Position numbers and translations under genes: made by a program. 42,331 bases of DNA from Acidobacteriota bacterium (GTDB lineage Bacteria > Acidobacteriota > Terriglobia > Acidiferrales > UBA7541): the NCBI GenBank assembly GCA_003154775.1, contig PMES01000028.1, positions 1 through 42,331 of the forward strand. Reading direction: 5' to 3'. This document shows positions 1-42,331 of this stretch, piece after piece (position 1 is the stretch's first letter; each line of letters begins with the position of its first letter). The notes below the pieces were generated by a model. That model saw nothing but the letters and a program-made list of their open reading frames with translations, had not been told where the DNA came from and did not search any database.

Positions 1-296
1 TTATTTATGGAAACGCTCTAGCAGCCTGCCCACAACGCACCATAGAGCCGGCCTTTCTCTTTCCCGCGCCTCCGCGCTATCTTTCCTCTTACTCCGCCAA
101 CTTCCATTCTTGCTCCGAAATCTCCGTTCCCTCTGCGGCCCCTCTGTTACCTCTGTGTTAAGCCTTTCTCTTCTGCGCGCCTCCTTACCCCGAGCCGTTT
201 GCGTGAGGGGTGCGTTACCTTTCCTCTTTCTTTCCTCTTTCCTTCCTTCGTTCCTTCCTTCTACTTTCCCCGCCAGGCCACCAATCTGCCTTTTGC

Positions 297-324
297 TTTC
301 AACTTTCAACTTTCAACTTTTAAC
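297..324 (+). repeat. Four-unit 7-bp tandem repeat (TTTCAAC)
   Basis: Three perfect TTTCAAC units at 297-317 are followed by a TTTTAAC variant at 318-324. The last unit supplies most of a possible -35 element (TTAACT, 320-325), so a change in copy number would alter what lies directly upstream of the promoter. Confidence 0.8.
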
Positions 325-348
325 TCCCCCCGCCCCCCGCGCTATACT
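320..348 (+). promoter_or_regulatory. Putative sigma70 promoter of the LytTR regulator
   Basis: TTAACT (320-325) and TATACT (343-348) are separated by exactly 17 bp, giving 4/6 and 5/6 matches to the sigma70 consensus. The predicted transcription start is about 355, only some 5 nt before the ATG at 360. No Shine-Dalgarno sequence precedes that ATG, so the transcript may be nearly leaderless. Confidence 0.45.
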
Positions 349-359
349 CCTCTTGATCC

Positions 360-1139
360 ATGCCCATCAACACCATCATCGTCGACGACGAAAAGCCTGC
401 CCGCGAAGAGCTAGCCTTCCTCCTCAAAGCCTTCCCCGAAATTAATCTCCTCGCCCAAGGCAAAAACGGCCTCGAAGCCGTCAATCTCATCAAAGAGCAT
501 TCCCCCGATCTCCTCTTCCTCGACGTCCAGATGCCCGGCCTCGATGGCTTCGGCGTCCTCAAAAAGTTAGTCGAGCGCAAACTCAAAGTCCCTCACGTCG
601 TTTTCGCCACCGCCTTCGACCAGTACGCCGTGCAAGCCTTCGACGTCAACGCCGTGGACTACATCCTCAAGCCCTTCGACAAAGCCCGCATCGCCAAAGC
701 CGTCCAAAAAGCCAAAAAGGAAATCGATGCTCACACCAGCCCCACCGAGCGCCTCGAAAAACTCGTCGCCCAGCTAGCCACCCCCAAGCCCGCCGCCAAG
801 CCTCCCTCCAAAATCCTCATCAAATCTCAGCAGCGCATGCTCCTCGTGGATTCCAATGACCTCATCTTCGCCTCCATCGAAGGCGGCCTCATCTCCGTCG
901 TCGCCCGCGAAGTCGAAGGCTCCTCCCAATACCGCACCCTCGAAGAACTCCACGCCACTCTCGACGCCGACTCCTTCTGGCGTCCCCACCGCTCCTACCT
1001 GGTGAATGTCCATCACATCAAGGAAGTCGTCCCCTGGTTCAAATCCAGCTTCATGATCAAAATGAACGACAAAAAACAATCCGAAATCCCCGTCTCTCGC
1101 CAGCAAACCAAACGCCTCCGCGAACTCTTCAAACTCTAA
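360..1139 (+). CDS. LytTR-family response regulator
   Basis: A 259-residue two-component response regulator. Residues 1-120 are a receiver domain with the acidic pair D9/D10, phospho-acceptor D55 in LFLDVQMPG and the conserved Lys in the ILKPFDKAR segment (about 103). Residues about 150-259 form a LytTR DNA-binding domain (FWRPHRSYLVNVHHI and a PVSRQQTKRLRELF end are typical). A Pro/Ala-rich linker joins them. This LytR/AlgR-type architecture normally binds paired direct repeats upstream of target promoters. No sensor kinase lies beside it, so its signal is unknown. Codons are extremely C-ending, with leucine nearly always CTC. The ATG at 360 fits the family start although no Shine-Dalgarno is visible. 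Confidence 0.95.
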   Translation: MPINTIIVDDEKPAREELAFLLKAFPEINLLAQGKNGLEAVNLIKEHSPDLLFLDVQMPGLDGFGVLKKLVERKLKVPHVVFATAFDQYAVQAFDVNAVDYILKPFDKARIAKAVQKAKKEIDAHTSPTERLEKLVAQLATPKPAAKPPSKILIKSQQRMLLVDSNDLIFASIEGGLISVVAREVEGSSQYRTLEELHATLDADSFWRPHRSYLVNVHHIKEVVPWFKSSFMIKMNDKKQSEIPVSRQQTKRLRELFKL

Positions 1140-1154
1140 GAAAGGGGAACTGCC

Positions 1155-1376
1155 ATGGAGTCCACAAATCAACCCACTCCTAGTCGAAGGCTGCTTATCA
1201 ACGTTTTGACCTTCGTCTGGCTCTTCTCCACATGGATCGCTTTTGACGCTCTGACCACTCTTTATCACGCGCATTTGCCAGTTCGCCATCTGCTCATAAG
1301 TGCGCTGGAATTTGCAGTTGTGTTCACTCTCCTTTTCATCTTCGTGGATTGGTTCCGGGAGTGGCGCAAGCGATAG
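1155..1376 (+). CDS. Small two-helix membrane protein
   Basis: A 73-residue protein of unknown function. Two hydrophobic stretches (about 14-34 and 47-65) suggest two transmembrane helices, followed by a basic end (WFREWRKR). An AAGGGGAA Shine-Dalgarno lies 6-7 nt before the ATG, and the gene begins 15 nt after the response-regulator stop, so co-transcription is likely. Its codons are more mixed than those of its neighbours. I do not recognise the family; a membrane partner of the regulator is possible but speculative. Confidence 0.7.
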   Translation: MESTNQPTPSRRLLINVLTFVWLFSTWIAFDALTTLYHAHLPVRHLLISALEFAVVFTLLFIFVDWFREWRKR

Positions 1377-1378
1377 CC

Positions 1379-1446
1379 GGGTGCCCCGCTCTTGTGTTCT
1401 CCCCATCACGCCACTCATCGCGCGTACTTGAGGGTGGGCTCTTACG
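1379..1446. repeat. Interspersed hairpin repeat, GGGTGCCCC family (copy 1)
   Basis: Begins CGGGTGCCCC and ends GAGGGTGGGCTCTTACG. The same outer blocks recur at 3016-3066 and 42155-42190 with different interiors. The outer arms can pair (GCCC with GGGC). Non-coding intergenic position. Confidence 0.6.
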
Positions 1447-1652
1447 TTCCAACGCCACCACTCCTCTTCTCTTCACTCTTGCTTTTCTCTTCTCTGCGAA
1501 CTCTGTGGCCTCCGTGAACTCTGCGTATGCATTTTCTTGCCTCCTGATCGCTGATCGCCGGTCGCTGTTCGCCACTCCCCCGCCTCCCGATATCTGATCT
1601 CTGATATCTGATAACCCTCCCCGCCATGCTAAACTTCACCCTCGCCACCCCC

Positions 1653-2969
1653 ATGGACTTCTCCCTCTCCGATCACCAACTCCTCATCCGCGACACCGTT
1701 CGCGAGTTCATGCACACCGAAGTCCGCCCACACGTCAAAGACTGGGAGCGCACCGATCACTTTCCCCTCGACGCCATCAAAAAACTCGGCGCCCTGGGTT
1801 GCTGCGGCATGCTCACGCCTGAATCCTGGGGCGGCCCCGGCCTGGACACCATCTCCTATGTCCTCATGATCGAAGAGGTCGCCCGCGTCCACGTAGCCAT
1901 GTCCACCGCGCTTTCCGTCACCAATTCCGCCGTCCAGCTCCCCCTCCTCGCCTTCGCCACCGAAGCCCAAAAATCCCGCTACCTCAAGCCCCTAGCCGCC
2001 GGCGAATTCCTAGGCGCCTTCTGCCTAACCGAACCGCAAGCCGGTTCCGCCGCCGCCGCCATCCAGTGTCGCGCTGAACTCCAATCCTCCACTTCCTCAC
2101 CCTCCTCCCCCTCCTATCTTCTTTCTGGCACCAAAACCTGGGTCACCAACGGTTCCCACGCCGGCCTCTACATCATCTTCGCCAAAACGCAGCCGGAACT
2201 CGCCGGGAAGGGAATCACCGCCTTCCTGGTCGAACCCACTTTTCCCGGCTTCACCATCGGCCGCCACGAAGACAAAATGGGCCAGCGCTCCTCTCCCTCC
2301 GTCGAAATTATTCTGAATGATTGCGTAGTCCCCGCCGCCAATCGCCTCGGTGAAGAAGGCCAGGGCCTCAAAATCGCTCTCTCCGCTCTCGATGGCGGAC
2401 GCATCGGCATCGCCGCGCAAGCTGTAGGCCTGGCCCAGGGCGCCCTCGAAGAATCCGTCAAATTCGCTCGCGCCCGCAAAGCCTTCGGCAAATCCATCTC
2501 CGAATTCCAAGCCATCCAATTCATGCTCGCCGACATGCACACCGAAATCGAAGCCGCCCGCGCCCTCCTCTACCACGCCGCCTTCCTAAAAGACCGCACC
2601 TCTCCCACGTCGTCTGTTTCACCGCCCACGGTAGCGCCGGCTTCCAGCCGGCACGGCACTCAACCTGATGCCTCTGCACTCGACCGTCATCCCGAGCCCG
2701 CTGCGGGCGAGGGATCCCTCTTCTCTTCCACGAGTCACGAGTCACGACTCACGAGTCACTCTTCTTCCGCCTCCTCCCGCGCCAAACTCTACGCCAGCGA
2801 AATGGTCAATCGCGTCGTCTACAAAGCCGTGCAAATCCACGGCAGCCTGGGCTACTCCCGCGAATCCGAAGTCGAGCGCATGTACCGCGATGCCCGCGTC
2901 ATCTCGATCTACGAGGGCACCAGCGAAATCCAGCGCACCATCATCGCCCGCGATCTCCTCTCCCGGTGA
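1653..2969 (+). CDS. Acyl-CoA dehydrogenase with in-frame repeat insertion
   Basis: FAD-dependent acyl-CoA dehydrogenase catalysing alpha,beta-dehydrogenation of an acyl-CoA. Family blocks are clear: MDFSLSDHQ start, AFCLTEPQAGS, GTKTWVTNGSHAGLY, FGKSISEFQAIQF, QIHGSLGYSRE and the C-terminal IYEGTSEIQRTIIARDLL, whose Glu is the usual catalytic base. I chose the ATG at 1653 because family members begin at that point; the in-frame ATG at 1626 would add nine residues and neither start has a good Shine-Dalgarno. The family is about 380 residues, whereas this protein has 438. The excess is a Ser/Thr/Pro-rich stretch encoded by about 2597-2780, between LLYHAAFLKDR and AKLYASEMVNR, made of intergenic repeat sequence. 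The frame stays open through it. Confidence 0.93.
   Translation: MDFSLSDHQLLIRDTVREFMHTEVRPHVKDWERTDHFPLDAIKKLGALGCCGMLTPESWGGPGLDTISYVLMIEEVARVHVAMSTALSVTNSAVQLPLLAFATEAQKSRYLKPLAAGEFLGAFCLTEPQAGSAAAAIQCRAELQSSTSSPSSPSYLLSGTKTWVTNGSHAGLYIIFAKTQPELAGKGITAFLVEPTFPGFTIGRHEDKMGQRSSPSVEIILNDCVVPAANRLGEEGQGLKIALSALDGGRIGIAAQAVGLAQGALEESVKFARARKAFGKSISEFQAIQFMLADMHTEIEAARALLYHAAFLKDRTSPTSSVSPPTVAPASSRHGTQPDASALDRHPEPAAGEGSLFSSTSHESRLTSHSSSASSRAKLYASEMVNRVVYKAVQIHGSLGYSRESEVERMYRDARVISIYEGTSEIQRTIIARDLLSR
2597..2780. repeat. Repeat cluster inserted inside acyl-CoA dehydrogenase gene
   Basis: This stretch interrupts the conserved protein between two alpha-helices. It contains a perfect hairpin GCCGGC-TTCCA-GCCGGC (2636-2652), a block resembling the CGGAATGACA family in opposite orientation (about 2688-2722, CGTCATCCCGAGC through GAGGGATCCC) and a run of GAGTCAC-type direct repeats (2727-2760). 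All resemble intergenic elements rather than coding sequence, yet no stop codon is introduced in the gene's frame. Confidence 0.75.
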
Positions 2970-3015
2970 CTTCTCCTCTCTTGGGTTTTTCTCGTTACGT
3001 CTCTTGCCGCATGAA

Positions 3016-3066
3016 CTTGAGGGTGCCCCATCCTTCGCGTTTTGTGCGAAGGGTGGGCTCTTACGA
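3016..3066. repeat. Interspersed hairpin repeat, GGGTGCCCC family (copy 2)
   Basis: Between the acyl-CoA dehydrogenase gene and trpS. GGGTGCCCC, then CATCCTTCGC, a short loop, GCGAAGGGTGGGC and TCTTACG. The two arms pair almost completely, giving a stem of about 13 bp. It is followed by an AACTCTGCGG...GAACTCTGTG stretch (3116-3164) that also occurs after copy 1. Confidence 0.65.
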
Positions 3067-3255
3067 TCAAACGTCACAAACCCTCTTCTCTGCGCGCTTG
3101 CTTTTCTCTTCTCTGCGAACTCTGCGGCCGGCGTTTACCCCGACCCTGTCGGGGTGAACTCTGTGTAAGCCTTTTTCTTTTTCTCGGCCCTGCTCTCCGA
3201 TCCCTGATATCTGCTATCCTTTTCTATTCATCATCACTCAACCAAGGACTACCAC

Positions 3256-4560
3256 TTGTCCACATCTCCCAAATCCAAACGAGTCCTCTCCGGCATGCGC
3301 CCCACCGGCCGTCTCCACATCGGCCACTATTTCGGCGCCCTACAAAACTGGGTCCGCCTGCAAAACGATCCTTCCTACGACTGCTTCTACTTCGTCGCCG
3401 ATTGGCACGCCCTAACCAGCGATTACGCGGACACCTCCGCCATCGCCGAAAACACCCTGCAAATCACCATCGATTTCCTAGCCTCCGGCCTCGACCCGCA
3501 AAAATCCGTAATCTTCCTCCAATCCCAAGTCCCCGAACACGCCGAACTCCATCTCCTCCTCTCCATGGTTACCCCTCTCGGCTGGCTCGAACGCATCCCC
3601 ACCTACAAAGAAGCCCTCGACAACATCAAAAACAAGGATCTCCACACTTACGGCTTCCTCGGCTACCCCACTCTGCAAACCGCCGACATCGTCATCTACA
3701 GCAAAATAGACGACGAAGGTAAACTTCTACCGCTGTACGTTCCTGTAGGCGAAGATCAAGTCTCCCACGTCGAGTTCTCGCGCGAACTCGTCCGCAAATT
3801 CAATTTCCATTACGCAGGGATTCGAGTGTTTCCATCGATCATGAACACCGAGAATCAAAAGTTCCTCGGCCATGTTTGCCTAGCCCTCGCAAACGAAGGC
3901 TATCCCACCGGGAGTTACATCGAACTGGGCGGCCACGAGGATACAGAGGTCCCCGATTCTATCGCTCGCTTTGCGCAACAATTAGCCAGTGCGATTGGCC
4001 TTCAGAATTTCCTCGATCGGATGGAGTCAGCGGCTCGATTCTTTTCCGTCTCTACCGTGCTTGAAGAACCCCAAGTCCTTCTCACCCCCACCCCCCGCAT
4101 CCCCGGCCTCGATGGCCGCAAAATGTCCAAATCCTACGGCAACGCCATCACCCTCTCCGAATCCGATGCCGACATCCGCTCCAAAAGCAAAGTCATGGTC
4201 ACAGACCCCGCCCGCAAGCGCCGCACCGACCCCGGCAATCCCGACATCTGCCCCGTCTACGATTGGCACAAACTCTTCTCCACTCCCGAACGCGATCCCG
4301 GCCGCCTCGACTGGGTCCAATCCGGCTGCCGCTCCGCCGCCATCGGCTGCATCGATTGCAAAGCCGCCATGGCCGCAAATCTAATCAACTGGATCGCCCC
4401 AGTCCGCGAACGCCGCGTAAAATGGGAAAACGATCAAAAAGGTGTCCGAGAAATTCTCGACGAAGGCTCCGCGAAAGCCCAAGAGTCCGCGAAGCGGACA
4501 ATGTACCGAGTCCGCGAATCCGTCCTAGGCTGGCAAGCCAAACGCCGCAACCTCCTGTAG
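3256..4560 (+). CDS. trpS: Tryptophanyl-tRNA synthetase with internal insertion
   Basis: Class I aminoacyl-tRNA synthetase charging tRNA-Trp. The HIGH signature is at residues 21-24 (GRLHIGHYFGAL), KMSKS at 289-293 (GLDGRKMSKSYGNA), and VPVGEDQ.SHVEFSRELV precedes the second half, as expected. The start codon is TTG, chosen because the protein begins just before the conserved RVLSGMRPTGRLHIGH block. Length is 434 residues against the usual 330-370. The excess lies at about residues 187-268, between RKFNFHY and LEEPQVLLTP, where relatives have only a short loop; codon use there is less C-biased than in the flanks. The frame is intact, so the enzyme may be functional with an extra domain-sized loop. 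Confidence 0.93.
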   Translation: MSTSPKSKRVLSGMRPTGRLHIGHYFGALQNWVRLQNDPSYDCFYFVADWHALTSDYADTSAIAENTLQITIDFLASGLDPQKSVIFLQSQVPEHAELHLLLSMVTPLGWLERIPTYKEALDNIKNKDLHTYGFLGYPTLQTADIVIYSKIDDEGKLLPLYVPVGEDQVSHVEFSRELVRKFNFHYAGIRVFPSIMNTENQKFLGHVCLALANEGYPTGSYIELGGHEDTEVPDSIARFAQQLASAIGLQNFLDRMESAARFFSVSTVLEEPQVLLTPTPRIPGLDGRKMSKSYGNAITLSESDADIRSKSKVMVTDPARKRRTDPGNPDICPVYDWHKLFSTPERDPGRLDWVQSGCRSAAIGCIDCKAAMAANLINWIAPVRERRVKWENDQKGVREILDEGSAKAQESAKRTMYRVRESVLGWQAKRRNLL

Positions 4561-4632
4561 CCGGGAACGCCATTCTCCTGAATGGCGTTTTTGCCTCCTT
4601 CCCCCCGCCAATCGGGAGATTGGCGTTCCCGG
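4561..4632. repeat. Paired inverted REP elements (REPIN-like)
   Basis: Two hairpins in inverted orientation. The first has CGGGAACGCCATTC, loop TCCT, GAATGGCG; the second has CGCCAATC, loop GGGA, GATTGGCGTTCCCG. Read on opposite strands they are variants of one unit, GGGAACGCCAWTCTCC. The outermost 11 bp, CCGGGAACGCC (4561-4571) and GGCGTTCCCGG (4622-4632), also pair. It directly follows the trpS stop codon. Confidence 0.8.
4566..4592 (+). terminator. Intrinsic terminator of trpS
   Basis: A perfect 10-bp stem AACGCCATTC (4566-4575) / GAATGGCGTT (4580-4589) with a 4-nt loop ends in five T residues (4588-4592). It starts 5 nt after the trpS stop and is the first arm of the paired REP element, so the repeat appears to serve as terminator. 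Confidence 0.75.
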
Positions 4633-4648
4633 GCCAGACTAACTTTCA

Positions 4649-4693
4649 GCCGTGCAAGATTCCGCCGTGCAAGATTCTGCCGTGCAACCCCCG
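4649..4693 (+). promoter_or_regulatory. Three 15-bp direct repeats (GCCGTGCAA) upstream of promoter
   Basis: GCCGTGCAA starts at 4649, 4664 and 4679, an exact 15-bp period; the first two units continue GATTC. A good -10 hexamer TATACT lies at 4711-4716, so the array sits across and upstream of the -35 region of the following gene. Such spacing suits cooperative binding of a regulator. The core GTGCAA also clusters at 9148-9308. Confidence 0.6.
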
Positions 4694-4748
4694 CTGCCCT
4701 GCTAAAATCCTATACTGTAGCAGCAAGAGAAGTGTGTGGAGGATAGCC

Positions 4749-5672
4749 TTGAAGTTTTCCAATGTTATCAGGACGATGTGCCTGAAACCGTTTATTCTCC
4801 TGGGAGCCGCTGCCCTTTTCCTGGCGCTGCCGGTCGCCGCGCAAGATTTTCCGGGCCCGATGACCACGCCGCCCAAGGCCAAGTCCGCACCGGCCGGCCC
4901 ACCCAGTTCCGAACCCGCGCAGGAGCCCGGACCGCCCCAACGGCTGCATTCGCCGGGCGACAATCCCATCACCACTGACCCGCCTTCCCAACCCGTGGCG
5001 GAGATCATCAAGCGCTTCGCCGAACGCGAAACCGAATTCCGAATCGAGCGGGACAACTACACCTACACGCAAGCGTTCGCCATCCAGACGATTGACGATG
5101 ACGGGCGGCCGGACGGCGAATACCGCATGGTCAGCGACATCATTTTCACGCCGGACAGCAAGCGCTTTGAAAAGGTCAAGTTCGCGCCGCCGGACACGCT
5201 ACGGCGCATCTCGCTGAGCCAACAGGATCTGGACGACGTGCGCAACGTCCAGCCCTTCGTGCTGACCACGACGGAATTGCCCAAGTACAACGTGACCTAC
5301 GTGGGGCGGCAGCAGGTGGACGAGCTTTCGACGTACGTGTTTGACGTGGCGCCCAAAACGATTGAGAAGAACCAGCGCTATTTTCAGGGGCGCGTGTGGG
5401 TGGACGACAAGGACTTGCAGATCGTGATGACCGATGGGAAAGCGGTGCCGGACATCATCACCAAGAATAATGAAAACGTCTTCCCGCGCTTCCGCACCTA
5501 CCGGCAGAACATCGAGAAGGGCTACTGGTTTCCCGTGTTCACGCGCGCCGACGACTACCTGCATTTCCGCAGCGGCGATGTGCACATCCGCATGACCGTG
5601 AAGTACTCGAATTACAAGCGTTACGGCAGCACCGTGAAGATGGGCGAGGCCAAGGAAATCAAGAACCCGTAG
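4749..5672 (+). CDS. Secreted LolA-like outer-membrane lipoprotein-sorting family protein
   Basis: About 307 residues. I chose the TTG at 4749 because GGAGG (4738-4742) lies 6 nt upstream and it supplies the basic n-region (MKFSNVIR) of a signal peptide whose core is FILLGAAALFLALPVAAQ; an in-frame ATG at 4776 is the alternative. A Pro-rich linker (about 30-75) precedes a beta-rich region with the repeated strand pattern of the LolA/LolB fold (YVGRQQVDELSTYVFDV, RYFQGRVWVDDKDLQIVM, YWFPVFTRADDYL). Such proteins are common in Acidobacteria and are presumed periplasmic. Substrate unknown. It is the first plus-strand gene here with G-rich, CTG-preferring codons, unlike the three before it. Confidence 0.75.
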   Translation: MKFSNVIRTMCLKPFILLGAAALFLALPVAAQDFPGPMTTPPKAKSAPAGPPSSEPAQEPGPPQRLHSPGDNPITTDPPSQPVAEIIKRFAERETEFRIERDNYTYTQAFAIQTIDDDGRPDGEYRMVSDIIFTPDSKRFEKVKFAPPDTLRRISLSQQDLDDVRNVQPFVLTTTELPKYNVTYVGRQQVDELSTYVFDVAPKTIEKNQRYFQGRVWVDDKDLQIVMTDGKAVPDIITKNNENVFPRFRTYRQNIEKGYWFPVFTRADDYLHFRSGDVHIRMTVKYSNYKRYGSTVKMGEAKEIKNP

Positions 5673-5798
5673 CGGAGCGGAGCACCCCGTGAAAGAAGCG
5701 GGGTAAAAAGGTTACGGGGCCGGCAGAGTGGCTCCTGCTACGGAACCAAAGACCTCCGAAAAAGCGGATTCCTTGCGTAAAAAGTGCGCAATGCAGAA

Positions 5799-5870
5799 GA
5801 GAGATTTCTCGCCCCGACGAAGCGTACGGGGCGCATAACCCGCGCTTCGCGGACTCCGCTCGGAATGACA
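5799..5870. repeat. 72-bp interspersed repeat, CGGAATGACA family (copy A)
   Basis: Matches 6017-6088 at 70 of 72 positions. It begins GAGAGATT, contains the hairpin GCCCCG...CGGGGC, and ends CTCCGCTCGGAATGACA. Shorter relatives occur at 11838-11872, 12440-12521 and 16283-16342. Confidence 0.85.
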
Positions 5871-6016
5871 AGAGCGCTTAGGCCTTGCCGAGATGGGGTC
5901 GAGCGGTGCTCGACCCCTACAGGGGAAAAAGCGAGCCCCAGAAAAGGCAAACCCAAGAAAAAGCCTCAGGCCTGAAGGCCTGAGCTACAGGGGCAAGTGG
6001 GAGGCGGGGATTGGCG

Positions 6017-6088
6017 GAGAGATTCCTCGCCCCGACGAAGCGTACGGGGCGCATAACCCGCGCTCCGCGGACTCCGCTCGGAATGACA
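6017..6088. repeat. 72-bp interspersed repeat, CGGAATGACA family (copy B)
   Basis: Direct repeat of copy A, 218 bp downstream, with two substitutions (TTTCTCG to TTCCTCG, and CGCTTCGC to CGCTCCGC). Each copy follows different upstream sequence, which argues for two separate insertions or a duplication that has since diverged in its flanks. Confidence 0.85.
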
Positions 6089-6161
6089 AAACTATTTGGC
6101 GTTTGCCGGGATGAGAGCGATCCAGCGAAGCGGGATTGCACTCCTGCACGGACGGCCCGGA

Positions 6162-6941
6162 TCAGGAGGCGGCAGCATCCTTGCCGGGCTGGAAGTAGAC
6201 TTCGTCCTGGATGGCCTGCTTGGACCAGCCGGCGCGCAGCAGAATGCCGCGGCCACTCTCCACCATCCCCGGATGACCGCAAAGATAGGCCGAAGTGTCT
6301 TCCGGCGTAAGCCCCCAAAGGTGGACGTACTTGCGGATGAGATCGTCCACACGCCCCCGTTCGCCCTGCCAGCCGGGATCTTCCCAGGGGCGGCTGATGG
6401 CAGGCACGTACTTTAGCCAAGGCGCCTCAGCGGCGTACTTCTCCAGTTCATCGCGATAGCCAAACTCCCAAGAGCGGCTTGCTCCCTGAATGCAAAAGAG
6501 ACGGTGCTCACCGGGCATGGGAGTGCCGCCCTTCTTCCAATCCGCGCGAACGGTGCGAATGTAGCTGACGTAGGGCGCGACACCGGTGACGGTAGCCAGG
6601 AGGAGATGATTCTTGCGGCCGCTGAGGAGGTCCAGGGTGAAGCGCCCTTTGGCGAATCTGCGAAGAAAGAGAGGAGCGCCCTTGTCCATGGCATAGAGGA
6701 GCGGGGTAAGTTCGCCATTGGGGATGCGTTCGACGAAGAACTCCAGGACATTTTCGTAGGGCGAGGAGCAGAGCGAGTAGGCGCGCTCGATGCGCTCGCC
6801 CTCCACTTCGACGCCCAAGGTGGCGTACTGACCGGCGAGATAGGAAAACGGGCCGCCCGGGTCCACATGAAGCAGGAAGAGATCATCGGCGACGGCACGA
6901 CGGTCGAGGATTTTGGCGGGCAGGAATTTTTCCGATGTCAT
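6162..6941 (-). CDS. Ferredoxin-NADP(+) reductase-like flavoprotein
   Basis: A 259-residue FAD/NAD(P)-binding reductase. An N-terminal FAD barrel carries RAYSLCSSP (the RxYS FAD-binding motif, residues 53-56), and the C-terminal Rossmann half carries TGVAPYVSYIRT (about 119-130) and YLCGHPGMVE, typical of plant-type ferredoxin/flavodoxin reductases. It should move electrons between NADPH and ferredoxin or flavodoxin in the cytoplasm. I chose the ATG at 6941 because AGAGGT lies 8 nt upstream and the family starts there; an upstream in-frame ATG would add 13 basic residues. It is followed only by the repeat region. Confidence 0.9.
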   Translation of the reverse strand: MTSEKFLPAKILDRRAVADDLFLLHVDPGGPFSYLAGQYATLGVEVEGERIERAYSLCSSPYENVLEFFVERIPNGELTPLLYAMDKGAPLFLRRFAKGRFTLDLLSGRKNHLLLATVTGVAPYVSYIRTVRADWKKGGTPMPGEHRLFCIQGASRSWEFGYRDELEKYAAEAPWLKYVPAISRPWEDPGWQGERGRVDDLIRKYVHLWGLTPEDTSAYLCGHPGMVESGRGILLRAGWSKQAIQDEVYFQPGKDAAAS

Positions 6942-7105
6942 GAACACCGACCTCTTCTGTTTCGATGCGCGCCGCCCCACGATAGATATGCGCAGCGGAG
7001 ATGACGAGGAGCGACGAAAGGTTAGCAGTTAAACATGATGGGGAGCACCTGAGAAAAACTGGCGCTCCCCGAATATTGGGATCGCGCGAAAGTGCAACCG
7101 GTGGC

Positions 7106-7789
7106 TTACGGTTTCTGATGCTGCTGTTGCATCTGCTGCATCATTTGCTGCATGTCGAACTGCTTGACGGGGCCGGTGATGCGATCCTGGGCATCGGTGA
7201 TTACTTTGGTTAGAACCATGCTGCCGTGGGGACTCACTTCCTTGACCATGCCAGAGGGGGTGACTTTGTCGCTGGTCCAGATGTCGGAATTGCGCTTGTC
7301 GTTGCGCCAGTGCTCGCAAGAAAAAGTGCCGGCAGGGACAGTGACGCTCTCGGTGCCAACGGAGTGCCACTCATTCATGTTTTCTTCCGCCTTCTCCCGG
7401 TGCGCCGCGGTGGGATTGAAGGGCATTTCCATGGCCCCTTGGCCGGGCATTTGCATAATCATGCGGTGAAATTGGAAGTCAGCACTGGTAAAGAGAGCCT
7501 TGCCGACGAAGGATTGATTCTTTTCATCGGTCATCACGAACTCCATCCAGAAGCCGTCTTTGCCTTCGACGGATTCCTTCCCGACGATGTACATCTCCAT
7601 GGTGCTGGTCTTTGGCGGGGTTGCGGAGGTCGTGGTGTTGAGGTATTGGGCGCCTTTACCGACGACGGGATTGAAAGCCTTGGCGATGTCGGGTTTCTTG
7701 AAGAGGTCCATGCCCATTTGGGCGGACGCTGTAGAAGCAACGAAGAGGCAAGTCACGAGCACAGTAAGACCGAGACAACAACGCTTCAT
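7106..7789 (-). CDS. Secreted protein of unknown function
   Basis: A 227-residue protein with a clear signal peptide (MKRCCLGLTVLVTCLFVASTASA, cleavage probably before QMGMDLF). The mature part is beta-rich with segments such as MEMYIVGKESVEGKDGFWMEFVM and VTVPAGTFSCEHWRN, which recall DUF4412-like or LolA-like periplasmic proteins reporting a metal- or lipid-binding fold; that comparison is tentative. The C-terminus is a Gln/Met-rich tail (FDMQQMMQQMQQQHQKP). The start at 7789 has a strong AAGGAGAA 5-6 nt upstream. It lies downstream of the permease on the same strand, 140 bp away. Confidence 0.7.
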   Translation of the reverse strand: MKRCCLGLTVLVTCLFVASTASAQMGMDLFKKPDIAKAFNPVVGKGAQYLNTTTSATPPKTSTMEMYIVGKESVEGKDGFWMEFVMTDEKNQSFVGKALFTSADFQFHRMIMQMPGQGAMEMPFNPTAAHREKAEENMNEWHSVGTESVTVPAGTFSCEHWRNDKRNSDIWTSDKVTPSGMVKEVSPHGSMVLTKVITDAQDRITGPVKQFDMQQMMQQMQQQHQKP

Positions 7790-7929
7790 GGCGTTCTCCT
7801 TGAGGACTGCACCAGCCAGTTCAGGCATCGGGCGGGACCCGACACAAAAGTATGCCTTTCTCATACCAGTTTCGCGAGGCCGAAGCAACGATGAGGTTGA
7901 GGAAAACGTGAGGAGTTGCACGGGAGAAA

Positions 7930-9048
7930 CTACTCGTACGCAAGCGCTTCGACGGGATCAAAGCCGGAGGCGCGAAGTGCGGGAACCGTTGCACCCAAGG
8001 CAGCCCCTAGTAAGGCCAGAAGAATGGAGCCGAAGACCCAGCCCGGCGTCAGGAGGATGGAGAGGCCGGGATTAGTCTGCTTGAGGATAGCCTGGGCGAG
8101 AAAGGTGATGGCGATGCCGGCGAGACTCCCGGCGATGGTGAGGAAAGCGGTTTCGCCGAGGAGCATCTTGATGATGTCGAAGCGGGAGAAGCCCAGCGCC
8201 TTGAGAATGCCGATTTCGCGGGTGCGCTCCAGGATCATGGTGTGCATATTCATGAGCACGACGAGAAAGCTGATGACCACACCGAGGCCCACCATGGTGC
8301 GGATGAAGGGCTTGAGTTCGGGGAGATTCGAGGAGTTCATCAGGGAAACGTATTCGGACATGGAGCGGACGCGGTTCTCAGGATCGAGCTTCAGGATTTC
8401 GGCGCGCGTGCCCTCGACGTCGCCCTTGCTGCGAACAAAGAACATGGAGACGCGCTTATCGGCGCCGACGATGTCCTGGCCGGTGCGTAAGGGGATAAAG
8501 AAGCGGGCGCCCTTCCCATGGGTGACAATCCCGGTGATTTTGAACGGATGATTGAGAAGCGTGTACGTGTCGCCGACCTTGATGTGGCGCGTTTGCGCGA
8601 CGATGTCGTCGGCGATGGCTTCGTCGGAAGCCCGGAAGGGCCGGCCGTCCCGGAAGAGAAAGCCCTTGCTCAAGGCATTGAAGCGCTTGTAGTCAATGCA
8701 AAAGATGTTGATCAGGCTTTTGGGGTCAGAGAGGATCAGGGTGGGGGCGACTTCATCGACGCCGGGGATTTTTTCAATCTGATCGGCGAGCGATTCCTGC
8801 ATCACGGCACTGGAGAAAGCAAAAAAGATGGAAGAGTTGGGCGGCTGAACGAGAATATCCGCGCCGACGCCTTCGGTGCGCTTGCCCCATTCGTTGATGA
8901 CGCCGGAGGTGAGACCGACAATCATAAGAATCAAAACGACTTGGATGGCGATGGCAAGAATGCTGAGGACGCAACGCAGGGGACGAGCGGCGAGATTGCC
9001 CCAGAACATCTGGAGGAGAGAAAAGGGACCTTCGTAGGAATCGGCCAT
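7930..9048 (-). CDS. ABC transporter permease, MacB/FtsX type
   Basis: A 372-residue membrane protein. The first helix is at about 24-48 (LSILAIAIQVVLILMIVGLT), then a MacB-like periplasmic domain (about 55-240), then an FtsX domain with three helices (about 250-275, 298-322, 335-360) and the typical cytoplasmic segment ERTREIGILKALG. It ends at the usual ASGFDPVEALAYE motif. Such permeases work with a cytoplasmic ATPase in lipoprotein or small-molecule export, but no ABC ATPase gene lies in the window on either side. The 439 bp upstream hold no gene. Confidence 0.9.
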   Translation of the reverse strand: MADSYEGPFSLLQMFWGNLAARPLRCVLSILAIAIQVVLILMIVGLTSGVINEWGKRTEGVGADILVQPPNSSIFFAFSSAVMQESLADQIEKIPGVDEVAPTLILSDPKSLINIFCIDYKRFNALSKGFLFRDGRPFRASDEAIADDIVAQTRHIKVGDTYTLLNHPFKITGIVTHGKGARFFIPLRTGQDIVGADKRVSMFFVRSKGDVEGTRAEILKLDPENRVRSMSEYVSLMNSSNLPELKPFIRTMVGLGVVISFLVVLMNMHTMILERTREIGILKALGFSRFDIIKMLLGETAFLTIAGSLAGIAITFLAQAILKQTNPGLSILLTPGWVFGSILLALLGAALGATVPALRASGFDPVEALAYE

Positions 9049-9487
9049 GGAGAGTTCCGCAGGAAGAACTGTACCACTAGGGATTTAAACGGGTCAAAGC
9101 CGATGCAAAGGAGAAAGGAGCGAGTGCGAAGCACGCACGATGCCGAAGTGCAAGGAGAGAATTTCCAGTTCCGTTAAATTTGCACATTTGCGTGGATAAG
9201 CTTGTGGAAAGTGAAGGAAAAGGGGGAGTAACTCCGCGAAATTCAACACGATGATGCGGTTTGCACAAAAACCGTGCAAGTGGAGGAGAGGAAAAAGAAT
9301 TTTGCACGAAGATTTGAGGCGATGTGACCTGGGTCACGGATGAATCGCAAGAGAAAAAAAGTTCCGCGAGAAAGGCAGAGAGGAGTACTCCAAAAAACTT
9401 CACGGAAGGTGCTGAGGCAATTGCAATTAGAAGCGCCGAAGGGAAACTTCGCGAAGAGAATGCGGGAATGAACCAGGACGCGACGAT
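9049..9487. other. Gene-free region with clustered GTGCAA/TTGCAC motifs
   Basis: No supported gene in 439 bp upstream of the permease. The hexamer GTGCAA or its complement occurs at 9148-9153, 9180-9185, 9261-9266, 9274-9279 and 9303-9308; the pair at 9261-9279 forms an inverted repeat TTGCAC-N7-GTGCAA. Part of the region is A/T-richer than its surroundings. This looks like a regulatory region for the permease gene. Confidence 0.5.
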
Positions 9488-9892
9488 TTAGTACCACTTG
9501 GGCGGACGATCGAGATGAATCGTAATGGTTTGCTTGGGATCGGTGATGTCATACCAGTGGCCGTAGGTTTTCCAGCCGTCGGCGACGACCTGGATCAGAA
9601 CGCGGCCGAGGGGAACATCGGGCAGGTGAGCGATGCCTTCCTGATTGGTCTTTACGCTGATCTCGGTCTTCTTGTCCTTGATGCGGTGTTCCTCGACCGT
9701 CTTCAGGTAGACGCTGGCGTTTTCGACGGGCTTGTTGGCGTCGCCGCCGGTGACTTCGATAGTGATGCGATTGGCCGGAGCGGGAGCCGAGCTTTTCGGA
9801 GGCGGCGCGTCCTGCTGAGCGGAGAGAGGAAGGGCGGCTGCCAGTGTGACGAACAAAGCGAAGGCAACGAATGAAGAGCGATAGGGTCGCAT
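9488..9892 (-). CDS. Small secreted carboxypeptidase-regulatory-like protein
   Basis: About 134 residues: a signal peptide (MRPYRSSFVAFALFVTLAAALPLSAQ), a Pro/Ala-rich linker and a beta-sandwich region (ITIEVTGGDANKPVENASVYLK...TNQEGIAHLPDVPLGRVLIQVVADGW). The N-P-V-x-x-A-x-V and G-x-x-x-x-x-x-V-P-x-G pattern is that of carboxypeptidase regulatory-like (CarboxypepD_reg) domains, frequent in secreted Acidobacteria proteins. I used the ATG at 9892; in-frame ATGs at 9907 and 9934 are alternatives and none has a good Shine-Dalgarno. Function unknown. Confidence 0.7.
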   Translation of the reverse strand: MRPYRSSFVAFALFVTLAAALPLSAQQDAPPPKSSAPAPANRITIEVTGGDANKPVENASVYLKTVEEHRIKDKKTEISVKTNQEGIAHLPDVPLGRVLIQVVADGWKTYGHWYDITDPKQTITIHLDRPPKWY

Positions 9893-10188
9893 AGGTGTCC
9901 ATTTCATCGTCCACGGAAGCGGGGGAAACGTCAAGAGGAGAGCGAATAGGGCAGGAAATTCGGGTCGAGAAACTTAAGGAAGATTCGACTCGCGGCGGAG
10001 GCTCGTGCATTTTCGGCCTCTTCTGGAATAACGATTGCGGATGGCGCTGGTTTTTCCCTGTAGAATGAAGCGGGTAGCGGAGGCCCGGAGGTTAACATTG
10101 CGGGGAGCAGCATGGTCCGCTGCAGCGAGCAGTTGGCGGCAGCTTACGAAATCAAACAGGGATTTTAGAGAAGGTTGAGGAGAAGAGA

Positions 10189-11331
10189 ATGGGATTTGCG
10201 ACGAACGCCATACACGTAGGACAGGAACCCGATCCAACAACAGGCGCGGTGACAGCCCCGATCTATCAGACCTCCACGTATGTGTATGAGGAGTTGGGGA
10301 AGCCGAGGGGCGGCTACGACTACGCGCGGACAAATCATCCGAACCGCAAGGCGCTGGAACGCACGGTGGCGAAGCTGGAAGGCGGGCACAGCGCGTATGT
10401 GTTCACATCGGGGATGGCCGGAATTGATGCCGTGTTCCGTTTGCTGAGGCCGGGCGAACACATCGTGCTTTCGGAAGCGGTGTACGGCGGCGTGTACCGG
10501 CTGACGACGCAGTTGCTGGTGCACTTTGGGCTGGAGTTCAGCTTCGTGGACACGACGGACCCGGCGATTGTGCTGGGAGCGCTGCGGCCAAATACGAAGA
10601 TGATCTACATCGAAACGCCGACAAATCCAACGATGCGCATCACGGACATTTCGGCGATGGCCAAGCTGGCGAATGAACGGAAGACGACCCTGGTGGTGGA
10701 CAACACCTTCCTGACGCCGTACTTGCAGCGGCCGATCGAACTGGGGGCGCACATCGTGGTGCACTCCTTGACGAAGTACATGAACGGACACAGCGATGCC
10801 ACGGGCGGAGCGGTGATCCTGACGCGGCCGGAAGATGCGGAGAAAATTTATTTCATACAAAAATCGGCAGGAGCGGGGCTCGCGCCGATGGATTGCTTTC
10901 TGACGTCGCGCGGGCTGAAGACCCTGGCGGTGCGCATGCTGCAACACAACGCGAATGGCCTGGCGGTGGCGCGGCACCTGGACGCACATCCAAAGGTGCG
11001 GAAGGTGTTTTACCCGGGGCTGGCCTCGCACCCGCAACATGACCTGGCGCGCAAGCAACAGAAGGGGCCGGGGGCGATGCTGGCGTTTGATCTGGGAGAG
11101 GAAGGGGCGGCGCGGCGATTCCTGAATCAGGTGAAGATTTGCGCGTTGGCGGAGAGTCTGGGCGGCGTGGAATCGCTGATATCGCTGCCGGCGCAGATGA
11201 CGCACGCGTCCATGCCGAAGGAAGTGCGGGATCGCGTGGGGATTACGGATAGCCTGGTGCGGCTGAGCGTGGGGATCGAGGACGTGGAAGATATCATTGC
11301 GGATTTGGATCAGGCGCTGCTGTACGTGTAA
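10189..11331 (+). CDS. Cystathionine gamma-synthase/lyase family PLP enzyme
   Basis: A 380-residue Cys/Met-metabolism PLP enzyme. Evidence: APIYQTSTYVY near the N-terminus, the YARTNHPNRKALE block, SGMAGIDAVF, VVDNTFLTP and the PLP lysine K196 in HSLTKYMNGHSDATGG. The C-terminal ESLGGVESLISLPAQMTHASM is also standard. The family contains cystathionine gamma-synthase, gamma-lyase and related sulfhydrylases, and sequence reading alone does not separate them. AGGAGAAG lies 4-6 nt before the ATG. The gene stands alone; the 250 bp upstream do not show a SAM riboswitch that I can recognise. Confidence 0.92.
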   Translation: MGFATNAIHVGQEPDPTTGAVTAPIYQTSTYVYEELGKPRGGYDYARTNHPNRKALERTVAKLEGGHSAYVFTSGMAGIDAVFRLLRPGEHIVLSEAVYGGVYRLTTQLLVHFGLEFSFVDTTDPAIVLGALRPNTKMIYIETPTNPTMRITDISAMAKLANERKTTLVVDNTFLTPYLQRPIELGAHIVVHSLTKYMNGHSDATGGAVILTRPEDAEKIYFIQKSAGAGLAPMDCFLTSRGLKTLAVRMLQHNANGLAVARHLDAHPKVRKVFYPGLASHPQHDLARKQQKGPGAMLAFDLGEEGAARRFLNQVKICALAESLGGVESLISLPAQMTHASMPKEVRDRVGITDSLVRLSVGIEDVEDIIADLDQALLYV

Positions 11332-11406
11332 GCGGGGTGGACTGGTGGCGCGTTGTCGAGGTGTGTATTCGGTGAAGCGTTGTCGGTGGCGCTTGCAGCC
11401 GTAAAA

Positions 11407-11424
11407 GCGGCGGCAAGCCGCCGC
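11407..11424. repeat. Perfect GC-rich palindrome between converging genes
   Basis: GCGGCGGC-AA-GCCGCCGC, an 8-bp stem with a 2-nt loop, in the short spacer between the PLP-enzyme gene and cutA, which converge. It resembles REP-type elements and could terminate transcription, though no T-run follows. Confidence 0.5.
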
Positions 11425-11432
11425 ACTCCAAA

Positions 11433-11753
11433 TTAGCTGAGGAGCCAGCGGAGGTAGGCGGGGGAGCCAGCGGCGATGGGCAGGACTAGGAATTCGGGAG
11501 TTTCGTAGGAGTGGAGGCGGAGGACTTCCCTTTCCAAGGGTTTGAGGCGCTTGGCGGTGGTTTTGACTAGGAGCAAGTGTTCGCGGGAACGTTCGAGTTT
11601 GCCCTTCCAGGTGTACAGCGATTCCACAGGTGCTGTGAGGATGTTCACACAGGCGGCGAAGTGTTTTTCGACGACGGCGCGGGCGATCTTGCGGGCCTCG
11701 GGGAGAGAGCCGCAGGTGACCAGGACGAGGCGGAATTGCGTGGCGCGTGGCAT
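11433..11753 (-). CDS. cutA: CutA-like divalent cation tolerance protein
   Basis: A 106-residue protein matching the CutA1 family in length and blocks: VLVTCGSLPEARKIARAVVEKHFAACVNI, then SLYTWKGKLERSREHLLLVKTTAKRL, and LHSYETPEFLVLPIAAGSPAYLRWL. CutA is a small trimeric ferredoxin-like-fold protein linked to copper tolerance, with unsettled mechanism. The ATG at 11753 has AGAGGA 6 nt upstream. It stands alone on the minus strand. Confidence 0.9.
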   Translation of the reverse strand: MPRATQFRLVLVTCGSLPEARKIARAVVEKHFAACVNILTAPVESLYTWKGKLERSREHLLLVKTTAKRLKPLEREVLRLHSYETPEFLVLPIAAGSPAYLRWLLS

Positions 11754-11837
11754 GGGGATCCTCTCTGCAATTGATTGTATATGAGGAGGCGATGGGAGTC
11801 AGAGACGCAAGAAAAACTATGTCCTTGCGGTAGTCTG

Positions 11838-11872
11838 CGGAAAGCAGATTCCTCGCTTCGCTCGGAATGACA
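11838..11872. repeat. Short CGGAATGACA-family repeat
   Basis: GCAGATTCCTCGCTTCGCTCGG... ending in CGGAATGACA: the two ends of the 72-bp element without its central hairpin. It lies upstream of the ftsB-like gene. Confidence 0.6.
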
Positions 11873-12034
11873 GCGGGTCATAGGCGTTCGGGAAGAAGAA
11901 AAGGCAAATGGGCGACGGAGGGAGGTGATGGAGGGTTCGACACGGACACGGAGAATATGTGTATCGGCGGAGCGGACGGCGGAAGAAGATTCATTGTTGG
12001 GGATGGATCGCGCGATGACGATCCACGATGACGG

Positions 12035-12379
12035 ATGACGGTGCAACCACAGGAAAAATGGAAGGGCCTGGCGCAGCACTACGGGCGGCACCTGCTGGTC
12101 GTGTTCGTGGCCGTGTTGCTGGTGCACAATGTATTCGGAGCACACGGATTCCTGGCCATGCACCAGAAGCAGAAAGAGATTGAAAAAGTAAATACAGAGA
12201 TCGAGCGGCTGAACAAGGAAAATGCGGCGCTCGAAGGCGACGTGAAGGATTTGAAAACGGACCCGCAAACCATTGAGAAGATTGCGCGGGAAGAGTTGGG
12301 CCAGGCGCGGCCGGGAGAAGTAATTATCAAGTTGCCCGCCGCGGCCAATGAGAGCGGGACGGCGGCGAAGTCGCAATAG
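12035..12379 (+). CDS. FtsB/DivIC-like septum formation initiator
   Basis: A 114-residue bitopic protein: short cytoplasmic N-terminus, one transmembrane helix (about 18-36), then a coiled coil (about 42-75, QKQKEIEKVNTEIERLNKENAAL) and the family end DPQTIEKIAREELGQARPGEVIIKL. FtsB/DivIC proteins join the FtsL-FtsQ complex of the divisome. The start is not marked by a clear Shine-Dalgarno; three ATGACG words just before it make alternative starts possible, but only this one is in frame. No division or eno gene is adjacent. Confidence 0.85.
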   Translation: MTVQPQEKWKGLAQHYGRHLLVVFVAVLLVHNVFGAHGFLAMHQKQKEIEKVNTEIERLNKENAALEGDVKDLKTDPQTIEKIAREELGQARPGEVIIKLPAAANESGTAAKSQ

Positions 12380-12439
12380 GCGGACGGATTTCGGAGTGAA
12401 AGATAACGCAGAGACGCTGAGGGCGCAGAGAAGAGGCAG

Positions 12440-12521
12440 AGGGATTCCTCTCTACGCGACCCGACGCGCCAAACAACGGCGCGAAGAGAGAATCGGGTCG
12501 CTCCGCTCGGAATGACAGTTT
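12440..12521. repeat. CGGAATGACA-family repeat with longer interior
   Basis: Starts GAGGGATTCCTC and ends GGTCGCTCCGCTCGGAATGACA as in the 72-bp copies, but with a different interior that itself can pair (ACCCGA with TCGGGT, GCGCC with GGCGC). It lies between the ftsB-like and DUF1624 genes. Confidence 0.6.
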
Positions 12522-12534
12522 TGGTTGCAGAAAT

Positions 12535-13659
12535 TTAGGATTTGGCGAGGATGGGGCGCTCCGATGCGGTGGGAGCGCTTTTCGTTTTTTGGGAGGAGCG
12601 CTTCCAACGAGTGCGGAGGAGGGAGAGCGCCAACATGGAGAGAAAGATAATCGCGAGGCCCAGAGTTGCCCGGGGAATGGAACAGGCCCGCTTGGGCATG
12701 ATGGAAAGAGATCCGTAAACGAATTCGATTTGCACCCAATAGACAAGCAGCGAGGTGTTACCCAATTGGATGAGCGGGCTGAAGCGTTTTTGCGCGAAGC
12801 CAAAGCGGCACCAGGCGTAAACAAGCGAGAGAATGACGAGGAGCACGCCGCAACGCATCAGGAGAAAATCGGGGTTGGAATGCCAGTAGTCGTAAACGGC
12901 ATAGAGCCGGATTGGGGAAGTATCGAAGAGAATCGAGAGAACGCTGGCAAACATGCCGGCCAAGCCGAGGAGAGCGAAGAAAAGAGACTCGCGGCGGTGG
13001 GCAAAGTCCGAGAAGATGAGGAAGCCGGCGGCGAGTCCGGCAAAGGCGAAGGCGGCCCAGGGAAAGATCGGAAAGAGCCAGGTCTGCGGCTCCTTGAAAG
13101 TATGCACGCCATTGATGTACGACTCGAGGAACCAGGGGAGGAAGCGCGGGCGCCAGGTGGTCCAGAGAGGCGGCGTGGCGAGCGCGATGAGCGCTGCGGT
13201 AAGGAGCGCGGCGAACACGCTGCGGCGGCGAGCGAGCGAAGGCGTGGCGGCGGAGGCGAACCAGCAGAGCACGCCCATCAACATTATGGAGAGGCCGAGG
13301 ATGTTGAGCACGTCAACGCGGAGGAGATCGGTCCAGGGAGCAGACCTGAAGCCGAGGAGAAACTCCTGGATGCGGAAGAGGATACCGTAGCCAAAGACTT
13401 CGGCGCCGCGGAGGATAGTTTGGCGAGCGATAGCGTTGCGGGCAATTCCCTTCTCGCGGACTTTGCTGGTGACGAGGGCAACGGAAACGCCCGCAAGAAA
13501 AATAAAAAGCGGTGCGGGGAGTGTGCCGCCGATTTGCGACAATCGGAAGAACGGTGTCTCGCGCTGCTCAGGGCGGAGCCAAGAGTCGTAGCAATGGGTT
13601 TGAAACATCAGGAGGCAAGCGAGGCCGCGCATCCAGTCGATGTAGGAGAGGCGTTTCAA
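12535..13659 (-). CDS. DUF1624/HGSNAT-like multi-pass membrane acyltransferase
   Basis: A 374-residue polytopic membrane protein. The N-terminus (RLSYIDWMRGLACLLMFQTHCYDSW) and the segment LPAPLFIFLAGVSVAL match the heparan-alpha-glucosaminide N-acetyltransferase / DUF1624 family, whose members move acyl groups onto sugars across the membrane. About ten hydrophobic segments follow and the tail is Lys/Arg/Ser-rich. The start codon is TTG (complement of 13657-13659), with no clear Shine-Dalgarno. Substrate unknown; neighbours give no clue. Confidence 0.8.
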   Translation of the reverse strand: MKRLSYIDWMRGLACLLMFQTHCYDSWLRPEQRETPFFRLSQIGGTLPAPLFIFLAGVSVALVTSKVREKGIARNAIARQTILRGAEVFGYGILFRIQEFLLGFRSAPWTDLLRVDVLNILGLSIMLMGVLCWFASAATPSLARRRSVFAALLTAALIALATPPLWTTWRPRFLPWFLESYINGVHTFKEPQTWLFPIFPWAAFAFAGLAAGFLIFSDFAHRRESLFFALLGLAGMFASVLSILFDTSPIRLYAVYDYWHSNPDFLLMRCGVLLVILSLVYAWCRFGFAQKRFSPLIQLGNTSLLVYWVQIEFVYGSLSIMPKRACSIPRATLGLAIIFLSMLALSLLRTRWKRSSQKTKSAPTASERPILAKS

Positions 13660-13725
13660 TTGGGAGTTACCGAGTACAAGTTACCAGTCATCAGGAATCA
13701 GTTACTAGCGATCAGCGACCAGGGT
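13659..13725. repeat. Degenerate ATCAG/GTTAC direct-repeat cluster
   Basis: Words such as GAGTTACC, AAGTTACCAG, TCATCAGGAATCAG, TTACTAGCGATCAG and CGACCAGG follow each other at roughly 8-10 bp spacing directly upstream of the DUF1624 gene. Similar runs occur at 1590-1618 (CTGAT orientation), 3190-3216 and 19490-19522. Confidence 0.5.
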
Positions 13726-13887
13726 CCCCGGGAACGCTTGGTGCGGACACTCTGCTTACCCAATACGTATCAGTGAGGGGGCTGCCAGGGCAAGCGGGGA
13801 GTACGCTTGGTGTGCAATAAGGAAATTGCGCGGTTGCTGACTTGAAAGTGGGGCAGGCGAGAAAATGAGGAGCGAGGAAAAGGCGGG

Positions 13888-14862
13888 ATGAGACAGCTTG
13901 GGATTTGGGCGGCGCTGGGAATTTGGGCAGGGCTGTGCCTTGGCGGGGCTTTGTATGCAACGTGGCAAGGATACGGAGGGCGCGCGTTTGGCGCGATGCT
14001 GACCGTGTTTGCTTTCTTCCTCCTGGTGATGCTGGCGTTCGCGGCGCGCGGTGTTGCGGAAAAATGGGCGGTGAAATTCGGGCCGGGCGGCGGATTTTTC
14101 CTGGGCGCGTGCGTGTTTGTGTTTTACCTGGTGTATCTGCTGGGAGCGGGAACGTTTGCGGTGGCGCGCGCAGGCGCGATGGCAGGCCTGATCTTCGTGC
14201 CGCTGGGATTGGCCGTGTCTGCGGGAGGAGCGGCGCCGGGAGCGTGGCAGGATTATGTGACGCTGGCGGGCATCTGGGTGTTCGTGAAGTTCGGGTCATC
14301 TCATTGGCTGTGGCCATTTCCAAATGCGCGGCTGGCCTATGTGATGACGGTGCTGGTGGCAGTGAATGTGGCGCTGGCGGCGTTTGTGCTGGTGCGGCGG
14401 CTGAAAGGGATTGGCTATTCGATTGGATGGGGAAAAAGCTGGGGATTCTATGTGCTGGGGAGCTTCGTGGCGTTCGGCTGCATCGCGGTTCCACTGGGCA
14501 CGGGGATGCACTTCCTCACGTTCGCGCCGCAGTGGGGGCGGTGGAGCGGGTTGCTGTTCAGTTCGCTGGCGATCTTGGTGTTCACGGCGTGGCCGGAGGA
14601 GTTATTGTTTCGCGGGCTGCTGCAGAATCTGCTGGCGCGGGATTCCAAGACGGAATGGGCGGGATGGTGGACGGCGTCGCTGCTCTTCGGTTTCTCGCAC
14701 ATCACGAACATGGGTTTTCCGAACTGGCGGTACGCGGCGCTGGCAACGATTGCGGGAATTTTCTATGGCTGGACGTGGCGAAAGAGCGGCTCGATTTTCG
14801 CGTCAACGTTGGTGCATGCGGCCGTGGATGTAACGTGGCATTTACTGTTCCGGACCGGATAG
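13888..14862 (+). CDS. CPBP-family intramembrane glutamic endopeptidase
   Basis: A 324-residue polytopic membrane protein of the CPBP (CAAX prenyl protease/bacteriocin-processing, Abi) family. The catalytic motifs are present: EELLFRG (E237, E238, R242), FGFSH (H271) and LVHAAVD (H310). About eight hydrophobic helices are visible. A GAGGAAAAGG Shine-Dalgarno lies 4-5 nt before the ATG. Substrates of bacterial members are mostly unknown. Its coding strand is very G-rich (GTG, CTG and GCG codons). Confidence 0.92.
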   Translation: MRQLGIWAALGIWAGLCLGGALYATWQGYGGRAFGAMLTVFAFFLLVMLAFAARGVAEKWAVKFGPGGGFFLGACVFVFYLVYLLGAGTFAVARAGAMAGLIFVPLGLAVSAGGAAPGAWQDYVTLAGIWVFVKFGSSHWLWPFPNARLAYVMTVLVAVNVALAAFVLVRRLKGIGYSIGWGKSWGFYVLGSFVAFGCIAVPLGTGMHFLTFAPQWGRWSGLLFSSLAILVFTAWPEELLFRGLLQNLLARDSKTEWAGWWTASLLFGFSHITNMGFPNWRYAALATIAGIFYGWTWRKSGSIFASTLVHAAVDVTWHLLFRTG

Positions 14863-14894
14863 CGAGCGGCGCAGAAAGGAAATTCGAGACAGGC

Positions 14895-15719
14895 TCAGGA
14901 AGAGACGGGGTTGGGCACGCAGAAGATGTCGAACCAGCGCCACTTCCTGAGGTCGTCCTCGCCGAGGACTTCGCCCCAATAGTGGCTATCGTCAACGATG
15001 CGGCGGATGGTGTAGCCCAAAGAAGTGATCGAGCGGTGCAAGGCGCAGCGTCGCTCGCGGCTCAGGTGCGTGTAGACCTCGATTTTCATATACGGCCTGG
15101 TCTGGGTGATCAAGTCGCGGAGAGATTCGAGGACGAACGGCTCGTAGCCCTCGGTGTCAATCTTCACAAAACGAATCTTGGGGATTAGCTCCGGATAGGA
15201 TTGCTTCAGCAGAGCATGAACATTCCTGCCCTGCACTTGCAGCGCAAAGGCATGGAAGTGGAACCACTTGCTGATGCCCTCAAAGCTGCCGCCATTGCAG
15301 AATCCGGAATCGGAATAGTGGAATTCGAGGGAAGCGTCCTCGGGGGAGGCAGCAAACATGAGCGGAATGATCCGCGTCTTCTCCGGATTGAGGGTGGCAT
15401 TTTGCTGGAGGATGGCGAAGACGTAGGGATTGGGCTCGAAAGCGAGGACGCAGCCCGTTTTGCCGGTGGCGAGAGCGATGGGGAGCGTGGTGTCGCCAGT
15501 GTGCGCGCCAATATCAATGGCGACATCGCCGGGTGATAGAAATTTGCGCAGCTCATCAACAACTTCCTGGGACATTGGGCGCCCGAGTTCCTTGGGATGC
15601 AGCCATCTGGCGTAGGTGATTCGGCCGTCGGTGGGCAGATCAAGCTGGCGGAGTTCGTAGGGATAGGTCTTCGGCGTGGGCTTCAGGCCAAAAAGATAGA
15701 CCATTTCTTTGAGCTTCAA
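14895..15719 (-). CDS. FkbM-family methyltransferase
   Basis: About 274 residues. The SAM-binding motif is VAIDIGAHTGDTTLPIAL (about 66-83), followed by CVLAFEPNPYVFAILQQNATLN and KIRFVKIDTEGYEPFVLESL, which are the diagnostic FkbM blocks. FkbM enzymes are O-methyltransferases of sugars or polyketides. I chose the TTG at 15719 (MKLKEMVYLFGLKPTPK) because AAGGAG lies 7 nt upstream; the frame stays open 47 codons further but that extension is Arg-rich and unlikely. The gene is monocistronic and its substrate is unknown. Confidence 0.85.
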   Translation of the reverse strand: MKLKEMVYLFGLKPTPKTYPYELRQLDLPTDGRITYARWLHPKELGRPMSQEVVDELRKFLSPGDVAIDIGAHTGDTTLPIALATGKTGCVLAFEPNPYVFAILQQNATLNPEKTRIIPLMFAASPEDASLEFHYSDSGFCNGGSFEGISKWFHFHAFALQVQGRNVHALLKQSYPELIPKIRFVKIDTEGYEPFVLESLRDLITQTRPYMKIEVYTHLSRERRCALHRSITSLGYTIRRIVDDSHYWGEVLGEDDLRKWRWFDIFCVPNPVSS

Positions 15720-15906
15720 ACGATTTCTCCTTGGGTCGTATTCAGGTATACCACAATCGAGGGCGGCAGCCAGAGAAGGGCGCCCGGCAGGTCTGCGGCG
15801 AGCGAGAGAGCAGATGTCATGATTCCGTGCTTGTGTTTGGCGGGTGACTGCGATAAACACTCAGGGATTGCCCGGGGCGCGAAGGGCTGGGGCGGCGGGA
15901 GGTCTT

Positions 15907-16266
15907 ATGTCCACGGAAAGCCCAAGGAGTTCGGCGCGCGGGTTTCGAGTGCACACTTTTGAGGCAGAGGGCGCGACGGTGGTGGAATGCTTTGGCAGAT
16001 TGACATTTGAGAATGCGCCCTCACTAAAGGATGAGGTGAAGCCGCTGATTCCGGAGCGCAAACGGATTGTGCTGGATTTGCAGGGAGTGCCGCAGATCGA
16101 TAGCGCAGGATTGGGAACGGTTGTGGGGTTATATGTAAGCGCGCGCACGCGTGGCTGCCGGATCGAGATCATCAACGCAAGCCAGCAGGTAAGCGAATTG
16201 TTCAGCATGACGAATCTGTTGTCCTTGTTTGAGGATGCCGGCAGGCACGGCGGCAGAATGATTTGA
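15907..16266 (+). CDS. STAS-domain anti-sigma factor antagonist-like protein
   Basis: A 119-residue single STAS domain: VVECFGRLTFENAPSLKDEV, then IVLDLQGVPQIDSAGLGTVVGLY. S66 in the DSAG motif is the likely phosphorylation site, as in SpoIIAA/RsbV proteins. GGGAGGT lies 5 nt before the ATG at 15907. Partner-switching kinases are not adjacent; the nearest candidate is the degenerate RsbW-like gene at 26330-26707, ten kilobases away. Which anti-sigma factor it binds cannot be said. Confidence 0.88.
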   Translation: MSTESPRSSARGFRVHTFEAEGATVVECFGRLTFENAPSLKDEVKPLIPERKRIVLDLQGVPQIDSAGLGTVVGLYVSARTRGCRIEIINASQQVSELFSMTNLLSLFEDAGRHGGRMI

Positions 16267-16282
16267 GCCTGAAATCCGAAGT

Positions 16283-16342
16283 CGAGGAGGGATTTCTCCG
16301 CTCCGGGACTGCAAAAAGCGCCGTCCCTCCGGTCGAAATGAC
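16283..16342. repeat. CGGAATGACA-family repeat (degenerate)
   Basis: GAGGAGGGATTTCTCCGCTCCGG, interior with GGGAC...GTCCC pairing, ending CGGTCGAAATGACAGG. It lies between the STAS and MDR genes, which converge. Confidence 0.5.
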
Positions 16343-16369
16343 AGGTTTTGGGCGATGGATGGTGTGGCT

Positions 16370-17386
16370 TCATTCCTGGCAGAGCAAAACAATTTTCCCG
16401 GAGACCTGCGCTTTTTCGAGGAGTTCGTTGGCGCGCGCGGCTTCGCGCAGCGGCATCCTGGCGGCGATGACCGGCTGAATCTGGCGCGCGGCGAGCATGC
16501 CGAACAGTTTGGAGAGATCTTCGCGGAACCAGTCGGGATGGGCATCGCGCAGCCATTTGACGTTGAACCAGACGGGATGCTTGCCATCGGGCACGAGCTT
16601 CATCAGGCCTAGCCAGGCAAAACCCAGAGCCGCGGAGAGCTTCCCTTTCTCGACGGCCGAAGAAACGCCGAAGCAAATCAGATAACCGCCGCGGCGCAAA
16701 CAACGATAGGAATCCGTGCGGGTCTTGTCGCCGACGGAATCGAGGACGGCGTCAAGTCCTTCGGGAGCGAGTTGACGAATGCGAGCGACAAACTTTTCCG
16801 AGCGATAGTCGATCGGCGTGGCACCCAGAGCGGCAACGAGTTCGAGTTTGGACTTGGAGGCCGTGCCGAACATCCGCAGGCCGGCGATTTTGCCAAGCTG
16901 GAGAGCGGCAGTGCCCACACCTCCGCCAGCACCGTGGATGAGGAAGCTCTGGCCCTCGCGAAGTTTTGCGACGCGATGAACCATCTGGTAGGCGGTGACG
17001 TAATTCAGGACGAGGCTGACGGCTTCGGCGGGATCGAGATTGTCAGGCATGGGAACGAGATGCGCGACGGGGACAATGGTGTAGCGGCTGTAGCCTCCAA
17101 TCATGGTGAGGGCGGCGACACGCTGGCCGAGCGTGAATCCGGTGACGCCATCGCCGAGAGCGTCAATATCGCCGACAATGTCATAACCGGGAGCAAAGGG
17201 AAAGGCTTGCGAGACGGGATAGAGGCCGCGGCGCATGAGGATATCGGCATAGGCAACGCCGGTGGCGATGACTTTGACGCGCACCTGACCGGGACCGGGA
17301 TTTGGCAGGTCGTCTTCGACCCACTGGAGAACTTCCGGCCCACCACGGCCGGTGATGACCATGCGGGCGTTCTTGAGGGAAGCCAT
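16370..17386 (-). CDS. Zinc-free MDR oxidoreductase (quinone reductase/VAT-1-like)
   Basis: A 338-residue medium-chain dehydrogenase/reductase. The GroES-like half holds VRVKVIATGVAYADILMRRGLYP and FAPGYDIVG; the Rossmann half holds LIHGAGGGVGTAALQLGK (GAGGGVG at 152-158). The zinc-binding cysteines of true alcohol dehydrogenases are absent, so an NADPH-dependent quinone or enone reductase is likeliest. I chose the ATG at 17386 because the family begins close to this point; an in-frame ATG twelve codons upstream is less likely. It lies downstream of the acyl-CoA synthetase gene, 190 bp away on the same strand. Confidence 0.9.
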   Translation of the reverse strand: MASLKNARMVITGRGGPEVLQWVEDDLPNPGPGQVRVKVIATGVAYADILMRRGLYPVSQAFPFAPGYDIVGDIDALGDGVTGFTLGQRVAALTMIGGYSRYTIVPVAHLVPMPDNLDPAEAVSLVLNYVTAYQMVHRVAKLREGQSFLIHGAGGGVGTAALQLGKIAGLRMFGTASKSKLELVAALGATPIDYRSEKFVARIRQLAPEGLDAVLDSVGDKTRTDSYRCLRRGGYLICFGVSSAVEKGKLSAALGFAWLGLMKLVPDGKHPVWFNVKWLRDAHPDWFREDLSKLFGMLAARQIQPVIAARMPLREAARANELLEKAQVSGKIVLLCQE

Positions 17387-17577
17387 AACCCTACTCTCGC
17401 ATGAGAGAAGAGAATCCGGCAACGTGTGAGATTGTGGGCTGCGGCGCGCGCGAGAAGAGATTCCAGTGAATGGATGTGGCGGCTGTTTCCTGGGCGGAAG
17501 AACACGGGGACGTTTAACACCGAGCGCACGGAGACGTTGCGCTGGGGGTGGGAGCTAGACGATAGACGGGAGGAAGG

Positions 17578-19389
<1,812 letters not shown>

Positions 19390-19489
19390 GGGCGAGGATG
19401 AATGTACCGCAAGAAGAAAATTGACGCAACGCGGGCGGGTTGGCCGACATGGTTTATTGGAGAGGGCACGCGTGGGGTTAGCAGTTTTC

Positions 19490-19522
19490 TGTTATCAGTT
19501 ATCAGATATCAGCGATCAGGAA
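19490..19522. repeat. ATCAG direct-repeat run
   Basis: CTGTTATCAGTTATCAGATATCAGCGATCAGG-type sequence: four ATCAG words at 7-8 bp spacing in the spacer between divergent acyl-CoA synthetase and hutU genes. It belongs to the same degenerate family as 13659-13725. Confidence 0.6.
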
Positions 19523-19632
19523 CCAAGAGTTCGGAAGGCTGTTGGACAGCCGAATTGCGGGCGAGGCCAGAGGAGGTGTGCTATTTTCAACTGCCTTTGG
19601 CAGTGGGTTAAGATGGGGTAGGAGCGGAGCCC

Positions 19633-21318
19633 ATGAGCGTAAGCACACCGATTTTGAATGATCCCGCGACTAGCCGAGGTCCATTTCGCGCGCCGCGCGG
19701 CACGGAGCTTTCCTGCAAAGGCTGGCAACAGGAAGCGGCGCTGCGCATGCTCCTGAACAACCTGGACCCGGACGTGGCGGAAAAGCCGGCGGAGTTGGTG
19801 GTTTACGGAGGCACGGGAAAAGCAGCGCGAAATTGGGACTGCTTCCACGCCATCGTGAAATCGTTGCGGGCGCTGGAGTCCGACGAGACCTTGCTGGTGC
19901 AATCGGGAAAGCCGGTGGCGGTGTTCCGGACGCACGAGTACGCGCCGCGCGTGCTGCTGTGCAATTCCAACCTGGTGGGCCACTGGAACAATTGGGAGAA
20001 GTTCAACGAATTCGACCGCGCCGGATTGATGATGTACGGGCAGATGACCGCGGGAAGCTGGATCTACATCGGCACACAAGGGATTTTGCAGGGAACGTAT
20101 GAGACGTTTGCCGCAGCCGGGCGGATGCATTTTGGCGGCGACCTGAGCGGGAAGCTGGTGGTGACCGGCGGCATGGGCGGGATGGGCGGAGCGCAGCCAC
20201 TGGCCGCAACGATGAATGGCGTGGCATTTCTGGGCATTGACGTGGACCCGGAGCGGATCAAGCGTCGCGTGAAGACCGGCTATTGCGATGTGATGGTGAC
20301 TTCGCTGGATGAAGCGCTGCGCATCCTGAAAAATGCGGTGCGCAAACGCGAAGCAACGTCGGTGGGTTTGCTGGGCAATTGCGCGGACCTGATTCCGGAG
20401 CTGGCCAAGCGCGGCGTGGTGCCGGATATTCTGACGGACCAGACCAGCGCGCACGACCCAATCAACGGGTATGTGCCGAACGGAATGACGCTGGAGCAAG
20501 CGCTGGAATTACGGAAGAGCAACCCGCAGGAGTACCGCAAGCGAGCGATCGCGGCGATGGGCGAGCATGTGCAGGGCATGCTGGAGCTGCAAAAACTCGG
20601 CGCGGTGACGTTCGATTACGGCAACAACATCCGCACGTTTGCGTACGAGGCGGGCGTGAAGAACGCGTATGACTTCCCGGGATTCGTGCCGGCGTATATC
20701 CGTCCACTGTTTTGCGAGGGGAAAGGGCCGTTCCGCTGGGCGGCACTCTCGGGGGAAGCTTCGGACATTGCGCGGACCGACCAACTGGTGCTGGAAATGT
20801 TCCCGCAGAACGAGCACTTGAGGCGCTGGATCCAGATGGCGCAGAAGAAGGTGAAATTCCAGGGGCTGCCATCGCGCATTTGCTGGCTGGGGTACGGCGA
20901 GCGGGACAAATTCGGGTTGGCGCTGAATGATCTGGTGGCCAAGGGCGAATTGAAGGCACCCATCGTGATCGGTCGCGATCACCTGGATTGCGGCTCGGTG
21001 GCTTCACCGTACCGCGAGACGGAAGCGATGAAGGACGGCTCTGACGCGATTGCGGATTGGCCGCTGCTGAACGCGCTGGTAAGCACGGCGAGCGGGGCTT
21101 CGTGGGTGTCCATCCACAACGGCGGCGGTGTAGGGATTGGCTATTCGCAGCACGCCGGGCAAGTGACCTGCGCGGACGGCACTCCGGAGATGGCCAAGCG
21201 CATCGAACGAGTATTGACCAATGATCCGGGATTGGGCGTGGCGCGGCACGTGGACGCGGGGTATCCGGAGGCGATTGAGTTCGCGAAGAAGACCGGAGTG
21301 AAGGTGCCGATGATGTAG
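19633..21318 (+). CDS. hutU: Urocanate hydratase
   Basis: A 561-residue urocanase, the second step of histidine degradation (urocanate to 4-imidazolone-5-propanoate), using a tightly bound NAD+. Length and blocks match the family throughout: [51 protein letters not shown] (NAD-binding glycines), [25 protein letters not shown] and [19 protein letters not shown] with the conserved C453. GGAG lies 6-8 nt before the ATG. A small palindrome ACTGCC-TTT-GGCAGT (19590-19604) is 28 nt upstream and might be regulatory. It heads a hut cluster that lacks hutH. Confidence 0.97.
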
Positions 21319-21385
21319 GGGTTCGGCAAGGCGAGAGGGCGGGCGAGACGGAAGCTACGCCGAGTTTCAGAAGGGGAGTACAACG

Positions 21386-22288
21386 ATGTACACGATTTTG
21401 GGGGCGACGGGGAATATTGGTTCGGTAATAACCAGGGCGCTGCTCGAGAAGGGTGAGAAGGTGCGCGTGGTGGGAAGAAGTGCCGGACGGCTGCAGCCGT
21501 TCGTGCGGCGTGGCGCGGAGGCGTTCGTGGGGGACGTGGCGGACGCGGAAGCGATGACGCGGGCGTTGACGGGGGCGCGCGCGGCATTCCTGATGATTCC
21601 CCCGCGCATGACTTCGCCGGACTATCGCGCGGATCAGGAAAAGACGAGCGACGCTTTTAGCGCCGCAGCGAAAAATTCGGGGCTACAGTATGCCGTGAAT
21701 CTCAGCAGCTACGGAGCGCAGGCGCCGGCGGGAACGGGCCCCATCGCGGGCCTGCACAATTCGGAAAAGAAGCTGAATGCCATCGACAGGCTGAATGTGC
21801 TGTATCTGCGGGCCGGGTATTTCTTTGAAAATCATCTGGCGGGAATTCAGATGATTCAGGTGATGGGAATTTTCGGGGGAGCGCTGAGAGGGGACCTGAA
21901 AATTCCGATGATCGCCACGCGCGACATCGGGGCGTATGCAGCGGAGCGCTTGCTGAAGCTGGATTTCAACGGGAAGCGCACGCAGGAACTACAGGGCGAA
22001 CGGGATTTGACCTTGCATGAAGTGGTTGTGGTGATTGCCAAGGGGCTGCGCAAGCCGGATTTGCGCTATGTACAGTTTCCCTACGACCAAGTGGAAAAAG
22101 TGCTGGGGCAGATGGGGGCGCCGGCAAAAACAGTGGCCAGCTTCATCGAAATGTTCCAGGGGATCAACAACGGCATCGTGACGGCGACGGAGCCGCGATC
22201 GGCGGCAAACACAACGCCCACCACGATTGAGACGTTTGTGAAGGAAGTGTTTGCGCCGGCGTATCGGGGCAAGGGTGTCGGGGCCTAG
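21386..22288 (+). CDS. NmrA-like NAD(P)-binding protein
   Basis: A 300-residue atypical short-chain dehydrogenase. The N-terminal Rossmann motif is YTILGATGNIGSVITRALLEKG (GATGNIG), then a VRVVGRS cofactor-specificity segment and VGDVADAEAMTRAL. The NmrA/QOR2-like family includes redox-sensing regulators and NAD(P)H:quinone reductases, and the lack of an obvious catalytic Tyr-x3-Lys fits that group. It sits between hutU and hutI on the same strand (67 and 38 bp gaps) with an AAGGGGAG Shine-Dalgarno, but no role in histidine breakdown is known for such proteins. Confidence 0.85.
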   Translation: MYTILGATGNIGSVITRALLEKGEKVRVVGRSAGRLQPFVRRGAEAFVGDVADAEAMTRALTGARAAFLMIPPRMTSPDYRADQEKTSDAFSAAAKNSGLQYAVNLSSYGAQAPAGTGPIAGLHNSEKKLNAIDRLNVLYLRAGYFFENHLAGIQMIQVMGIFGGALRGDLKIPMIATRDIGAYAAERLLKLDFNGKRTQELQGERDLTLHEVVVVIAKGLRKPDLRYVQFPYDQVEKVLGQMGAPAKTVASFIEMFQGINNGIVTATEPRSAANTTPTTIETFVKEVFAPAYRGKGVGA

Positions 22289-22326
22289 GTGCAATTGGCC
22301 GGCGGGTCGGACATAATAGCAACGCA

Positions 22327-23592
22327 TTGAGCGACAGTTTACTCATCACAGGTGCTGCGCAGATTCTGACGCTGCGCGGCGGAGTTCCACGAAGAGGCAG
22401 TTCCCTTTCCAAGCTGGGCTTGATTCGAGGTGGCGCGCTGCTGGTGCGCGACGGGAAGATCGTGGCGGCGGGGCCACGGGCGCAAGTGGAGAGGCGGACG
22501 GAAGCGCGGCGGGCAGAAAAGCTGGATGTGGGCGGCCGCGTCGTGTTGCCGGGTTTCGTCGATTCGCATACCCACCTGATCCATGCGGCGAGCCGCGCGG
22601 AAGAATATGAGCTAAAGATTCAGGGAGCGAGTTACGAAGCGATCGCGCGCAAGGGTGGGGGAATCCTGAACTCCGCGAAGACACTGCGGGCGGCGACGGC
22701 GGAAGCGCTGAAACGCCGGGCGCGCGGGGCGCTGGAGGAATTTGCGGCGCACGGCACGACGACGGTGGAAGCGAAGAGCGGGTATGGGCTGGACGTAGCG
22801 AGCGAGCTGAAAATCCTTGGGCTCCACCGGGTACTGAATGCGGAACAGCCGCTGGAAATCGTTTCGACATTCCTGGGAGCGCACACGGTGCCGGCGGAAT
22901 TTCGCAGTTTGTCGGATGGCAGGGAACGTTACATCAAGCTGCTGGTGGAGAAGTTGCTCCCTGAAGTGGTGAACGAGCGGCTGGCGGAGTTTTGCGATGT
23001 GTTTTGCGATCACGGCGCGTTCACGCGGGAAGAATCGGAGCGCGTGTTAAGCGAGGGCAAGCGGCACGGGCTGGTTCCGAGGGTTCATGCGGAGCAACTT
23101 TCGCACACGGGGGCGACGCGACTCGCGGTGGAACTGGAAGCAGCGAGTTGCGATCACCTGGAGCAGGTGAATGCCGGGGACATCCGGACGTTGGCGAAAT
23201 CGCGCACGGCGGCGACGCTGCTGCCGGGTTGCGATTTTCATTTGGGATTGAAGCAATACGCGCCGGCACGAAAATTGATCGAGGCGGGGGCCATCGTGGC
23301 GCTGGCGACGGACTACAATCCGGGAACCAGCCCGACGATGAGCATGCCGATGATATTGTCGCTGGCGTGTACGCAACTTCGCATGACGCCGGCGGAAGCG
23401 ATTGCGGCGGCGACGATCAACGGGGCCTACGCGCTGCGCAGGGAAAAACGCATTGGTTCGCTGGAAGCGGGCAAGCAGGCGGACCTGGCCGTATTCGAGG
23501 TGGAGGATTACCGCGAAATTCCCTATTATTTTGGAATGAACCGCTGCTGGATGACCATGAAACGCGGTGAAATTATTTACATGCGGGATTGA
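22327..23592 (+). CDS. hutI: Imidazolonepropionase
   Basis: A 421-residue amidohydrolase that opens the ring of imidazolone propionate to formiminoglutamate. The metal-binding HTH is at residues 81-83 (GFVDSHTHLIHAASR), with KSGYGLD, HAEQLSHTGATRLAVELEAASCDHLE and ATDYNPGTSPT further on, all hutI hallmarks. The start is TTG at 22327, inferred from the family N-terminus (LLITGAAQILTL); there is no strong Shine-Dalgarno, so it may be translationally coupled to the gene before it. A stretch RRGSSLSKLGLIRGG (about 22-36) is a little longer than usual. Confidence 0.95.
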   Translation: MSDSLLITGAAQILTLRGGVPRRGSSLSKLGLIRGGALLVRDGKIVAAGPRAQVERRTEARRAEKLDVGGRVVLPGFVDSHTHLIHAASRAEEYELKIQGASYEAIARKGGGILNSAKTLRAATAEALKRRARGALEEFAAHGTTTVEAKSGYGLDVASELKILGLHRVLNAEQPLEIVSTFLGAHTVPAEFRSLSDGRERYIKLLVEKLLPEVVNERLAEFCDVFCDHGAFTREESERVLSEGKRHGLVPRVHAEQLSHTGATRLAVELEAASCDHLEQVNAGDIRTLAKSRTAATLLPGCDFHLGLKQYAPARKLIEAGAIVALATDYNPGTSPTMSMPMILSLACTQLRMTPAEAIAAATINGAYALRREKRIGSLEAGKQADLAVFEVEDYREIPYYFGMNRCWMTMKRGEIIYMRD

Positions 23593-23653
23593 AAGAGTCA
23601 AAGCCAATCGGGGCGCGGAGAAACTGCTCCCCTGCAAAGACGGAACTCAGCCC

Positions 23654-25165
23654 ATGAAACGATTGATTGAGTGTGTGCCGAATTTTTCCGAGGGACGCGA
23701 TCTTGCGAAGGTCAGCTCGATCGTGGAGGCCATGCGCAGCGTGCCGGGCGTCTATGTGCTGGACCAGGAGATGGACGCGGACCACAACCGCTGCGTGATT
23801 ACGCTGGCGGGCGACCCGGATGCAGTCGGGGAGGCGTCGCTGCTGGGCGCAGGCCGCGCGATGGAACTGATTGACATGAACGTGCACACGGGAGCGCACC
23901 CGCGCGTGGGCGCGACGGATGTGGTGCCGTTTATTCCCATCGAGGGCGTGACGATCGAAGCTTGCGTGGCGCTGGCACGGCGCGTGGGCTATGAACTTTG
24001 GAAGCGCTACCGCATCCCGGTTTTCTTTTATGAAGCAGCGGCGATGCGGCCGGACCGCGTCAACCTGGAGAATATCCGGCGCGGGCAGTTCGAGGGGCTG
24101 CGCGACGAGATGAAGCGCAACCTTGATCGTCAGCCGGACGTGGGCGAGCCGAAAGTGCATCCGACGGCAGGCGTGACCGTGGTGGGCGCGCGGAAGTTCC
24201 TGATTGCCTACAACGTGAACCTGAACACGCCGGATGTGGGAATCGCCAACAAGATCGCGAAGGCCATCCGGTTTTCGAGCGGCGGGCTGCGCTACGTGAA
24301 ATCCATGGGTGTGGAATTGAAGGCGCGCAACCTGGCACAGGTGTCCATCAATTTGACGGATTTTGAGCAGACGCCGATGCACCGGGTCTACGAGATGGTG
24401 AAGCGCGAGGCGGAGCGCTATGGCGCGGCGCCGGTGGGCAGCGAGATTGTGGGGCTGATACCGAAGAAAGCGATCGAGATGGCCGCCAACTATTTTCTGC
24501 AACTGGAGAACTTCTCGCCTGCGCAGGTGTTTGAGAACAAGCTAGAAGCGGTGTTGAGCGGCGCGCCGGTGGAAGCGAAGGACGGAAAGCTGGCGAACCT
24601 GGCGCGGCCGTTTCTGGAAGCGGTGGCGGAACCTACGGCCACGCCGGGAGGGGGCAGCGTATCGGCACTGGCGGCGGGACTCGCGGGAGCGCTGGGACAA
24701 ATGGTCGCGGGGTTATCGCGCAAGAAGAAGTCGCAAATCGCGTATGTGGATAAACTCAGCGAGCAGCTTAATGCCCTGCGAAAGACGACGGACGAATTGA
24801 CCGCAGCGATTGATCGTGACGCAGCTTCGTATGATGCGGTGATGGCGGCGTTCAAGCTGCCGCAAGGCAATAGCGGGGAAACGCGGCGGCGCGAGGAAGC
24901 CATCCAGAAAGCAACGAAAGGTGCCGCGGAAGTGCCCTTGGAAGTGGCGGAGAAGGCAGCGGCGCTGCATGGCCGGTTGGTACAACTGGAGGCCATCGCC
25001 GCGGCATCCATGAAGTCAGATCTGCGCGTGGCGCGTCTAATGGCAATAGCGGGCGCAAATGGCGCCCTGGCCAACGTGGAGATCAATCTGGAGGGATTGA
25101 AAGATGCGGCGTATATAGCTGCCATGCGCGGGAAAGTTGACGAACTGCGCAAACGCATCAGCTAG
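23654..25165 (+). CDS. ftcD: Bifunctional glutamate formimidoyltransferase / formimidoyl-THF cyclodeaminase
   Basis: A 503-residue fusion. Residues 1-300 are the formiminotransferase (LIECVPNFSEGRD start; MNVHTGAHPRVGATDVVPF with H82, which corresponds to the catalytic His of the mammalian enzyme). Residues about 315-500 are the cyclodeaminase (FLEAVAEPTATPGGGSVSALAAGLAGALGQMV). Together they move the formimino group of formiminoglutamate to tetrahydrofolate and release ammonia, giving 5,10-methenyl-THF. Bacteria often use HutG or HutF routes instead, so this is the folate-linked route. The ATG at 23654 starts the conserved MKRLIECVPNFS; it lies 61 bp after hutI. Confidence 0.96.
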   Translation: MKRLIECVPNFSEGRDLAKVSSIVEAMRSVPGVYVLDQEMDADHNRCVITLAGDPDAVGEASLLGAGRAMELIDMNVHTGAHPRVGATDVVPFIPIEGVTIEACVALARRVGYELWKRYRIPVFFYEAAAMRPDRVNLENIRRGQFEGLRDEMKRNLDRQPDVGEPKVHPTAGVTVVGARKFLIAYNVNLNTPDVGIANKIAKAIRFSSGGLRYVKSMGVELKARNLAQVSINLTDFEQTPMHRVYEMVKREAERYGAAPVGSEIVGLIPKKAIEMAANYFLQLENFSPAQVFENKLEAVLSGAPVEAKDGKLANLARPFLEAVAEPTATPGGGSVSALAAGLAGALGQMVAGLSRKKKSQIAYVDKLSEQLNALRKTTDELTAAIDRDAASYDAVMAAFKLPQGNSGETRRREEAIQKATKGAAEVPLEVAEKAAALHGRLVQLEAIAAASMKSDLRVARLMAIAGANGALANVEINLEGLKDAAYIAAMRGKVDELRKRIS

Positions 25166-25221
25166 CGGATGGGATGTAGCGTAAACTAGAGTCTGCCCCA
25201 AAGCCCCGAAAGGAGCATTTC

Positions 25222-26247
25222 ATGAAGTGGACTGATGCGCGCGCGCGGATGACTGCGGCATGTGCCGTGCTGGTGTTGCTGGCCGCCGCCGCGAGACCCG
25301 CAAAGGCGGGAAGCCTGAGCGCCGATACGATTGCGCTGTTCCCGAAGAATGTGGGGGAATTTGCGTATGCGGATTTGAAGCAAGCGCGAACGATGAAGTG
25401 GTTCCCTGCCCTGCAGGAGCAGATGCTGCCGGAACGCTTCCGGCAATTTGAAAAGTTCCTGGCGTCGGCCGGAGTGGATCCGAACACGCAGGTGGAAGAA
25501 CTGGCGTGGGGCCTGGTGCCGCAATCGGCGGCGAAGGAAGACGGCAAGGCCTCGACGGGAGACGTCCCGGAGAGCGAACAGATCGTGGGGATCGCGCTGG
25601 GAAATTTCAATCCGGACTCCACGGAAGCGTATTTCAAGCAGCAGAAGCTGGCGACCTCCAAATCGCGCGGCTACACGCTGTTTGCCTTTGGCTCCGGAGT
25701 GGGGCCGAATGACCTGTTTTTCTTTTTTATTGATTCGAGCAAGGCGGCGTTTGGGCACAAGCAACTGCTCGAAAAGATGATTGAAATCCGCTATGGCGGC
25801 GAGGAAGGTTTGTTGCGCAACGACAAGCTGTTCAACCTGATCAACGAGGTGAACGGCTCGGGCGTAGTGTGGGCGGTATTGGACGCGAGCTACACGCGGC
25901 TGGCGATGGCGCAACTGGCGCCGGAAGTGGAACAATTTCCCGAAGCGGCGAAACTCGTGCAGCACATGCAATCCATGATCATCAGCGTGACCGCGAGCAG
26001 CGGCCTGGAGGGCAAATTCCAGGCGGTTTGCGCTGCGCCCGAGGATGCGAATACATTGAGCCAGTTGATGACGGCGGGGTTGCTCTACAAGAAATACACG
26101 GCCAGCAAGGACAACCCGGACTTGGGGCAATTGCTGGATCAGGCCAGCGTGACGCCCTCCGGGGAGCGCGTGATAATCCGGCTGTCGGTGAGCGACGATC
26201 AGATGACGTCGCTGATCAAGAAGAATACATTCTCGTTCAAGATGTGA
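25222..26247 (+). CDS. Secreted protein of unknown function
   Basis: A 341-residue exported protein. The signal peptide is about residues 1-29 (hydrophobic AACAVLVLLAAAARPAKA). The mature part begins SLSADTIALFPKNVGEFAYADLKQAR and recalls Acidobacteria proteins that compare a per-cell factor by summing over repeated alpha/beta units, but I do not recognise a named domain. Two similar segments (LYKKY and YFKQQ regions) may reflect an internal repeat. AAAGGAG lies 7 nt before the ATG, 56 bp after ftcD, and a strong terminator follows 35 bp after its stop, so it is probably the last gene of the hut transcript. Function unknown. Confidence 0.75.
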   Translation: MKWTDARARMTAACAVLVLLAAAARPAKAGSLSADTIALFPKNVGEFAYADLKQARTMKWFPALQEQMLPERFRQFEKFLASAGVDPNTQVEELAWGLVPQSAAKEDGKASTGDVPESEQIVGIALGNFNPDSTEAYFKQQKLATSKSRGYTLFAFGSGVGPNDLFFFFIDSSKAAFGHKQLLEKMIEIRYGGEEGLLRNDKLFNLINEVNGSGVVWAVLDASYTRLAMAQLAPEVEQFPEAAKLVQHMQSMIISVTASSGLEGKFQAVCAAPEDANTLSQLMTAGLLYKKYTASKDNPDLGQLLDQASVTPSGERVIIRLSVSDDQMTSLIKKNTFSFKM

Positions 26248-26282
26248 TGCGGCGGGATTGTTGAAGATTGCGTGTAACAAAG

Positions 26283-26317
26283 GTCCCCGGGGCAGAGATG
26301 CTCCGGGGATTTTTGTT
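26283..26317 (+). terminator. Intrinsic terminator after the hut-region operon
   Basis: A stem TCCCCGGGGC (26283-26292) / GCTCCGGGGA (26299-26308) pairs over 10 bp with one G-T wobble and a 6-nt loop, followed by TTTTTGTTT. It also separates these plus-strand genes from the minus-strand pair that converges on it. Confidence 0.88.
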
Positions 26318-26329
26318 TGTGCGGGAACG

Positions 26330-26707
26330 CTATTCCGCGTCGGGTGAGGGAGAAACAAACTTGGTCAGGCACAGGACCGCCGAGGCACCCCGCGTTTCGC
26401 AGCGAACTTCATCGACACCCGGCCAGGCGAGATGGTCCTTGTCGGCGGGCGCTTCCTCGGCGGGGAGAAAGAGTTCCATCTCAATGCGATCGGCAAAGCG
26501 GTGAAACACGACCTCGCAAGGAGTGCCGGAGTGATGCAGGCCGAAACAATGGCGGCAGACAGAAAGAACGGAGGATTGCAGTTCGAGGATAAGCTCGTTG
26601 GCCAGGCCGGCATTGTCGGCAAGAAAGCGCGCCACGCCGCCCACTGCGGCGGCCAGGCGCTCATCGGGGTCCATGCGCAAGCGGAGGTGGAGGGGGCTGG
26701 TGGGCAC
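26330..26707 (-). CDS. Putative degenerate RsbW-like (HATPase) protein
   Basis: A 125-residue protein starting with GTG at 26707. The layout RLRMDPDERLAAAVGGVARFLADNAGLANELILELQSSVLSVCRHCF resembles the first half of RsbW/SpoIIAB-type anti-sigma kinases (helix, then the N-box helix), and the second half has the matching beta strands. The N-box Asn and the glycine-rich ATP lid of active kinases are not visible, so it may not bind ATP. Its start is 2 nt past the stop of the upstream Cys-rich gene, implying translational coupling. The family assignment is an inference from pattern and needs a profile search. Confidence 0.55.
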   Translation of the reverse strand: MPTSPLHLRLRMDPDERLAAAVGGVARFLADNAGLANELILELQSSVLSVCRHCFGLHHSGTPCEVVFHRFADRIEMELFLPAEEAPADKDHLAWPGVDEVRCETRGASAVLCLTKFVSPSPDAE

Positions 26708-26709
26708 GG

Positions 26710-26892
26710 TTAGTGGTCGTTGGCGAGGGCCACGTCACAGGCTTCGCGACAATCGGGGCAGTAATACAGCCCATCGGTGCATAGGCGGACGTTGTGCTGG
26801 CCTTTGCAGATGGTGCAATACTTTTCGCACACGCAGTACTCCTCGGTTTTGTCGCACTGCGTGCAAACAATCTGCGGGTGACCTCCTGGCAT
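26710..26892 (-). CDS. Small cysteine-rich zinc-ribbon-like protein
   Basis: A 60-residue protein with ten cysteines at 10, 13, 20, 22, 26, 29, 38, 45, 48 and 52, arranged as CxxC, CxC, CxxC, C and CxxC plus a last C, with two His (5, 33) and a C-terminal His. It could hold two or more zinc ions or an iron-sulfur site. I chose the ATG at 26892 because GGAGGT lies 4 nt upstream; the frame is open further upstream but that sequence lacks coding character. It is the first gene of a pair with the RsbW-like gene. No family recognised. Confidence 0.72.
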   Translation of the reverse strand: MPGGHPQIVCTQCDKTEEYCVCEKYCTICKGQHNVRLCTDGLYYCPDCREACDVALANDH

Positions 26893-27213
26893 TTGCACCT
26901 CCGCAAAGCACTGTACCTGAGGGGAGTGTGCCCAGCAAGCGCGGCGTGAAGGCCGATTTACAGGGTCGCAAGGGCCGAGGGGCGTCTGCGAAACTGAGAG
27001 CGAGTAGTGTGTCAGTCTTCGGTTAATGCGGCTATCGCGCATTGAGTCCATCCAACCGCTTTTGGACGCGGTACAGAAGACGCTCGACAAGACTTGACTG
27101 GGCAGACGGACGTGTCCCATTGATTCCATTGACTCTTGCGGGGGGTGGACATAGTATCGCGCTCAGGTGCGCTCCAACCTGAAGTATCAGTTCTTCAGAG
27201 AGGTGAAACGACG
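26893..27213. other. Intergenic region between divergent genes
   Basis: 321 bp between the Cys-rich gene (minus) and the lipoprotein gene (plus). Apart from the plus-strand promoter at 27129-27157 I see no gene or strong repeat. An open frame on the minus strand here continues into the Cys-rich gene but has no plausible coding content. Confidence 0.6.
27129..27157 (+). promoter_or_regulatory. Putative sigma70 promoter of the lipoprotein gene
   Basis: TTGACT (27129-27134) and TAGTAT (27152-27157) are separated by 17 bp, 5/6 and 4/6 matches to consensus. Predicted start near 27164, giving a leader of about 50 nt before the ATG at 27214. Confidence 0.55.
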
Positions 27214-28077
27214 ATGCCGCACCGCCCGTGGCCCTTTTTGTTCATCGCAATTTCCGTTCTGCTTTTGGCGTGTTCCAGTGCGCCACCCACCTCCGAAAGT
27301 GACAAGGCCCTCACCGACGCGAGAAACAACCTCAAACTATCCGATTTCGATGGGGCGTCGAACAATCTCGACAAAGCCATCAAATCAGCTAAGGACGAGT
27401 CTCTCCGCCAGCAAGCGCTTGTACTTCGCATTGCACTGGTGACGGCGCTCGCCGACGCCAACAGGCAGATGGCGGAGGCCTATTACACCGGGGCGCAACA
27501 GCCGGCCGCCCAGTCGCACTCCAACCCCTTTTACAAGATGCGTTCCGACTACTACAGCACGGCGAATTCGCTCCTGATGGACGCGATGCAAACGATGATA
27601 AATCAGCGCTCCAAGTTGAGCGGCAACGCCATCCCCGTGGAGGTCAGCTTTCCGGGCTTCACGGGAACAACCCCTGGATTGACAAGGGTCAAGGAGGGTC
27701 AATTCATTACGGATTCCGACCGGTTGAGCGCCGAGGTCCAGACAGACCGCAACGCTCTTGCAGTCGTCCTTTCCGCGATCGCTGGAGCTGGCCAGGACCC
27801 CAACAAGGGTCAAGCGGCCTTCAGCAGCGGCAAGGTTGACATTGATCCACGGGTTTACCTCATCGAAATCAGCAAAAGCTTTCTGCAGACTGGTGCCATG
27901 TTCGAGTCGAGTGGCATCAACCAGCCGGATCGCCTCCGCACCCTCAATGAGGTCGTTCGCGGCAATCTGGATGTTGCGCTGAAGTTGCTGGCCGCGAAGC
28001 CGGACAAGGACCTGGAAGCGCGCGTCAAGAAAATGCAGGCGGACTGCGAGAAGACACTCAAAAAGTTGCCGAAGTAA
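27214..28077 (+). CDS. Putative lipoprotein with alpha-helical repeats
   Basis: A 287-residue protein with a lipoprotein signal (FLFIAISVLLLACSS; lipobox LLAC, Cys20). After it come helices such as SDKALTDARNNLKLSDFDGASNNLDKAIKSAKDES, which have a TPR-like look, and a long Ala/Gln/Lys-rich helical rest. Probably anchored in the periplasm. AGAGGTGA lies 7-8 nt before the ATG at 27214. Codons are C-rich, unlike the G-rich plus-strand genes on either side, which may point to a different history. Not recognised beyond this. Confidence 0.75.
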   Translation: MPHRPWPFLFIAISVLLLACSSAPPTSESDKALTDARNNLKLSDFDGASNNLDKAIKSAKDESLRQQALVLRIALVTALADANRQMAEAYYTGAQQPAAQSHSNPFYKMRSDYYSTANSLLMDAMQTMINQRSKLSGNAIPVEVSFPGFTGTTPGLTRVKEGQFITDSDRLSAEVQTDRNALAVVLSAIAGAGQDPNKGQAAFSSGKVDIDPRVYLIEISKSFLQTGAMFESSGINQPDRLRTLNEVVRGNLDVALKLLAAKPDKDLEARVKKMQADCEKTLKKLPK

Positions 28078-28125
28078 CGTGCTCTCCAAATCATGGGCCT
28101 AACCAAATACTGCGAGTGAGTTCAT

Positions 28126-28670
28126 CTACTGGGGGCTGCTGCCCGCTCGGCGGCTAGCGTTCTCCAGAGCCTTATCGAGTCGGTCCAACTGGTCTTGGAG
28201 GTCGCCGAGTCTGAACTCTTCCGCCCTCAGATGTTGCTCGGCATCTATTTCTTGCGCTTGTTGCTGTTGTTCCAAATTTTCTGTCGATTCGAGTTCTGAT
28301 TTGAGATGGGATGCCTCTCCTCAAACTCTTTCCGTTGGGTTGGAGGATTCTCCGTGTTGCTTATGAAATCTTCGTGCCGCTTGACCTCGGTGGCGGAGTA
28401 CTTCCGCTGAGCTTGGATTCCGGCGAGCTTTTCCCGGGCTTCATCGATACGTTGAGAGGCGCGCGCGACTGCCGCTTCCTGCCCTTGCAAGCGATAGAGG
28501 AGAATTTGTGCTCTTTGCGCTGCGATGGTCGTTGTTTGCAAATCCTGCCGCAGTTGGCGTACTTCCGATAGCAGAGCCTGCAGTGTTTGAGAGTCACCCG
28601 GGGTTGTCTGTCCAAAACAAGCGGTTGAAAAAAGTAGAAGGACCAGGAGAGATAATGACGAGCGATTCAT
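28126..28670 (-). pseudogene. Frameshifted secreted coiled-coil protein gene
   Basis: The intact first part (28245-28670) starts at an ATG with GGAGGT 5 nt upstream and encodes a signal peptide (MNRSSLSLLVLLLFSTACFG) and a coiled coil (LSEVRQLRQDLQTTT..., ending ...TQRKEFEE). After FEE the reading frame turns low-quality and stops at 28245. Another frame from about 28315 continues without a stop to TAG at 28126-28128 as SHLKSELESTENLEQQQQAQ and DLQDQLDRLDKALENASRR, which continues the coiled coil naturally. A single missing base in the GAG repeat at 28315-28322 explains it. This is either a recent mutation or a sequencing error; the full protein would be about 181 residues. Confidence 0.82.
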
Positions 28671-28805
28671 CGGCCACCTCCGAACGAATTGTATCTGAAA
28701 TTATCAACATTTCCGTGGAGTGTGACGTGACCGGTCAGGCCAGCAGCCGCCTGGACATGTAGTCGCGTAATCGGAAACTGATCCGTCACCAAAGAGCGGG
28801 CTGTT

Positions 28806-28835
28806 TTGACCCCTTTGCGGCGCGCGTGTTAACAT
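28806..28835 (+). promoter_or_regulatory. Putative promoter of the glycine cleavage operon
   Basis: TTGACC (28806-28811) and TAACAT (28830-28835) with an 18-bp spacer, 22 bp before the gcvT ATG. I see no glycine riboswitch in the short leader. Confidence 0.45.
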
Positions 28836-28857
28836 CGGCTTTGCCCGAGCACGCGGA

Positions 28858-30027
28858 ATGGAATCGGTCACTTCTCCCCCCATTGTTGTCCCACGCAAAA
28901 CACCGTTAAACGCGGTGCATCGCCGTCTTGGCGCCAAGATGGTGAATTTTGGCGGCTGGGATATGCCGGTGGAATACCCTGCAAGCGGCGGGCTGATCGC
29001 AGAGCACCGCGCGGTGCGCAGTGCATGCGGCTTGTTTGACGTGAGCCACATGGGCGACATCCGTGTGCACACCGGCAAGAGCGCCGGCGGGGCAATGGCG
29101 GCGGTGCAGCACATCACCATGAACGACGCGTCGCGGCTGGCGATCGGGCAGGCGCAGTATTCGGCGATGCTCTACCCCGAAGGCACGTTTGTGGATGATG
29201 TGATCGTGCACCGGCTGGGCCAAGACGATTTCCTGTTGGTGATCAATGCCGGTACGCGGGAGAAAGACATCGCGTGGGTGCGTGAGAACACCAAGGGCTT
29301 CGACTGCCAGGTGGAGGAGTTGAGCGACGCGTACACGCAACTGGCGATCCAGGGGCCGCGGGCCGTGGATGCGCTGCGGGAGCTGACGGACGCGCATTTG
29401 GACGGCATCAAGAACTACTGGTTCACGCACGGCACGGTTTGCGGGCTGAAGAACACGTTGATCGCGCGAACGGGTTACACGGGAGAAGATGGATTTGAGA
29501 TTTACGTGCCGTCGGACGTGGCCACGAGCGAGCGCGTGTGGAACGAAGTGCTGGAGGCGGGGAAGGATTTTGGGATTGTTGCCTGCGGGCTGGGCGCGCG
29601 CAATACGCTGCGGCTGGAAGCGAAAATGGCGTTGTACGGGCACGAAATCAGCGAGAAAATCAACGTTTGGGAAGCGGGGCTGGAACGCTACTGCCGCATG
29701 GAGAAGGGCGAATTCATCGGGCGAGCGGCGTTGGAAAAAGCGCGGGCGGCGGGCCTGCGACGCACCCTGGTTGGATTGGAGATGATCGAGCGGGGGATCG
29801 CGCGCGACGGGTACCGCTGCCTGAACGAAGCCGGCGAAGCAATTGGCGTGGTGACGAGCGGATCGCCTTCCCCGACGCTGGGCAAGAACATCGCGCTCGC
29901 CTACGTGCCGCCAGCGATGACGGCAATAGGGACCACGATTCTAGTGGAAATTCGTTCGCAGAGATGCCGCGCGCAAGTAGTGGCAACTCCGTTTTACAAG
30001 CGGCCCAGGAAAGCGCTGGCGGTGTAG
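28858..30027 (+). CDS. gcvT: Glycine cleavage system T protein (aminomethyltransferase)
   Basis: A 389-residue THF-dependent aminomethyltransferase that takes the methylamine arm from lipoyl-GcvH, gives 5,10-methylene-THF and releases ammonia. Blocks: KTPLNAVHRRLGAKMVNFGGWDMPVEY, GLFDVSHMGDIRV, YSAMLYPEGTFVDDVIVHRL, LVINAGTREKDIAWV, IARTGYTGEDGFEIYVP and GLGARNTLRLEAKMALYGHEI, all normal for the family. First gene of a four-gene operon, 38 bp before gcvH. The Shine-Dalgarno is weak (GCGGA). Confidence 0.96.
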   Translation: MESVTSPPIVVPRKTPLNAVHRRLGAKMVNFGGWDMPVEYPASGGLIAEHRAVRSACGLFDVSHMGDIRVHTGKSAGGAMAAVQHITMNDASRLAIGQAQYSAMLYPEGTFVDDVIVHRLGQDDFLLVINAGTREKDIAWVRENTKGFDCQVEELSDAYTQLAIQGPRAVDALRELTDAHLDGIKNYWFTHGTVCGLKNTLIARTGYTGEDGFEIYVPSDVATSERVWNEVLEAGKDFGIVACGLGARNTLRLEAKMALYGHEISEKINVWEAGLERYCRMEKGEFIGRAALEKARAAGLRRTLVGLEMIERGIARDGYRCLNEAGEAIGVVTSGSPSPTLGKNIALAYVPPAMTAIGTTILVEIRSQRCRAQVVATPFYKRPRKALAV

Positions 30028-30065
30028 AGCCGGATCGGCCGGGAAATCCTTGAAGGGGTGGTGGA

Positions 30066-30467
30066 ATGGCGTATCCAACAGAGTACCGCTATACGAAAGA
30101 GCATGAATGGATCGTCGTGAAGGACGGCATCGCCACGATCGGCATCACGGACTACGCGCAGCACGAGCTGGGCGACGTCGTGTTCGTGGAATTGCCCAAG
30201 GCGGGAGCGAAGCTGGCGGCCGGCAAGATATTTGGCTCGGTGGAGTCCGTCAAGGCCGTGAGCGAGATTTTCGCGCCGGCGAGCGGGGACCTTGTTAAGG
30301 CAAACGCGGCGCTGCAGGAAAAGCCGGAGACGCTGAACACTGACCCGCACGGCGCCGGATGGTTGGTGAAAGTCAAGCTGACGAATCCCGCCGAACTCTC
30401 TTCCCTGCTGGACGCCGCGGCGTATGAGGCCTTCATCGCGGAAAAGCAGAAGGAAGCGTCGAGCTGA
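30066..30467 (+). CDS. gcvH: Glycine cleavage system H protein
   Basis: A 133-residue lipoyl-carrier protein. The lipoylated lysine is K63 in FGSVESVKAVSEIFAP. Start EYRYTKEHEWIVVKDGIATIGITDYAQHELGDVVFVELP is typical, as is the end DPHGAGWLVKVKL. AAGGGGTGG lies 6 nt before the ATG. Its TGA shares its A with the gcvPA ATG, so the two are translationally coupled. Confidence 0.97.
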   Translation: MAYPTEYRYTKEHEWIVVKDGIATIGITDYAQHELGDVVFVELPKAGAKLAAGKIFGSVESVKAVSEIFAPASGDLVKANAALQEKPETLNTDPHGAGWLVKVKLTNPAELSSLLDAAAYEAFIAEKQKEASS

Positions 30468-31813
30468 TGCGCTATCTCCCGAAAAGCCCAGCCGAACGGC
30501 AGGAGATGCTGGCCGCGATCGGCGTGCAATCCGTAGAAGAACTGTTCTCCTCGATTCCGGAAGCCTACCGGCTGAAAAAACCATTGAACCTCCCGGGGCC
30601 GCTGTCCGAGCCGGAGGTCATTGCATATTTCCGTGCGCGCGCGGCGGAGAATTCCGTGGGCTACACGAGTTTTCTGGGTGCGGGTGTGTACAACCACCTG
30701 TCTTCGGTGATTACGGACACGGTGCTGCAGCGGGGCGAATTCCTGACGTCGTACACGCCTTACCAGGCGGAGATTTCGCAGGGTACGCTGCAGGCGATCT
30801 TTGAATTTCAGACGCTGATGTGCCAATTGACCGGCCAAGAAGTCGCGAACGCCTCAATGTACGACGGATCGACGGCGACAACGGAAGCGGTGTTGATGGC
30901 AGAGCGGCTGACCGGGAAGCGGCGCGTGCTGGTGGCGCGCTCCCTGCATCCGGAATATCGCGAAGTGCTGAAAACGTACGCGAAGAATTCCGGGTTGAGC
31001 GTGGAAGAGATTGCGTACACCGCGGCAGGAACGGTGGATGCGAAGGGACTGCAAAGCGCGCTCCGGGGCGATGTGTGCGCCGTGGTGGTGCAATCTCCCA
31101 ATTTTTTTGGTGCAATGGAATCGCTCGGTCCGCTGGCGGAAGCGGCACACACCTCGGGCGCACTGCTGGTGACAGCGATTACAGAAGGAGTTTCGCTGGG
31201 CGTAATGAAACCGCCTGCCGAAGCGGACATCGTGGCGATGGAGGCACAGAGTTTTGGCCTGGCGCCGAGCTACGGCGGCCCGTTCGCCGGTGTGATCGCT
31301 GCGAAGGAGAAATTCGTGCGGCAGATGCCGGGGCGTTTGGCGGGGCAAACCGTCGATCTGGACGGGCGCCGCGGGTTCGTGTTGACGCTGGCGACGCGCG
31401 AGCAGCACATTCGCCGGGAGAAGGCCACGTCGAATATCTGCACGAACCAAGCGCTCTGCGCGCTGGCGGCGACGGTGCACCTGACGCTGCTCGGCAAAGA
31501 AGGGCTGCGTGAGATGGCCGAGCAAAACCTGGCGAAAGCGCAATTCGCGTTAAAGGAACTGCAGACGATTCCGGGTGTGAAGCGGACGTTTGCGGCGCCG
31601 TTCTTTGACGAATTCGTGGTGGAACTGCCGCGCTCTGTCAAGATGGTGAACGCCGAACTGTTGAAGGAAAAGATTATCGGGCCGTTTGTGCTGGGATCGG
31701 CCTATCCGGAGTTGACGAAGCACGCGCTGGTTTGCGTGACGGAAACGACCACGCGCGCGGAGATTGAGCGAATGGTTGCGGCGGTGAAACGCGCGCTGGA
31801 GCAGCCGTTGTAG
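30467..31813 (+). CDS. gcvPA: Glycine dehydrogenase (decarboxylating) subunit 1
   Basis: A 448-residue N-terminal half of the P protein in a two-subunit arrangement. It shows RYLPKSPAERQEMLAAIGVQSVEELFSSIP, FLGAGVYNHLSSVI, YTPYQAEISQGTLQAIFEFQT and TAAEALLMAERL-like (TTEAVLMAERLTGK) blocks. With GcvPB it decarboxylates glycine and passes the aminomethyl group to GcvH. It overlaps gcvH by one base. Confidence 0.96.
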   Translation: MRYLPKSPAERQEMLAAIGVQSVEELFSSIPEAYRLKKPLNLPGPLSEPEVIAYFRARAAENSVGYTSFLGAGVYNHLSSVITDTVLQRGEFLTSYTPYQAEISQGTLQAIFEFQTLMCQLTGQEVANASMYDGSTATTEAVLMAERLTGKRRVLVARSLHPEYREVLKTYAKNSGLSVEEIAYTAAGTVDAKGLQSALRGDVCAVVVQSPNFFGAMESLGPLAEAAHTSGALLVTAITEGVSLGVMKPPAEADIVAMEAQSFGLAPSYGGPFAGVIAAKEKFVRQMPGRLAGQTVDLDGRRGFVLTLATREQHIRREKATSNICTNQALCALAATVHLTLLGKEGLREMAEQNLAKAQFALKELQTIPGVKRTFAAPFFDEFVVELPRSVKMVNAELLKEKIIGPFVLGSAYPELTKHALVCVTETTTRAEIERMVAAVKRALEQPL

Positions 31814-31871
31814 CAAAGAAGAATGTGGCGAAAGGATTGGCGATGCGAACCTCCGCCTGAAGATTTCAGCG

Positions 31872-33383
31872 ATGAATGACAACATCAAGAAGGTTTTGCG
31901 GCACCCCACCCAGAGCGAGGGCTTAATCTTTGAGAAGTCTTCGCCCGGGAAGCGCGCGTTTGATCTTCCGCCACTGGATGTTCCGGCGGTGGATGCGGCG
32001 AAAGCGTTGGGAGAATTTCACCGCCGCGGAGGCGTGGAAGGTTTTCCCGAAGTCAGCGAGATCGAAGTGCTGCGCCATTTTACGCGCCTTTCCACGTGGA
32101 ATTACGCGATTGACCTGGGGATGTACCCGCTGGGTTCCTGCACGATGAAGTACAACCCGCGCGTGAATGAATTTGTGGCGCGGCTGGCGGGGCTGGCCAC
32201 GGAACATCCGTACCAGCCGCAAGAGCTGTCGCAGGGCTGCCTGAAGATTCTGCAACTCCTGGAAAAGTGCCTGCTGGAAATTACGGGCATGGACGCGGTG
32301 ACGCTACAACCGGCGGCGGGTGCGCAGGGCGAGTTGACGGGAATTCTGTTGATCCGCGCGCACCACGAGAAGCTGGGGAACCCGCGCAAGACGGTGCTGA
32401 TCCCGGATTCGGCGCACGGCACCAATCCGGCAACGGCGATTATTGCGGGCTACCAGGTCCAGAACATCAAGTCCAGCGACGAGGGGCAGATTGACATCGC
32501 GCACCTCGAAGAGCAGGTGACCGGCGACGTTGCGGCGTTGATGCTCACGAATCCCTCGACGCTGGGAATTTTCGAGCAGCGCATCGCGGAAATCGCCAAC
32601 GTGCTGCATGCCAAGGGCGCGTTGCTCTACATGGACGGCGCGAACATGAATGCGCTGACGGGCGTGACGCGGCCCGGCGATCTGGGCGTGGACGTGATGC
32701 ACCTGAACTTGCACAAAACGTTTTCGACGCCGCATGGCGGAGGGGGACCAGGTGCGGGTCCCGTTGCGACGAAGAAAATTCTGGAACCTTATTTGCCGGT
32801 GCCGGTGCTGGTGGAAAAAGAGGGCGGCCGGCTGGCGCTGGATTACCACCGCAAGGAAAGCATCGGGCGCGTGCGCGCGTTCGGCGGAAATTTCGGCGTG
32901 CTGGTGCGGGCGCTGGCGTACATCCTGGCGTACGGCCCGGGCGTGCGGCAAGCCACGGAAGATGCCGTCTTGAACGCGAATTATATCCGAAAGCATCTGG
33001 AAGGCGTGTTTGATTTGCCGTACACGCGGCCTTCGATGCATGAAGTTGTGTTCAGCGACGCGCTGCAGAAAAAGCACGGCGTGAATACCATGGATATCGC
33101 CAAGCGGCTGATCGATTACGGATTTCATCCGTACACGACGGCGTTCCCGCTGATCGTTCCCGGCGCGTTGATGATCGAGCCGACGGAATCGGAATCGAAA
33201 GAGGAGTGCGATCTGTTTATTGATGCCATGAAATCGATCGCCCGGGAAGCCGAAAGCAATCCGGAAGTAGTGAAGACGGCGCCGCATACGACGCGTGTAC
33301 GGCGGCTCGATGAAGTGGGGGCAGCGCGGAAACCGGTGCTGCGCTGGAAGCCCAGTGGGAAAAAGAGCGAAGCAGGGGATTAA
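31872..33383 (+). CDS. gcvPB: Glycine dehydrogenase (decarboxylating) subunit 2
   Basis: A 503-residue C-terminal half of the P protein. The PLP lysine is K282 in HLNLHKTFSTPHGGGGPGAGP; YPLGSCTMKYNPRVNE, LQPAAGAQGELTGILLIRAHH and DSAHGTNPATAI are the other hallmarks. It lies 58 bp after gcvPA and ends the operon. The ATG follows the weak AGATTTCAGCG, so the start rests on the family alignment. The 20 or so C-terminal residues (RRLDEVGAARKPVLRW...) are the usual basic tail. Confidence 0.96.
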   Translation: MNDNIKKVLRHPTQSEGLIFEKSSPGKRAFDLPPLDVPAVDAAKALGEFHRRGGVEGFPEVSEIEVLRHFTRLSTWNYAIDLGMYPLGSCTMKYNPRVNEFVARLAGLATEHPYQPQELSQGCLKILQLLEKCLLEITGMDAVTLQPAAGAQGELTGILLIRAHHEKLGNPRKTVLIPDSAHGTNPATAIIAGYQVQNIKSSDEGQIDIAHLEEQVTGDVAALMLTNPSTLGIFEQRIAEIANVLHAKGALLYMDGANMNALTGVTRPGDLGVDVMHLNLHKTFSTPHGGGGPGAGPVATKKILEPYLPVPVLVEKEGGRLALDYHRKESIGRVRAFGGNFGVLVRALAYILAYGPGVRQATEDAVLNANYIRKHLEGVFDLPYTRPSMHEVVFSDALQKKHGVNTMDIAKRLIDYGFHPYTTAFPLIVPGALMIEPTESESKEECDLFIDAMKSIAREAESNPEVVKTAPHTTRVRRLDEVGAARKPVLRWKPSGKKSEAGD

Positions 33384-33638
33384 TCCTCCCTTTCTCAATT
33401 AGAAATGCGGCTCTAGTCCAACTGAAATTTGCAGGCACGGCCGCAACCTGCGGCGCTGATGCACGAAGCAGGCTTCGACCGTCACGTGCCACCCGAGAAT
33501 ATCTGCGAGAGCATCGGCGAAGCGCGGAAACACGCCGAACAAATTTACAAAGAGCTGCGGACAACAACAGCCGCGCAAGCGCTGATGCGCTGGTACTCCG
33601 GACCAATTTGAGCAAATCTTCAGATTGGCGGTCGGGAT

Positions 33639-33668
33639 TTTCACCTCGACTCAGCGTCGGAGTACAAT
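33639..33668 (+). promoter_or_regulatory. Putative promoter giving a leaderless transcript
   Basis: TTCACC (33639-33644) and TACAAT (33663-33668), 18-bp spacer. The -10 box ends 7 nt before the ATG at 33676, so transcription would begin at or next to the start codon. Confidence 0.4.
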
Positions 33669-33675
33669 TCTCCTT

Positions 33676-34593
33676 ATGTTGGAATGGCTGTTCTCCTGGG
33701 AAGTTACCAGCGTTGCAGTCGGCCTATGTGTATCCATCGGTCTTGGTGTTTTAGCCTTAGACGATTATAGACTGGCAAAGCTATTCTTCCTGCTTGCGGC
33801 AGCCGACGCAATCGGAGGAGTGGTTATGTGGGGAACCAAAACACGAATTCCAACTTGGCAAGTATCTCTAGCGGTCTTCGTATTGGTTGGGAGTGTCGGC
33901 ACGCTCACCGTCCTAGCCTTTAGGTATGTGGATAGTAAGAGATATGTCAAGGAAGCCAAGAGCAGTCCCCGGAGTACCGATGCGGAAGGACAGCCGCCAA
34001 AGGTCGCCGCTCCATCGGGGCCGATGTCGGTGGATGGAACTGCTAATCCAGCTCGCACACAGCATCAACCGCCGAAAACGCGAAGCATTGAAAAACCGCC
34101 AACGTTAAGCGATCTATTCAAGCAAGACTTCGCGAATACCTTAAAGGCTACCGATGATCTCACACTTACGCGTGAGGCAGACGGCGCACTTATCCACATC
34201 AAGCGACAGGTCTACATGGATTTCGACGCAAAAACTGGCTTTGTCGGATTTTACATTTCATCGACAGACCAGTTTTCTGATGAGACTTTCAGGATATGCA
34301 AAACCTTGGTGGACGCGGTACAACCGGCAATCTTGGATTTGACGGTAAGAAAAACACAATCTTGGGGCGGGTATAGAGACCAGGGCAATACCAGTAAAGA
34401 ATTGGTCTTCTCTGGAAGAGTGTTTCTGTATCACGACGGGTTGCTTTCCATCACGCAAAAGGCCGATCTAATTGAGAGGTACAAGGCCAAGAATTATGAC
34501 GTGCAATTCAGGGGACTCGACTATGCGGCAGATCAAGCTGCAGCGTGGTATCGCGAGCATGGATTTCCCAAGCCAGATGCTAAGCCGCCGTGA
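33676..34593 (+). CDS. Membrane-anchored protein of unknown function
   Basis: A 305-residue protein with three N-terminal hydrophobic helices (about 9-28, 33-50 and 61-82), a hydrophilic Pro/Ser/Lys-rich linker (about 90-145) and a soluble C-terminal domain (TLSDLFKQDFANTLKATDDLTL onward). I chose the ATG at 33676, since the 17 upstream in-frame residues are basic and overlap the promoter. There is no Shine-Dalgarno. The gene is clearly lower in GC and has mixed codon endings, unlike its neighbours, which suggests horizontal transfer. Similar architectures occur in scattered genomes as orphan genes. Function unknown. Confidence 0.72.
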   Translation: MLEWLFSWEVTSVAVGLCVSIGLGVLALDDYRLAKLFFLLAAADAIGGVVMWGTKTRIPTWQVSLAVFVLVGSVGTLTVLAFRYVDSKRYVKEAKSSPRSTDAEGQPPKVAAPSGPMSVDGTANPARTQHQPPKTRSIEKPPTLSDLFKQDFANTLKATDDLTLTREADGALIHIKRQVYMDFDAKTGFVGFYISSTDQFSDETFRICKTLVDAVQPAILDLTVRKTQSWGGYRDQGNTSKELVFSGRVFLYHDGLLSITQKADLIERYKAKNYDVQFRGLDYAADQAAAWYREHGFPKPDAKPP

Positions 34594-34598
34594 GTTCC

Positions 34599-34645
34599 TT
34601 GTATTCGAGGTTGTTGGATTCGAGGAGGTTGGATTCGAGGAGTTT
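34599..34645. repeat. Short tandem repeat (TTGGATTCGAGG)
   Basis: Three ATTCGAGG words about 15 bp apart, the last two as GTTGGATTCGAGGAG units, directly after the membrane-protein stop codon. Confidence 0.6.
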
Positions 34646-34820
34646 TATCAGTGTGTCACGGAGCGGCGAAGGCGCATGTCAGGCGGCTGAATGCGCCTAA
34701 AGAGCTTTGAACGTCGGCCAAATAAACCATCTAGAGGAACTGCCGCAGAATGGCGAAATTGTGCGAAGTAGATAATCTCGTCCGCGGTAAGTTGCACGCG
34801 TCCGCGGATGAGGGATGCAG

Positions 34821-34857
34821 GAAAGGAAAAGCCCGGGCAGTTGCCCGCCCGGGCTTT
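34821..34857 (-). terminator. Intrinsic terminator of the Clp operon
   Basis: A perfect 11-bp stem AAAGCCCGGGC (34828-34838) / GCCCGGGCTTT (34847-34857) with an 8-nt loop. Read on the minus strand it is followed by TTTTCCTTTCC and lies 22 bp after the stop of the last Clp gene. Confidence 0.88.
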
Positions 34858-34879
34858 CGAGAGGAGGAGCAAACGAAAA

Positions 34880-36043
34880 TTATCGCGCGAAGCGCGGCGC
34901 AGGTTCGGGAGGAACTTGCACGCTGGGAGCTTCAACGGGGCGGCCACCACGGGCTTGCGAAAGCCTCGGGGCAGCAACCGGCTCTGGCCGGCGAACTGGC
35001 ATGGCCACGTTTTCGCCTTCGCGCGCGAAATTGAGGTGGTCGTCGTCGCGATCCCAATCGATGCAGATCAGGTCGCCGAAATGGACTTGTTCCGTGGCCA
35101 AAAGATTGGCCATGGGGTAGACGACATGGCGTTCGATGGCGCGCTTGAGGTGACGCGCGCCGTAGCGCTGGTCGGTGCCCTCTTGCAGAAGGAAATCGCG
35201 GCCAGGTGCGGTGACGCGGAAAAGGAACTGGCCTTTGGCGGTTTCCAGGACGCGCTGTTGCACCATGGTCAGCTCGATATCCAGAACCTGCTCGAGCTGT
35301 TTGCGCTGGAGCGGGTGGAAAACCACGATCTTGTCCAGGCGGTTCATGAATTCGGGGGAGAACTTACGGCGTGCCGCTTCGACGGCGGTGCGCTCGACTT
35401 TCTGGTCGAGGTTGGTCTTGGGCTTGTCGTCGGACTCGATGAAGCCATAACCGCCGGCCATGAGTTCGGTGATGTCGCCGCCACCAAGGTTGGAGGTCAG
35501 GAAGATGACGGTTTGGGAGAGATCCACGCGGCGGTTGTCGCCAAGAGTGAGGGTGGCCTTGTCCAGCATGCCGAGGAGCAACTGCCAGAGGGCGTCGCTG
35601 GCTTTTTCGATTTCGTCGAAGAGCAGGAAAGAAAGCTTCAGCTTGTCGCTGTGGGAAACCGCCAGGGCTTCCTGGGTAATTAAAGGATGAGTTTCGCGAT
35701 GGCCGAGATAGCCTGGAGGCGAGCCGATGAGTTTCGCGATTTCGTGGGAGTGCTGGAATTCCGCGCAGTCGACTTTGATGATGGCGCGTGGGTCTCCAAA
35801 AAGTATCTCTGCCGCAGCTTCCACTATGCGCGTTTTGCCGGAGCCGGTGGGTCCAAGGAAGAGAAGATTGCCGACAGGGCGACCCGGGGAGTTAAGGCCA
35901 GCGTTGAAGACCTGGAAGAGGTCCACGAGGGCCTGCACGCCTTCCTCCTGGCCAACGATCTTGGCGCGAAGCGATTGATGGAAGTCGCGCGTGTCGTTGC
36001 TGCGGATGCTGGGGTCTAGTTGTTGCCGCACGGCTGCTCTCAT
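34880..36043 (-). CDS. Stand-alone single-AAA+ Clp-type ATPase, copy 2
   Basis: A 387-residue protein equal to the second ATPase domain (D2) of ClpA/B/C, without the N-domain, first ATPase domain or middle domain. Walker A GPTGSGKT is at 64-71, the pore loop GSPPGYLG at 107-114 (Tyr112), Walker B LLFDEIEKA at 140-148, sensor 1 N185 (TSN), the arginine finger R235 (FMNRLD) and sensor 2 R297 (YGARHLKRAI), so all ATPase residues are present. A Y-G-F tripeptide (199-201) sits where ClpC has its ClpP-docking VGF. The tail (about 340-387) is Pro/Arg/Ala-rich and differs from copy 1. AGGTAGAAGG precedes the ATG. The expected role is threading or remodelling substrate protein; substrate and partner unknown. 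Confidence 0.9.
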   Translation of the reverse strand: MRAAVRQQLDPSIRSNDTRDFHQSLRAKIVGQEEGVQALVDLFQVFNAGLNSPGRPVGNLLFLGPTGSGKTRIVEAAAEILFGDPRAIIKVDCAEFQHSHEIAKLIGSPPGYLGHRETHPLITQEALAVSHSDKLKLSFLLFDEIEKASDALWQLLLGMLDKATLTLGDNRRVDLSQTVIFLTSNLGGGDITELMAGGYGFIESDDKPKTNLDQKVERTAVEAARRKFSPEFMNRLDKIVVFHPLQRKQLEQVLDIELTMVQQRVLETAKGQFLFRVTAPGRDFLLQEGTDQRYGARHLKRAIERHVVYPMANLLATEQVHFGDLICIDWDRDDDHLNFAREGENVAMPVRRPEPVAAPRLSQARGGRPVEAPSVQVPPEPAPRFAR

Positions 36044-36231
36044 ACCTTCTACCTCGGCCTAGAACACGCTTTGCTTTAATGTGCCGCCCAACGGAAGCAA
36101 GCGGCACTGCGTAAGCAAACTAGCGCGGTCAGGTCTAAATATGCATGGGGCGGGCCACAATGCGGAAATTGCACCGCTAGCGCAAGAACCTATGCACTCA
36201 ACGACATACGCAAGTTGCTGTCCTGGAAACT

Positions 36232-36248
36232 GTCTCACGGCGTGAGAC
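36232..36248. promoter_or_regulatory. Perfect palindrome GTCTCAC-N3-GTGAGAC
   Basis: Seven-bp arms with a 3-nt centre, about 190 bp upstream of the Clp copy 2 start. The symmetry fits a dimeric repressor, though it could also form an RNA hairpin. It is not the CIRCE heat-shock element. Confidence 0.45.
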
Positions 36249-36290
36249 GATGTTCCATCCAAGCGCAAAGTGAGATTGCTGAAACACAAA

Positions 36291-36310
36291 TTGTCACGAA
36301 TGGATGACAA
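36291..36310. promoter_or_regulatory. Inverted repeat TTGTCA-N8-TGACAA
   Basis: Six-bp arms and an 8-bp centre, about 250 bp upstream of the copy 2 start and 54 bp past the copy 1 stop. Operator-like shape; no T-run to make it a terminator. Confidence 0.4.
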
Positions 36311-36363
36311 AAAGGGGCGCTTGGAGGAAGCGCACCTGCACCAATGGACAGTTGGTTTTTCGC

Positions 36364-37581
36364 TCAGCGGTCTTCTTTTTTGCGGCCTTGCAGCGTTTGC
36401 CGCGCGGCTGCGGGCGTAGCTGCGGGGAGAGCAGGCGGGCTGGAGACATCCCCGGCGACGGCTTCGGCGGGGGCATCTTTGCCAAGGCCGTCTGCGCCAA
36501 GGATGGCGGCAGCCGCTTCCCTTTCCACCGACTCGGTGGAGACGAGGGCGCCTTCCTGCTCGCGAACGAAGGTCAATTCCTTGTGCTGACCGTCCCAATC
36601 GATGCGGACGAGGTCGCCGACGCGCACTTGCTGCGTGGCAAGCAGGTTGGCCAGCGGATAGACGACGTAGCGCTCGATGGCGCGCTTCAGATGGCGCGCG
36701 CCGTAGCGCTGGTCGGTGCCCTCCTGCAAGAGGAAGTCGCGGCCGGAATCGCTGACGCGGAAAAGGAATTTGCCATTGGCTGCGTCCAAGACACGCTGCT
36801 GGACCATGCCAAGCTCGATATCGAGGACCTGCTCGAGTTGCTCGCGCTGGAGCGAGTGGAAAACGACCAGCTTGTCCAAGCGGTTCATGAATTCGGGGGA
36901 GAACTTGCGCTTGGCTGCTTCAACGGCGGTGCGCTCGACCTTCTGGTCAAGGTTGGTCTTGGGCTTGTCGTCAGATTTGATGAAGCCGTAGCCGCCGTCC
37001 ATCAGCTCTGCGATTTCACCTGCGCCCAGGTTGGAGGTCATGAAGATGACGGTCTGCGAGAGGTCCACGCGGCGGTTGTCGCCAAGGGTGAGCGTGGCCT
37101 TGTCCAGCATGCCGAGGAGCAATTGCCAGAGGGCGTCGCTGGCTTTCTCGATTTCGTCGAAGAGCAGGAACGAGAGCTTCAGCTTGTCGCTGTGGTGCGC
37201 CGCCAGCGCTTCCTGGGTAATCAGCGGATGCGTTTCGCGGTGCCCAAGATAGCCTGGGGGCGAGCCGATCAACTTGGCGATTTCGTGGGAGTGCTGGAAT
37301 TCCGCGCAATCGATTTTGATGACGGCGCGCGGGCTGCCAAACAGGATTTCCGCCGCCGCTTCCACGATGCGCGTTTTGCCGGAGCCCGTGGGCCCGAGGA
37401 ACAACAGGTTGCCAACCGGGCGACCCGGGGAATTCAGTCCGGCGGTGAACACCTGGAAGAGCTCGACGAGCGTTTGCACGCCTTCGTCCTGCCCGACGAT
37501 CTTGGAACGCAGCGCCTTCTGAAACTCGACGGTTTCCGCGCTGCGTATATTTGGATTCAGAGAAAGATCGGCTGTCCCCAT
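36364..37581 (-). CDS. Stand-alone single-AAA+ Clp-type ATPase, copy 1
   Basis: A 405-residue paralogue of the gene at 34880-36043, nearly identical in residues about 24-320. Walker A GPTGSGKT 63-70, pore loop GSPPGYLG 106-113, Walker B FDEIEKA (D142, E143), N184, YGF 198-200, R234 and the YGARHLKRAI sensor 2 block are all intact. The tail (from about 330) is Ala/Pro/Glu-rich and unlike copy 2. GGAGG lies 6 nt before the ATG and overlaps the end of the upstream 155-residue gene (9-bp gap), so the two are one operon. Codon use and GC match copy 2, which fits local duplication. Confidence 0.9.
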   Translation of the reverse strand: MGTADLSLNPNIRSAETVEFQKALRSKIVGQDEGVQTLVELFQVFTAGLNSPGRPVGNLLFLGPTGSGKTRIVEAAAEILFGSPRAVIKIDCAEFQHSHEIAKLIGSPPGYLGHRETHPLITQEALAAHHSDKLKLSFLLFDEIEKASDALWQLLLGMLDKATLTLGDNRRVDLSQTVIFMTSNLGAGEIAELMDGGYGFIKSDDKPKTNLDQKVERTAVEAAKRKFSPEFMNRLDKLVVFHSLQREQLEQVLDIELGMVQQRVLDAANGKFLFRVSDSGRDFLLQEGTDQRYGARHLKRAIERYVVYPLANLLATQQVRVGDLVRIDWDGQHKELTFVREQEGALVSTESVEREAAAAILGADGLGKDAPAEAVAGDVSSPPALPAATPAAARQTLQGRKKEDR

Positions 37582-37590
37582 GACCGCCTC

Positions 37591-38058
37591 CTAGCGTCCC
37601 CGGAATCCGGGATGCGCGCTTCCAATGCGACCGCTGGTCCGGTTGAGTCTCTTCAGTTCATCCTTGCGGGCGAACTGATCGAGCTTCACCTGAATGGTGG
37701 ACTGCAGGAGCCGCAACTGCAAAAGCAGCTCCCGCGCCACCGCGGGCGATTCGGAAAGACGAAGTACAGGCGGGAAAAAATCCGCCAGGTCCAGATTGAG
37801 GTTTCGCAGCGAGTGGACGAGTTTCTGAACGGCGGGCGATTGAGGGTCGGACAAATCGATCTGATTATTTAACTGGTCGCGGAGGGTACGCCAGTTGAGT
37901 TCCACGAATGGATGCTTCTTGCTTACTGCGCGAACAATTTCGTCGGTGATGCGGGCGCGATCGCCGAGCCGCGCGAGATGGAGTTGCCGCACTTTTCCAC
38001 CGCGGCGCACGTTGTGCACCAGGTAGTAGGCATTTCCTTTGCGGCGAACGAAAGCCAT
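37591..38058 (-). CDS. Small protein with a transposase-like N-terminus, first gene of the Clp operon
   Basis: A 155-residue protein. The N-terminus MAFVRRKGNAYYLVHNVRRG and RQLHLARLGD resembles the N-terminal segment of IS1634-type transposases (YLVxxVRxGGKVRQxxLAxLG), but nothing of the catalytic domain follows. The rest is helical, with a basic end (about 140-155, RKDELKRLNRTSGRIG). I chose the ATG at 38058 because GAGGT lies 6 nt upstream; an open extension of 71 codons upstream is low-complexity and crosses the promoter. Its tight spacing to the Clp gene suggests an adaptor or regulatory role, which is an inference. Confidence 0.75.
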   Translation of the reverse strand: MAFVRRKGNAYYLVHNVRRGGKVRQLHLARLGDRARITDEIVRAVSKKHPFVELNWRTLRDQLNNQIDLSDPQSPAVQKLVHSLRNLNLDLADFFPPVLRLSESPAVARELLLQLRLLQSTIQVKLDQFARKDELKRLNRTSGRIGSAHPGFRGR

Positions 38059-38132
38059 CGCGGAACCTCGGCGAAGCTGCCGGACAGAGGGAGCAGCCGC
38101 CGAAAGCGGGTGGCCTTCTCTCCGTCTGGTGT

Positions 38133-38159
38133 CTGTAGTGTAAGCTAGTTCCACTACAG
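38133..38159. promoter_or_regulatory. Operator-like inverted repeat CTGTAGTG-N11-CACTACAG
   Basis: Perfect 8-bp arms with 11 bp between, covering the -10 box and the presumed transcription start of the Clp operon. The position is typical of a repressor site. Confidence 0.6.
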
Positions 38160-38181
38160 GATGCAAGATAGGATGCGTCAA
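38153..38181 (-). promoter_or_regulatory. Putative promoter of the Clp operon
   Basis: On the minus strand TTGACG (complement of 38176-38181) and TGTAGT (38153-38158) with a 17-bp spacer, 5/6 and 4/6 matches to consensus. The leader to the ATG at 38058 would be about 88 nt. Confidence 0.55.
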
Positions 38182-38410
38182 ATTAGTAATGGTTGCTTGC
38201 CCCGGCGCTGCAGCCATGCTCGCGCAGTTGCCGGTTGTTGCTGCATCCATTTTTTCACTGCATGCCATCATTGTTTCGGTCCTGTGCCGCGGTAGCTTTG
38301 CGCCGAGGCAGGCTGCATTTCATTCAACACTTCCCAGCGGCAATTTTCTCTTGTGAGCCGCGCGCGGCATCCTTACCATAGAGGCCGCTTGAGCCATGGA
38401 GGTTTCCGAG

Positions 38411-38755
38411 ATGTCCTGGGTTCCGGTGTACCGGCTGGTGAAACTAATTCCGCGCGGCCGGGTTATCACGTACGGGTCGCTCGCTAGAGCTTTACGTCTG
38501 CGCCGCGGGGCGAGAGCCGCGGGCAGGGCTATGGCGGCGACCCCTTCTGGTAAAGGCATACCGTGGCATCGCGTGGTGGGCGAACGCGGGAGACTGCTGA
38601 TCCGTGAGCCGTACGCTTCGCTACAGAGAAAATTGCTGGAGAGCGAAGGCGTGACCTTGCGGGAATCGCGCGTGGACATCAATATCTGCCACTGGCTTCC
38701 GCCGCTCGGCAAAAGTTCGACAGCCAAACTCAAAAGCGCTCGCAAAAGCAAATAG
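38411..38755 (+). CDS. atl: Alkyltransferase-like protein (MGMT fold, Trp for Cys)
   Basis: A 114-residue protein with the MGMT C-terminal domain: YRLVKLIPRGRVITYGSLARAL, helix-turn-helix arginine region, then GIPWHRVVGERGRLL. The active-site PCHR of O6-alkylguanine transferases is PWHR here, the hallmark of the alkyltransferase-like (ATL) proteins, which bind O6-alkylguanine but cannot remove the alkyl group and instead pass the lesion to nucleotide excision repair. I chose the ATG at 38411 because GGAGGT lies 7 nt upstream; an ATG five codons earlier is possible. The C-terminus is Lys/Ser-rich. Confidence 0.9.
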   Translation: MSWVPVYRLVKLIPRGRVITYGSLARALRLRRGARAAGRAMAATPSGKGIPWHRVVGERGRLLIREPYASLQRKLLESEGVTLRESRVDINICHWLPPLGKSSTAKLKSARKSK

Positions 38756-38818
38756 CCAATCGCGGAATGACTAACTTTCGACGCTGCCCTGCCGGAGTTG
38801 TGTTAGATTCGGCGCGGC

Positions 38819-41404
38819 ATGAAACTTTCCGGACTTTTTCTGCGCTGGGCTCGCTCGAAGAATTCATCCTGGCGGCTGCTGCAAGTTTTCGCGATCACGG
38901 TTCTCTTGCTTGGCGCCGGGACGCAATCGCTTCGGGCGGAGACAGGCCAAGAGGCCTGGTTGCGTTACGCCCGGCTTGATCCCACAGCAAGCGCGAAATA
39001 CTCCTCGGTTCCCCGCCTCATTGTGCGTGCTGGCGATTCTCCCGTTCTGGAGTCGGCCGAGCAGGAATTGACACGCGGGCTTCGTGGTTTGTTGGGCGAA
39101 GAATTTCAAACTGGCAGAACGCTTCGTCATGAACCCGTCATCCTTTTGGGCACGCTGAGCCAAGTCACACAGCTCCTCCCTGATCTTCGCCCTCCGCAAT
39201 CTCTTTCGCCGGATGGCTACTGGCTCACTCAAACAAAAATAAATGGTTCCACCGGCTTCATCATCACCGCGCCGAACGACCGCGGCGTTCTCTACGGCGT
39301 CTTCGCCTTCCTGAGCAAAATCGCCCGCGCGGAAAGTTTGCAATCCCTGAACGAGGTGCAAGTTCCCGTCAACACAGTTCGCATGGTGGATCAATGGGAC
39401 AACCTGGATGGCACCATCGAGCGGGGGTATGCCGGAGCTTTGCTCTTCTTTGAAAATGGCCGTGTACGCGCGAACCTCTCGCGTGCCGGCGAGTACGCCC
39501 GCCTTCTTGCCTCGGTGGGGATAAATGCATGCGCCATCAACAATGTGAACGCCAATCCCCGGCTTCTCGAAAAGGCCTTCCTTCCGCAACTGCGTCGCGT
39601 TGCAGAAGCGTTCCGCCCCTGGGGCGTGCGCCTGGCACTTTCCGTTGACGTCAGCAGTCCAAAAGCCATCGCCGGATTGCCTACCTTTGATCCGCTCGAT
39701 CCGCGCGTGGCCGCGTGGTGGCAGCAAACGGTGGATGCACTCTACGCGGAAATTCCGGACTTTGCCGGATTCGTGGTGAAAGCCGACTCGGAAGGCCGTG
39801 CGGGGCCCGCCAGTTACGGGCGCACTCCCGCCCATGCTGCAAACATGATTGCGCGCGCGCTAAAGCCGCGCGGTGGGTTGCTTTTCTATCGCAGCTTCGT
39901 TTACGACCACCACCTCGACTGGCGCAATCCCAAAAATGATCGTGCCAAGGCGGCCTACGATATTTTTCACCCGCTGGACGGCCAATTCGCGGAAAACGTT
40001 GTGATTCAGATCAAACATGGGCCCATCGATTTTCAGGTGCGCGAACCGGTTTCCCCCCTGCTCGGCGGCCTGGAAAAAACGAATGAAGCCATCGAGCTGC
40101 AAATCACGCAGGAATATACCGGGCAGCAGAGACATCTGTGTTATCTCCTGCCGATGTGGAAGGAAGTGCTCGATTTCGATATGCAGAACGCTGGCAATTC
40201 CACACGCGTGCGCGATTTGGTTTCTGGCAAGACCTACCAGCGCCCCTACGGTGGCTTGGTGGGCGTTGCGAATGTGGGCATGGATACGAACTGGCTGGCG
40301 CATCCGCTCGCGATGGCCAACCTTTATGGCTTCGGCCGCCTGGCGTGGGATCCCACCCTCAGCGCGCAAACCATCACGGAGGAATGGACGCGGCTCACCT
40401 TTGGCAACGACGCAACCACCGTGGACACGATCGATGCCATGCTGCTTTCTTCCTGGAACATCTACGAAAGCTATACGGGGCCTCTCGGGGCAGGTACGCT
40501 CACCGACATTCTCGGAAGTCACTACGGTCCCGGGGCGGAATCCTCCGAACGAAATGGCTGGGGCCAGTGGCACCGCGCCGATCACGCGGGGATTGGCATG
40601 GACCGCACGGTCGCCACCGGGACTGGCTATGTCGCGCAATATTCTCCCGCCGTTGCGAAGCAATATGAGTCCGTGGAAACGACGCCAGACGAACTGCTCT
40701 TGTTTTTCCACCATGTCCCTTACTCCTACAAACTTCACTCCGGCAAAGCCGTCATCCAACATATTTACGATTCACATTATGTGGGTGCCAGCCGCGCCGC
40801 TGCGCTCGTCTCCCAGTGGCAATCGTTGCAAGGCCGCGTGGATCAGCAGCGCTACGAAGACGTGTTGCGGCGCCTCGAGTACCAGGCAGGCCACGCCATC
40901 GTCTGGCGCGACGCCATCTGCAACTGGTTTGCCCGAACCTCTGGCGTGCCGGATGAACGTGGGCGCGTCGGCCATAACCCTGGCCGAGTTGAAGCGGAAA
41001 ACATGGAGCTGCGCGGCTACGTGGCGTTCAATGTCACCCCGTGGGAGGCGGCTTCCGGCGGCAAGGGAGTCGAATGCCCCTCGGAGTCTGAGTCCTGCAC
41101 GGCCACCTTTCATTTCACGGGTGCTCCGGGACGCTACGACATCGACGTCCGTTACTTCGACCAATTGAACGGCATCTCTCGATTCCGGGTGTATCTGGGG
41201 AACCAGCTCATCGCGGAATGGAGCGCCGACGAGCGATTCCCCGCAACAGTTCCCAACGCAGACTCTTCCGCGCGCCATCGCATTCCTGGCATCACCCTGA
41301 ACACAGGCGATGCGCTGCGCATCGAGGGCCGACCCGATGGCCCCGAACACGCCGCCCTCGATTACGTCGAGTTCACCGCGATAGACTCGCCCCCGCAACA
41401 CTGA
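38819..41404 (+). CDS. aguA: Secreted GH67 alpha-glucuronidase with extra C-terminal domain
   Basis: An 861-residue enzyme removing (4-O-methyl-)glucuronic acid from xylan-derived oligosaccharides. A signal peptide (about 1-40, core LLQVFAITVLLLGAG) is followed by the N-terminal domain, the barrel with VDQWDNLDGTIERGYAG and GFVVKADSEGRAGP (E325), then DIFHPLDGQFAENVVIQIKHGPIDFQVREP, where D381 and E409 align with the conserved catalytic carboxylates as I recall them for GH67, and TQEYTGQQRHLCYLLPMWKEVLDF. From about residue 723 (VEAENMELRGYVAFN) it carries a carbohydrate-binding-like domain (CBM6/35 type, about 135 residues) not found in most GH67 enzymes. No xylanase or transporter lies beside it. 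Confidence 0.95.
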   Translation: MKLSGLFLRWARSKNSSWRLLQVFAITVLLLGAGTQSLRAETGQEAWLRYARLDPTASAKYSSVPRLIVRAGDSPVLESAEQELTRGLRGLLGEEFQTGRTLRHEPVILLGTLSQVTQLLPDLRPPQSLSPDGYWLTQTKINGSTGFIITAPNDRGVLYGVFAFLSKIARAESLQSLNEVQVPVNTVRMVDQWDNLDGTIERGYAGALLFFENGRVRANLSRAGEYARLLASVGINACAINNVNANPRLLEKAFLPQLRRVAEAFRPWGVRLALSVDVSSPKAIAGLPTFDPLDPRVAAWWQQTVDALYAEIPDFAGFVVKADSEGRAGPASYGRTPAHAANMIARALKPRGGLLFYRSFVYDHHLDWRNPKNDRAKAAYDIFHPLDGQFAENVVIQIKHGPIDFQVREPVSPLLGGLEKTNEAIELQITQEYTGQQRHLCYLLPMWKEVLDFDMQNAGNSTRVRDLVSGKTYQRPYGGLVGVANVGMDTNWLAHPLAMANLYGFGRLAWDPTLSAQTITEEWTRLTFGNDATTVDTIDAMLLSSWNIYESYTGPLGAGTLTDILGSHYGPGAESSERNGWGQWHRADHAGIGMDRTVATGTGYVAQYSPAVAKQYESVETTPDELLLFFHHVPYSYKLHSGKAVIQHIYDSHYVGASRAAALVSQWQSLQGRVDQQRYEDVLRRLEYQAGHAIVWRDAICNWFARTSGVPDERGRVGHNPGRVEAENMELRGYVAFNVTPWEAASGGKGVECPSESESCTATFHFTGAPGRYDIDVRYFDQLNGISRFRVYLGNQLIAEWSADERFPATVPNADSSARHRIPGITLNTGDALRIEGRPDGPEHAALDYVEFTAIDSPPQH

Positions 41405-41448
41405 AATCTCTTGACTAACATTGCCTATCGTAGGGCACTTGCTGGTTC

Positions 41449-41463
41449 GCACGAAATTCGTGC
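41449..41463. promoter_or_regulatory. Palindrome GCACGAA-A-TTCGTGC before the antitoxin gene
   Basis: Perfect 7-bp arms around one base, 14-28 bp before the antitoxin ATG. Antitoxins of this type usually repress their own promoter through such palindromes. Confidence 0.55.
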
Positions 41464-41476
41464 ACACTACTTGCGT

Positions 41477-41695
41477 ATGAAAAAGATCACCCTCAATGCG
41501 GATGAACAACTGATCAAGCGGGCCCGCCTGTTGGCCAAATCCCAGCATAAGACGCTCAACGCGATATTCCGCGAGTGGTTGGAACAGCTTACGGCGCGAA
41601 GCGGCAGCGCGCAGGAGTTCGACGCTCTGATGAAACGCCTGAAGCATGTACAGGCGAGTCGGCGCTTCAGCCGGGACGAGATGAATGAGCGGTAG
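41477..41695 (+). CDS. Orphan VapB-like antitoxin
   Basis: A 72-residue protein with a ribbon-helix-helix-like N-terminus (MKKITLNADEQLIKRARLLA, then HKTLNAIFREWLEQL) and a toxin-binding-type C-terminal tail (FDALMKRLKHVQASRRFSRDEMNER). I chose the ATG at 41477 as the family start; the upstream frame crosses the palindrome. The gene's end overlaps the start of a destroyed toxin gene by 11 nt, the usual vapBC arrangement. Confidence 0.78.
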   Translation: MKKITLNADEQLIKRARLLAKSQHKTLNAIFREWLEQLTARSGSAQEFDALMKRLKHVQASRRFSRDEMNER

Positions 41696-41729
41696 GTTCT
41701 TTCGTCTTCGCTTTGAACTTAAAACTTAG
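41685..41729 (+). pseudogene. Truncated VapC (PIN toxin) remnant
   Basis: ATG at 41685 starts MSGRFF, which matches how VapC toxins of this antitoxin type commonly begin (M-x-G-[RK]-[VF]-F-[VL]-D-T-N). From the next codon on the sequence is RLRFELKT and a stop, with no PIN-domain aspartate. The sequence from 41712 on is the AACTTA/AACTTAGAACT low-complexity repeat also found at 42209-42240. Confidence 0.5.
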
Positions 41730-41797
41730 AACTGATTACTTAGAACTCTCGCCGACCGCTGAGACCTGCTACCATTGGCAGCCAGAAGGGAGCAACA

Positions 41798-42112
41798 ATG
41801 CGCTGGTATCAGTATGTGGCGTACTTCTTCGGGGGCGCATTCCTTGCGAACGCGATGCCCCATCTCGGCAATGGCATCTCGGGCTATGCTTTTCAGAGTC
41901 CCTTCGCATCACCACCCGGGGTAGGCTTGTCCTCCTCGATGGTCAATGTCCTATGGGGCCTCTTCAACCTTGCCATCGGCTACCTGCTCGTGTGTCGTGT
42001 TGGCAGCTTCAATCTGCGCAAGAACGGGCACGTGCTCGTCCTCGGGGCCGGCATCCTGATCATGTCGCTCATGCTGGCCCACGCCTTCGCACGCTTCCAC
42101 GGCGGCCTGTGA
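41798..42112 (+). CDS. Small membrane protein of unknown function
   Basis: A 104-residue protein with three hydrophobic segments (about 4-22, 48-68 and 79-98). The start MRWYQYVAYFFGGAFLANAMPHLGNGISG has a conserved look (PHLGNGISG), and I believe such short proteins recur in unrelated genomes as uncharacterised membrane proteins, but I know no function. AAGGGAG lies 6 nt before the ATG. Confidence 0.75.
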   Translation: MRWYQYVAYFFGGAFLANAMPHLGNGISGYAFQSPFASPPGVGLSSSMVNVLWGLFNLAIGYLLVCRVGSFNLRKNGHVLVLGAGILIMSLMLAHAFARFHGGL

Positions 42113-42154
42113 GCCTGCCAGTCGGCTCACCCACTTAGTGGCAAGTAAACTCTG

Positions 42155-42190
42155 GGTGCCCCGTCCTCGTAGTTTGAGGGCGGGTCTTGG
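42155..42190. repeat. Interspersed hairpin repeat, GGGTGCCCC family (copy 3)
   Basis: TGGGTGCCCCGTCCTC, a short loop, GAGGGCGGGTCTTGGG. The inner stem (CCCGTCCTC with GAGGGCGGG) differs in sequence from copy 2 yet still pairs. A low-complexity AACTTAC/AACTGAAT run follows (42209-42240). Confidence 0.6.
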
Positions 42191-42331
42191 GTTTCTTCTC
42201 TCTTTTCAAATGAACTTACAACTGAATACTTAAAACTTTAGGCGGGCAGCGCACCGCCAAACCGGTGAGGTCGGCGACTCCCCTACCCTTCATCACTCGC
42301 CGGTTGTCTTCTAGCCCACATTTCTCACAGC

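Follow-up and report, generated by a model that had tools for sequence, protein, structure and literature searches.

Tandem single-ring Clp ATPase genes and a small upstream gene with a promoter palindrome in Acidobacteriota

Gene layout and domain content

The locus lies in a 42,331-nt stretch of an Acidobacteriota genome (contig PMES01000028.1, analysed in full and called the window here) and contains a gene for a small protein (P0001) followed by two genes for single-ring Clp ATPases, clp1 and clp2 (products P0002 and P0003; Table 1). In a Pfam profile search, each ATPase carries one AAA_2 module and one ClpB_D2-small domain. In these proteins of 387-405 aa, ClpB-like homology sets in around residue 18-22 and the AAA_2 match at residue 54-55. 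Residues that we take to be Walker A and B, the pore tyrosine, sensor 1, the arginine finger and sensor 2 are intact in both proteins and mostly invariant across the single-ring family. P0002 and P0003 therefore combine AAA_2, D2-small and complete ATPase motifs, by which Hsp100/Clp (AAA_2) unfoldases are defined, and the first-pass annotation was right to describe two neighbouring genes that each encode one D2-type module with all catalytic residues. Its description of near-identical cores with unrelated tails also holds: residues 24-320 are 89% identical (265/297), and the tails share 8 of 40 aligned residues (BLASTP: 79% identity over 377).

Table 1 Features of the clp locus (positions in the window)
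Feature	Position	Strand	Remarks
P0003, Clp ATPase copy 2 (clp2), single-ring	34880..36043	-	387 aa
Sigma-54-like -24/-12 element of copy 2 (GG-N10-GC)	36142..36158	-	GTGGCCCGCCCCATGCA; -12 box CATGC, not TTGC
17-bp palindrome GTCTCA-N5-TGAGAC, candidate activator site for clp2	36232..36248		single strict site in host genome
Terminator-like hairpin after copy 1	36310..36333	-	GCGCTTCCTCCAAGCGC then CCCTTTTTGT
P0002, Clp ATPase copy 1 (clp1)	36364..37581	-	405 aa; GYLGH pore loop, YGF loop, low-confidence tail
P0001, small protein, proposed autorepressor	37591..38058	-	155 aa; predicted N-domain of three-stranded sheet + helix, then two long C-terminal helices
Palindrome, proposed operator	38133..38159		CTGTAGTG-N11-CACTACAG; strict core GTAGTG-N11-CACTAC at 38135-38157
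Sigma-70-type promoter overlapped by palindrome	38137..38166	-	-35 TTGCAT 38161-38166, 18 bp, -10 TACACT 38137-38142

The earlier statement that both ATPases follow the small protein at 9-bp spacing is correct for copy 1 only, as copy 2 starts 320 bp past copy 1. Among relatives, the gap between the small gene and clp1 is 9 bp in 20/25 tandem loci, and the clp1-clp2 spacing is 227-421 bp among 27 tandem loci. We doubt that copy 2 belongs to one three-gene operon, as had been proposed, because it lies beyond this 320-bp gap, behind a terminator-like hairpin, and has promoter-like elements of its own. Domain content and gene order support a compact, duplicated, putative single-ring remodelling ATPase that is kept together with the small gene.

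A single-ring Clp family in Acidobacteriota

Of 396 Acidobacteriota genomes sampled, at least 56 encode single-ring Clp proteins of this kind (the two phylum surveys scored the best 4 and the best 10 candidates per genome, respectively, and their counts are lower bounds). They form their own clade (support 98/97), with ClpX and HslU outside it and with the copy 1 and copy 2 paralogues as two sister clades; the tree was midpoint-rooted with long branches among the references, and placement of the clade beside ClpA/B/C is unsure. The best sequence and fold matches are to ClpB D2, with ClpC almost level (best E = 3e-58 against a ClpB chain and 2e-5 against a ClpX chain), and the host's own ClpBs are 36-37% identical to the single-ring proteins. 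The wide spread of the clade, the distance from the host's own ClpBs, the tree and the xGF loop described below led us to reject local truncation of a ClpB gene. Adjacency of the three genes also recurs in relatives, the small gene being present at 25/27 tandem clp loci; tandem clp genes without it occur in genomes G023 and G024. The 75 loci compared (43 with and 32 without the small gene) come from the best 80 among 571 confirmed places.

We rejected an origin from a phage or plasmid: searches of 72,556 plasmid and 50,697 phage records gave no match of at least 60% identity, the closest being near 39%. The DolB profile of PADLOC (Dodola anti-phage, in which DolB is partnered by DolA) aligns with a portion of the AAA module (E = 8e-14), and P0001 has no PADLOC match; we do not favour a defence system, since the PADLOC matches span only part of that module. 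The lone clp gene of some relatives was at one point placed beside an HtrA protease; this was wrong, the neighbour being DUF4015 by Pfam in the three cases checked.

The pore loop GYLGH is kept in both copies and is followed in single-ring proteins by a 7-column insertion relative to ClpC/ClpA. An xGF loop, its GF invariant, is present in 48/48 single-ring proteins; it aligns with the IGF of host ClpC and of E. coli ClpX, which is the ClpP-docking position of ClpC, and is not present in the three ClpBs aligned. E. coli ClpA entered this alignment without its last residues and with its IGL split by a gap. The ClpC/ClpA docking motif is matched loosely because the residue preceding GF varies (M, L, Y or F in set A2), and docking may be weak or absent where M, Y or F stands in place of the textbook residue. 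One ClpP was found in the host genome, and the single-ring ATPases, which are probably ClpP-dependent, would dock on ClpP through the xGF loop.

The small protein, the palindromes and the promoter elements

A palindrome, GTAGTGGAA-N5-TTaCACTAC, overlaps a sigma-70-type promoter preceding the small gene. Its strict form is present in 40/43 loci with the small gene and in 0/32 without it (loci from the best 80 of 571 places), and adjoins the small gene in 33/36 small-positive whole genomes, the three exceptions holding variants (G037 with one half-site mismatch; G045 and G060 with N10 spacing). A strict site is missing at three loci that carry the small gene (L072, L101 and L105); at L101 only 73 bp precede the gene. 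The strict palindrome occurs once in the host genome, with about 0.1 expected in 1.68 Mb of loci, and seven stray sites lie elsewhere in 61 genomes. Its position is fixed relative to the small gene while flanks and spacer drift. In G023 and G024, where clp1-clp2 and the -10 persist in the absence of the small gene, the palindrome is altered, differently in each; the G023 site may still bind, since both half-sites are retained at N10 as in G045 and G060, and with N10 allowed the tandem contrast becomes 25/25 with the small gene vs 1/2 without. The -10 TACACT is present in 37/40 sites, and a -35 matching 5-6 of 6 positions in 21/40 (vs 1% of control positions); the best -35 matches just 3/6 in 15/40 sites, the host TTGCAT (3/6) among them, and a generic promoter scan of the window did not list this promoter.

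The N-domain of P0001 (predicted strands 2-7, 10-19 and 22-32, helix 39-48; pLDDT about 88-93) is the most conserved part of the protein and is basic (13 K+R vs 3 D+E); confidence over the full-length model is only middling (mean pLDDT 77.9, pTM 0.44). P0001 stays below every family cut-off (its top Pfam match, DUF5543, has E = 0.047) and is unmatched in NCBIfam, PADLOC and PHROGs; it matches no CtsR family in Pfam or NCBIfam, and Foldseek searches of PDB and of viral models gave no significant fold. The VIA-align rows, with a top Z of 7.5 and covering mainly residues 67-148, mean little. The N-domain weakly resembles parts of two longer and two small proteins, and none of the three checked is called a transposase by Pfam. 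A transposase, or the transposase-derived look that the small protein had been given, was accordingly dismissed: P0001 has 155 aa, no curated family match and only this weak resemblance. The gene tracks with a palindrome in its own promoter, which indicates a transcriptional regulator, and the basic N-domain would bind DNA; we infer that P0001 is an autorepressor acting at that palindrome.

A scan for terminator-like hairpins gave 6 sites in total, where shuffled sequence averaged 5.3, and the hairpin between clp1 and clp2 therefore counts through its conservation: GCGCC(C)CTTTTTGTC is conserved in the 27-locus inter-clp alignment, and perfect-stem hairpins occur in 15/27 regions (L038 excluded, its stem being the GTCTCA palindrome). 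No Rfam match to an RNA element was found. The strict GTCTCA palindrome is present in 20/28 inter-clp regions, in this genus only (control for the inter-clp scan: 1.5/28, from simple shuffles). A sigma-54-like element is present in 25/27 regions, and in the 24 regions having both, the element and the palindrome lie 88-90 bp apart. The control upstreams for this element (245 and 395) also contain those of the clp genes; a set of 19 lone loci was hand-picked, with L093, L097 and L100 of the same kind left out, and the loose pattern is missing upstream of 10/17 scanned lone clp genes of other groups. GG-N10-GC at -24/-12 with a candidate activator site upstream, together with an rpoN-type gene in the host genome, suggests that clp2 uses sigma-54. 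Either palindrome could be bound by some other protein.

Proposed mechanism, alternatives and known systems

Taking the domain content, loops and DNA elements together, we favour, as somewhat probable, two transcription units with an autorepressor and a single-ring, probably ClpP-dependent unfoldase, a CtsR-ClpC logic built from unrelated parts. The small gene and clp1 would form one unit and clp2 alone the other. P0001, probably dimeric, would sit on its palindrome and thereby occupy its own promoter at the spacer and the -10. The clp1 and clp2 products would assemble into a hexameric AAA+ unfoldase without an N-domain, pulling substrates with the GYLG pore loop and docking by the xGF loop on the single ClpP of the host; mixed hexamers of the two copies are possible. 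Sigma-54 with an activator on GTCTCA-N5-TGAGAC would turn on clp2, giving a second signal a way to boost this machine in a version with another tail. Upon protein damage, the unfoldase (with ClpP) would probably clear the repressor and close a feedback loop, a step hypothesized by analogy with CtsR-ClpC.

P0001 could instead be a substrate adaptor or co-subunit, as the first-pass annotation supposed in having it select substrates, with the palindrome bound by another regulator. The tight linkage to clp1 (9-bp gap in 20/25 tandem loci) agrees with this, and the long helical C-terminal part in the model could dock on the ATPase, so that both jobs are conceivable and an additional adaptor role is possible. 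We nevertheless consider it unlikely as a replacement for repression: among the best candidates scored per genome, no clear small protein turned up in the phylum sample's 55 further single-ring genomes, tandem clp genes exist without the small gene, and the strict palindrome is found at 0/32 loci lacking the gene and once in the genome. Plain redundancy, in which a housekeeping Clp gene was duplicated long ago, no special circuit exists and the palindromes are functionless and inherited, gains from the genus being a single lineage, whose loci are not independent, and from the seven stray palindromes in 61 genomes. It appears highly improbable, given that the paralogues are maintained as two sister clades, that the palindrome was kept while flanks and spacer drifted, and that G045, G053 and G060, whose small proteins are 42-47% identical to P0001, retain the GTAGTGG/CCACTAC arms.

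It is also conceivable, if rather doubtful, that the ATPases work without ClpP as a disaggregase or remodeller resembling Skd3/ClpB, the xGF loop serving another purpose. The best sequence and fold matches are to ClpB D2 (ClpC nearly tied), and human CLPB/Skd3 is described as a disaggregase with a single ClpB-type ring (PMC9934407). That account also has CLPB requiring its ankyrin domain for disaggregation (PMC9934407), and no N-domain is present here; moreover, the aligned ClpBs lack xGF, whereas GF occupies the ClpC/ClpX docking position in 48/48 proteins here.

Returning to the repressor-unfoldase reading, a stronger version can be advanced only tentatively: that the clade is a new Clp class of Acidobacteriota, N-domain-less and single-ring, docking on ClpP by xGF, with isoform 1 under a dedicated repressor family that is cleared by the unfoldase and has a sheet-based DNA-binding domain outside all curated families, and with isoform 2 added by sigma-54 for mixed hexamers. 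If true, a minimal single-ring member would join the ClpP-partner unfoldases, paired with a new kind of stress repressor family, and the locus would be a natural test case for the question why two near-identical unfoldase isoforms are retained in one cell under repressor/sigma-70-type vs sigma-54-type control. The palindrome offers a 27-bp target open to direct test. Acidobacteria are common in soils, and a literature search (few terms; no preprints and few subscription papers covered) found no description of such a system in them.

The closest parallel is CtsR-McsA/McsB-ClpC of Gram-positive bacteria, in which the first gene of an operon likewise encodes an autorepressor and an AAA+ unfoldase of the ClpP system is encoded with it; the order ctsR-mcsA-clpC is itself present in L206. 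CtsR controls its own operon; its heat inactivation is intrinsic and not by Clp, and once inactivated it becomes a target of ClpCP proteolysis (PMC5506225). P0001, in contrast, matches no CtsR family and has a predicted sheet + helix N-domain vs the winged helix of CtsR; its site is an inverted rather than a direct heptad repeat, mcsA/mcsB are not adjacent, and the ATPase has one ring and no N-domain. The D2 module, GYxG pore loop and xGF/IGL docking loop are shared with ClpC/ClpA, but the proteins here lack an N-domain, D1 and M-domain, carry the insertion past the pore loop and form their own clade. ClpB has the nearest D2 sequence, and CLPB likewise has one ATPase domain (PMC9934407); ClpB differs from the one-ring, xGF-bearing proteins here (387-405 aa) in its two rings, N-domain, long M-domain and lack of xGF, and the ankyrin repeats of CLPB were not found here by Pfam search. 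ClpX and HslU share the single AAA+ ring, and ClpX has IGF at the aligned place, but the zinc N-domain of ClpX was not found here by Pfam search, the match is distant (E = 2e-5) and ClpX falls outside the clade. ClpI of Actinomycetota is likewise an additional Clp class recognised from sequence, split off by an LGF motif (PMC10149685), although it is double-ringed, unlike the single-ring proteins described here.

The tandem clp locus and the single-ring family

The first-pass annotation had placed both clp genes 9 bp behind the small gene (product P0001), which holds for clp1 (product P0002) but not for clp2 (product P0003), whose start lies 320 bp beyond clp1. In a profile search P0002 and P0003 both matched AAA_2 and ClpB_D2-small above cut-off, and both carry the residues, mostly invariant in a 48-row alignment, that we take to be the Walker, pore, sensor and Arg-finger motifs. 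Their cores (residues 24-320) are identical at 265 of 297 positions and their tails at 8 of 40; given 89% core identity, mixed hexamers are plausible. P0002 gave an AlphaFold model of middling quality (mean pLDDT 69, pTM 0.58), in which pLDDT falls below 50 in the tail (residue 347 onward) and in the loop at 197-201 containing xGF, as expected if these parts are flexible.

Features of the locus and of related loci (L) and genomes (G)
Feature	Location	Strand	Remarks
Small gene (P0001)	window	-	155 aa
clp1 (P0002)	window	-	405 aa; starts 9 bp past small gene
clp2 (P0003)	window	-	387 aa; starts 320 bp past clp1
Alkyltransferase-like gene	window 38396-38755	+	PF01035; divergent from small gene
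GH67 alpha-glucuronidase gene	window 38819-41404	+	adjoins locus
Single-ring clp with receiver domain	L166:5600-7174	+	PF00072, C-terminal
Single-ring clp with receiver domain	L167:6370-7824	+	PF00072, C-terminal
Single-ring clp with receiver domain	L168:6121-7578	+	PF00072, C-terminal
Sigma-54 activator gene	L079:7099-8166	+	adjoins lone clp
Sigma-54 activator gene	L080:4591-5643	+	adjoins lone clp
GTCTCA-N5-TGAGAC	G024:C68:12840-12856		away from any tandem clp locus
GTCTCA-N5-TGAGAC	G005:C81:6585-6601		away from any tandem clp locus

The same genome also encodes three double-ring Clps, two of ClpB type and one of ClpC type; a further two AAA_2 genes we take for putative ClpX and HslU. Local truncation of a ClpB-type gene, an alternative raised in the first-pass annotation, is contradicted by three results: P0002 is only 34-37% identical to the D2 part of its own three double-ring Clps; single-ring relatives (E <= 1e-90) occur in at least 56 of 396 Acidobacteriota genomes, a lower bound because just the four best candidates per genome were scored; and a midpoint-rooted tree of 67 rows unites the 53 single-ring rows in a single clade (support 98/97), separate from the 12 double-ring D2s. 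In that tree the clp1 clade (7 rows, 96/91) and the clp2 clade (9 rows, 95/98) are sisters (89/82), and the duplication therefore predates divergence of the sampled species. At the same E cut-off, single-ring Clps were found in 47 of 61 close-relative genomes, and the plasmid and phage collections held none at >=60% identity. The best 80 of 571 confirmed places in contigs gave 75 loci, of which 73 are labelled Acidobacteria-type, the closest (L031) as Candidatus Acidiferrum typicum; the remaining two, labelled Betaproteobacteria and Bacillota, we take for mislabelled assemblies. A deeper subfamily carries a response-regulator receiver domain, which suggests unfoldases under phosphorylation control. 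Five loci (L083, L087, L094, L098 and L104) pair a lone clp with a divergent gene of one cluster, a DUF4015 putative glycosyl hydrolase in the three checked (L087, L098, L104), and by eye a branched-chain-aminotransferase-like gene lies nearby.

The pore loop GYLGH is present in 48/48 single-ring rows, as is an xGF after sensor 1 (MGF 28, LGF 12, YGF 4, FGF 4). An excerpt of PMC10149685 uses the LGF loop to separate ClpP partners from ClpB. We propose that the single-ring Clp is a ClpP partner because its xGF is conserved and column-aligned with the IGF of its own ClpC and of E. coli ClpX, is absent from the three ClpBs aligned, and the genome has one ClpP match. M, Y or F as first residue is unusual, which leaves some doubt about this reading.

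The small protein and its palindrome

The site 5' of the small gene reads GTAGTGGAA-N5-TTaCACTAC, and its strict core (GTAGTG-N11-CACTAC), the proposed operator, occurs in 40 of 43 loci with the small gene vs 0 of 32 without (75 loci from the best 80 of 571 places; upstream sequence reaches 600 bp or more in 30 of the 32). Since twelve fixed bases set the pattern, conservation was judged by near-universal presence at one place amid variable columns; the palindrome holds one place in nearly all loci, and flanking and spacer columns vary. Within the genus, 31 of 36 whole genomes have the small gene, and the site adjoins it in those same 31. Across the 61 genomes, a strict site lies beside the gene in 33 of 36 small-positive genomes, and 3 of 25 small-negative genomes have one strict site with different inner bases; stray sites number 7 in all vs about 0.28 expected per genome (12 fixed bases, equal base use assumed). 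The window's own genome has one strict site. Three genomes with small genes 42-47% identical to P0001 (G045, G053, G060) keep GTAGTGG/CCACTAC arms at N10 or N11. The proposed repressor control goes with presence of the small gene. The palindrome overlies a predicted promoter: TACACT is present as -10 in 37/40 sites, and a -35 with 5-6 matches at 16-18 bp in 21/40 (vs 1% of random positions); the best -35 has just 3 matches in 15/40, the window's site likewise.

Two genomes, G023 and G024, keep clp1-clp2 and lack the small gene, which neither tblastn (cut-off 1e-3) nor an unfiltered HMM search covering the three forward frames of 945 bases around the clp1 start could find. By eye, their clp1 start codon sits at the expected place of the small gene's start and TACACTAC is retained. 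G024 has GTAGCG as its left half-site; G023 keeps the two half-sites intact, but its palindrome is one base shorter (N10) and the inner G is missing. The strict palindrome is thus in 0/2 tandem loci without the gene vs 25/25 with it (1/2 if N10 is allowed), changes that are suggestive of a link between gene and site, short of proof. Three genomes are uninformative in either direction: G007 has a single copy, of clp2 type, the G009 contig breaks off inside a copy upstream of clp2, and G005 has no single-ring match at cut-off.

P0001 fell below every family cut-off (best Pfam E 0.047, for DUF5543 and short of its cut-off), had no match in NCBIfam, PADLOC or PHROGs, and its model gave no significant Foldseek match. 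Residues 2-48 are modelled with high confidence as three strands followed by a helix, and beyond them come two long helices at lower confidence; three strands plus a helix is a topology found in several sheet-based DNA-binding domains. Conservation is highest in residues 1-50, a basic stretch (13 K+R vs 3 D+E) with 18 invariant columns. The phylum sample gave four weak matches, confined to the N-part, in two small and two longer proteins, one of the latter a TPR protein (Pfam). This N-domain may be a wider module binding DNA or partners. The L171 and L172 proteins start with a P0001-like N-domain (MAYVRRRGN...; weak HMM match), that of L171 being a TPR protein by Pfam. Beside the locus, the divergent alkyltransferase-like gene has PWHRV where the catalytic motif of alkyltransferases is PCHRV, and related loci have similar DNA upstream.

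The inter-clp region and sigma-54

Between clp1 and clp2 the 27 tandem loci keep a terminator tail, GCGCC(C)CTTTTTGTC. Counting the window, TCTCA-N5-TGAGA is present in 27/28 inter-clp regions and the strict GTCTCA-N5-TGAGAC, the proposed activator site of clp2, in 20/28. The strict form occurs once in the window's own genome; among 61 genomes it was seen only within the genus, where 21 genomes have 22 sites and 20 of these sites are inter-clp; the off-locus sites in G024 and G005 are possible further targets of the same putative activator. A GG-N10-GC element, mostly TTGGCA-N6-ATGC, is present in 25/27 regions, 88-90 bp beyond the palindrome in the 24 loci carrying both; its CATGC form occurs in 20 of 395 control upstreams, which take in the clp genes themselves. 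The genome has an rpoN-type gene.

Upstream of lone clp genes, TGG[CT]-N7-TTGCW was found in 16 of 19 loci chosen by hand, with labels such as Acidobacteriales and Terriglobia, vs 15 of 245 control upstreams that contain these 19 too. Among 17 other lone or non-tandem copies scanned, a loose sigma-54 pattern is present in 7 and absent in 10. Because of these counts in tandem, hand-picked lone and other lone loci, sigma-54 control appears to recur in two branches of the family without being universal. Sigma-54 activator genes adjoin the lone clp in L079 and L080.

Proposed working and comparison with known systems

In quiet cells the small protein would most likely repress its own promoter; misfolded proteins or another signal would take it away and raise clp1, and a sigma-54 signal would add clp2. 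GYLG loops would draw proteins through the unfoldase into ClpP. By analogy with CtsR, the unfoldase might also clear its own repressor: according to PMC5506225, heat inactivation is intrinsic to CtsR itself, which once inactivated is targeted for proteolysis by ClpCP, and according to PMC12634643, CtsR release from its operators in B. subtilis requires ClpX.

The open-access papers searched held no prior description of the combination, the single-ring family or the proposed repressor family. The Hsp100 ATPase, the autorepressed Clp operon and the sigma-54 promoters belong to known kinds, the operon's being illustrated by the ctsR-mcsA-clpC order at L206.
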